The notes under the pieces: generated by a model
The model's database searches: none
Seen by the model: the letters and a program-made list of their open reading frames with translations, nothing else
What the model was told of the DNA's origin: nothing
Shown here: piece after piece, positions 1 to 38,941 of the stretch
Layout: each line of letters begins with the position of its first letter
How positions within the stretch are numbered: the stretch's first letter is position 1
Made by a program: the position numbers and the translations under genes
Assembly (NCBI GenBank): GCA_039961635.1
Contig: JABRWB010000011.1
Location: 1 to 38,941, forward strand
Source: a bacterium
GTDB taxonomy: Bacteria; 4484-113; JAGGVC01
DNA length: 38,941 nucleotides
Direction of reading: 5' to 3'

Positions 1-12
1 GAGGCAGCGCAG

Positions 13-1411
13 ATGGTTAAGCGGCTGACAAATCTGGTCATGGGGGGGGGCTGGGATTGCCATAATCCTCTCCCTGTCGGTGCTCGCCATGATCGCGGCT
101 AGTTTCACAAGCTGCGGCAAAGGCGAAGTGAAGCAGTACGCCGCGTCCGCGCCGGACGCGGGCGAGGGCGGCACGAACCAATCCGGCGGCTCGATCGGCT
201 CGGAGCGCACCCCGGCGATCGATCCCGGTTTCGGCGGAAACGACGAGCCGGAGGGGGGCGGTGAAGGGCTGGACGGCGATGATCCGATCAATCCAATTGA
301 GTTTGAGCCTTGGATTTTCCGGCAGTTCACAGATCCAAGAGACTCTTCAGTATACGAAATTGTTGACGGTCGGGTTTTAATAACCTTTAAGAATCCGCCC
401 CAACTCCCCCAGTTGGATCCCAACTATTTTGACGTAATCAGGCCGGATACCGATCCTGCATATCAGGTGGATTATCCGCCAATCGTTGGGGATAACGAAA
501 TTGACAGCTTCGTTGCAGCGGAGAATTTAATTGTTTTAAGCGAGTGGAAATGCATCCGCAGCGCGGCATTCAAGCTTCCGGTTGGACAAAGCGTTGAGGA
601 TGCAGTCGCAAACTGGCCTTTGGAGTATCCAAGTCTTATTGACTCAGTTGACCCCGATTCAGTTGCAGAAGGTCATGCGGGACCAGATGACGAGCTATGG
701 CGGCACACCTTTTACGAGTACCTATACGACAGCACCTCCTACGGCATCAGAATTGAGCAGGTGTGGAACAATGGCTGGTTCGGGTCACCTGCAGTTAAAA
801 TCGCTTTTTTGGATACGGGCGTTCAGAGGGATGCATCATTTACCGACCTAAACGCCAACATGACTTCATGGGGTGTCAATACTGGAGACGACAAATCCAG
901 CTGCACTTGGAATATAGGCAATGGTGCGCCCTGGGACTGGCTATTGCGTGAAAGCCAGGATAACGCGCGCGAACTTGGGCATGGAACCTGTGTTGCAGGT
1001 ATCGCGTGCGCCGCTTCTAACAATGATCCAGACATTTACGTACCGCCCCCGGCCTACAATCCGGACCAACATCTGCAGGTAACCGATTTCTGCGGCATAA
1101 CCCGCTCCAACATGTTCATACCATTTGCGATGAAAGCTCGCGCATCGGGAAACTCATTCAAAACCAGTAAATGTCCAATTGTCAACGCATTGTTGGTTTT
1201 GGGTTGCGTAAAAGGCCGACTGAGCGGCACCTCGGCATCAGCGCCCCATGTGTCGGCCGTTGCAGCTTTGATGTGCAGCAGGTTTCCTACGCTTACTCCT
1301 TCGCAGGTTAAAGCGAGAATTGAAAACCGAGGCTGGACATTGCCGCATTCGGGACCTCAACCATTTCTGCCCTGCAAAGGACTTGATGCATATAACTCGC
1401 TTTTACCATGA
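13..1411 (+). CDS. Subtilisin-like (S8) peptidase lipoprotein, frameshifted in the signal peptide
   Basis: The uninterrupted frame runs from a GTG at 80. The natural start is probably the ATG at 13, with GAGG at 1-4. A run of nine G (42-50) puts it one base out of frame; with eight G the product would begin with a basic N-terminus, a hydrophobic stretch and a lipobox ending F-T-S-C, a classic lipoprotein signal. Numbered from 80, the S8 motifs are Asp D245 (FLDTGV), His H301 (GHGTCVAG) and Ser S387 (GTSASAPHVS). An N-terminal propeptide-like region (about 75-210) precedes them. His and Ser are only 86 residues apart, against about 157 in subtilisin, and no oxyanion-hole Asn segment is recognisable, so a piece of the catalytic domain seems missing. 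It overlaps the next gene by ATGA. The family is clear; activity is doubtful. Confidence 0.75.
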
Positions 1412-1452
1412 TTCAACGGTGCATTCCAAAGCTATGCAATGGAGGAATGAAG

Positions 1453-1872
1453 ATGAAGCCATTTTGGTTTTTTGCAGTTTTGCTTGCTCTTCCTTTTCTG
1501 TTCTCGTCATGCGGTTCAGGCAGCAACGTTCGCACTGGCGGACCCGATACTTACCGCGGATTCGATCTCGTCGGAGACAGGTTTGGCGGCAAAGCGCCAT
1601 ATGAATGGCATTACACCGTTTACGCAGTTCCGGGAATCGGCGATCCGCAAGGCACTGTCAACCTGATTTCAAAGGTTGAGATAGATTTCGGCGACGGGGG
1701 TGGATGGATCGATTGCACTCAGGAGCTTCGCAAAAACTGGTTGGGACTGCCGGATGCAAATCCCATGCATGTGTTTGACCAACCTGGAACCTATTTGGTC
1801 AAATGCCGCGTTGTGTATTTTGACGGCGCTGGTAGTTCCAAGGATGACACGGCAGTAGTTGAAGTCACTTAA
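1453..1872 (+). CDS. Small PKD-like lipoprotein
   Basis: This is a predicted lipoprotein of about 139 residues. GGAGG at 1441-1445 favours the ATG at 1453, although the frame is open from 1408, where ATGA overlaps the stop of the subtilase. The signal peptide ends in a lipobox (F-S-S-C). The mature part contains a beta-sandwich-like segment with D-F-G-D-G and, near the end, P-G-T-Y-L-V followed by alternating hydrophobic residues, as in PKD domains. It has a diverged copy at 2227-2691 (shared G-D-G-x-G-W-x-D pattern) and belongs to the same repeated unit. Its function is not known; it may be a surface partner of the neighbouring peptidase. Confidence 0.7.
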   Translation: MKPFWFFAVLLALPFLFSSCGSGSNVRTGGPDTYRGFDLVGDRFGGKAPYEWHYTVYAVPGIGDPQGTVNLISKVEIDFGDGGGWIDCTQELRKNWLGLPDANPMHVFDQPGTYLVKCRVVYFDGAGSSKDDTAVVEVT

Positions 1873-1895
1873 GCCTTTTTCGGGCGCTGCACCTA

Positions 1896-2234
1896 GTGTC
1901 CAAGTCAGCGCCAAGCATTGGGAGCTGGGTGGTCCCATCCCGTCCGCCCCTCGGATTTTGCGCACCGGCAAAGGACATTTGGTCTTGCGATATGATCGGC
2001 ACAAATTCCAAAGGTTTTTCGCTCGGCTATTCACCCGGCGCTTTGCATTGGGGTGACGGAACCTCAGGATCCGCCCCGCTTGTCAGCGCGGTGGCTGGAA
2101 TAATTGCCTACGAATTTCCAAGCTTGACGCCACTTCAAATTGAGTCGAGAATAAAGTCGGCTCATTTCCAGCTTGGTTCTTGGGACTACAGACATGTCGG
2201 CGGACTTAACGCATGGGAGGCGATTCATGATTAG
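1896..2234 (+). pseudogene. C-terminal remnant of a subtilisin-like peptidase
   Basis: The frame encodes only the last part of an S8 domain. It has a C-A-P-A-K-D-I-W segment (equivalent to the A-P-G motif before the active serine), then G-T-S-G-S-A-P-L-V-S with the catalytic serine region, then the usual closing helix (F-P-S-L-T-P-L-Q-I). The Asp and His motifs and any signal peptide are absent, and only about 23 bases separate it from the preceding lipoprotein gene. It contains the stretch before the serine that the first subtilase lacks, so each copy has lost a different part. The GTG at 1896 is a nominal start with no convincing ribosome site. It overlaps the next gene. Confidence 0.7.
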
Positions 2235-2691
2235 AACGATATTGACTTCCGTCGTCTGGGGATTGTCAACGCTTTGCGCCATGCTCTTTGCTTTGTTCTC
2301 TTGCTCAAAGGAGCAATCATCGCCCATGCCTGTTCTGCGCGACGTTGCGGTCATGCTGGTCGAACCGAATCACGCATTGCAGGGTCATGCTCCTTTTGGA
2401 ATTCGCTTAGGGGTAATTGCGTTTCCGGGAAGCAAGGACACCAACAAGTGGCCATTCGCGCTGAAAATCGAGTTGAACTACGGCGATGGCTCGGGCTGGG
2501 TGGACAGTACAAATTATATGTTGGCTTGGCAAAACGAAGAACTTGCGGACTCGGAATTGCCTCAACACATGTACTTAATACCCGGGCAATATCAGCCGCT
2601 TGCACGGGTGACTTACTGGGATGGCTCGATTGTTGAAAGACAATCTCTGTGGACAATCACCGTCCTCCCTCCCGAAGACGGCGGAAGCTGA
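2227..2691 (+). CDS. Small PKD-like lipoprotein, paralog of the gene at 1453-1872
   Basis: The start at ATG 2227 is supported by GGGAGG at 2215-2220. The N-terminus is a lipoprotein signal ending F-S-C at residues 24-26. The mature part shows the same N-Y-G-D-G-S-G-W-V-D pattern and P-G-Q-Y strand signature as its paralog, so it is probably one PKD-like beta-sandwich. It overlaps the end of the subtilase remnant, as expected for a duplicated [peptidase + PKD lipoprotein] unit. Function is unknown. Length about 154 residues. Confidence 0.7.
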   Translation: MIRTILTSVVWGLSTLCAMLFALFSCSKEQSSPMPVLRDVAVMLVEPNHALQGHAPFGIRLGVIAFPGSKDTNKWPFALKIELNYGDGSGWVDSTNYMLAWQNEELADSELPQHMYLIPGQYQPLARVTYWDGSIVERQSLWTITVLPPEDGGS

Positions 2692-2727
2692 CGTAGTTTG
2701 ATGATTTATTGACCTGCACACACTCCG

Positions 2728-2773
2728 GGCAGCGGCTCGGTCCTATCCCGTCCGCTCCCAGGATTCGTGCGCC
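2728..2773 (+). pseudogene. Short scrap of a third subtilase copy
   Basis: About 46 bases resemble 1920-1965 inside the subtilase remnant. Both contain the core ATCCCGTCCGC followed by CCxxGGATT, and both lie shortly after a PKD lipoprotein gene. Translated, S-R-P-L-P-G-F here matches S-R-P-P-L-G-F there. No peptidase motif survives. It is best read as the last trace of a third repeat unit. Confidence 0.45.
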
Positions 2774-2825
2774 GCGCCGCTTCGCGATCAAATCCACTGC
2801 GGCAAAACGTCGCTCGCGATTTGCG

Positions 2826-4019
2826 TTACCTCCCCAATCCGGCGCCCAGCGCGGCCATCACGTAGTCCTCCATCACGTTTTGCTCGATCCACATCTCGGC
2901 GCGATCCAGCACCGCCGCGTCGAACACGATCCTGGCGCGCGATCCGCCGCCGGCCGCGCCGAGCCTCGACAGCGATTCCCTTACCCAATCCAGCGCGGTT
3001 TTCTCGGCCGCGCGCAAAAGCTCGTTTTTGCGCTCAGCCTTGATGTCCCAGCGCTTCGCGTCCTTCGCTTTTTCGCCCAGCATTTCCTTGTCGGGAAGCG
3101 TCCAGGCGATAAGCTCCTCCTCCCTTCTGCAGGCCGAATCCCACAGCCCGCGTGCAAGGAACATGAAAACGTCCAGCAGCGTGTCGCCGTCGCCGGTGCG
3201 CCTGGCCGCCTCCAGCGCATCGTCAAGTCCGTGAAGCGCGTCGAGCGCGGCTATCCCTCCTCCAAGCTCCGCGGTGCGGCTCCACTCGCCGAGTTTCCGG
3301 TTTTCCGTCTCTTCGCGCCACGCCCGCCATGGCGGAATCCCTCCGCTCCATTTTCCGGCGGGATGGAACGCGGCCTGCGCGGCGAACAGCGCGAGCGTCC
3401 ACTTGCCCTGGGCGTAGCCCGCGGCGCGCTTTGCGCGTCCCTGCTCGATTCCGCGCGCGGACAACGCGGCGGCAAGCGCGTCGGGCGCAACCTGCGAGAG
3501 CCTGATCTCCTCGCAACGGCTCCTTATGGTGGGCAGCAGCCGGTACGGATGGTCGGTGACGAGGATGAAAACGGTTTTGTCCGGCGCTTCCTCGAACAGC
3601 TTGAGCATCATGTTGCTTGTCTGCTCGTTCAGCGCGTGCGCGCTGTCTATCAGGATTACGCGATGCGGCGACTGCGAAGGAAGCCGGAGAGCCGTTGAAA
3701 AGTTGTCGTAGTCCTCTTCCACAACCTCGACGGTGATCTGCTTTGTGCGGGGCAGGACGAACATGAAATCCGCCGTCGGCCCGGCCGGCATCGCGCGGCA
3801 GGAATAGCATTCGCCGCAAGAGCCGAGCCCTTCGGCCTCCGCTCTTCGGGCGCAAAGAAGCGCCTTGGCGAATATCGCGGCGAGCGTGGTCTTGCCCGTT
3901 CCCGGCGGCCCGGAAAGCAGGAGGGTTGTGGGAACATGCCCGCGCGCGAGAAACCGGGACAGCGCGGCGATGGCGCGTTCCTGGCCGACGAAACCTTCCG
4001 TGCCCAATCCGATTTGCAC
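2826..4019 (-). CDS. holB: DNA polymerase III subunit delta-prime
   Basis: This is a clamp-loader AAA+ subunit of 397 residues that helps load the sliding clamp on DNA. Walker A is GPPGTGKT (37-44). A four-cysteine zinc module is formed by C56, C68, C71 and C74. The Walker B-like strand is V-I-L-I-D-S-A-H (121-128), with D-S instead of D-E, typical of delta-prime subunits that are poor ATPases. The S-R-C motif at 167-169 supplies the arginine finger to a neighbouring subunit. The C-terminal part is Ala/Arg-rich and helical. The start is GTG at 4019, with a TATACT box 6 nt upstream and no ribosome site. It is divergent from the HD-GYP gene. A tau/gamma subunit is less likely given the length and the missing Walker B glutamate. 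Confidence 0.85.
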   Translation of the reverse strand: MQIGLGTEGFVGQERAIAALSRFLARGHVPTTLLLSGPPGTGKTTLAAIFAKALLCARRAEAEGLGSCGECYSCRAMPAGPTADFMFVLPRTKQITVEVVEEDYDNFSTALRLPSQSPHRVILIDSAHALNEQTSNMMLKLFEEAPDKTVFILVTDHPYRLLPTIRSRCEEIRLSQVAPDALAAALSARGIEQGRAKRAAGYAQGKWTLALFAAQAAFHPAGKWSGGIPPWRAWREETENRKLGEWSRTAELGGGIAALDALHGLDDALEAARRTGDGDTLLDVFMFLARGLWDSACRREEELIAWTLPDKEMLGEKAKDAKRWDIKAERKNELLRAAEKTALDWVRESLSRLGAAGGGSRARIVFDAAVLDRAEMWIEQNVMEDYVMAALGAGLGR

Positions 4020-4025
4020 CCGGCG

Positions 4026-4031
4026 AGTATA
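4026..4031 (-). promoter_or_regulatory. -10 box TATACT of holB, leaderless geometry
   Basis: On the minus strand TATACT ends 6 nt before the GTG start of holB. Transcription would therefore begin at or next to the start codon. No clear -35 box is seen. Confidence 0.4.
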
Positions 4032-4176
4032 TCAATATATGTTAGAATAAACGGACGGGCCGCAAGGACGCTCTTGTTCTCAGCGGTGCGGAATCGTTCG
4101 ATTGGTCAAGTGTTGACAATCGATTGCCGAAGCAGGCGCTATCAGCGCTTGAAGTTTGAACTAATATTGTAATCCG

Positions 4177-5409
4177 GTGAATAATTTCGTGAATCACGCT
4201 ACACCGAATTCGGGCCGTACCGAGATTGAGATCGAATATCTCATGCCGGGAATGGTTCTCGCGTCGGACATATTCGACGGCGACAACGTTCTGCTTCGAA
4301 GCGGCACAGCGGTCACGCAGGAATTTCTGAACAGCCTCAAGCGGCGCGGCGTGGAAAAAATCGTGGTTTCCGACGCGGTGGCGGCCGACATCAAGGTGCA
4401 ACAGTCCACGATGATGGGCGGCGAGACCGCAGCGAGGCCCGCGCTTGACATACCGGAGCATTTGGAAACGGAGCTGGCCGCGAATGAGCGGGACATCCTT
4501 TCTAGCGCGGGAGTGGAAACCGCGGTCGAGGAGCAGCTGCTTCTCGAAACCAGCGAGTGCGTCGAGGATGTTTTCTCCCGCCTGAACGAGGGCAATCTGG
4601 AAAGCCTTAACGCGCTCAAGGGGCCGGTATCCGAGATGATCAAGCAGTCCGTTTCCAAGCCGCACGCCGCGGTGAAGCTTCTTGACGTGGAGCACTTCGA
4701 CCAGTACACATTCAGACACTCGGTGAACGTCGGGCTGATTTTCTTCACGGTCGCAAAGAGCCATTTTCCCGCGGAGGAACTTGAAGAGCTGATGCTCGGC
4801 GCGATTCTTCACGACGTGGGAAAAGTCAAAATCCCACGGGAAATCATCCAGAAGGAAGGGCCGCTGACACGCGAGGAATTCGCGCTGATGAAGAAGCACC
4901 CGGAGTACGGCGTTGAAATGCTAAAGGACTATCCGGGGCTCTCCGAAAAGGCTCTCGATATCGTTTTGTCTCATCACGAGCGCTGGGACGGGCGGGGCTA
5001 TCCGAACGGGCTGCTGGAGGACGAGATAACCTGGATCGCGCAGATCGCGATGGTCTGCGACGTGTACGACGCGCTGACAACGACGCGCAGCTACAAGGCC
5101 AAGATGGACTTCCACGCGGCGATGAGCATAATCGTCCAGGGCTCGGGCTCCCACTTTTCAAAAAAGAGCGTGCGCGCTCTTTGCACCACGCTTGGACTGT
5201 ACCCGCTGGGCACGTTCGTCCTGCTTTCCGACAGAACGGTGGCGGTGGTGAAGCAGGTGAACGAGGACGCTTTGGCGAGACCCATCGTGACCGTCATCTA
5301 CAACGAAGACGGCACAAAGCTCCCCGCGCCGCGCGATTTGAACCTGGCAATCACTCCGGACTTGTCCATCATCAGGCCGATTACGGTCCACAAGCTCGGC
5401 GCGCATTGA
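4177..5409 (+). CDS. HD-GYP domain phosphodiesterase (first of a tandem pair)
   Basis: HD-GYP proteins usually hydrolyse cyclic di-GMP and so control the switch between motility and attachment. In this 410-residue protein the N-terminal ~70 residues form a small beta-rich domain (M-V-L-A-S-D-I-F-D-G-D) like the DUF3391-type leader common in this family. A helical linker follows, then the catalytic core with H212-D213 (ILHDVGKVKIP) and H-H-E-R-W-D-G-R-G-Y-P around 266-276. There is no receiver domain or membrane segment, so it is probably cytoplasmic. The start is GTG at 4177, 9 nt after a TAATAT box; GTG at 4189 is an alternative. A close paralog follows at 5535. The pilB/pilT genes later in the window are a plausible output, but that link is inference. 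Confidence 0.87.
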   Translation: MNNFVNHATPNSGRTEIEIEYLMPGMVLASDIFDGDNVLLRSGTAVTQEFLNSLKRRGVEKIVVSDAVAADIKVQQSTMMGGETAARPALDIPEHLETELAANERDILSSAGVETAVEEQLLLETSECVEDVFSRLNEGNLESLNALKGPVSEMIKQSVSKPHAAVKLLDVEHFDQYTFRHSVNVGLIFFTVAKSHFPAEELEELMLGAILHDVGKVKIPREIIQKEGPLTREEFALMKKHPEYGVEMLKDYPGLSEKALDIVLSHHERWDGRGYPNGLLEDEITWIAQIAMVCDVYDALTTTRSYKAKMDFHAAMSIIVQGSGSHFSKKSVRALCTTLGLYPLGTFVLLSDRTVAVVKQVNEDALARPIVTVIYNEDGTKLPAPRDLNLAITPDLSIIRPITVHKLGAH

Positions 5410-5449
5410 TTTCGGGCCGTCGGCCTGCTCCTTTGACTCGCCGCACGCG

Positions 5450-5478
5450 TTGCGTCCCGATTTGTCCAAGGTTATAAT
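5450..5478 (+). promoter_or_regulatory. Sigma70-type promoter for the second HD-GYP gene
   Basis: TTGCGT (5450-5455) is separated by 17 bp from a perfect TATAAT (5473-5478), about 56 nt before the ATG at 5535. The second HD-GYP gene can therefore be transcribed independently of the first. Confidence 0.5.
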
Positions 5479-5534
5479 TGCTTCCGCCCGATAAGGCATG
5501 GCTTCGCCCGCGCCGCATTTGAGGCCGAAATCAC

Positions 5535-6722
5535 ATGACCTCCGACAAAACCAAAAGCGGATTCGTCGAAATCGATGCAAGCGCGCTCAAGTCCGGCCAG
5601 GTGCTGGCGAGCGATGTTTTCGACGGGGACAGCTTGCTGCTTCGGGCCGGCACCAAAATTACCGACGGCTTTTTGGCCGCGCTTCACAAGCGCGGAATCA
5701 CGCGGGTTGAAGTGTCGGGCGAAACGGCGGGGATGCTCAAGTCGCGCGCCGGCGAGGCCTCCGGCAAGGACTCTCTGGAAGCGGAAAGGCATACGCTCGA
5801 GCTGATTGAGGAATCCGGTATTCAGCTTTCGGTCGATCCCGAAGTGCTTGAGGAAGTGTCCGACTGCATGGAGGACGTGTTCACGCGCCTGACGCAGGGG
5901 ATGCAGGTGGATTTGAATATAATCAAAGCCCCGGTCGCGAAGGCGATCAGCCAGTCGCTTTCCCGTCCGAACGCGGCGATCAAGCTTCTCGACGTGAAGC
6001 ACTACGATTTTTACACCTTCGGCCATTCCGTAAACGTCGGGCTGCTTTTCCTCGCGCTCTGCCGCGACCAATTTCCTGCCGCCGAAATCGAAAAGCTCGC
6101 GATGGGCGCGGTCCTCCACGACATCGGCAAAACCAAAATCCCGCTCGAAATAATCCGCAAGCCGGGGCCGCTGGATGCGCATGAATGGAATCTTATTAAA
6201 AAGCATCCTGAATTCGGAGCGGAGATACTGGAGGAGCATGGCGGATTCTGCGAGGAGGCGGTCTGGATTGCGCACCAGCACCACGAGCGCTGGGACGGGG
6301 GGGGATATCCTCGAGGGCTGAAGGGCGATGAAACACACCTTGTCGGCCAGCTTGCGGCGGTGTGCGACGTTTACGACGCGCTTACGACGACGCGCAGCTA
6401 CAAGCCGAAGATGGAATTCCACGACGCGATGAGCATAATCGTTCAGGGATCGGGCACCCAGTTCTCCCCCCGTGCGGTGAGAACCATTTGCTCCACGGTC
6501 GGGCTGTATCCCGTGGGAACCTTCGTTATGCTGTCGGACGGCAGCGTGGGCGTTGTGCGCGCGGTTAACGCGATGGTGCTTGTGCGCCCGGAAGTGATGC
6601 TGCTTTACGACGAAAGGAAACGGCGCATAGCCCCGCCAAAAAGACTTTCGCTCGAATCTTCGCAGGATTTGACCATCGCGCGCCAGCTCACTTCGGCCGA
6701 AGTCGGCGCGATGCGCGGCTAG
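5535..6722 (+). CDS. HD-GYP domain phosphodiesterase (second of a tandem pair)
   Basis: This 395-residue protein has the same architecture as the preceding gene: a small N-terminal domain (V-L-A-S-D-V-F-D-G-D), a variable linker, then the HD-GYP core with H195-D196 (VLHDIGKTKIP) and R-W-D-G-G-G-Y-P ending at P259. The C-terminal ~100 residues (D-A-L-T-T-T-R-S-Y-K, then I-I-V-Q-G-S-G) are nearly the same in both proteins, while linkers and N-termini differ. This indicates a tandem duplication with divergence of the input part. The expected activity is hydrolysis of cyclic di-GMP. A run of eight G (6297-6304) encodes the Gly-Gly of the GYP motif. It has its own upstream promoter. Confidence 0.87.
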   Translation: MTSDKTKSGFVEIDASALKSGQVLASDVFDGDSLLLRAGTKITDGFLAALHKRGITRVEVSGETAGMLKSRAGEASGKDSLEAERHTLELIEESGIQLSVDPEVLEEVSDCMEDVFTRLTQGMQVDLNIIKAPVAKAISQSLSRPNAAIKLLDVKHYDFYTFGHSVNVGLLFLALCRDQFPAAEIEKLAMGAVLHDIGKTKIPLEIIRKPGPLDAHEWNLIKKHPEFGAEILEEHGGFCEEAVWIAHQHHERWDGGGYPRGLKGDETHLVGQLAAVCDVYDALTTTRSYKPKMEFHDAMSIIVQGSGTQFSPRAVRTICSTVGLYPVGTFVMLSDGSVGVVRAVNAMVLVRPEVMLLYDERKRRIAPPKRLSLESSQDLTIARQLTSAEVGAMRG

Positions 6723-6728
6723 GCGGCA

Positions 6729-7622
6729 TCACGCGGAAGCGTCGTCCCGCCGCGCGCCGGATTTGCCGTCCTGCTTTTTGTTTCCCGCCGGAGGAGGAAC
6801 TTCGAAGCCGGCTAACATGAAAATCGCCCGACACTTTTCGGTGCGCAGAAATTCGGCGAACGCGGCCGCCTCCCTGTTTTCAGAAGGAAGCGAAAGCGCA
6901 TGGTAATACGCCCCCCCCGTGGCCTCGTATGGAAGAAAGTCCACAATTGCGATTCCCTCGTCCGCCAGCGCTGGTGCGGAAAACACCATTCCCGCGTCCG
7001 CCTCTCCGTTTTTGACGTACGCAAGCACGGTCTCGTCGGATGGCAACTCGACCAACCTGCCGCCAAGCGACTTGGCAAGTCCGTAGTATTCCAGCGCTTT
7101 TTTGGAAAGCCTTCCCGAAGGCGCGTATTCAGGCGACGCGGCTGCGACCTTTTTCGCTCCCTTCAGGAATTCCACGGCGTTTTGCGCTTCAAGAAACTTC
7201 CCCCCCCCATCGCGCCGCCTTACCGCGACCGCGATCCGTTCCCGCACGAGCGGCACCGCGCCTGTCGCGCCGGTCGCGCCCGCGGCAGAAAGCAAATCCA
7301 GCGCACCCGTATCCGCGACGAGCAGCAAATCGCAAGGCCCGCCCGCGGCCGCCCGTTTTTCGATTTCGCCGGTTTTCCCCAATACGACTTGGACATCCAC
7401 GCCGGTTGACTCGCGGTAAAGATCCGCCGCCTTTAAAAGCGGCTCCCGGAATACATCGCTGGCCATCACGGCCAGTTTTTTTTGCCCCGCGGGATTTTTT
7501 TCGGAATCGGAACCCGCGTCATTCCCGCCGGGCCTGTTGCAGGCGGAAAGCTGCGCAACAGTCGCAATCGCGAGGAAAATCGCGAACAGACGAAGAGCGA
7601 AAAAAGCAGGAATCCCCGTCAT
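6729..7622 (-). CDS. modA: ModA-like molybdate-binding lipoprotein (orphan)
   Basis: This is the substrate-binding protein of a molybdate/tungstate-type ABC importer, 297 residues. A signal peptide ending in the lipobox L-S-A-C (about 25-28) would anchor it to a membrane. The mature part follows the ModA pattern: V-M-A-S-D-V-F at the start of lobe 1, G-K-T-G-E-I, C-D-L-L-L-V-A-D, then A-S-P-E-Y-A-P-S-G, and G-E-A-D-A-G-M-V-F-S in lobe 2. The C-terminal ~25 residues are a charged tail outside the family. No modB or modC permease/ATPase gene is next to it. Its ATG overlaps the stop of the upstream gene (ATGA at 7619-7622), so translation is probably coupled. The oxyanion specificity cannot be read from sequence. 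Confidence 0.8.
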   Translation of the reverse strand: MTGIPAFFALRLFAIFLAIATVAQLSACNRPGGNDAGSDSEKNPAGQKKLAVMASDVFREPLLKAADLYRESTGVDVQVVLGKTGEIEKRAAAGGPCDLLLVADTGALDLLSAAGATGATGAVPLVRERIAVAVRRRDGGGKFLEAQNAVEFLKGAKKVAAASPEYAPSGRLSKKALEYYGLAKSLGGRLVELPSDETVLAYVKNGEADAGMVFSAPALADEGIAIVDFLPYEATGGAYYHALSLPSENREAAAFAEFLRTEKCRAIFMLAGFEVPPPAGNKKQDGKSGARRDDASA

Positions 7623-8479
7623 GCCGTGGTGTTCAATCCGCCGGATGCAAGGCTGACGAATCCAACCTTCCTTGCTGTGGCAATCTGGGCCATGATATTT
7701 TCGGCGGCGACGTCCAGGAGCCTGTTGTTCGATTCGATCATCTTTTCGGCTTCGAGCATCGCGATCCTGCGGTTGACTTCGCGAAGCTCTTTTTCCACCA
7801 GCGCTTCCCGCAGCTTTTCGCCGCGCCGGCCGCTCGCGTCTTGCGCTTTCTCCGCGGCTCCGGCCGCGGACGCGCGCGCGTCGCGCCTGATTTCGCTCAA
7901 CCGTCCTTGCAGGACGTCCAGCTTTTCTTCCAGCCGTTTCGTTTCGCGGATTCTGGCCGCTTCTCCGTCCGGGCGCGGATTCGCGTCTCCGGCCCTGGGA
8001 GGCTGGACGGATGTGTCCGCTCGGCCTGTGCCGCCCATCCGCTCGCGCTCCGCGAAGGTGGCCGCATCCTGTTCGCGGACGCCGGGTCCATGTTCAATCC
8101 CGGTCTCGCCGCGCGGTGAGGGTTCAGGCGGAGAATCCGGCGCGGCCCCCAGGCCGGCGCGCGCGCGGTCTTCAGCAAGCCTCGCTTCGGCGGCCCTGCC
8201 GCCTGGAATGGAATAAACTTCCGTGCGTCCCGCTTTGATTGACAGCTTGCCGTCCACTATGGCTGCGTTGTAGCTGACTTTGGAGAGCACAACGGTATCG
8301 CCGCGCTCCGCAGCCTCGCGCGTAAACTGGCGCAAGTTGCCGAGTTCCTGGGATGTGACCGCGGGGGCGGAATCGCGGGCGGTCGCGCTGCGCAGGACTC
8401 CCGGTTCGCCGGGATCCAGCTTGTACCGAAGAATCGTCGTCGTAAGGTCGAATGGCACCTTCAGAGCAACCACCTCCAT
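7619..8479 (-). CDS. Uncharacterised coiled-coil protein
   Basis: I do not recognise the family. The product of about 286 residues has a conserved-looking N-terminal part (V-P-F-D-L-T-T-T-I-L-R-Y-K-L), a Pro/Gly/Arg-rich middle, a long charged heptad-like coiled coil (about 165-250, many Arg/Glu/Ala) and a C-terminal segment with N-N-R-L-L-D-V-A-A-E-N-I-M. There is no signal peptide or membrane segment. I chose ATG 8479 because TATAAT lies 11 nt upstream; a TTG at 8491 overlaps that box and is unlikely to be the start. It is translationally coupled to the modA-like gene downstream. A structural or filament-associated role is possible but unsupported. Confidence 0.6.
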   Translation of the reverse strand: MEVVALKVPFDLTTTILRYKLDPGEPGVLRSATARDSAPAVTSQELGNLRQFTREAAERGDTVVLSKVSYNAAIVDGKLSIKAGRTEVYSIPGGRAAEARLAEDRARAGLGAAPDSPPEPSPRGETGIEHGPGVREQDAATFAERERMGGTGRADTSVQPPRAGDANPRPDGEAARIRETKRLEEKLDVLQGRLSEIRRDARASAAGAAEKAQDASGRRGEKLREALVEKELREVNRRIAMLEAEKMIESNNRLLDVAAENIMAQIATARKVGFVSLASGGLNTTA

Positions 8480-8490
8480 GCGGCCGATCA

Positions 8491-8496
8491 ATTATA
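8491..8496 (-). promoter_or_regulatory. -10 box TATAAT of the coiled-coil gene
   Basis: A perfect TATAAT on the minus strand lies 11 nt before the ATG at 8479, giving a leader of only a few nucleotides. No convincing -35 is visible. Confidence 0.4.
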
Positions 8497-8574
8497 CCCG
8501 CAATGCGGTATTCGGCGCGGCCGGTTCTTCCGCTTGACGGCACCGAGGCAGGTCAACCTAAATTTCGGCGGCGA

Positions 8575-10590
8575 TTATGTTCTGGTTGTGTACGCGATTA
8601 TCAGTTCCTCGACGCGGCTTATCGGAATCGTGCCATGGTCGATCACATGGTCGTGGAACAGTTTAAGCGTGAATTTGCTCCCCCACCTTTCCCTCAACCG
8701 GTCGCGAAGCTCCAGCATCAGGTGCTTTCCAATGACATAGCTCATCGGCTGGGTCGGAGTCTGACAGTAGCGCCGCACCTCCGCTTCGGCGTTGGGGCGT
8801 TCCAAGTGCGCCTTTTCCACGAGGAAATTTACGGCCTGCTCGTAAGTCATATCCCTGGTGTGGAGCGCGACATCGATCATCACCCTGCATGCCCGCCAGA
8901 GCTGGTCTTTTAGCTGGAACAACCTTACCCTGGGATCGGTGTAGAAGCCCTGCTCGTACATCATCTCTTCGCAGTAAAGCGCCCAGCCCTCCGCGAATAC
9001 GCTGGTGTGGTGCATGTGACGGAAGATGCGCCTTTTCTGGTTGGCGCGCGTGAGCTGCAGATGGTGGCCGGGATAGGCCTCGTGCAGCGCGGTGACGACG
9101 ATGCCGTACTTGGAGTGGCCTTTCAGCTGCTCTTCGGCGCGGTCCTTGGGAGTTCCCTTCGCAACCGTCGTCACCCAAAATATTCCCGTTTGATCGGCTT
9201 CGTACATTCCCGGCGTCAGGTAAGCCGCGTACGGGATCAACGGACGCGCGAAGTCCGGAGTTTCGACCACCTTGATTTGCTCCTTGGGCGGGAAGGACAC
9301 AAGGTCTTTTTCGATCACGAACCTGCGCGCGCGCGCCATTTCTTTGGCGTAATAGTCAACCAGGCCCGCGTTGGACGGATGTTCATCCTTAAGCGTCGCG
9401 ACGATTTTCGTCCAGTCGCGGCGCTTGTCAATTTGCTTCGCGGTGGCGGCGAGCTGGTTGAGCGTGTTTTTGTAGATCTTTTGCCCCAGCTTGTACAACT
9501 CGTCCGCGTCGAACGGAACTTCGTGGTACTTCTTGAGCTTGTTGTTGAACCGGCGCGCGCCGGCCTTCCATTCCCCATTGCTGCGGGGCAGAAGGTCGGT
9601 CTTCATCCATTCGATGTAATTATCGAGCGACCTGACGGCAGCATCGCACGCATCGCGCAAACGCTTGGCCTTGGAGGAAGCCAGCTTTCCCGCGAATTCG
9701 CGCACCGTCGTGTCGAAAAAGACGCGCGCGCCTTGCGCGCTCAGAATCGCGCTCTCCGTAAAGATGCGCGGCGGATTGTCCAGGTTCCGCATGCCGAAGA
9801 GAAGCTGTTTGGGCAGTTTCTCGGTGCGGGCTATTATCCCGTTTGCGCGGGACAGCAAATCTTTCCCGCCGCGCGTGAGAACCGAGTAGATGCCGTACAT
9901 CGGCTCGGAGAAGTACATGGATGGCGAGCGGCGCCAGTGGGGGCGGTCTCGAAGCTCTTCCAGCTCAAGTTCGATCTGGTTTTTTCCGATTTCCAAATCA
10001 ACCCGGTTGTCGGCGGACAGATCGTCCGCATTGACCATCTTCAGCTCTTCCAGCGTGTTGGACAGCACGCGTTCCCAACGCAGGAACCATTGAAGCGAAG
10101 GCTTCGAAAGTTTCGCATCGTACTCGGGCAGTCCCATATAGGTGCCGTATGTCGGGAAAAACTTGTACACGTTGTGCTCGTATTCGCGGCAAATTCTGCG
10201 GAACATCTTGTCGGCGGCCGTCAGCTTTCTGCGCCTTGGCTTGGGAAATCCTTTCACTATTCCCGGCGGCCTGCCGCGCTTGCGCTTTTCCTGCACAACC
10301 CCGGCCTCCGGGAGAGGATGCTTGCGCGGGCGGCCGCGTCCTCTCTTGGCTTGCTGCGCGGATTCGACTGGAAGAGGATGCTTGCGCGGCCTGCCGCGCT
10401 TGCGTTTTTCCGGCGGTTCCGCGGCGGCGAGCCGCTTTAGTTTGCCGGTTCCCGGCGGCCTTCCTCGACCGCGCTTTTGCGCGGTTTCCGAAACCGCAGG
10501 CAAGGGATTTTTACGCGGACTTTCCCCCTTTCGCGCGCCGGATACCGACGCCGGTGCGCCGGAGGATTCAGTTTTTTTGACTTTAGGCAT
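8575..10590 (-). CDS. DUF885 metallopeptidase with four N-terminal AT-hooks
   Basis: This 671-residue protein has two parts. Residues 1-125 are basic and unstructured and carry four AT-hook cores (R-G-R-P) at 42-45, 65-68, 85-88 and 105-108, embedded in a ~20-residue repeat with R-K-H-P-L-P; AT-hooks bind the minor groove of A/T-rich DNA. Residues ~130-671 are a DUF885 domain, a family related to zinc carboxypeptidase-like gluzincins. It has the signature H-E-A-Y-P-G-H-H at about 503-510 and E-G-W-A-L-Y from 534 as probable metal ligands. AAGGAGG just before the ATG at 10590 fixes the start; the frame is open further upstream. Most DUF885 proteins I know of are secreted or plain cytosolic and lack such a tail. 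There is no signal peptide, so this one should stay inside, possibly on the nucleoid. Confidence 0.85.
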   Translation of the reverse strand: MPKVKKTESSGAPASVSGARKGESPRKNPLPAVSETAQKRGRGRPPGTGKLKRLAAAEPPEKRKRGRPRKHPLPVESAQQAKRGRGRPRKHPLPEAGVVQEKRKRGRPPGIVKGFPKPRRRKLTAADKMFRRICREYEHNVYKFFPTYGTYMGLPEYDAKLSKPSLQWFLRWERVLSNTLEELKMVNADDLSADNRVDLEIGKNQIELELEELRDRPHWRRSPSMYFSEPMYGIYSVLTRGGKDLLSRANGIIARTEKLPKQLLFGMRNLDNPPRIFTESAILSAQGARVFFDTTVREFAGKLASSKAKRLRDACDAAVRSLDNYIEWMKTDLLPRSNGEWKAGARRFNNKLKKYHEVPFDADELYKLGQKIYKNTLNQLAATAKQIDKRRDWTKIVATLKDEHPSNAGLVDYYAKEMARARRFVIEKDLVSFPPKEQIKVVETPDFARPLIPYAAYLTPGMYEADQTGIFWVTTVAKGTPKDRAEEQLKGHSKYGIVVTALHEAYPGHHLQLTRANQKRRIFRHMHHTSVFAEGWALYCEEMMYEQGFYTDPRVRLFQLKDQLWRACRVMIDVALHTRDMTYEQAVNFLVEKAHLERPNAEAEVRRYCQTPTQPMSYVIGKHLMLELRDRLRERWGSKFTLKLFHDHVIDHGTIPISRVEELIIAYTTRT
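10261..10476 (-). repeat. Tandem AT-hook coding repeat (about 60-bp unit)
   Basis: The AT-hook region of the DUF885 gene is built from a unit of roughly 60-69 bp encoding K-R-x-R-G-R-P plus, in the middle copies, R-K-H-P-L-P. The two central copies are close at the DNA level (both contain GGATGCTTGCGCGG on the plus strand). A vestigial R-K-N-P-L-P at residues 26-31 suggests an older fifth unit. Copy number could change by recombination. Confidence 0.65.
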
Positions 10591-10612
10591 ATCAGCCTCC
10601 TTAAGGATGCAG

Positions 10613-10627
10613 CCCCGCTTCGCGGGG
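10613..10627 (-). promoter_or_regulatory. Leader stem-loop before the DUF885 ribosome site
   Basis: CCCCGC-TTC-GCGGGG forms a perfect 6-bp stem with a 3-nt loop. It lies between the predicted promoter and the AAGGAGG site of the DUF885 gene, without a T-run. It may affect mRNA stability or translation. Confidence 0.3.
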
Positions 10628-10634
10628 TATGCGG

Positions 10635-10662
10635 ATAGTACCACGAATGAAGAATAATACAA
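10635..10662 (-). promoter_or_regulatory. Candidate promoter of the DUF885 gene
   Basis: On the minus strand TTGTAT (10657-10662) and TACTAT (10635-10640) are separated by 16 bp in an A/T-rich stretch, about 45 nt before the start. The match is moderate. Confidence 0.35.
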
Positions 10663-10730
10663 AGCATATGTCTTCTTGCCATAAAATCGCAATCATTAAA
10701 AAATCGAATATTCGTTGCCGCGAAAAGCTG

Positions 10731-10736
10731 TAAAAT
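10731..10736 (+). promoter_or_regulatory. -10 box TAAAAT of the carbonic anhydrase gene, leaderless geometry
   Basis: TAAAAT ends 7 nt before the GTG start at 10744, and no ribosome site fits between them. Transcription would start at the initiation codon. Confidence 0.4.
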
Positions 10737-10743
10737 AGACGCC

Positions 10744-11415
10744 GTGGAAAAGACGGCCGGAATAATCGAAGAGCTTTTGGCTGGAACGCGGTTTTTCCGC
10801 GAAGGATATCACCGGGAAAATTCCGTGCTTTACGGCGCGCTCGGAAATCACGGCCAGTCCCCTTCGGTCATGTTCGTTTCCTGCTCCGATTCCCGATACG
10901 ATCCGGACAGAATCACCTGCTCAAAACCAGGTATGCTGTACGTTCTTCGCGTAACCGGCGCAATCGTGCCGCCGCGCGAGATTTACACGCGAAACCTGCC
11001 CATCGCGGCCGCGCTTGAGCATGGGGTCGTCCACCTCGGCGTATCGCACATTGTCGTGTGCGGCCATTCGGATTGCGGAGCGGCGAAGCTCGCCGCGAAT
11101 TTTGCCCAGCATTCCGGGGCGGGCGCAACCGAAGAAGGAGGGGAACTCAGTCAATGGATCGAAATCATTTCAGCCGCGCCCAAGCGCGCGAGCGACAGGA
11201 TCGCCGCGCGCGGAATTATGGAAGCCCCGGTTGATTTTGCGAAAACATGCGAAGAGGAACTGGTCAAAATATCGCTCGAAAACTTGATGACATATCCCGC
11301 GATCGCGGATCGCGCGGCGCGCGGCGCGCTCGAGCTTCATGGATGGTGGTTCGATATTGCATCCGGCGATATCTGCGTCTTAAACAACAACTCCGGCAAT
11401 TTCGAAGCGGCTTGA
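10744..11415 (+). CDS. Beta-class carbonic anhydrase
   Basis: This enzyme interconverts carbon dioxide and bicarbonate, feeding carboxylation and pH control in the cytoplasm. In 223 residues it has all beta-class landmarks: C47-S-D49-S-R51 (first zinc cysteine plus the Asp-Arg dyad) and H108-S-D-C111-G (the other two zinc ligands). The helix-rich N-terminus and the C-terminal G-W-W-F-D-I-A-S-G-D strand are also typical. The start is GTG at 10744, next to a -10 box and without a ribosome site. There is no signal peptide. It stands alone between divergent and unrelated neighbours. Pyruvate/PEP metabolism further down (pckA) uses CO2 chemistry, but no direct link is shown. Confidence 0.92.
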   Translation: MEKTAGIIEELLAGTRFFREGYHRENSVLYGALGNHGQSPSVMFVSCSDSRYDPDRITCSKPGMLYVLRVTGAIVPPREIYTRNLPIAAALEHGVVHLGVSHIVVCGHSDCGAAKLAANFAQHSGAGATEEGGELSQWIEIISAAPKRASDRIAARGIMEAPVDFAKTCEEELVKISLENLMTYPAIADRAARGALELHGWWFDIASGDICVLNNNSGNFEAA

Positions 11416-11522
11416 GCTACCGGCGCGACCTTGAGAACGATACAGGCAATCCCCCAATCCGGGAAAACCGCGCGATTCGCTCCGGCTTGGGGATGCGCTT
11501 TTAAAAGGGGGCTTTTACAAGG

Positions 11523-11567
11523 TAAAATCCATTCGGCCCCGCGGGCTGTTGCGGGCCAGCAAAGGAG
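11523..11567 (+). promoter_or_regulatory. Candidate -10, leader hairpin and ribosome site of the first long lipoprotein gene
   Basis: TAAAAT (11523-11528) is followed by an imperfect stem GGCCCCGC/GCGGGCC (11535-11542 with 11551-11557, one bulged C) and then AAAGGAG (11561-11567), 6 nt before the ATG at 11574. The ribosome site fixes the start; the promoter is tentative. Confidence 0.35.
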
Positions 11568-11573
11568 TCGTTT

Positions 11574-14411
11574 ATGCCATACATCCGTGTTTATTTAATA
11601 TCTGCTTTGATTTTGATTGTGGCGCTTTCGGCGGCATGCTCCGCCGGCGGCCGCAGGGGCGCCGGGCAAAAGCCGGGGCTAGCGTTGATCCCGTTCCAAT
11701 CCGGCGATCCATTCGGGGAGCTTTCCAAACTGGAGCCGCCCGCAGGTGCGGATCCCGCGGTATTCGAATTGCTTCGCGGGGAGCTTGAGAAGGCGCTTAA
11801 AGGCGCAGGGAAGCTGCGGGCATCCTCCGCCGCGCCGACCCTGACAGAAAGCAAAGTGATGGATTTGGCCTACTTGGACGACGGCGACGGCACTTACAGC
11901 CTGGCTTGGACATACCGCAACAAGGGCGACTATGACCAAAACGGAGAAGTCGGCGTTTCGGACATCACGCCGATTGCGCTCAATTTTCTGGAAAGCGCGT
12001 CCGACGAAGGCCCGCAGGATCCGGATATGGTGGTTGACGGAGACGGAAACGGCGAAATCGGCGTGTCCGACATCACTCCAATCGCAATCAACTACCTGAT
12101 AACGGTTGCCAAGTACAAAGTTGAAGGATCCGCCAACGCGAACGGGCCGTTCCAGGCGGCGGGCGAAATCGCGCTTCCGAACGCGACGCCAGGCGGCTGG
12201 TTCACCCCGATCTCATTCGATTTGGGCGCCACTCCGGCGTTCGAATATTATCGCGTCGTACCCGACGACGGGAACGGCCACAGGGGCATCCCGTCCAACG
12301 TGGCGTCCAAACCTGCGCTGAACCTTCCGCCCGATATCACTTCCGTTTCTCCGCTTTTCGCGCAAACCGGAAGCAATGTAACGTTCGTGGCGGAAGTGAC
12401 CGGGGACGCGCCGCTCGTCTACGCGTGGGACTTCGCGGGCGGGGCCACACCCGGTACATCAAGCGAGGTTTCGCCGACTGTCACAATCGGCGACGTCGGC
12501 ACCTACTCCTGCACGCTCACCGTCACCAACGATTTCGGAGAAGACGTTTTTCCGTTCACGCTTCAGGCGACCCTGGGCGCACCGCCGAATATTTCGGGAG
12601 TATCGCCCCTGTCATGCCAGACGGACGTAGACGTGACATTCACCGCCACCGTCACCGGCGAAGCGCCGCTTTCATACGAATGGGATTTCGGGGGCGGAAC
12701 CACGCCAGGAACCAGCACGGAGGCGTCACCGACCGTGCATTCCGGCGCAGTCGGCACCTACGATTGCACGCTCACCGTGACAAACTCGATCGGCAGCGAT
12801 TCATTTCCGTTCACGCTCGAAATTACGGAGCTGCCGCCCCCGCCGGTGATTCTCGACGTTCAGCCGCGGGAGGGTAACGAAGGCGAGGTTGTCACTTTCG
12901 TCGCGACAGTCGAGGGCACAGGCCCGTTCACGTATCTGTGGGATTTCCGCCCGGCGTGCGTGCCCGGACTCTCCACCGCCGCTTCGCCGGACATCACTCT
13001 GCAGACGCCCGGAACCTGGCCCGTCACGCTTGAGGTTTCCAATGCCGGCGGAAGCGACGCATTCGGATTCCAACTTACGATTGTCGATACCACGATTCCG
13101 CCTTCAATCCAATCCGTCGCTCCGACCAGCGGCGAAGAAGGAACCAACATCACCATCGCCGCGACAATAAACGGTCCCGGCCCGTTCACCTACAACTGGA
13201 ATTTCGGCGGCGGAGCTGCGCCCAACAGCTCCACCGAAGAATCGCCGACCATCACCCTCGGCGCGCCCGGCGAATACAACGCAAGCCTGTTCGTCACGAA
13301 CGCTTTCGGAAACGACAGCTACCCGTTCACGCTGACTGTCACCGCGATCGGCCAGAACTGGACGACTTACACCGTAGATAATTTCGGGATGAGCGAGCAT
13401 CCATCGCTTGCGATTATCGGCGGCAATCCGTGCATTGCATATTACGACGGCCAGAACGAAGACCTTGTGTTCGCATCCTGCAACGCGGCCGACGGAAGCG
13501 GAACCTGGACTTCCTATCCGGTTGACCAGCTCGCGAATCCCGGCGACGAGGTCGGGCGGCACTGCTCGCTCGTCTCGATAGGGGGATTGCCCGGAATCAG
13601 CTACCACATCGGCGGCGCGGACAGCGATTTGAAGTACGCCACCTGCGACGCGGCCGACGGAAGCGGCACCTGGAGCAAATACACTATTGACTCCGACGGC
13701 AAGACGGGGATGTACACCTGCGCGGCCGAGGTCGGAGGAAGGCCGGCGATCAGCTACGTGAACGCGCAAACCGGCGATCTGAAATACGCAATTTCCGACA
13801 CCGCGGATCCATCGGGATCATGGACGAATGTGATTGTGGATTCGGGCGACGTCGGTGCGTGGAATACGGTGCTGCTTTTGTCCGGAGGGGTTCCGGTGAT
13901 CGGCTATTACACTAACGACGGCGGCGGCGAATACAAAACCGCGACCGCGGACACGGCGGACGGCACGGGGAGTTGGACGATCCGATCCGTGCAGTCCGTC
14001 GGCGGCGGATTCATCGGAAGCGGCAGGCATATGGCGGCGGTCAATTCCACAATCGCGTCCGCGTTTTTCAACTTCAACGACACAAGGCTGCGCTTCGCGA
14101 TAAACGGCGCCGCCGATGCGTCGGGAAGCTGGACGTTCCGCGATGTCGACGCGCTGGGCAATTCCAGGCAGCATGTCAGCCTCGCGGCGGTGGGCGGACT
14201 GCCGTCGCTCGGCTTTTTCGACGTGACGTCTCTCGGTCTGTGGGCGGCCTGGTGCGACGCGGCGGACGGAAGCGGAACATGGACTGTCGAGCCGGTGAAG
14301 GCGGGGATCAATGTAAACTACACTTCGGTCGCGGAAGTGGACGGCAGGATCGGCATCGCTTATTACGACGTTTCGGCCGGCCAGCTTAAACTTGCCGTCC
14401 GAAATCCGTAA
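11574..14411 (+). CDS. Large lipoprotein: EF-hand pair, four PKD domains, seven propeller repeats
   Basis: This is a 945-residue surface lipoprotein with signal peptide and lipobox (L-S-A-A-C, residues 18-22). Two dockerin-like calcium loops follow, starting at D119 and about D155 (D-x-D/N-x-N-G-E then S-D-I-T-P-I-A). Four PKD domains span about 254-592, each with P-x-x-Y-x-W-[D/N]-F-x-G-G and Y-x-x-x-L-x-V-[T/S]-N. From 594 to the end there are seven repeats of ~48 residues beginning S-G-[T/S]-W and containing G-x-P-x-I-[A/S]-Y-[Y/F]. Seven such units would close one seven-bladed beta-propeller. No catalytic motif is visible; binding or adhesion is the likely role. A full-length paralog follows 70 nt downstream. 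No cohesin gene is present, so a cellulosome-type role is not supported. Confidence 0.85.
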   Translation: MPYIRVYLISALILIVALSAACSAGGRRGAGQKPGLALIPFQSGDPFGELSKLEPPAGADPAVFELLRGELEKALKGAGKLRASSAAPTLTESKVMDLAYLDDGDGTYSLAWTYRNKGDYDQNGEVGVSDITPIALNFLESASDEGPQDPDMVVDGDGNGEIGVSDITPIAINYLITVAKYKVEGSANANGPFQAAGEIALPNATPGGWFTPISFDLGATPAFEYYRVVPDDGNGHRGIPSNVASKPALNLPPDITSVSPLFAQTGSNVTFVAEVTGDAPLVYAWDFAGGATPGTSSEVSPTVTIGDVGTYSCTLTVTNDFGEDVFPFTLQATLGAPPNISGVSPLSCQTDVDVTFTATVTGEAPLSYEWDFGGGTTPGTSTEASPTVHSGAVGTYDCTLTVTNSIGSDSFPFTLEITELPPPPVILDVQPREGNEGEVVTFVATVEGTGPFTYLWDFRPACVPGLSTAASPDITLQTPGTWPVTLEVSNAGGSDAFGFQLTIVDTTIPPSIQSVAPTSGEEGTNITIAATINGPGPFTYNWNFGGGAAPNSSTEESPTITLGAPGEYNASLFVTNAFGNDSYPFTLTVTAIGQNWTTYTVDNFGMSEHPSLAIIGGNPCIAYYDGQNEDLVFASCNAADGSGTWTSYPVDQLANPGDEVGRHCSLVSIGGLPGISYHIGGADSDLKYATCDAADGSGTWSKYTIDSDGKTGMYTCAAEVGGRPAISYVNAQTGDLKYAISDTADPSGSWTNVIVDSGDVGAWNTVLLLSGGVPVIGYYTNDGGGEYKTATADTADGTGSWTIRSVQSVGGGFIGSGRHMAAVNSTIASAFFNFNDTRLRFAINGAADASGSWTFRDVDALGNSRQHVSLAAVGGLPSLGFFDVTSLGLWAAWCDAADGSGTWTVEPVKAGINVNYTSVAEVDGRIGIAYYDVSAGQLKLAVRNP

Positions 14412-14442
14412 ACCGGCTGAAGCAAAGTGGAATTTAATTGCA

Positions 14443-14465
14443 CGCGGAATCGTCCGCGGATTTTT
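14443..14465 (+). terminator. Rho-independent terminator between the two long lipoprotein genes
   Basis: CGCGGA-ATCG-TCCGCG (6-bp stem, 4-nt loop) is followed by GATTTTTC. It lies 32 nt after the first lipoprotein gene and 17 nt before the next start, so it may terminate or attenuate read-through. Confidence 0.5.
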
Positions 14466-14481
14466 CGCGCGGGGGTAAAAC

Positions 14482-17322
14482 ATGAAAGGACTGCGTTTTT
14501 ATGCGTTATTAACATTCGCCGCCTATGCGGCTTTCTTTGTCGCATGCTCCGGACAGTCGGTATCCGGAAAATTGAGCGGAGCGTCCGGTTCCCCGCAGAC
14601 GCAGAGACTTGATGCAGCGATTGAAGAACTTATGTCTCTCGAAGCCCCCCCCGGAGCGGATGCCGACGTTTGGAGCCAGCTAAAGTTCGCCCTCGCCGAC
14701 GCGCTCAAGGATCTCGGCAAGGACAGGTTCGTATCGATCGCTCCCATCGGCACAGCCAGCCGGGTGCCCGACCTGTCCTACGAATCGGACGGCGACGGCA
14801 CTTTCACGCTTAAATGGACATACCGCAACCACGGCGATTACGACCAGAGCGGCGAAGTGGGGATATCCGACATTACACCGATTGCGCTCAACTATCTTCA
14901 ATCCACTACCGACGAGCCGCTGGTGGATCCCGACGAAGTGATAGACGGCGATTTCAGCGGCGAAGTCGGCGTTTCCGACATCACGCCGATAGCCCTCAAT
15001 TTTCAGTCGACTGTTGCGAAGTACCTGATCGAAGGCTCCAACAACGCCGGCGGCCCGTGGACGGCCGCGGGCGAGGCGCCGTTCCCGGTCGGCCAGATTC
15101 CGTTCTGGTTCCGGCCTTTCAGCTTCGACCTCGGCTCCGCGCCGGAATTCGACTTTTACCGCGTCGTCCCCGACGACGGCCAAGGAAACCGCGGCATTCC
15201 GTCGAACGTCGCCGCGCGCCCGGTCGTTCCAATCGCGCCCGACATCATTTCGGTGTCGCCGCTTTTCGTCCAGGCGCAGACCCAAGCGACTTTCACCGCG
15301 GTGGTGGAAGGCGACCCGCCGCACCTGTATACCTGGAATTTCGGAGGCGGTGCTTCGCCGAACACGAGCAACGAGCCCGCGCCGACCGTCACCGCGGGCT
15401 CGGTCGGCATCTACTCCTGCACCGTCCGCGTATCGAACGGCATCGGGGAGGAAACGTTTCCGTTCACGCTCGAAGTCACCCCCGGCGCGCCGCCGGATAT
15501 CACGTCCGTCTCGCCCCTCTCCGCGCAGATGGGACAGCAGGTCACCTTCACGGCATCCGTAACGGGCGACCTGCCGATGACGTATGCCTGGGATTTCGGG
15601 GGGGGAGCGACTCCGGACACGAGCGCGGACGAGTCCCCGACCGTCAACGCGGGCGACCTGGGCTCTTACGACTGCACGCTGACGGTCACGAACGCCAGCG
15701 GAAACGACGTGTTTCCGTTCACGTTCCAGGTGACCGAGCTGCCCGCTCCTCCCGTCATTTTCGACGTCCAGCCTCAATCGGGGCAGGAAGGCGAAATAAT
15801 TACCTTCAACGCGACGGTGGACGGCGCGGGGCCGCTGACCTACACCTGGGATTTCGGGGGGGGCGCTGCACCCAACACGTCAAGCGAAATTTCGCCGCAA
15901 GTCACTCTCGGAGCGCCGGGAACTTATCCGGCGTCGCTAGTGCTTTCGAACGAGGCCGGAAACGACACGTTCAACTTCGATCTCACAGTCAACGCGAATC
16001 CACTTCCGCCGGATGTGATTTCGGTTTCGCCGACTTCGGGCATCGAGGGAAACAACGTCACCTTCAGCGCTGTTGTGACGGGCACGCCGCCGTTCACGTA
16101 CGCTTGGGATTTCGGCGGCGGGGGGACTCCGGATACATCCGGCGAAGAATCGCCGCTGGTCACGCTCGGTCCGGCGGGCGTTTACGATGCCAGCCTGACG
16201 GTGACGAACGCGCAGGGGGAAGACATCTTCGATTTCTCGCTTACGGTGAATCCGCCCGGTCAGGACTGGTCGGTTTACATTGTCGCTGACGGGGGGGGAG
16301 GCGAGTACGCGTCGCTGGGCGTGTTCGGAGGCAAGCCGTGCATCGCGTACTACGACCCCGGCGAGGAAGACCTGATGTTTGCATACTGCTCGACCGCGGA
16401 CGGAAGCGGGACTTGGACTTCGACTACAGTTGACTCGAAGGGAATGGGGCTGGGCGACGTCGGGCGATACTGCTATCTTGCGAATATGGGCGGCGTGCCT
16501 GGAATAAGCTACTACGAGGGCGGGATCGACGGCAATTTGAAGTACGCCGAGAATGCAAGCTCGGACGGCACGGGCACGTGGTTCAAGTACACGATAGACT
16601 CGACGGGCGACGTGGGAATGGACACAAGCTGCACCAAGGTTGGCGGCAGACACGCGTTCGCGTACTACGACGCGGACAACGGCGACCTCAAGTACGCGCG
16701 CGCGAACACTACGAATCCGGGGGGAACTTACACTAAAGTAACCGTGGATTCGGCCGGGGATGCAGGCTGGAGCACGACGCTTCTCGTTGCAGGCGGAAAG
16801 CCGGTCATCGGCTATTTTGCCGACGACGGCTCGACGGTGAGCTACAAATTCGCTTACGCGAACGATTTCGACGGAACCGGAACCTGGACGAAAACGACGG
16901 TGCGCGACGTGCAAAGCGGCCTATTTGCTTACGGCCACTCGCTTTGCGTAGTGGGCTTCAATCCCGCTGTCGGACTTTACAACTGGGGCAACGGCATACT
17001 CGAATACGGCGTAAACGCGCAGCAGGACGGCTCCGGAGCGTGGACTTTCCATGACGTGGACGGGCAGACCAACATCAGCCTGTTCCTCGGCATGGCGGAG
17101 GTCGGAGGGCTGCCCGCGATTGCGTTCCGGGATTTCGACGCGGGAGGCCTGTGGGCTGCGACATGCGACACAGCCGACGGGAGCGGGACGTGGAGCACGA
17201 GCGATATAGATTCAACCGGCGGCCTCGAGTACGCCTCGGTCGCTTCGGTTGACGGCGGCAGGATCGGCGTCGCGTACTACGACAGCGGCGCGGACTCGCT
17301 CAAGTTCGCGATACACGATTAG
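14482..17322 (+). CDS. Large lipoprotein, full-length paralog of the preceding gene
   Basis: This 946-residue product has exactly the same domain order as its neighbour. A lipoprotein signal ends F-V-A-C; EF-hand loops start at D119 and ~35 residues later; four PKD domains cover about 254-590; seven W-T-containing ~48-residue repeats run from about 592 to the end. Motifs match closely (S-D-I-T-P-I-A-L-N, D-F-G-G-G-A-x-P, A-D-G-S-G-T-W), while loops and the second half of several blades differ, consistent with an old tandem duplication. Three runs of eight G lie in frame at PKD or linker glycines (15598, 15856, 16291). GGGGG before TAAAAC-ATG serves as ribosome site. Likely outer-membrane or cell-surface and calcium-binding; the ligand is unknown. 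Confidence 0.85.
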   Translation: MKGLRFYALLTFAAYAAFFVACSGQSVSGKLSGASGSPQTQRLDAAIEELMSLEAPPGADADVWSQLKFALADALKDLGKDRFVSIAPIGTASRVPDLSYESDGDGTFTLKWTYRNHGDYDQSGEVGISDITPIALNYLQSTTDEPLVDPDEVIDGDFSGEVGVSDITPIALNFQSTVAKYLIEGSNNAGGPWTAAGEAPFPVGQIPFWFRPFSFDLGSAPEFDFYRVVPDDGQGNRGIPSNVAARPVVPIAPDIISVSPLFVQAQTQATFTAVVEGDPPHLYTWNFGGGASPNTSNEPAPTVTAGSVGIYSCTVRVSNGIGEETFPFTLEVTPGAPPDITSVSPLSAQMGQQVTFTASVTGDLPMTYAWDFGGGATPDTSADESPTVNAGDLGSYDCTLTVTNASGNDVFPFTFQVTELPAPPVIFDVQPQSGQEGEIITFNATVDGAGPLTYTWDFGGGAAPNTSSEISPQVTLGAPGTYPASLVLSNEAGNDTFNFDLTVNANPLPPDVISVSPTSGIEGNNVTFSAVVTGTPPFTYAWDFGGGGTPDTSGEESPLVTLGPAGVYDASLTVTNAQGEDIFDFSLTVNPPGQDWSVYIVADGGGGEYASLGVFGGKPCIAYYDPGEEDLMFAYCSTADGSGTWTSTTVDSKGMGLGDVGRYCYLANMGGVPGISYYEGGIDGNLKYAENASSDGTGTWFKYTIDSTGDVGMDTSCTKVGGRHAFAYYDADNGDLKYARANTTNPGGTYTKVTVDSAGDAGWSTTLLVAGGKPVIGYFADDGSTVSYKFAYANDFDGTGTWTKTTVRDVQSGLFAYGHSLCVVGFNPAVGLYNWGNGILEYGVNAQQDGSGAWTFHDVDGQTNISLFLGMAEVGGLPAIAFRDFDAGGLWAATCDTADGSGTWSTSDIDSTGGLEYASVASVDGGRIGVAYYDSGADSLKFAIHD

Positions 17323-17325
17323 TTC

Positions 17326-17907
17326 CTACCACACCTTCACGGTCGCGCCCAGCGACCATGCGGACAGGTCGAATCCCGCGACGTCCGGCAGCAGGTCGTA
17401 TCGCGCGGTCAAAACGACGCGATCGCTTAGCTCCACGCCGATCACCGCGTTCGCGCCGAATACGATTTCGCTTTCGTTGCCGCTAACCTTCGCCCAGTAC
17501 GGCCCGGCGTGCAGCTCCGCGAACGGGACGGTTTTTTCCCGCACCGGATCTACGAAGTTGAAATGCGCGCCCGCGGCCGCGCCTATCGTCTGCGCCAGGC
17601 TGTCGCCCTTCGCGAACCGGTTGTATCCGAAGTCCGCGTCGAACCGCGCGCCCCGCCGGAATTCCGGCCGGAAAAGCCCGATGCCGAATCCGATTTTGCC
17701 CGCGCCGAACGCGTCCTCGGACGCGGAATCCGCAAGCTCGTCCCATCCTAGGCTCACGGCTATCGAATACCGCGTTCCGAACAGCTCGATTCTGCCTTCC
17801 GGGTACTCATCGTCCGCGGCGAACGCGGCGAACGCGGCGAACGCGGCGAATGCGGCCGGCGCGACAAACAATATCGCCGCAGTTAATGCCAATAACGGTT
17901 TCTTCAT
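17326..17907 (-). CDS. Predicted outer-membrane beta-barrel protein
   Basis: This 193-residue protein has a Sec signal peptide (K-K-P then a hydrophobic stretch with A-A-F-A-A-F-A-A-F-A, cleavage near residue 31). The mature part alternates polar and hydrophobic residues with frequent Gly and aromatics (F-G-I-G-L-F, F-D-A-D-F-G-Y, A-V-I-G-V-E-L, Y-D-L-L-P) and ends with an aromatic residue (V-K-V-W), as expected for an eight-stranded barrel. GGGAG upstream supports the ATG at 17907; the frame extends to 17970. It converges with the lipoprotein gene (3 nt gap) and diverges from the S55-type gene. Family not identified further. Confidence 0.65.
   Translation of the reverse strand: MKKPLLALTAAILFVAPAAFAAFAAFAAFAADDEYPEGRIELFGTRYSIAVSLGWDELADSASEDAFGAGKIGFGIGLFRPEFRRGARFDADFGYNRFAKGDSLAQTIGAAAGAHFNFVDPVREKTVPFAELHAGPYWAKVSGNESEIVFGANAVIGVELSDRVVLTARYDLLPDVAGFDLSAWSLGATVKVW
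17821..17856 (-). repeat. Four 9-bp tandem repeats in a signal peptide
   Basis: GAACGCGGC is repeated three times and followed by a one-base variant, coding for the A-A-F triplets in the hydrophobic core of the barrel protein's signal peptide. Gain or loss of a unit keeps the frame and would only change the length of the hydrophobic core. Confidence 0.8.
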
Positions 17908-17996
17908 CTTTGCTCCCGGCCAAGGCGCGGCCGCGCGCGGATTGTTAATGCCGGGTGGAAATGTTACCATCCTTCGGCTTTTCCGGAAATCGCCTT

Positions 17997-20168
17997 ATGC
18001 ATAGAACCTCCTTATTGTTTTTCGTATTGGCCTTCGTTTGCTGCGCAGCCGTTTCCGCGCCCGCCGTCGCGCAGGAAGACCTGCCGTCGGTTTGGGATCC
18101 GTCGGTGTTCATCGGAAGCCGGGAGATTAAGCCCGGAATGACCGGAATCGCCAGAACCGTCATTTTCGGCTCGCGGATTGACGAATTCCAGGTGACGGTG
18201 ATCCAGGTCGCGCACAACCGAGGCTTCAACAACCGGGCGATGCTGCTATGCCGCGCCGAAGGATGGGCGGTGGATTTGACCGGCGGAATCGCGGGCGGGA
18301 TGAGCGGGAGCCCGGTCTACTTCGACGGACGGCTTGGCGGCGCCATATCCGGCCACTGGAGCATGACCGATCAGAAAACCTGCATCGTAACGCCGATAGA
18401 CCAGATGCTGCGAAGCTGGGAACCGGCGGACGCCCGGTTCGCGCCGTTCGACCTCGCGCCGGCAGGAACCGCGTTCGACTGCGGGCCGTTTTTGGATGAC
18501 CTTGCCTATCCGTACAAATCGCCCGGCGAACCCGGCGCAGGCTCCGCAGCCGGACGGGGAAACGGAAACGATTCGCCCGGAGCAATTGAATATGAAACAT
18601 ACGACTTTGATTCGCCCGTAGAATTCTCCGGTGTCGAATTCACCGGAATGAGAGTCGCGGAGCGTCCGGGATTCGCTCCGCCCGCCGCGCCGGGCGTCCT
18701 TTCGATGAGCCTCGCCGCCATGCCGCTGTCCGTATCTTCGTCCGACCCGCGGATCGCGGAGCGGTTCGCGGAAGCGTTCGGCGCGGATCCAGCGTTCGCG
18801 CTGGAGTTGGGGCTTCCTTTTTCGGGGGGGGAGGAATACGCGACGCCTCAATCCGTGATTGAATCGCTTACGGGCGTCGTGCCGGATGCGATTCTGGAGG
18901 AGCTGCGGTATCCGTCCAATCTGGCCGGGCCGAGGATTCTGGAGCCGGGGTGCGTCCTGGGCGTCAAGATGATCCGCGGCGACCTGGGCGCGGGCGGCTA
19001 CGGCACGCTCACCTATGTGGACAACAACGGAAACTTCCTAGCGTTCGGCCACGCGTCGGGGCGCGATGGCTTCGTTACCGAGCCCGCGACGAACGGCGTG
19101 GTCTATTACGTTCCGGCAAGCTGGCAGCGCGCGGGCAAGCGCGCGCTCACGCTGGACACCGTGGGCACCGTATTCCAGGACCGCGGCGGCGCGATTGCCG
19201 GACGGTTCGGCGTCGGCCCGGCGTGGATTCCCGTGAGCGTGCGCAACACCGACGCGCAGACGGGAGAGTCGACGCTGATTGAGTGCGAGGTGCTGGACAA
19301 TCCCGATTTGACCGCGCAGCTTGCCGCGGGCGTAGTCGGCGCGGGACTGGGCTACCTGAGCGACCGCGCCGCGGGCGGAACCGTATTCGCGACCATATCG
19401 GTTGACCTCGGCGGTTTGGGCAAGTACATCTGGGAGACCGCGTACCTGGGCGACTGGGGAATGTCCGCGGGTTCTTCGGAAGTGAGCTCGTTTCTTTCCG
19501 TAGCGCTTCGAGGCGAAGGGGAGGCGGCCCGCGTCGCGTCCGTCTTCGCCGAATCCACGGTTTACCCGGAGCGAAAAAGCTTCAGAATCGACGAAGCACG
19601 GCTGCTTAAGAAAGCCGAGGCGGCGAAGCTTGAAATCCCGGATGCCGGATACTTCGAATTCCCCGCGCAAACTTCGTTCGAGGATGCGTTTCCCGACGTG
19701 AAAGCGCAGAAGATAGACGGCGACAAGCTGGAAATCGTTCCCGACCCAACCGGCAAAATCAACCTGCTGATTGAAATCGCGCCCTGGCATTCGGACAAAA
19801 CGCGCTGGCTGCCGGTCAGCCTGCGCGTGCCGATTGCCTTCCCGCGAAAGAACGCGCGGCTTCAAATTTGGGGCGGCGGCGGAATCGCGCCCGCGGTCGA
19901 ATCCGGCGACCTTGCGTTCGAGGACGCGCAGGCCGCGTTGCGCAAGCACATCCAGCCCGAGCGCTCCGCCGAGGGCGGCAAGCGCGTCTGGCTGGAAAAA
20001 CAGGCGCGCGCGCCGCGCGGGATGCATCTCGTCGTCGAGCTGGTTTACGCGGACAAGCCGGAGGATGCGGACGTGTCCGCGGCGGACGACCTGCCTTTCG
20101 TCCGGAAGCTGGTAGAATTGGACGGCGTCGCGCTGGGGTACCTGGCCGGGGAAGGGCCGCTCCGGTAG
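17997..20168 (+). CDS. SpoIVB peptidase S55 domain-containing secreted protein
   Basis: From the ATG at 17997 the product has 723 residues and a clear Sec signal ending A-V-A-Q near residue 25; the frame is open from 17955. Near the start, P-G-M-T-G-I-A-R-T-V precedes G-G-M-S-G-S-P-V-Y-F-D-G around S103/S105, the nucleophile region of S55 (SpoIVB-type) serine peptidases. Later, G-T-L-T-Y-V-D followed by F-L-A-F-G-H (H352) matches the second conserved block of the long family members. The C-terminal ~250 residues look like beta-sandwich material. SpoIVB in Bacillus is a sporulation signalling protease; in diderm bacteria this longer family is uncharacterised, so a periplasmic regulatory protease is inference. 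No sporulation gene is nearby. Confidence 0.75.
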   Translation: MHRTSLLFFVLAFVCCAAVSAPAVAQEDLPSVWDPSVFIGSREIKPGMTGIARTVIFGSRIDEFQVTVIQVAHNRGFNNRAMLLCRAEGWAVDLTGGIAGGMSGSPVYFDGRLGGAISGHWSMTDQKTCIVTPIDQMLRSWEPADARFAPFDLAPAGTAFDCGPFLDDLAYPYKSPGEPGAGSAAGRGNGNDSPGAIEYETYDFDSPVEFSGVEFTGMRVAERPGFAPPAAPGVLSMSLAAMPLSVSSSDPRIAERFAEAFGADPAFALELGLPFSGGEEYATPQSVIESLTGVVPDAILEELRYPSNLAGPRILEPGCVLGVKMIRGDLGAGGYGTLTYVDNNGNFLAFGHASGRDGFVTEPATNGVVYYVPASWQRAGKRALTLDTVGTVFQDRGGAIAGRFGVGPAWIPVSVRNTDAQTGESTLIECEVLDNPDLTAQLAAGVVGAGLGYLSDRAAGGTVFATISVDLGGLGKYIWETAYLGDWGMSAGSSEVSSFLSVALRGEGEAARVASVFAESTVYPERKSFRIDEARLLKKAEAAKLEIPDAGYFEFPAQTSFEDAFPDVKAQKIDGDKLEIVPDPTGKINLLIEIAPWHSDKTRWLPVSLRVPIAFPRKNARLQIWGGGGIAPAVESGDLAFEDAQAALRKHIQPERSAEGGKRVWLEKQARAPRGMHLVVELVYADKPEDADVSAADDLPFVRKLVELDGVALGYLAGEGPLR

Positions 20169-20193
20169 CCGCACATCCCCAAGGGGTGCGACT

Positions 20194-20796
20194 TTGGGCA
20201 GCATTTACGACATAATCATCTCGAGGCGCAGCCAGCGCCGGTACACCCGGCAGGTGCCGCCGCGCTCGCTCGTGGAAAAAATCGTGGACGGAGCGCGATG
20301 GGCGCCGTCCGCGGGCAACCGCCAGAACTTCCACTGGTGGATATCCGGCGGCGAGAAGCGCAACGAACTGGTGAAAATCATCTCGGCCGTAAGCGAGCGG
20401 GCGCCGGAGCTTTTCGCCGATTACGACAAACGCATCCAGGCGTTTCTGACGCTTTACCTGCGCACGCTGGGCGGGGCGCCGATAATCATCGTGCTTTCGT
20501 ACGAAAAGCGAAAGAAGGCGGGGGCAAAGGCGCCGTTCGACTGGGAAAAATGGGACTACGCAAGCGCCTGCGCCGCGATGCAGAATCTGCTGCTTTTGGC
20601 GCACGCGGAGGGGCTCGGCACATGCTGGATGACCGCGCCGCTTTTGGTGCACGAGGAAATCAAGAAGTGCCTGGATATTCCGAAAAACCACGAGCTTGTC
20701 GGAGTCACACCGCTCGGATACCCCGCGCACGAAATCCCGCTTATACCGAGGATAGATCCGGAGCTGAAGAAAACCGTCAAGTGGTTCGGATTTTAG
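20194..20796 (+). CDS. Nitroreductase family protein
   Basis: An FMN-dependent NAD(P)H oxidoreductase of 200 residues is predicted. The N-terminus I-x-x-R-R-S-x-R-x-Y with W-A-P-S-A-G-N-x-Q-N-F (about 33-43) is the FMN-binding signature. L-L-A-H-A-E-G-L-G-T-C-W and G-V-T-P-L-G-Y-P near the C-terminus are also typical. The start is TTG at 20194, with GGGGTG just upstream; no ATG or GTG fits better. It lies 25 nt behind the S55-type gene and may be co-transcribed. The substrate is unknown; such enzymes reduce nitroaromatics, quinones or flavins. Confidence 0.85.
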   Translation: MGSIYDIIISRRSQRRYTRQVPPRSLVEKIVDGARWAPSAGNRQNFHWWISGGEKRNELVKIISAVSERAPELFADYDKRIQAFLTLYLRTLGGAPIIIVLSYEKRKKAGAKAPFDWEKWDYASACAAMQNLLLLAHAEGLGTCWMTAPLLVHEEIKKCLDIPKNHELVGVTPLGYPAHEIPLIPRIDPELKKTVKWFGF

Positions 20797-20924
20797 GTGC
20801 GGGCTGGTTCATCCGAAAGCTCGCAAACGCTCATTCGCGCGCGGTTTGTCCAAACACGATTGAAATAAACACAGCGGCCGCTTCATAAGGAAGGCGATCG
20901 GAACGTAATTAGAACTTCGCGCCG

Positions 20925-22574
20925 CTATCCCATCCGCTTCGGTCCGGCGGCGATCACTTCGGGGGTGCAGCCGTCCGCGAACAGCTTGAAGTTCTCGATG
21001 TACCGCGCCGCGAGCGCGTCGTACTTTTTCCAGTACTCGTGCTTGTCGCCCCATGCGTTGGACGGCTCCAGCACGTCCTCCGGCACGTCCGGGCAGGACA
21101 GCGGCACTTCGAAGCCGAACAGCTTGTCCTTTCGGTACTTCACCTTCGCCAGCTTGCCGTCCAGCGCCGCGTTCAGCAGGTTGCGCGTGTGCTTTATCGA
21201 GATGCGCTTGCCTACGCCGAACTTGCCGCCGACCCATCCGGTGTTGACCAGCCAGCACTGCGCCCCGTGCTTCTGCATTTTGTCCTTCAGAAGGTTCGCG
21301 TACTCGAACGGATGGTGCACCATGAACGGCGCGCCGAAGCACGCGGAAAACGTGATCTCCGGCTCGATGCCGAGGCCGATTTCGGTTCCCGCGATCTTGG
21401 ACGTGTAGCCCGAAATGAAGTGGTACATCGCCTGCTCGGGGCTGAGTTTGGCGATCGGCGGAAGCACGCCCTGCGCGTCGCAAGTGAGGAAGATTACGTT
21501 CTTCGGATGCGTGTGCGCCATTCCCTCCGGGACGATGTTGTCTATGAATTCCAGCGGGTAGGCCGCGCGGGTGTTTTCGGTGAGGCGCTCGTCGTCGAGG
21601 TCGAGGCGGCGCGAGACGGGGTCGTACACGACGTTTTCGAGAATCGTCCCGAACCGCCGCGTGCAGGCGTAAATCTGCGGCTCGTGCTCGGCGGACAGCC
21701 GGATGACTTTGGCGTAGCATCCGCCTTCGAAATTGAAAACGCCGTTTTCGCTCCAGCCGTGCTCGTCGTCGCCGATCAGCTTTCGCCGCGGATCCGCGGA
21801 CAGCGTCGTCTTGCCGGTGCCCGAAAGTCCGAAGAAAAGCGCGACGTCGCCCGAATCGCCCACGTTCGCGCTGCAGTGCATCGAAAGCACGCCTTCAAGA
21901 GGCAGGAGAAAATTGAGGACGGTGAAGATCGTTTTCTTGATCTCGCCGCCGTACGCGGAGTTGCAGATTATCGCGAGTCTCTGGCCGTAGTTGATGATGA
22001 TGGACGTTTCGGTGCGCGTCCCGTCAATCCGCGGATCGGCCTTGAATCCAGGTACGGCGATCACCGTGAATTCCGGAACGTGGCGCTTGAGTTCGTCCTG
22101 GTTGCGGATTGTGATGAACATGTTGCGCGCGAAGTGGCTGTGCCAGGCCTTTTCGGTGATGATTCGTATGGGCAGCCTGTATTCCGGATCCGCGCCCGCG
22201 TAGCAGTCCTGGACGAAAAGCTCCTCTCCCAGAAGATACGCTTGGACGCGGTTGAAGAGCGCGGCGAAGCTGTCCGGCGCCATCGGCCGGTTGTACTTGC
22301 CCCACCATATCCGCTCGGCGGTCGAATGCTCCTGGACGATGTACTTGTCCTGCGCGGCGCGCGCGGTGTGCTTGCCCGTGTTCACGACGAGCGGCCCCTG
22401 ATGCGAGAGGTGGCCTTCGCCGCGGAATACCGCTTCCTCCACGAGCGCGGGCGTCGGGAGATTCCAATAAACGCGGTCGAGATGGACGAGCCCGTGGTTT
22501 TTCAGTCCGAAATCGCTTTTGAGTGCGTCGGCCTGCTTGGTTGCGGGCGTGTTGAATTCGAGATATTTCGTCAT
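20925..22574 (-). CDS. pckA: Phosphoenolpyruvate carboxykinase (ATP)
   Basis: This enzyme converts oxaloacetate and ATP to phosphoenolpyruvate, CO2 and ADP, the entry step of gluconeogenesis. It has 549 residues, close to the usual ~535. The kinase loop G-L-S-G-T-G-K-T-T-L-S lies at about 248-258, followed by the family motif L-I-G-D-D-E-H-G-W and further on N-T-G-W-V-G-G. The start at ATG 22574 overlaps the stop of the upstream aminotransferase (ATGA at 22571-22574), indicating coupled translation. A longer open frame upstream is a shadow of that gene. The pairing suggests coordinated handling of the aspartate/oxaloacetate/PEP node. It converges with the nitroreductase gene across 128 bp without a recognisable element. 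Confidence 0.95.
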   Translation of the reverse strand: MTKYLEFNTPATKQADALKSDFGLKNHGLVHLDRVYWNLPTPALVEEAVFRGEGHLSHQGPLVVNTGKHTARAAQDKYIVQEHSTAERIWWGKYNRPMAPDSFAALFNRVQAYLLGEELFVQDCYAGADPEYRLPIRIITEKAWHSHFARNMFITIRNQDELKRHVPEFTVIAVPGFKADPRIDGTRTETSIIINYGQRLAIICNSAYGGEIKKTIFTVLNFLLPLEGVLSMHCSANVGDSGDVALFFGLSGTGKTTLSADPRRKLIGDDEHGWSENGVFNFEGGCYAKVIRLSAEHEPQIYACTRRFGTILENVVYDPVSRRLDLDDERLTENTRAAYPLEFIDNIVPEGMAHTHPKNVIFLTCDAQGVLPPIAKLSPEQAMYHFISGYTSKIAGTEIGLGIEPEITFSACFGAPFMVHHPFEYANLLKDKMQKHGAQCWLVNTGWVGGKFGVGKRISIKHTRNLLNAALDGKLAKVKYRKDKLFGFEVPLSCPDVPEDVLEPSNAWGDKHEYWKKYDALAARYIENFKLFADGCTPEVIAAGPKRMG

Positions 22575-23788
22575 ACCCAGTCCCTCACGAGCTTGCGGTT
22601 GCCGATGTAAATTTCGTTGGGCGAATTCGGATCGAGCGCCCATTTCATGCGCTCGATGCCTTCGGTTATGTCCTTTATCGTTCCGCAGAAGGACAGCCGC
22701 AGGAATCCATCCATCCCGAACTCGACGCCCGGCATCACCAGCACCATCACCTTGGACAAAAGATGCTCCGCAATTTTCTTCGAGTCCTTTCCGTACGCCG
22801 AGAAGTCGGCGAAGCAGTAGAACGTCCCGCCCGGCACCCGGATTTTCACCCCGTCGAACGCCCGAAGCTCCTGCACCATCACGTTGCGGTTGTTTTCCAA
22901 AGTCACGCGCAGGCTTTCCACGCTCGATTGAATTCCGTTTATCGCAGCCGCCGCCGCGTGCTGCAGGAGTCCGCTCGGCCCGCTTGTCTGGTGCGCCTGG
23001 ATGTTGGTCATCGCCTCGATTAGCTGCCTGTTCGCCACCGCCCAGCCGATCCGGAATCCCGTCATCGCATACTGCTTCGAGACGCCGTTGACGATGACCA
23101 TTTTCGAGTTTTCGCCTTTGTCTTTGACGAATTTCCACCAGTTGACCGGCTTTCGCCCGTCGAAAACCAGCCGGTGGTAGATATCGTCCATCAGCAGGTA
23201 TATCCCCCGCTTCTCGCAGAACTCGACTATGTCGTGCAAAAATTCTTCGCTGTACACTTCGCCCGTCGGATTGTTCGGGCTGTTTATGATTATCGCTCGC
23301 GTGTAGCTGGACACCTTTTCTTCGATGTCCGACAGCCGCGGATGAAACGTCCCGTCTTCCGGGTACACGGGCACGGGAATCCCTCCGACGAGCTTCACCA
23401 TCTCCGGGTAGCTGACCCAGTAAGGCGCCGGGTATATCACTTCCTCCTGCGGATTCAATATCGCCTGGAGAAAGACCATAATCGCCTGCTTGGCGCCGCC
23501 CGAAGCGATCACGTTCTCCGGCGCAACCAGATGACCGTAATACTCTTCGGTGTACCGGATGATGGCCTTTTTAAGCGCCGGGATGCCGTCCGCCGGCGTG
23601 TAGCGGATCTCGCCCGAGTTAAGCATCCCCGCCGCCGCCGTGAGCGCGTCAAGCGGCGCTTTCGACTTGGGCTCACCGCCGCCCAGGTGGATGACCGGGT
23701 CGCCCTTTTCCCGCATTATCGCCGCCATCTCGTTCAGCCGCAGCGTCGGCGAGGGAGCGATCGTTTTTGCAATCTGGCTTAGTGACAT
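22571..23788 (-). CDS. PLP-dependent class I/II aminotransferase (aspartate-type)
   Basis: A fold-type I aminotransferase of 405 residues is predicted, moving amino groups between amino acids and 2-oxo acids with pyridoxal phosphate. Landmarks are S-G-G-A-K-Q-A for phosphate binding, I-N-S-P-N-N-P-T-G-E in the middle, the Schiff-base lysine K238 in G-V-S-K-Q-Y-A-M-T-G-F-R-I-G, and the substrate carboxylate arginine region R-L-S-F-C near the end. The family resembles the AspB/AspC type, so oxaloacetate/aspartate is a reasonable substrate. Coupling to pckA immediately downstream supports this, since transamination would supply oxaloacetate. Exact specificity is not proven. The start ATG 23788 is preceded by a short stem-loop. 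Confidence 0.88.
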   Translation of the reverse strand: MSLSQIAKTIAPSPTLRLNEMAAIMREKGDPVIHLGGGEPKSKAPLDALTAAAGMLNSGEIRYTPADGIPALKKAIIRYTEEYYGHLVAPENVIASGGAKQAIMVFLQAILNPQEEVIYPAPYWVSYPEMVKLVGGIPVPVYPEDGTFHPRLSDIEEKVSSYTRAIIINSPNNPTGEVYSEEFLHDIVEFCEKRGIYLLMDDIYHRLVFDGRKPVNWWKFVKDKGENSKMVIVNGVSKQYAMTGFRIGWAVANRQLIEAMTNIQAHQTSGPSGLLQHAAAAAINGIQSSVESLRVTLENNRNVMVQELRAFDGVKIRVPGGTFYCFADFSAYGKDSKKIAEHLLSKVMVLVMPGVEFGMDGFLRLSFCGTIKDITEGIERMKWALDPNSPNEIYIGNRKLVRDWV

Positions 23789-23797
23789 AGATTTTTA

Positions 23798-23817
23798 GGG
23801 GCGCAATGCGCGCGCCC
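23798..23817 (-). promoter_or_regulatory. Stem-loop upstream of the aminotransferase start
   Basis: GGGCGC (23798-23803) pairs with GCGCCC (23812-23817) about 10 nt before the aminotransferase ATG on the minus strand. No T-run follows. It could hide or expose the translation start. Confidence 0.25.
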
Positions 23818-23820
23818 GTG

Positions 23821-23990
23821 AATAGTGAGTAGTGAGCAGCGAAAAACAAGTTTACAGTTGGACAGTTTACAGTTGAGAGTTGAGCGTTCTACTCCTGCCT
23901 CTGAACTCAAAACTCTTAACTATGAACTCCTAACCTGCTTTCCGCTTCTCCCGCTTAACTATCCAACAGAGCGGCGGGGCGTGTCAAGAC
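23821..23990. repeat. A/T-rich intergenic segment with short direct and inverted repeats
   Basis: This stretch between the aminotransferase start and the pseudouridine synthase end is much richer in A/T than its surroundings. TTTACAGTTG occurs at 23851-23860 and again at 23866-23875. GAGAGTTGAG is matched by downstream CTCAAAACTC and CTTAACTATGAACTC, giving an imperfect inverted repeat. No open frame of interest is present. It may be a decayed repeat element. Confidence 0.45.
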
Positions 23991-24055
23991 AATTTCACAA
24001 GCGAACCATGGCACATACGCAAGAACGCTTTATTCCATGGGAGGACGGTTGCCCG

Positions 24056-25381
24056 CTATTTCCCGGCTTTCCTCAGCGCCTCGATTTCCCCCGCGGTCAG
24101 CTTTCTTAGCTCGCCGCTTTTCAGCCCCGTCACCTTCAGCCCGCCGAACTCCGTCCGCACCAGCCGTTTCACCACGTACCCCTTCGCGCCGAAAATCCTG
24201 CGCACCAGCCGGTTTCTCCCCTCCCGCACGCTCACACGGTAAACGACGCTGTCCGGATTGTCCCGCACGAATTCGAGCGAGTCGAATTTCCCCGGCCCGT
24301 CTTCCAGCTCCACGCCGGACAAAAACGCGTTGCCGTCTTCCTCGGTTAACCTGCGATCGAGGCTGGCCAGGTACGTCTTTTTCACTCCGCCGGACGGATG
24401 CGTGAGCCGCATCGCCAGCGCGCCGTCGTTCGTCAAAAGCAGCAGCCCCTCGCTGCGGCGGTCGAGCCGCCCGACGGGCTTTACCGGCTCGCGTATCCCC
24501 GCCTTCCTTATATGCTCCGCCACCGACTCCCGCCCGCGCTCGTCCTTCATCGTCGTGACTACGCCGCGCGGCTTGTAGAACGCGTAATAAACAAGCGGCG
24601 CGAACCGCACGGCCTTGCCGTCCACGGCGATCGAATCCTTCTGCGGGTCAACCTGCGTCGAAAGGTCGGTTACGGTCTTGCCGTTCACCGCAACTTTCCC
24701 GCCGGTGATAAGCTCCTCGACCGCCCGCCGGCTGCCCAGCCCCGCAAGCGACAGAGCGCGGTTTATGCGCATCAGCCCGGATGCGAACTCGCCCGCATCC
24801 CGCGATTCGGATTTCGGCAGCCGCTTCCGCCCTGGCGCGCCTTCCGGAGCCTGCCGGGCGCTTCTCCCGTCCGAACCGCTTCTTTGGTGCTGCCCCGCCT
24901 TCCTGATCCGAACGCGCTCCGCGTCGCGCTTCGCCGCGTGCTCCGCCTGCCGCTCCGCCCGCAGCTTTTTTTCCTCGTCCAGCGCCGCGGGAATCGTGCG
25001 CTTGATGCGCCTGGGCGAATCGGGCGCGTGCGACTCTTCAGGCGGCGCCGCGTCTTCCGGCAGCTTCACGCCGGGGATTTCGAGGAAGACGCGCACCCGG
25101 CCGTGTTTCGGCTGCTGCGGCGGTTTCGCGCGCGCCTTCGGATACGGCCGCTCGCCCGGCCTTCCGGGCGGCTTTCTCTCAGTTCTCTCGCCGGGCTTGC
25201 GGTCTTTGTCGTATCTCCTCGGTGCGGCGGGCCTTGAACCTCCCGCGCCGGCGCTTCGGCTTCCGCCGTCCGGCTTCGATGCGCCGCCTCGGCCGGGCGC
25301 GCCGGAACGGGCGGGGAACTTGCGCGCGCCGGGGCCGCCGCTTCCCGGCTTTCGTCCGCCCGGCCTGCCGTCGTCCGCCAC
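24056..25381 (-). CDS. RsuA/RluB-family pseudouridine synthase with long disordered N-terminus
   Basis: The C-terminal ~240 residues are a standard rRNA pseudouridine synthase. An S4 RNA-binding domain (M-R-I-N-R-A-L-S-L-A-G-L-G-S-R-R, about 203-250) is followed by the catalytic domain with the active aspartate D307 in G-R-L-D-R-R-S-E-G-L-L-L-L-T-N-D-G and a closing R-N-R-L-V-R-R-I-F. Ahead of it lie ~200 residues rich in Gly, Pro, Arg, Lys and Ser, without predicted fold and probably RNA-binding. The start is most likely GTG at 25381, placed 6 nt after a TATAAT box; the frame is open to 25489. Target could be 23S (RluB type) or 16S rRNA (RsuA type); the sequence alone does not decide. Confidence 0.82.
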   Translation of the reverse strand: MADDGRPGGRKPGSGGPGARKFPARSGAPGRGGASKPDGGSRSAGAGGSRPAAPRRYDKDRKPGERTERKPPGRPGERPYPKARAKPPQQPKHGRVRVFLEIPGVKLPEDAAPPEESHAPDSPRRIKRTIPAALDEEKKLRAERQAEHAAKRDAERVRIRKAGQHQRSGSDGRSARQAPEGAPGRKRLPKSESRDAGEFASGLMRINRALSLAGLGSRRAVEELITGGKVAVNGKTVTDLSTQVDPQKDSIAVDGKAVRFAPLVYYAFYKPRGVVTTMKDERGRESVAEHIRKAGIREPVKPVGRLDRRSEGLLLLTNDGALAMRLTHPSGGVKKTYLASLDRRLTEEDGNAFLSGVELEDGPGKFDSLEFVRDNPDSVVYRVSVREGRNRLVRRIFGAKGYVVKRLVRTEFGGLKVTGLKSGELRKLTAGEIEALRKAGK

Positions 25382-25387
25382 GGGGGA

Positions 25388-25393
25388 ATTATA
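25388..25393 (-). promoter_or_regulatory. -10 box TATAAT of the pseudouridine synthase, leaderless geometry
   Basis: On the minus strand a perfect TATAAT ends 6 nt before GTG at 25381. If used, the box lies inside the longer open frame, which argues that the true start is this GTG and the transcript has no leader. Confidence 0.45.
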
Positions 25394-25470
25394 GCGCCGG
25401 GTGCTTGCGCCTGTATTTGCGACCGCGCACGCGCAATACGGCACGAAAAATGGACGATTTCGCACTTGGG

Positions 25471-25476
25471 TATAAT
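25471..25476 (+). promoter_or_regulatory. -10 box TATAAT of thrS
   Basis: TATAAT lies 55 nt before the thrS ATG. The leader holds a small stem CCGGA-CGC-TCCGG (25492-25504) and AGGAG before the start. I saw no T-box riboswitch features in this short leader. Confidence 0.4.
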
Positions 25477-25531
25477 GTTCATTCCCCAAGTCCGGACGCT
25501 CCGGCGGGGATTTCGTTCTTAGGAGAATCCG

Positions 25532-27355
25532 ATGTCACCGGTCATTGCGAAGGACCCGCGGCAGGACGAGCGGGCCGAGAGGCTTCACCGCCTGCGCCAC
25601 AGCTGCTCACACCTGATGGCGGAGGCCGTGACAACGCTTTGGCCGGGCACAAAGCTTGCGATTGGCCCCGCGATTGACGAAGGCTTCTACTACGACTTCG
25701 ACGTCGCGGGCGAGATATCGGTCGAGGACCTGCCGCGCATCGAGGAGAAGATGCGCGAGATCGCGAAGAAAAACGTACCTTTCGAGAGAATCGAGCTTTC
25801 GCGCGAGGACGCGGCAAAGCAGATCGACGGATGGGGCGAATACAAGCTTGAATTGCTGGACGCGATCCCGGAAGGCGAGACCATCAGCTTTTACCGCGAC
25901 GGCGACTTTATAGACCTATGCGCCGGGCCGCACATCGAAAAATCCGGCGAACTCAAGCATTTCAAGCTGACCGCGGTGTCGGGCGCGTACTGGCGCGGCG
26001 ACGAGAAAAACAAGATGCTGACCCGCATCTACGGCACCTGCTTCGACTCGAAGGAGGAGCTTGCGCAGCACCTCAAGAACATGGAAGAAGCGCAGCGCCG
26101 CGACCACAGGAAGCTCGGCCGCGAGCTGGATTTGTACACCGTCGAGCCGGATCTCGGCCCCGGCCTGCCGATCTACCACCCCAAGGGCGCGACGATGCTG
26201 AAGATTCTGCGCGATTACATGTGGGACGAGCACGAGCGCCGCGGCTACGTGCCGCTGCAGACCCCTCACATAATGCGCACCGAGGCGTGGGAGACAAGCG
26301 GGCACATGTCGAACTACCGCGAGAACATGTTCATGGTCAGCTCGCTGGACGAGACCGAGCGCATCGAAAAGGCGAAGGCCGCGGGCAAGCAGGAATCGCG
26401 CGACTTCGGCAGCTACGGCTTAAAGCCGATGAACTGCCCGATGCATTTGCTTGTTTACAAGGACAAGATCCGCAGCTACCGCGAGCTGCCGATACGGATG
26501 TTCGAATTCGGCACCGTGTACCGCTACGAGCGCGCGGGCGTGCTGCACGGACTCTTGCGCGTGCGCGGATTCACACAGGACGACGCGCATATCTTCTGCA
26601 CCGAGGAGCAGTTCCGCGCGGAATCGCGGAAGGTTCTGGAATTCTGCTTCGACGTGTACGACCTGTTCGGATTCAATTACGTCGTGATGCTCAAGACCCG
26701 TCCCGACAAGGCCGTCGGCGCGATCGAGAACTGGGACAAGGCCACCGAAGGCCTGCACGACGTTTTGAAAGATATGGCCATCCCGTTCACAATCAAGGAA
26801 AAGGACGGCGCGTTTTACGGCCCGAAGGTGGATATGGAAGTGCGCGATTCGCTAGGCCGCGAGTGGCAGGGCTCGACAGTGCAGGTTGACTTCAACCTTC
26901 CGGAGCGCTTCGACCTGACTTACGTGGGCGAAGACGGCCAAAAGCGGCGGCCGGTTATGGTGCACAGGGCGATACTAGGCAGCTTCGAGCGGTTTTTCGG
27001 GTTATTAATCGAGGAATTCGGCGGCGCGTTCCCGCTGTGGATAGCGCCGGTGCAGCTCGCGATACTGCCCATCGGCGAAAGCCACCGCGAGTACGCGCGC
27101 GGCGTGTTCGAGCGGATGATCGCGCGCGGCGTGCGCGCGGTGCTTGACGAAACCGACGAAAAACTGGGCAAGAAAATCCGGCTGCACACGATGCAGAAGG
27201 TGCCTTACCTGGCGGTAATCGGCGACAAGGAAATGGAGTCGGGCGAGCTTGCGATCCGCGGCTACTTCGACGGCGAGCTTGGCAAGCTTAGCGAAGCCGC
27301 TCTCGCCGAAAAAATCGCGGACGAGGTGAAGGCGAAGACGGTGAGGAAGAAGTAG
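25532..27355 (+). CDS. thrS: Threonyl-tRNA synthetase lacking the TGS domain
   Basis: This enzyme charges tRNA-Thr with threonine. The product of 607 residues begins directly with the second editing domain (H23-S-C-S-H27, then A-I-G-P-A-I-D-E-G-F-Y-Y-D-F and C-A-G-P-H). The N-terminal TGS domain of ~60 residues found in the E. coli enzyme is missing. The catalytic class II core has C302 in P-M-N-C-P-M-H and R-V-R-G-F-T-Q-D-D-A-H as zinc and motif 2 residues. The anticodon-binding domain starts near W-I-A-P-V-Q. AGGAG gives a good ribosome site. The last 104 bases before the final stop base are repeated at 28921-29024 beyond the restriction-modification genes, so the tail codons may be a reconstituted copy. 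Confidence 0.95.
   Translation: MSPVIAKDPRQDERAERLHRLRHSCSHLMAEAVTTLWPGTKLAIGPAIDEGFYYDFDVAGEISVEDLPRIEEKMREIAKKNVPFERIELSREDAAKQIDGWGEYKLELLDAIPEGETISFYRDGDFIDLCAGPHIEKSGELKHFKLTAVSGAYWRGDEKNKMLTRIYGTCFDSKEELAQHLKNMEEAQRRDHRKLGRELDLYTVEPDLGPGLPIYHPKGATMLKILRDYMWDEHERRGYVPLQTPHIMRTEAWETSGHMSNYRENMFMVSSLDETERIEKAKAAGKQESRDFGSYGLKPMNCPMHLLVYKDKIRSYRELPIRMFEFGTVYRYERAGVLHGLLRVRGFTQDDAHIFCTEEQFRAESRKVLEFCFDVYDLFGFNYVVMLKTRPDKAVGAIENWDKATEGLHDVLKDMAIPFTIKEKDGAFYGPKVDMEVRDSLGREWQGSTVQVDFNLPERFDLTYVGEDGQKRRPVMVHRAILGSFERFFGLLIEEFGGAFPLWIAPVQLAILPIGESHREYARGVFERMIARGVRAVLDETDEKLGKKIRLHTMQKVPYLAVIGDKEMESGELAIRGYFDGELGKLSEAALAEKIADEVKAKTVRKK
27251..27354 (+). repeat. Direct repeat, upstream copy (3' end of thrS)
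   Basis: The last 104 bases of thrS before the final stop base match 28921-29024 with a single difference (C at 27262, G at 28932). The similarity stops abruptly on both sides, and the stop codons differ (TAG here, TAA there). Together the copies flank the restriction-modification genes. Confidence 0.92.
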
Positions 27356-27367
27356 GCGCAAAGTTAA

Positions 27368-27988
27368 ATGGACAAACTTTTCACGGATATAGCGGTAGCC
27401 AAACGAATTCAACAACGCCTTCCTGAGCTGTTTCAGCTTGCCGAGCTTGAAAGCTCCCGTGCAGGCAAGGTAGGGATGGAGGTTGGCTCGGTTCGCGAGA
27501 AGATCATAATCGCCCTGCTTATGTTCGTATTTGGCGAGACAAATGTTGTCGCTGATTTGCCCATAACTGAACCGGAATTAGATGTCCTTGTAAATGACAT
27601 ACCTCTTTCCATTAAAACCATAACAGGAAAGAAACTATCAGGCGTCAAACTCGTCTGGACCGTCGATGCAACCAAGGCCCTTGAGTTTCTCCGTGGATAC
27701 AAGCCTAAATGCAACATTCTGCTTGTCCAAATCAACTGGGGCGGACAAGGGGGGCTTTACTATTTTCCCTTGCGGGCGCAGACTGTCGTAATAAACTCTA
27801 TCGGTACTGAGAAGTACATTAAGTTGCCCAAATCTGGTACAAATCCCCGTGGGGTAGAACTTACTCAAGTCGCTCTTGAGTATCTTGCAGCGCATCCGCT
27901 TTCCAAAAAACTTGAAATAAAGTGGGAAAAGGAAGCTGTTTCATATAATCCCTACACAAGATGGCTTGAGCTGTGGAGGGCTGACTAA
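27368..27988 (+). CDS. Type II restriction endonuclease, ThaI-like
   Basis: This 206-residue protein resembles, from memory, the ThaI restriction endonuclease family, whose founding enzyme cuts CGCG. Supporting features are the opening R-I-Q-Q-R-L-P-E-L-F-Q-L-A-E-L-E-S-S-R-A-G-K, then E-V-G-S-V-R-E-K-I, then a likely PD-(D/E)xK core: E-P-E-L-D-V with I-K-T-I-T-G-K following. N-P-R-G-V-E near the C-terminus also fits. It starts 12 nt after the thrS stop with no obvious ribosome site, so it probably depends on thrS transcription, and overlaps the methyltransferase by one base (TAATG). The endonuclease role is strongly supported by the adjacent methyltransferase; the exact specificity is inference. 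Confidence 0.75.
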   Translation: MDKLFTDIAVAKRIQQRLPELFQLAELESSRAGKVGMEVGSVREKIIIALLMFVFGETNVVADLPITEPELDVLVNDIPLSIKTITGKKLSGVKLVWTVDATKALEFLRGYKPKCNILLVQINWGGQGGLYYFPLRAQTVVINSIGTEKYIKLPKSGTNPRGVELTQVALEYLAAHPLSKKLEIKWEKEAVSYNPYTRWLELWRAD

Positions 27989-28905
27989 TGGCTAAAGGAT
28001 CGAAAACCAGCAGTTTCGGAACGACGTCGCGCATTGGGCACGACTCCTCAATCTATTACAGTTCGCGCCTTTATGAAGAGCAAGCGGAATCCTCGAATGG
28101 TTACGCAGAACCCTCAATTGACAATTCTTTTCCCGTTGAGCATGAAAACACGGTAATCCAAGGTACCGCAGAATACATGTCGGACCTGCCTGACAATTGC
28201 CTTCACTTGATGGTAACATCGCCGCCGTACAACGCTTCAAAGGAATATGACGAAGACCTGTCCCTTTTCGAATACCTTGCTTTGCTTGAGCGCGTGTTCA
28301 AAGAGACCTATCGCGTACTTGTCTGGGGCGGGCGTGCGTGCGTGAATATTGCCAATCTTGGAAGGCGCCCTTACATTCCGCTTTCCGATTACGTATCAAA
28401 AATGATGATAGATATCGGATTCAAAATGCGCGGCGAAATCATATGGAACAAAGCCGCGGGGGCAGGCGTGTCAATGGCATGGGGCAGCTTTAGATCTGCC
28501 TCCAATCCGGTCCTACGAGACGTTCACGAATACATCTTGGTCTTTTCAAAAGGCGACTTCGCGCGTAAAAAGCCTGCAGGCAGCGAAAGCACAATCTCAA
28601 AAGAGCAATTTATTGAATGGACTAAGTCCATTTGGACAATGAACCCGGAATCGGCAAAGAAGATTGGTCATCCCGCTCCATTCCCTACTGAGCTTCCTTA
28701 TCGCTTAATTCAGCTTTACACTTTCAGCGGAGATATCGTGCTTGATCCTTTTATGGGGAGCGGAACAACTGCGATTGCAGCTATTCAGTCCCGACGAAAA
28801 TACGTCGGATATGAAATCGACCCTGAATATGTCAAACTGGCTAACGCGCGGATTGAGCCATACAAAAACCAACTGAAATTGGATTTCATGGCGCATCAGC
28901 CATAG
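27988..28905 (+). CDS. Site-specific DNA methyltransferase (beta class, probable N4-cytosine)
   Basis: This enzyme protects the host sites from the neighbouring nuclease by adding a methyl group from S-adenosylmethionine to an exocyclic amino group. In 305 residues the catalytic motif IV T77-S-P-P-Y-N comes first and the S-adenosylmethionine motif D253-P-F-M-G-S-G-T-T comes near the end, the beta-class order. T-S-P-P-Y is typical of N4-cytosine enzymes, although N6-adenine methylation cannot be excluded. Variable residues between (about 150-235) should hold the target recognition part. The first ~45 residues are a Ser-rich extension of unknown role. It is translated from an ATG overlapping the endonuclease stop. 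Confidence 0.88.
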   Translation: MAKGSKTSSFGTTSRIGHDSSIYYSSRLYEEQAESSNGYAEPSIDNSFPVEHENTVIQGTAEYMSDLPDNCLHLMVTSPPYNASKEYDEDLSLFEYLALLERVFKETYRVLVWGGRACVNIANLGRRPYIPLSDYVSKMMIDIGFKMRGEIIWNKAAGAGVSMAWGSFRSASNPVLRDVHEYILVFSKGDFARKKPAGSESTISKEQFIEWTKSIWTMNPESAKKIGHPAPFPTELPYRLIQLYTFSGDIVLDPFMGSGTTAIAAIQSRRKYVGYEIDPEYVKLANARIEPYKNQLKLDFMAHQP

Positions 28906-28920
28906 CTCTGGTTACATCTC

Positions 28921-29024
28921 GCGATCCGCGGGTACTTCGACGGCGAGCTTGGCAAGCTTAGCGAAGCCGCTCTCGCCGAAAAAATCGCGGACGAGGTGAA
29001 GGCGAAGACGGTGAGGAAGAAGTA
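28921..29024 (+). repeat. Direct repeat, downstream copy (orphan thrS tail)
   Basis: This copy of the thrS 3' end begins 15 nt after the methyltransferase stop. It still encodes the last residues of ThrS in frame up to a TAA at 29023-29025, but has no start and no upstream thrS sequence. It is either the ancestral gene end displaced by the insertion or the duplicated target. Confidence 0.9.
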
Positions 29025-29189
29025 ACCGCCCTTCTCCGTCCCCGGTCTGTTTTTAACCTAGTCTGCCCATTTCCGCGCGTTTCAAATCCAAGCGCCGGAT
29101 GCAGTCTGGGCCGCAAACCCGCGGCTGCCGGGACGCCGATTAAGCCGCGACGGCGTATCTAAAAGCATGCACCCCGCTGTCACGATATT

Positions 29190-29219
29190 GCGGGCATTCG
29201 CCCGCGGATATATATTTTA
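29190..29219 (+). terminator. Probable terminator after the restriction-modification island
   Basis: GCGGGC-ATTC-GCCCGC is a perfect 6-bp stem with a 4-nt loop (29190-29205), followed by GGATATATATTTT. On the plus strand it would end transcription from thrS and the island. The rest of 29026-29265 shows no gene. Confidence 0.45.
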
Positions 29220-29265
29220 ACCCGCGAATTCCGAGAACCCGGATTTGCGCCTGTTGCAGCGGCCG

Positions 29266-30108
29266 CTATCCCCCGCCCAGCTCTTCTTCGATCAGCTTTT
29301 TGACGCGCTCGCTGTCCATCCTGTCCAGGCTGAAACGCTCGCCCAGGAAGTACTTGCGCGCCATTGGATTGGCCGAAATCTCCTCCGGAGTGCCCTCGAC
29401 AAGCACCTTGCCGTCGAGCAGCACGTACGCGCGGTCGCAGATGTCCAGCGTCTCGCGCACGTTGTGGTCGGTGATGAGCACTCCCAGCCCCTTGTCCTTC
29501 AAATGGCTGATGATGTCCTTCAGGCTTTCGATGGTGATAGGGTCGATGCCCGTGAACGGCTCGTCCAACAGCAGAAAGTCCGGCTTCCCGGCGAGCGCCC
29601 GGGCGACCTCGGTGCGGCGCTTCTCGCCTCCGGACAACACGTACGCCTTGCTTTTGCGGATGTGCTCGATGTTGAACTCTTCCAAAAGAGGCGTCAGTTG
29701 AGCCTTCTGCTCCTTGAGCGGCATACCGATCGCTTCCCAGACGAGGAGGATGTTTTCCTCCACGGTCAGCTTTTTGAAAACGCTGGACTCCTGAGAAAGG
29801 TAGCCTATGCCCATCCGCGCGCGCTTGTAAATCGGAACCTTTGTAATATCCTTTCCGTCGAGGAAAATCTTCCCCGCGTTGGGCGTGACGAGGCCGATGG
29901 TCATGTAAAAAGTGGTGGTTTTCCCCGCGCCGTTCGGACCAAGCAATCCGACGGTCTCGCCGGTCTTGACGTGCACGGTCACGTGGTCTACCACGTTCCT
30001 GCCGCGGTAGGTCTTGACGACGTCGCGTGCTTCCAGGATTTTGACGCGCTTTGCGGTCTCCGCAGGCGCGGATGCAAGTTCTTCGGTCTGGACGGCCTGT
30101 GATTCCAT
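29266..30108 (-). CDS. lptB: Lipopolysaccharide export ABC transporter ATPase LptB
   Basis: LptB powers extraction of lipopolysaccharide from the inner membrane by LptF/LptG. The ~280-residue product has Walker A G-P-N-G-A-G-K-T-T, Q-loop G-Y-L-S-Q-E, signature L-S-G-G-E-K-R-R, Walker B L-L-L-D-E-P-F-T-G-I-D and the LptB-typical T-D-H-N-V-R-E-T-L switch region. The ~30-residue N-terminal extension (V-Q-T-E-E-L) is unusual but short. I chose the ATG at 30108; a GTG at 30135 is possible but lies across a TATATT box. Genes for LptA, LptC, LptF and LptG are not in the window. It follows the CYTH gene on the same strand. Confidence 0.92.
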   Translation of the reverse strand: MESQAVQTEELASAPAETAKRVKILEARDVVKTYRGRNVVDHVTVHVKTGETVGLLGPNGAGKTTTFYMTIGLVTPNAGKIFLDGKDITKVPIYKRARMGIGYLSQESSVFKKLTVEENILLVWEAIGMPLKEQKAQLTPLLEEFNIEHIRKSKAYVLSGGEKRRTEVARALAGKPDFLLLDEPFTGIDPITIESLKDIISHLKDKGLGVLITDHNVRETLDICDRAYVLLDGKVLVEGTPEEISANPMARKYFLGERFSLDRMDSERVKKLIEEELGGG

Positions 30109-30125
30109 CGCTTCTGTGACGGCTG

Positions 30126-30131
30126 AATATA
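30126..30131 (-). promoter_or_regulatory. -10-like TATATT upstream of lptB
   Basis: On the minus strand TATATT lies 17 nt before the ATG at 30108. It would give a very short leader and lies in the 54-nt gap behind the CYTH gene. Confidence 0.3.
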
Positions 30132-30162
30132 TCACAGCGTTCGCGCCGCGGGCATTGATTTC

Positions 30163-30786
30163 CTATATGCCCAAAAGCTCGATGCCGCGCCTGTACTTTC
30201 CGCGGCGGTCGGCGTACCATCCGAATTTGCCGTGAACATATTCGTAGGCGGCCAAAACGGCTTCCGGACCGATGCCGTGGTCTTCGAATTCAAGGACGTA
30301 CTCGTGCGCGTTGACCGATTCGTTATCGGGACAGACGTACGCCACGTCGTCGAAAGAGACGTCCAGGTGCGCTTCGGGAGTTCCCATGCTCACCTGGCGG
30401 TAATATTCGTCAAGAATCAACTGGGAAACCACCGACTCGCCCGTGAGGGCAAGAGCAAGATCGGCGGTGAAATCAAGTATTCCCCGCCAGTCCTCGCCCG
30501 CGATCCTGAGCCTGACTTCGTCCCGCACCATAAGAATCTCGTGACTTTCCACGGGAAACTTGACCGTCAGCCGGTACTCGCTGGGTTTGCCCGGATACAG
30601 CTTTTCCCGAAGCCGCAGGCTGGCTCCTGCCGCAAGCAGCTTGCGCGATTTCGTGTCTATGTAATGGTCGGTCGTCTTGCCCTCGCTCGCGTTGATGAGC
30701 GGAAGCGACAGCTCGCCCGCGATTTCCGCCATCAGCTTATTGAAATCCAGTTCTCCGGCGAGGATTTCGACTTCGGTTTCTTTCAT
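30163..30786 (-). CDS. CYTH-like (triphosphate tunnel) domain protein
   Basis: This 207-residue protein fits the CYTH superfamily, which binds triphosphates in a beta tunnel (class IV adenylate cyclases, thiamine triphosphatase, inorganic triphosphatase). It opens with K-E-T-E-V-E-I, a variant of the ExExK motif with Ile in the last place. It continues with D-T-K-S-R-K-L-L-A-A-G-A-S-L-R-L-R, matching the conserved arginine strand, then T-V-K-F and later L-D-E-Y-Y-R and L-D-V-S-F-D-D. E-F-E near the C-terminus is also typical. The missing lysine in ExExK makes the activity uncertain. It precedes lptB on the same strand. Confidence 0.65.
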   Translation of the reverse strand: MKETEVEILAGELDFNKLMAEIAGELSLPLINASEGKTTDHYIDTKSRKLLAAGASLRLREKLYPGKPSEYRLTVKFPVESHEILMVRDEVRLRIAGEDWRGILDFTADLALALTGESVVSQLILDEYYRQVSMGTPEAHLDVSFDDVAYVCPDNESVNAHEYVLEFEDHGIGPEAVLAAYEYVHGKFGWYADRRGKYRRGIELLGI

Positions 30787-30800
30787 TTTCTGTTCCGCAA

Positions 30801-30814
30801 ACGCCCCGGGGCGT
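30801..30814. promoter_or_regulatory. 14-bp perfect palindrome in the CYTH leader
   Basis: ACGCCCCGGGGCGT is a perfect palindrome between the CYTH start (30786) and its -10 box. It could be an operator or a loop-poor RNA hairpin. Only one copy was seen. Confidence 0.3.
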
Positions 30815-30825
30815 CAGGCGGCGGA

Positions 30826-30831
30826 ATTATA
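30826..30831 (-). promoter_or_regulatory. -10 box TATAAT of the CYTH gene
   Basis: A perfect TATAAT on the minus strand lies 39 nt before the CYTH start. It faces the plus-strand TATAAT at 30855 with only 23 bp between the two boxes. Confidence 0.4.
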
Positions 30832-30854
30832 TCACGGGATTCGCGCCGCCGCGG

Positions 30855-30860
30855 TATAAT
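30855..30860 (+). promoter_or_regulatory. -10 box TATAAT of the thioesterase gene
   Basis: A perfect TATAAT lies 39 nt before the ATG at 30900. The two divergent boxes are so close that RNA polymerase could not occupy both at once. Confidence 0.4.
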
Positions 30861-30899
30861 GCTGCGGCGCGAACGCCTGCGCCATTCGAGGAAAATGCA

Positions 30900-31415
30900 A
30901 TGTCGGAACGCCAAAGGAAGCGTGCCACCACCGAAACCATCGCCGACCTGGTGATGCCCGCGGCCACGAACATCGTGGGAACGATGTACGGGGGCGACGT
31001 GCTCAAGCACATGGACATGGCGGCGAGCCTCGCCGCGCTCCGGTTCGCGCGCAAGAGCTGCGTAACCGCCTCCACGGACGCGGTTGATTTTCACGAGCCG
31101 ATCAGGCCGGGGCACATCGTCGAATTCAACGCGCGCGTCGTGCTTACGGGCAACACGAGCATGGTCATCAAGATCGAGGTATACGGCGAGGAGCCGCTGT
31201 CGGCGGAGCGATATCACTGCTGCACGGCGTTTTTCACTTTCGTCGCGCTCGGCCCGGGCGGCAAGCCGTCCCCGGTGCCGGAGCTGATTATCGAAACGCC
31301 GGAAGAGATCGCGGACGCGGAGCGCGCGCGCCAGGTCAGGGCGGCTTCAAAGGAGCGCATAAAATTGGCCGGGGAAGTTCCGGTCATGCGAACGCTGGAC
31401 CGCGGCGCGCATTGA
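30900..31415 (+). CDS. Acyl-CoA thioesterase (hotdog fold)
   Basis: The 171-residue protein is predicted to hydrolyse acyl-CoA to free acid and CoA. It has the hotdog-fold pattern of YciA/ACOT-type enzymes: M-P-x-x-T-N-x-x-G-T-M-Y-G-G-D-V-L with the catalytic Asp region, then M-D-M-A-A-S-L-A, then V-D-F-H-E-P-I-R-P-G and V-x-x-T-G-N-T-S-M. The C-terminal ~45 residues are charged and helical. GAGG ahead of the ATG at 30900 is a plausible ribosome site. It is cytoplasmic; chain-length preference is unknown. Confidence 0.85.
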   Translation: MSERQRKRATTETIADLVMPAATNIVGTMYGGDVLKHMDMAASLAALRFARKSCVTASTDAVDFHEPIRPGHIVEFNARVVLTGNTSMVIKIEVYGEEPLSAERYHCCTAFFTFVALGPGGKPSPVPELIIETPEEIADAERARQVRAASKERIKLAGEVPVMRTLDRGAH

Positions 31416-31495
31416 GCATGCAAAGCGCGCGCCGCGTCATTTACGGAGGCGATGAAAGCGCCAAGGCGTCCGAATTTTGAATCAAAGGAAGCGGA

Positions 31496-32407
31496 ATGTC
31501 CGTGGTTGAAGCGGGAAGTTGGGTTGGCAGCTCGGGGGCCGGCGAAAGGCTGGCCTTTCCGTTGCTCGCGGAAGTTGTCTCGGGCTCGCGGGAACTTAGC
31601 CCCGAATTGCGGAAGCTCCCGATCGAGCTTGTCCTTCCCGTGCGAGTATCTCTTTCGGACGGCATAATTACGATAATCCCCGATCCCAAAGGGCACAGGC
31701 ATCCGGTTCCCCATTGGGCGAGGCCGGCGGTTCTATGGGTTTACTATCCAACAGCGCTTTGGCTTTTGTTGAACGTAATGTTTTACCTGCGAGGGCTGGT
31801 GTTCAAGTTCGCGGGCGAAAACGCCCAGGACAACTCCATGCTCGTTTTGTCCTTTGCGATGTGGGGGCTGATCGCGCTGCCAATCTCCGCTTTCATCGCA
31901 CTCGCTGTTTCGAGATCGCTTAAAGCGGATTTCCGTTATGATATTCAATGGGACGCGGCGAAACCGATTTGGCTCGGGGATCACCACTGCGAAGTGATGG
32001 CAATCAAACCGCGCAGAGCTTCGGCCAAACACATCCTGCTGCTTCTTCCGGCGAAAGCCCAAAGGGTACATGACTGGCCGAGAGTTCCCGTTCTTCCGAT
32101 GTCCGGCTTGCTGAATATATGGTATTTCTATACCGCAAGCGACAATTTCACGCCGCTCGGCAAGCACTACTGGTTTTTCTGGTGGCTGACAAATTTGATA
32201 TCGCCCGCCGTTCTGCTCGTGGGAGTGGATCTGATACTAAGGCTGCCCGGCCCCGCCCTCCAAGGCGCGGGATCGCTTGGATTGTTCATCCTTTTGGCTT
32301 CGCTCATTTCAAACACTTACCAGGGCTGGAGCGAAATCGCCAAGCGGAACAAGGACGCGAAAACCGCACGGGACATCAGGGACTGGGTGTGGCAGCGCAG
32401 CGTCTAG
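31496..32407 (+). CDS. Uncharacterised membrane protein
   Basis: I do not recognise a family. The 303-residue product has a soluble N-terminal ~75 residues, then probable membrane segments at about 77-100 (V-L-W-V-Y-Y-P-T-A-L-W), 112-140 (a long hydrophobic stretch, possibly two), 222-248 (W-F-F-W-W-L-T-N-L-I) and 257-276. Between the second and third groups lies a ~70-residue soluble part. The C-terminal tail is basic (R-N-K-D-A-K). AAAGGAAG precedes the ATG at 31496. It lies upstream of pilB on the same strand but 88 nt away, so a pilus role is only a guess. Confidence 0.65.
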   Translation: MSVVEAGSWVGSSGAGERLAFPLLAEVVSGSRELSPELRKLPIELVLPVRVSLSDGIITIIPDPKGHRHPVPHWARPAVLWVYYPTALWLLLNVMFYLRGLVFKFAGENAQDNSMLVLSFAMWGLIALPISAFIALAVSRSLKADFRYDIQWDAAKPIWLGDHHCEVMAIKPRRASAKHILLLLPAKAQRVHDWPRVPVLPMSGLLNIWYFYTASDNFTPLGKHYWFFWWLTNLISPAVLLVGVDLILRLPGPALQGAGSLGLFILLASLISNTYQGWSEIAKRNKDAKTARDIRDWVWQRSV

Positions 32408-32495
32408 CGGCTTTGGCCGGTATGATAATATAAAAGGGCTTGTCACTCCATCCCTTTTTATCGGGGGAACGAGCAACCCGGGGTAACGGAACGAA

Positions 32496-34229
32496 ATGAG
32501 CCAGTTTGCAACACAAGGCGGCGGGCAGGACACTCAGCTTGCAACGACGCGTTCGCTTAAAAAGGCACGGGATCGCTTCGGCGAAATCCTCCTCGGCCAG
32601 GGAATCATAACCGAGGAACAGCTCAACGAAGCAATCCGGCTCCAAAAGACCAAGCGGAAAAAGCTGGGCCAGCTTCTTATCGAGCTCAACTACTGCAGCG
32701 CGGAGCAGGTCCAGCGCGCGCTCGCGATCCAGCTCGGCGTGGATTTCGTTGACGTGCGCGGGATGGAATTCAGCTCCGAGCAGCTCGGGCTGATCAGCCA
32801 GAAATTCATCAGCGCGCACAACATCCTCCCGTACATGCGCCAAGGAAACAGGCTGTACGTGATAATGGCCGACCCGCTTGACTATTCGGTCATCCAGAGC
32901 CTGGAGCTGGCCACCGACGCGATCATCCAGCCGCTCATCGGCGTCGAAGAAGACATCAAAAAGGTCATTTACGAAAACTTCGGCGCGAAGCAGACCGCGG
33001 AGCAGCTTATCGCGGACATGGAGGACATCGACACCAAGGTAAAGGACGAGGAAGAGGCGGATGTAAACGACGCCCCCGTAGTCAAGCTCGTGAACTCCAT
33101 CCTCGAAAACGCGATCCGGGAAAAAGCGTCCGATATCCACATCGAGCCGGAGGAAAAAGGCACGGTAGTCCGGCTGCGCATAGACGGCAGGCTGCACAAG
33201 GCGATGAGCATCCCGAAACAGATCCAGAACGCGGTGATAAGCCGCCTGAAGATTATGGGAAGGATGGACATCGCGGAGAAGCGCATACCCCAAGACGGCA
33301 AGATCAAGACCAAGATGGACAACCGCCCGATAGACATCCGCGTGAACACGCTGCCCACCGTCTGGGGCGAAAAGCTGGTCATGCGTATCCTCGACAAGTC
33401 GCGCGCTCTCGTGCCGCTGGAGCAGCTCGGCCTGCGCGAGGACGAGCGCACAAAAATAATGACGCTGATCGAGCGGCCAAACGGAATCATCCTCGTCACA
33501 GGGCCGACAGGAAGCGGAAAATCCACCACGCTCTATTCCGTTCTGTCCAAAATCGCTTCACCCGAAATAAACGTCACAACGGTGGAAGACCCGGTCGAAT
33601 ACCAGATGGACGGCATCAACCAGGTCAACACGAATCCGAAGGCCGGAATGACGTTCGCAAGCGTTCTGCGAAGCCTGCTGCGCCAAGACCCGGACGTGAT
33701 AATGGTCGGCGAAATCCGCGACAAGGAAACGGCGGAAATCGCCGTGCAAGCATCCCTCACCGGCCACCTTGTCATTTCGACTATTCACACCAACGACGCG
33801 CCCAGCACTATTTCGCGCCTGTTCCACATGGGCATCGAGCCGTTCCTTGTCAGCGCAGCGCTGGTCGGCGTCGTCGCACAGCGCCTGCTGCGCAGAATCT
33901 GCGAGGAATGCAAGGTAGCCGTCGACCCCACCCCCGAGCACAAGAAGCTCATCGCCCCGTACATCAAAGACCAGTCCGTCCAGATTTTCAAGGGAAAGGG
34001 ATGCAAGGTCTGCCACGATACGGGTTACAAAGGCCGGATGGGAATTTACGAAATCATGATGGTTACACCCGAGCTGCGCGAACTCATCATCGAACGCGCC
34101 AACACCGACCAAGTCCGCAAAGTGGCGATCGAGCAAGGCATGAAAACGCTGTTCGACAGCGGCATTTTGAAAGTACTGGACGGAATCACGACGGTGGAAG
34201 AAGTCTTGCGCGTGACGCACACCGAATAA
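32496..34229 (+). CDS. pilB: Type IV pilus extension ATPase PilB
   Basis: This hexameric ATPase drives pilin polymerisation at the inner membrane. In 577 residues it has an N-terminal MshEN-type domain (about 20-170, with G-x-x-L-I-E and L-A-I-Q-L-G), Walker A G-P-T-G-S-G-K-S-T-T from 336, an Asp box, Walker B D-P-D-V-I-M-V-G-E-I-R-D around 398-410, and a zinc module C469-x-x-C472 ... C503-x-x-C506. Length and order match PilB/GspE. pilT follows after 37 nt. A GspE of a type II secretion system is the main alternative; the pilT neighbour favours pili. No other pilus gene is in the window. Confidence 0.93.
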   Translation: MSQFATQGGGQDTQLATTRSLKKARDRFGEILLGQGIITEEQLNEAIRLQKTKRKKLGQLLIELNYCSAEQVQRALAIQLGVDFVDVRGMEFSSEQLGLISQKFISAHNILPYMRQGNRLYVIMADPLDYSVIQSLELATDAIIQPLIGVEEDIKKVIYENFGAKQTAEQLIADMEDIDTKVKDEEEADVNDAPVVKLVNSILENAIREKASDIHIEPEEKGTVVRLRIDGRLHKAMSIPKQIQNAVISRLKIMGRMDIAEKRIPQDGKIKTKMDNRPIDIRVNTLPTVWGEKLVMRILDKSRALVPLEQLGLREDERTKIMTLIERPNGIILVTGPTGSGKSTTLYSVLSKIASPEINVTTVEDPVEYQMDGINQVNTNPKAGMTFASVLRSLLRQDPDVIMVGEIRDKETAEIAVQASLTGHLVISTIHTNDAPSTISRLFHMGIEPFLVSAALVGVVAQRLLRRICEECKVAVDPTPEHKKLIAPYIKDQSVQIFKGKGCKVCHDTGYKGRMGIYEIMMVTPELRELIIERANTDQVRKVAIEQGMKTLFDSGILKVLDGITTVEEVLRVTHTE

Positions 34230-34266
34230 CATAAACCGGAATGGATAGTATTTTCAGGAGCAGGCT

Positions 34267-35331
34267 GTGCCGGAAGAAATTTACATAGACGATTTGCTTC
34301 ATGCGATGATCCAAAAAGGTGCGAGCGACCTCCACCTTACGGTGGGCGTGCCGCCGGTGTTCCGCATATCGGGCGATCTCGTCCGGCAGGGCGAGCGCAA
34401 CTTCGGACCGAAAGAGTTAAAGACGCTCATCTACAGCATCATGGACGAGCAGCAGATCCGGCGCTTCGAAAACGAAAAGGAGCTGGATTTCGCGTACAGC
34501 GTTTCCGGGCTTGGCCGTTTCCGCGTGAACGTTTTCTATCAGCGGGACAGCCATGCCGCCGTTTTGCGCGCGATAGCCAGCGAAATAAAGACCGTCGAGC
34601 AGTTGGGCATTCCATCGATCACGAAAGAGCTTGCGCTTCTGCCTCGCGGCCTCTTTCTGGTCACCGGTCCGACCGGAAGCGGCAAGTCAACCACGCTTGC
34701 GGCGCTCATCGACTACATCAACCAGAACCGCAAGTGCCACATCATCACGATCGAAGACCCGATCGAGTACCTGCACAAGCACAAGGGCTGCGTGGTGAAC
34801 CAGCGCGAAGTGGGAAGCGACACCTTCGGATTCCTGGAAGCGCTCAAGCGCGTCCTCCGCCAGGATCCGGACGTGATACTCCTGGGCGAAATGCGCGACC
34901 TCGAAACCATATCCACCGCGATCACCGCCGCCGAAACGGGCCACATGGTCTTCGCCACCTTGCACACTATCGACGCCGCGCAAACGATCGACCGTATCAT
35001 CGACGTTTTCCCGCCGGTACAGCAGGAACAGATCAGGCTGCAGCTGTCGAACGCGATCCAGGGAGTGCTGTGCCAAACTCTGGCGAAGAAAGTCACGGGC
35101 GGACGCGTCCCCGCCGTCGAACTTATGATAGGCACGAACGCGATCCGCGCGCTCATCCGCGAAGGAAAGACGCACCAGATTCACACCACGATCCAGATGA
35201 GCGGGAAGCAGGGAATGATCACGATGGACCAAAGCCTGAAGGATCTCTACAAAAAGAACATTATCAGCAAGGAAGAGGCTCTTTCGCTTTGCAGCAATCC
35301 GTCGGAATTCCGCCAGTTCATTACGGAATAA
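34267..35331 (+). CDS. pilT: Type IV pilus retraction ATPase PilT
   Basis: PilT depolymerises pili and powers twitching motility. The 354-residue product has the PilT N-terminal start (I-D-D-L-L-H-A-M-I-x-K-G-A-S-D-L-H-L), Walker A G-P-T-G-S-G-K-S-T-T from 134, D-P-I-E-Y-L-H, an Asp box, G-E-M-R-D-L-E-T, and the His box region A-A-E-T-G-H-M-V-F-A-T-L-H-T. Its C-terminal half includes the loop A-I-R-A-L-I-R-E-G-K, typical of PilT. The start is GTG at 34267 with AGGAG 7 nt before. Likely one transcript with pilB. Confidence 0.95.
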   Translation: MPEEIYIDDLLHAMIQKGASDLHLTVGVPPVFRISGDLVRQGERNFGPKELKTLIYSIMDEQQIRRFENEKELDFAYSVSGLGRFRVNVFYQRDSHAAVLRAIASEIKTVEQLGIPSITKELALLPRGLFLVTGPTGSGKSTTLAALIDYINQNRKCHIITIEDPIEYLHKHKGCVVNQREVGSDTFGFLEALKRVLRQDPDVILLGEMRDLETISTAITAAETGHMVFATLHTIDAAQTIDRIIDVFPPVQQEQIRLQLSNAIQGVLCQTLAKKVTGGRVPAVELMIGTNAIRALIREGKTHQIHTTIQMSGKQGMITMDQSLKDLYKKNIISKEEALSLCSNPSEFRQFITE

Positions 35332-35364
35332 CGGGCTGCGCTTGAATCCGCCGCCGGTTCGGCT

Positions 35365-35370
35365 TATACT
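35365..35370 (+). promoter_or_regulatory. -10 box TATACT of the flavin reductase gene
   Basis: TATACT lies 14 nt before the ATG at 35385, leaving a leader of only a few nucleotides. No ribosome site is visible. Confidence 0.35.
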
Positions 35371-35384
35371 CCGGCGCGGTTGCC

Positions 35385-35885
35385 ATGGTTGAGACTTCGC
35401 CTTTCGATTCGATATTCGAGCTTATGCAGTCGGGCGTGTATGTGGTGACGGCCGACGACGGAGAAAAGCGCGGCGGATGCACCGCGGTATGGGTGACCCG
35501 CGCCAGTTTCGAGCCGGCGATGATCGCGGTCTTCATCGCTCCCAAGCGCTATACGCACGACGTGATCAAGCGCGCGGGCCATTTCTGTCTGAACATTATC
35601 GGAGAACACCACAAAGAGCTTGCCCGCACGTTCGGATTCAAATCGTCCGCGGAAGTGGACAAATTCGCCGGCGTGATTGTGGACAAGGCCAAGACGGGCG
35701 CTCCTCTGATCAAGGAAGCGTGCGCGTACATAGATTGCGAGCTTGCGGCCGAGTTTCCGGCGGGCGACCACACGTGCTTCGTCGGCAAGGTGGTCGCGGC
35801 GGACCGCAACACCTTCGAGAAGCCGCTTGCCTATTCGAACGAGGATTTCTTCCCCAAGGCCAGCGAGGCGCAGGGCCCCGGCTAG
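35385..35885 (+). CDS. Flavin reductase family protein (split-barrel FMN-binding)
   Basis: A small FMN-binding oxidoreductase of 166 residues. Features of the family are G-V-Y-V-V-T-A near the N-terminus, a C-T-A-V-W-V-T-x-A-S-F-E-P segment that contacts FMN, V-F-I-A-P-K-R-Y-T-H-D-V-I, F-C-L-N-I-I-G, and a cysteine-containing I-D-C-E-L with G-D-H-T-C-F-V-G-K-V-V (the H-x-x-F-x-G core). It lies 53 nt after pilT with its own -10 box. It ends overlapping the converging barrel gene by 4 nt. Substrate or partner protein unknown. Confidence 0.85.
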   Translation: MVETSPFDSIFELMQSGVYVVTADDGEKRGGCTAVWVTRASFEPAMIAVFIAPKRYTHDVIKRAGHFCLNIIGEHHKELARTFGFKSSAEVDKFAGVIVDKAKTGAPLIKEACAYIDCELAAEFPAGDHTCFVGKVVAADRNTFEKPLAYSNEDFFPKASEAQGPG

Positions 35886-36484
35886 ACGCCGAATCCCAGG
35901 CTGAATCCCGCGCTCAATGCGCCGTTGTCGTCGAACTCGTCGTATCCCCCCTGGAGTTCGAGCACCGCGTTTTCGGAAAGGCCGAATTTGACCCCGATAT
36001 GCCCGCCCCATCCGAGGCCGTCAGAATCGCCGAATACGCCGGACAAATGCCCGCCCGCGTAAGTAATCGCGTTGCCTGTGTACCAGACGTGGGTGGCGGT
36101 GCCGGTTATCGAATCGGTGTCGGCTTCGGTGACGTGGGTGTACCTGATATCGCCCAGCCAGCGTCCGTTCGGCGATTGGCTGTCGAAGAACTGGTTGTAT
36201 CCCGCTCCGAGAAGGACGCCCTCGTCTCCGCCGTCGAAATCCACGAGCGCGACCGGGAAGTAGAATCCATACCCCGCGGGCGAAAACACAAGATTGGCCC
36301 CCCACAGCCTGTAATCCTCGTTAAACCGCGCGTAAGGCTGAAAGCTGACCGTTTGCGAGCCGGATATTTCCGTGCCGCTGGGTACGTAAACGAATGGAAC
36401 CACCTCGGCGGCGGACGCCGCCCCGCCCGGTGGGAATAGGATTGCGAATGCAAGAACCACAAGTACTGCGATTTTAATCGTCAT
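35882..36484 (-). CDS. Predicted outer-membrane beta-barrel protein
   Basis: The 200-residue product starts with a Sec signal (M-T-I-K-I-A-V, hydrophobic core, A-S-A-A near residue 25). The mature part consists of short amphipathic strands with many Gly and aromatic residues (F-Q-P-Y-A-R-F, G-F-Y-F-P-V-A-L-V-D-F, L-L-G-A-G-Y-N-Q-F-F, W-G-G-H-I-G-V-K-F-G-L) and ends F-S-L-G-F-G-V, fitting an eight- to ten-stranded barrel. GGAGG 7 nt before ATG 36484 fixes the start. Not the same family as the barrel at 17326-17907 as far as I can see. Confidence 0.6.
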   Translation of the reverse strand: MTIKIAVLVVLAFAILFPPGGAASAAEVVPFVYVPSGTEISGSQTVSFQPYARFNEDYRLWGANLVFSPAGYGFYFPVALVDFDGGDEGVLLGAGYNQFFDSQSPNGRWLGDIRYTHVTEADTDSITGTATHVWYTGNAITYAGGHLSGVFGDSDGLGWGGHIGVKFGLSENAVLELQGGYDEFDDNGALSAGFSLGFGV

Positions 36485-36581
36485 GTGTCAACCTCCGTAG
36501 TTGATACCCCGCGCGGGGCGGGAGCTTGTCATGTTAAACTGGTTTTTTCTTTACTGCAACCGGGAATCGCAGCGACAGGCC

Positions 36582-36959
36582 ATGCCCAGGAAAAACGAAA
36601 CAACCGATGCGGGAAGCGTTTTCAAAAGCCTGCTTGCGGGACTGCCGCATTCGGGAGCGCGCAAAATCGTCGAATGCGAGGCGATGCAGGTTTTGTGGGA
36701 AAGCTTTCCAGAGGATTTGCGCGGCCGCGCGGCTCCCGCGGCGATCCACTACGTGAAGGATTCAAAAGGCGTCGCCCGCTCCGTATGCGAGATTTGGGTG
36801 GACGACAAGCTCACTTGGAGCGTGCTAAGCCGCGACCGGGAGAAATTGATCAAAACCGCGAACGAAGTTCTCGGACGCGTCGTAATCGAGGAGCTGTCCC
36901 ACAAAATTGCGCCCGCCAAAATGCTGAAACAAAGAATAAGGGTGCTGGACGGCGGCTAA
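36582..36959 (+). CDS. DUF721 (DciA-like) protein
   Basis: A small basic protein of about 125 residues resembling the DUF721 family, some members of which (DciA) load the replicative helicase. It begins G-S-V-F-K-S-L-L-A-G-L, then V-L-W-E-S-F-P-E-D-L, a beta part (C-E-I-W-V-D-D-K-L-T-W-S-V-L) and E-K-L-I-K-T-A-N-E; these follow the family pattern. I prefer the ATG at 36582; an ATG at 36531 with GGGAG before it, or a start at 36501, would add a hydrophobic leader not usual in the family. Converges with the lipoprotein gene, overlapping by 4 nt. Confidence 0.6.
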   Translation: MPRKNETTDAGSVFKSLLAGLPHSGARKIVECEAMQVLWESFPEDLRGRAAPAAIHYVKDSKGVARSVCEIWVDDKLTWSVLSRDREKLIKTANEVLGRVVIEELSHKIAPAKMLKQRIRVLDGG

Positions 36960-37486
36960 CCGGCCGCGCCGAAATGCGCGGTGACCAAGACCTCGTTTTT
37001 TCCCGATTCCTTATCGTGATTCACGGTGATGACGACCAGCACCTTGCCGTTTGAAAACTCCTGGCGCGCGAAATTCTCCGGGTCGTCAACCTGCCTGCCC
37101 TCGAATCCTTTGGCGGACAGCGGCAGCTCGAAAACGCGCAGCGCCTCGTGCGCGCTCGCGTCGGTCAAATATTTCTTGCTCAAATGCAGAAAATCCGCGG
37201 TGCGCCGCGTCTCGACAAGCGTCCATTTCGGATTTTTTTCCAATGCGGGCAGCTCCGCGGGCCAGCGCGCCGCGATTTCCTCCGCTGTCGCGGGGATGTC
37301 CGGCGAGGCTTCGACCGGCGCGGCGCCGCCTTCCGATTGAGGAGGTTTATCCGGCGAGCCGATGTCCGGCGCGCTCGAACCGCCCGGCAAGTCCGGCGGC
37401 TCCCCGCCCGCGCCTCCGTTCGTTTTCGGCGCGCAGGTGGACGCCGTCAAAAGAGCAAGCGCCAACAGAAACGCGAAAAGTTTCAT
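36956..37486 (-). CDS. Hypothetical lipoprotein
   Basis: This 176-residue protein has a lipoprotein signal (M-K-L-F-A-F-L then A-S-T-C at residues 15-18), a Gly/Pro/Ser-rich linker of ~50 residues and a folded C-terminal part of ~105 residues with I-A-A-R-W-P-A-E-L-P and V-L-V-V-I-T-V-N. The family is not recognised. GGAG 7 nt before the ATG supports the start. It is anchored to a membrane by its linker; function unknown. Confidence 0.65.
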   Translation of the reverse strand: MKLFAFLLALALLTASTCAPKTNGGAGGEPPDLPGGSSAPDIGSPDKPPQSEGGAAPVEASPDIPATAEEIAARWPAELPALEKNPKWTLVETRRTADFLHLSKKYLTDASAHEALRVFELPLSAKGFEGRQVDDPENFARQEFSNGKVLVVITVNHDKESGKNEVLVTAHFGAAG

Positions 37487-37536
37487 TCCGTATCTCCGCC
37501 CGGAAATTTCCGGCGCGGCCGATTATACGCCGCGGT

Positions 37537-37542
37537 TATAAT
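37537..37542 (+). promoter_or_regulatory. -10 box TATAAT of yjbQ, leaderless geometry
   Basis: A perfect TATAAT ends 7 nt before GTG 37550, the same spacing as for the carbonic anhydrase gene. No ribosome site fits. Confidence 0.45.
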
Positions 37543-37549
37543 CACGGCC

Positions 37550-37948
37550 GTGGATTACATCACGCTCGACACGAAATCGAAGTACGACGCGGTGGACGTC
37601 ACCGCCGAAGTGCGGCGCATCGTCGAAAAAAGCGGCGTGCAAAGCGGCGCGGCGATATTGCAGTCCATGCACACGACCGGCGCGCTGACGATAAACGAGC
37701 ATGCCGATCCCGACGTCGCCCGCGACCTGCTCTCCGCGATGGACAAAATGATTCCCGCGGGGATTCATTTCCGCCACGCCGAGGGAAACAGCCCGGCGCA
37801 CGTCCAGACGACTCTCGCCGGCGCGTCCCTGACCGTGATTGTCGAGGGCGGCCGGCCGCTGCTCGGAACCTGGCAGGGCATTTTCTTTCTCGAATTCGAC
37901 GGCCCGCGCCGCGGAAGAAAAATCGCGGTGGCTGTCGTCGGAAAATGA
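37550..37948 (+). CDS. YjbQ family protein (UPF0047)
   Basis: The 132-residue product matches YjbQ: D-V-T-A-E-V-R-R-I-V-E-K-S-G-V near the N-terminus, the conserved H-T-T-G-A-L-T-I-N-E with D-P-D-V-A-R-D-L (about 43-60), G-N-S-P-A-H-V-Q and G-T-W-Q-G-I-F-F-L-E-F-D-G at the end. Members have been linked to a secondary thiamine-phosphate synthase activity, but the physiological role is open. The start is GTG at 37550; a longer frame upstream to 37148 is antisense to the lipoprotein gene and not real. Length agrees with the family. Confidence 0.85.
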   Translation: MDYITLDTKSKYDAVDVTAEVRRIVEKSGVQSGAAILQSMHTTGALTINEHADPDVARDLLSAMDKMIPAGIHFRHAEGNSPAHVQTTLAGASLTVIVEGGRPLLGTWQGIFFLEFDGPRRGRKIAVAVVGK

Positions 37949-37958
37949 CGGGCCGCGG

Positions 37959-38429
37959 CTATTTCGCCTCGCCGCTTTCTTTGCCCGTCTTTTTTTCCGG
38001 CGCTTTTAGGAAATTGTCCAGCGCCAGCACTCCCGGCCCGCTGAATATCAGCGAGATGCACGCGAGCAGGTACACGAACGCAAGCTCGCCACCGCCGCGG
38101 CCGTCAAGCGAACGGCCGATCATCCCGTCATGCGCGACGAAAAACGCGACCGCCATCGCGATCGCGAGGCCGAACGCGGCGTACGCGGTGAGCGCGCCGA
38201 ATATCAGCGCGACCCCGCCGAAGAACTCGGTTACCGCAAGCAGGTACGCCCACACGTTGGGCGGGTAAAAGCCCATCTTCTCGGTCATTTCCATGACGCC
38301 CTGGATACCCGGGCCGTCCCAAAGGCCGAACAACTTCTGCCCGCCATGGTAAATGAAGCCGATCCCGACGGCGATGCGCAACACGACGGGCGCCAGCGGC
38401 CTAAGCTTGATCAAGAATTTCGCAATCAT
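37959..38429 (-). CDS. DoxX family membrane protein
   Basis: A small integral membrane protein of 157 residues with the DoxX pattern. A first helix (V-V-L-R-I-A-V-G-I-G-F-I-Y-H-G) is followed by G-x-Q-K-L-F-G; three further hydrophobic stretches include L-A-V-T-E-F-F-G-G-V-A-L-I-F-G and a closing L-L-A-C-I-S-L-I-F-S-G-P-G. Family members occur with oxidoreductases and thiosulfate metabolism, but no such partner is adjacent. GGAGA ahead of ATG 38429 fixes the start; the open frame extends to 38492. Confidence 0.85.
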   Translation of the reverse strand: MIAKFLIKLRPLAPVVLRIAVGIGFIYHGGQKLFGLWDGPGIQGVMEMTEKMGFYPPNVWAYLLAVTEFFGGVALIFGALTAYAAFGLAIAMAVAFFVAHDGMIGRSLDGRGGGELAFVYLLACISLIFSGPGVLALDNFLKAPEKKTGKESGEAK

Positions 38430-38532
38430 GATTTCTCCTTTAACCGGAAGTGCCGACCACAAATGATACCTTACGGCGTCTAAACATGGCATTTCTTAAA
38501 TGGCGCGGCGTTCGGGCCGCGGCTTCGGGAGT

Positions 38533-38550
38533 GCGCCGGCTTGCCGGCGC
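38533..38550 (-). terminator. Strong hairpin in the gap before DoxX
   Basis: GCGCCGGC-TT-GCCGGCGC is a perfect 8-bp inverted repeat with a 2-nt loop. It lies downstream of the EF-hand gene on the minus strand. There is no T-run, so the terminator call is tentative. The rest of 38430-38651 has no gene. Confidence 0.3.
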
Positions 38551-38630
38551 CCGATTTCCTGTTTCAAACCGCCATTGATCCGTACCCCCCGGTGCTTCGC
38601 GCCTTCAATCCCAATCGCGATCCGGGAAGC

Positions 38631-38646
38631 GCGGCGTTCACGCCGC
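38631..38646 (-). terminator. Second hairpin directly after the EF-hand gene
   Basis: GCGGCGT-TC-ACGCCGC (7-bp stem) begins 6 nt after the stop codon of the partial gene on the minus strand, without a T-run. Next to it TTCAATCCCA[A/G]TCG occurs twice (38604 and 38651). Confidence 0.35.
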
Positions 38647-38651
38647 GGCAT

Positions 38652-38941
38652 TCAATCCCAGTCGGGAGCAGGTAAAGGTATCCAAAGCTCTTCAAAAGTA
38701 GTCTCTCCCCAATAATATCCCAGATACGCCGCGTCCTTTTCCGTCACGATTCCGTCGCCGTCGGGGTCGAGGAACGAGGGGACGGGGACGGGCTGGCCGC
38801 TCCTGTCCGGCGAGAACCAGTCCATCACCCCGTCGTCGTCCGCGTCCATCTTCATCGCCAGGATGCTCATCTGCGAGCCTTTGGGCAGCGTCCCCTTCGG
38901 GTAGTCCCGCGAGTACCCCGCGCCGCCCACTTCCTTTGACG
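38652..38941 (-). CDS. C-terminal part of a calcium-binding (EF-hand-like) protein, cut by the window edge
   Basis: Only the last ~95 residues are present; the frame is open to the window end, so the 5' part lies outside. Two acidic loops are visible: D-A-D-D-D-G-V-M-D and D-P-D-G-D-G-I-V-T-E-K-D (12-residue EF-hand loop) followed by A-A-Y-L-G-Y-Y-W, a dockerin-like second half. The style is related to, but not the same as, the loops in the long lipoproteins. Function cannot be assigned. Confidence 0.65.
   Translation of the reverse strand, partial: SKEVGGAGYSRDYPKGTLPKGSQMSILAMKMDADDDGVMDWFSPDRSGQPVPVPSFLDPDGDGIVTEKDAAYLGYYWGETTFEELWIPLPAPDWD

Follow-up and report, generated by a model that had tools for sequence, protein, structure and literature searches.

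An AT-hook-tailed DUF885 metallopeptidase of an uncultured bacterial class and its possible tether to the nucleoid

Introduction

Few bacterial proteins have AT-hooks, and among these the transcription factor CarD has been studied best. One gene of the window, by which is meant the whole 38,941-nucleotide stretch analysed here (contig JABRWB010000011.1 of assembly GCA_039961635.1, GTDB lineage 4484-113; JAGGVC01), encodes a protein in which a tail with four AT-hooks precedes a metallopeptidase domain of the DUF885 family, for which we know of no substrate. This raises the question of what a tail of the DNA-binding type does on a peptidase. In the literature consulted, nothing was found on the function of DUF885 beyond its placement in a zinc peptidase clan, and no description was found of a DUF885-family peptidase held on the chromosome. 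An initial annotation, made from the DNA alone, had suggested a peptidase tethered to A/T-rich DNA that could turn over DNA-bound proteins or work close to promoters.

Gene structure and AT-hook tail

Translation placed the gene at 8575-10590, the positions first annotated, on the minus strand (Table 1). The comparison of start codons favours ATG1, with its strong AAGGAGG, over the internal start near residue 125 that had been considered at the outset, and the internal candidates TTG30, GTG99, GTG112, ATG129, GTG141 and ATG152 have no comparable Shine-Dalgarno sequence at normal spacing. A longer reading from a TTG, with a signal peptide, was rejected as well, as the promoter-like sequence and the hairpin lie in that stretch and the Shine-Dalgarno sequence serves the ATG at 10590. 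The leader hairpin matched no Rfam family, and the folding of the leader as a whole (z = -1.5) is not significant by itself.

Table 1. Positions of the AT-hook-tailed DUF885 gene and its elements in the window
Feature	Position	Strand	Basis or remark
AT-hook-tailed DUF885 metallopeptidase, whole gene	8575..10590	-	671 aa + stop; ORF and translation, Pfam
DUF885 (PF05960) catalytic domain, residues 146-663	8602..10155	-	Pfam; high-confidence helical model
EGWALY, residues 534-539, putative third zinc ligand E534	8974..8991	-	E534 invariant
HEAYPGHH, residues 503-510, putative zinc/catalytic motif	9061..9084	-	invariant H503, E504, H510
Disordered basic tail with four AT-hooks, residues 1-125	10216..10590	-	composition, start-codon test, AlphaFold pLDDT
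AT-hook 4 RGRP, residues 105-108 (KRKRGRPPG)	10267..10278	-	motif
AT-hook 3 RGRP, residues 85-88 (KRGRGRPRK)	10327..10338	-	motif; PF02178 single-site 15.7 bits
AT-hook 2 RGRP, residues 65-68 (KRKRGRPRK)	10387..10398	-	motif; PF02178 single-site 15.7 bits
AT-hook 1 RGRP, residues 42-45 (KRGRGRPPG)	10456..10467	-	motif
Shine-Dalgarno AAGGAGG	10596..10602	-	5 nt before ATG at 10590 (AAGGAGG-CTGAT)
Leader hairpin CCCCGC-GAA-GCGGGG	10613..10627	-	upstream of ribosome-binding site
Promoter-like ATGGCA-17-TATTAT	10654..10682	-	match to consensus scan alone

The tail (residues 1-125) has 20 arginines and 18 lysines (together 30%), 8 glutamates and no aspartate, with a net charge of +30, and contains the four RGRP cores first noticed in it, at residues 42, 65, 85 and 105, with a spacing of 23, 20 and 20 residues. 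RGRP occurred 0, 1 or 2 times in 20,000 shuffles of the tail's own residues, never 3 or 4; the hooks are not due to chance. In a codon comparison of the four 15-residue units, KRGRGRP is encoded in both hook 1 and hook 3, and five of its seven codons are synonymously different between them; hooks 2 and 3 agree at 12 of 15 positions and show five synonymous differences. The remaining two reading frames of the tail DNA are interrupted by stops, and the third-position GC differs modestly between tail (0.63) and core (0.76). Since the hooks keep their peptide over synonymous change and the other frames have stops, the tail reads as a translated, constrained repeat, and an untranslated tail or an internal start was discarded on the start signals of ATG1 together with the synonymous divergence of the hook repeats.

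The AT_hook profile (PF02178) matched four stretches, with a protein score of 9.3 bits and a best single site of 15.7 bits, both below the curated cut-off of 17.4, so the name AT-hook is assigned here by motif and not by Pfam membership. With four RGRP, the protein shows the several GRP cores with basic flanks that characterize AT-hook proteins. Eukaryotic HMGA has hooks of the KRGRGRPRK type, about 20 residues apart, in a disordered chain, and the tail is similar in hook type, spacing and disorder. Unlike HMGA, there is no acidic C-terminal tail (0 D, 8 E, net +30) and a DUF885 domain follows the hooks. A PDB sequence search for HMGA peptides gave no match.

DUF885 domain and putative zinc site

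The DUF885 domain was annotated as complete, with HEAYPGHH and EGWALY, and this held: PF05960 was matched over profile positions 1-531 of 532 (E 3.3e-109; 367.3 bits against a cut-off of 32.4), with the motifs at residues 503-510 and 534-539. In a Pfam scan of the whole protein at E<=10, DUF885, a weak PIN match and AT_hook were found and nothing else. The residues H503, E504, H510 and E534 are invariant across 30 homologues. As first read, the 671-aa protein has no hydrophobic N-terminal segment or signal peptide. In an AlphaFold model built from the 30-homologue alignment, pLDDT is about 30 at residues 1-110, below 50 at residues 1-114 and above 90 over nearly all of the core.

Foldseek found three solved DUF885 structures, 3U24, 3O0Y and 3IUK, with TM scores of 0.62-0.68 by query length, in which the disordered tail is counted; for 3U24, E was 1.8e-24 and TM 0.65/0.78. 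These have the same full-length domain and fold and the same invariant H-E...H and E-G-W as the window protein; the descriptions of 3U24 and 3O0Y call them lipoproteins, whereas the window protein has no signal peptide and carries in addition the 125-aa AT-hook tail. The protein is probably an active zinc peptidase, because the putative zinc-site residues are invariant and a published analysis predicts a zinc site in DUF885 and assigns it to the Peptidase_MA clan (PMC12572635). A far weaker Foldseek match was human ACE (E 8e-4). ACE-like enzymes of this clan usually take oligopeptides. From the weak ACE likeness and general knowledge of the clan, we infer that oligopeptides would be taken rather than folded proteins. 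The initial suggestion that DNA-bound proteins could be turned over thus finds no support, the core being a DUF885 fold with weak ACE likeness, of oligopeptidase type.

Orthologues and homologues

The window genome belongs to a small, uncultured class, in which nine other genomes (G001-G009) were compared. A DUF885 orthologue is present in eight of them, G003 (85% complete) having no match, and AT-hooks are absent from all eight orthologues. The closest relative, 64-65% identical, is the G001 protein, which has a short lysine-rich leader and no AT-hook, so the hooks would be recent and could be dispensable. Tails of other kinds are present in the class. Three orthologues have histone-H1-like Lys/Ala/Pro tails: that of G002 is N-terminal and about 225-250 aa long (+41 over the first 250 residues), and those of G007 and G008 are C-terminal, of KPAA type and 227 and 229 aa long (+48 and +54, respectively), with length and charge kept between the two. 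The KPAA-type Lys/Ala/Pro repeats, looser in G002, are absent from the window protein. Short basic leaders were found in G001 (+10 in 31), G005 (+5 in 23) and G009 (+10 in 24), and neither a basic tail nor a leader in G004 and G006. Counting the window protein, four of the nine class orthologues have long tails of the DNA-binding type, of two kinds and at both termini.

In the tree, the window protein pairs with that of G001, and G002 and G007/G008 fall in another family. As the three types of long tail lie apart in the tree, long tails probably arose repeatedly, at least three times to judge by type and position, and a short basic leader common to the class may predate them. A metagenome-assembled genome labelled Planctomycetales (JAHEFU010000148.1) has a DUF885 gene identical to that of G008 and falls inside the class of the window; its label may be wrong.

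In a wider comparison, the best 80 named homologues from 84,980 species were collected, and the N-terminus was inspected in 76. None of these 76 N-termini contains RGRP, and among those from outside the class none is a long basic tail including a credible start codon. The order of AT-hook and DUF885, for which a search had been suggested, was thus found in no other protein of the class or among the 76. A C-terminal extension outside the class was found once, in a protein from another phylum (L022 of G091), of 124 aa and non-basic, which may be a separate domain. Plasmid-borne homologues, among the ten matches listed, were below 30% identity and started at query residue 111 or later, and were discarded.

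Genomic context

The AT-hook array was found only in the DUF885 gene of the window genome; AT-hook tails as a genome-wide habit were rejected, the other AT-hook matches being in short frames unlike genes. In a set of 78 ORFs from the window and the loci of the orthologues, DUF885 proteins have the most basic termini of low hydrophobicity, and the other basic entries are mostly spurious-looking frames. The KPA codon pattern, among the matches listed, clusters only in the DUF885 tail of G007 and in a single KPAA protein of G002 that stands alone. These observations are suggestive of a tail specific to DUF885 within the class, with a sensitivity bounded by the search for proteins with H1-like tails, which missed the known tail of G008. 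The stand-alone protein of G002 (L166, contig C21, ~49.8-50.6 kb, + strand) is histone-H1-like, with KPAA repeats (MADEKTGSKMTSAAKPAAAKPAAK...) and 57 lysines in 218 aa.

The window has a GC content of 59%. A/T hexamers occur at 26 per kb between genes vs 6 per kb inside, about four times denser. AT-hooks would thus have sites between genes, also for the suggested action near promoters, and the GC content does not speak against them. The genome had been called GC-rich, which holds only mildly.

No operon partner conserved across families, and none tying the gene to DNA processes, was found. The mnmA gene adjoins the DUF885 gene in family f4 only. In G009 only, lon (L173, 416-2938, + strand) is convergent with the DUF885 gene, and its own C-terminus is basic. 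The window also encodes, on the + strand, two related HD-domain (HD-GYP-like) proteins in tandem (4177-5409 and 5535-6722) and a 737-aa protein (17955-20168) that matches part of the SpoIVB S55 peptidase domain (E 2e-12) in no obvious sporulation context. Additionally, two tandem paralogous secreted proteins (11574-14411 and 14482-17322, + strand) have repeated PKD domains, as found by Pfam in the first, together with a dockerin-like motif DYDQNGEVGVSDITPIALNFL in duplicate; in G006 and G007, too, relatives of these proteins are encoded close to the DUF885 gene.

Discussion

Tails of both kinds have precedents in bacteria. In most species the tail of CarD is HMGA-like, with three or four AT-hooks, whereas the orthologues of A. 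dehalogenans and V. incomptus have an H1-like tail instead (PMC9304148). The CarD of Myxococcus is like the window protein in its disordered basic tail with four RGRP and in the interchange of AT-hook and H1-like tails between orthologues. The two types of domain are, by the report of Garcia-Heras et al. (2009), functionally equivalent. Unlike in CarD, the tail of the window protein is N-terminal, without an acidic region, and the folded part is a peptidase and not the RNA-polymerase-binding domain. In Pseudomonas, AlgP and PhaF have C-terminal KPAA tails that bind DNA and without which granule spacing is lost, with nucleoid tethering proposed as the means of granule positioning (PMC9239181). 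This type of tail is that of the G007 and G008 orthologues and, more loosely, of G002; the window protein differs in having AT-hooks and not KPAA repeats, and an enzyme as cargo. Similarly, the H1-like tail of actinobacterial HupB is needed for nucleoid association, and similar PAKK/KAAK motifs are found on Ku and topoisomerase I (PMC5676037). There, as in the DUF885 orthologues, a bacterial protein that is ordinary in its other parts has gained an H1-like tail; however, HupB, Ku and topoisomerase I already act on DNA, whereas DUF885 has no known link to it.

Here it is proposed that the gene encodes a cytoplasmic DUF885 zinc oligopeptidase whose N-terminal tail is a multivalent, A/T-preferring minor-groove anchor to the nucleoid, a reading to which we give slightly less than an even chance. 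The tail would bind nucleic acid, as motif and precedent suggest, and would prefer the A/T-rich minor groove, to judge from RGRP, with plentiful sites between genes. The enzyme would thereby be held at the nucleoid, a step strengthened by the H1-like replacements in orthologues, and would cleave peptides locally with its apparently intact putative active site. Its substrates would be short peptides or unfolded termini that are generated at the chromosome, perhaps by ATP-dependent proteases bound to the nucleoid, and not folded DNA-bound proteins. Some tether is likely, and one to DNA has indirect support because orthologues carry two kinds of DNA-binding-type tail at two ends; this support for the initial annotation comes more from the tails of the class orthologues than from the window alone. 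A broader version, in which DUF885 is a dedicated chromatin-tethered peptidase throughout the class, its orthologues having repeatedly acquired HMGA-like or H1-like anchors at either terminus for cleavage on the chromosome, is possible but rather doubtful.

Because AT-hooks bind RNA too (PMC11354804), the tail could have partners other than DNA, and the main rival is a general polyanion anchor to RNA, ribosomes or polyphosphate granules, with DNA incidental. Besides RNA binding by AT-hooks, this would fit the net charge of the tails (+30 to +54) and the sister K/A/P tails, which resemble that of AlgP, a protein that localises to polyphosphate granules (PMC9239181). Four spaced RGRP with basic flanks, however, exceed plain charge and fit the minor-groove motif, and their conservation is not needed for charge alone, so that we consider such an anchor unlikely, if a serious candidate.

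The tail may instead be a near-neutral, fast-changing low-complexity extension with no localising role, or with an effect on solubility only. The lack of hooks in G001, the varying type and end of the tails and their absence from G004 and G006 point that way; against this, tails recur on DUF885 in the class and not on the readable homologues elsewhere, length and charge are maintained in G007/G008, and the hook peptide is maintained over synonymous change, which makes a neutral tail distinctly improbable. A DNA-bound regulator or scaffold, with the metallopeptidase domain used for protein contacts, would have its model in CarD, which has four RGRP and works only with CarG, a zinc protein with an inactivated metzincin-type motif (PMC8156234). 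In CarG the catalytic E is replaced by Q, whereas the putative ligand and catalytic residues of the window protein are intact and invariant in the 30 homologues, and the CarD_CdnL_TRCF domain (PF02559) was not found in it by the Pfam scan at E<=10; a scaffold is thus very unlikely. That the true start lies near residue 126-129, with the tail untranslated, or that the tail is an assembly chimera, has hardly any probability, for although the Pfam domain starts only at residue 146 and ATG129 is present, AAGGAGG is ideally spaced at ATG1 with no such site at ATG129, the 125-codon frame is open and the repeat units differ synonymously.

The new element is the comparative pattern, in which the HMGA/H1 interchange known from CarD is found here on a metallopeptidase with no known role on DNA. 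That it occurs at both ends of the enzyme and in more than one lineage suggests that location, and not any particular sequence, is under selection. The proposed nucleoid anchor, if true, would be a first hint at what the large DUF885 family does in the cell, and one would then ask which peptides need cutting at the nucleoid. On the broader version, peptide cleavage on the chromosome would be a previously unknown function of the nucleoid.
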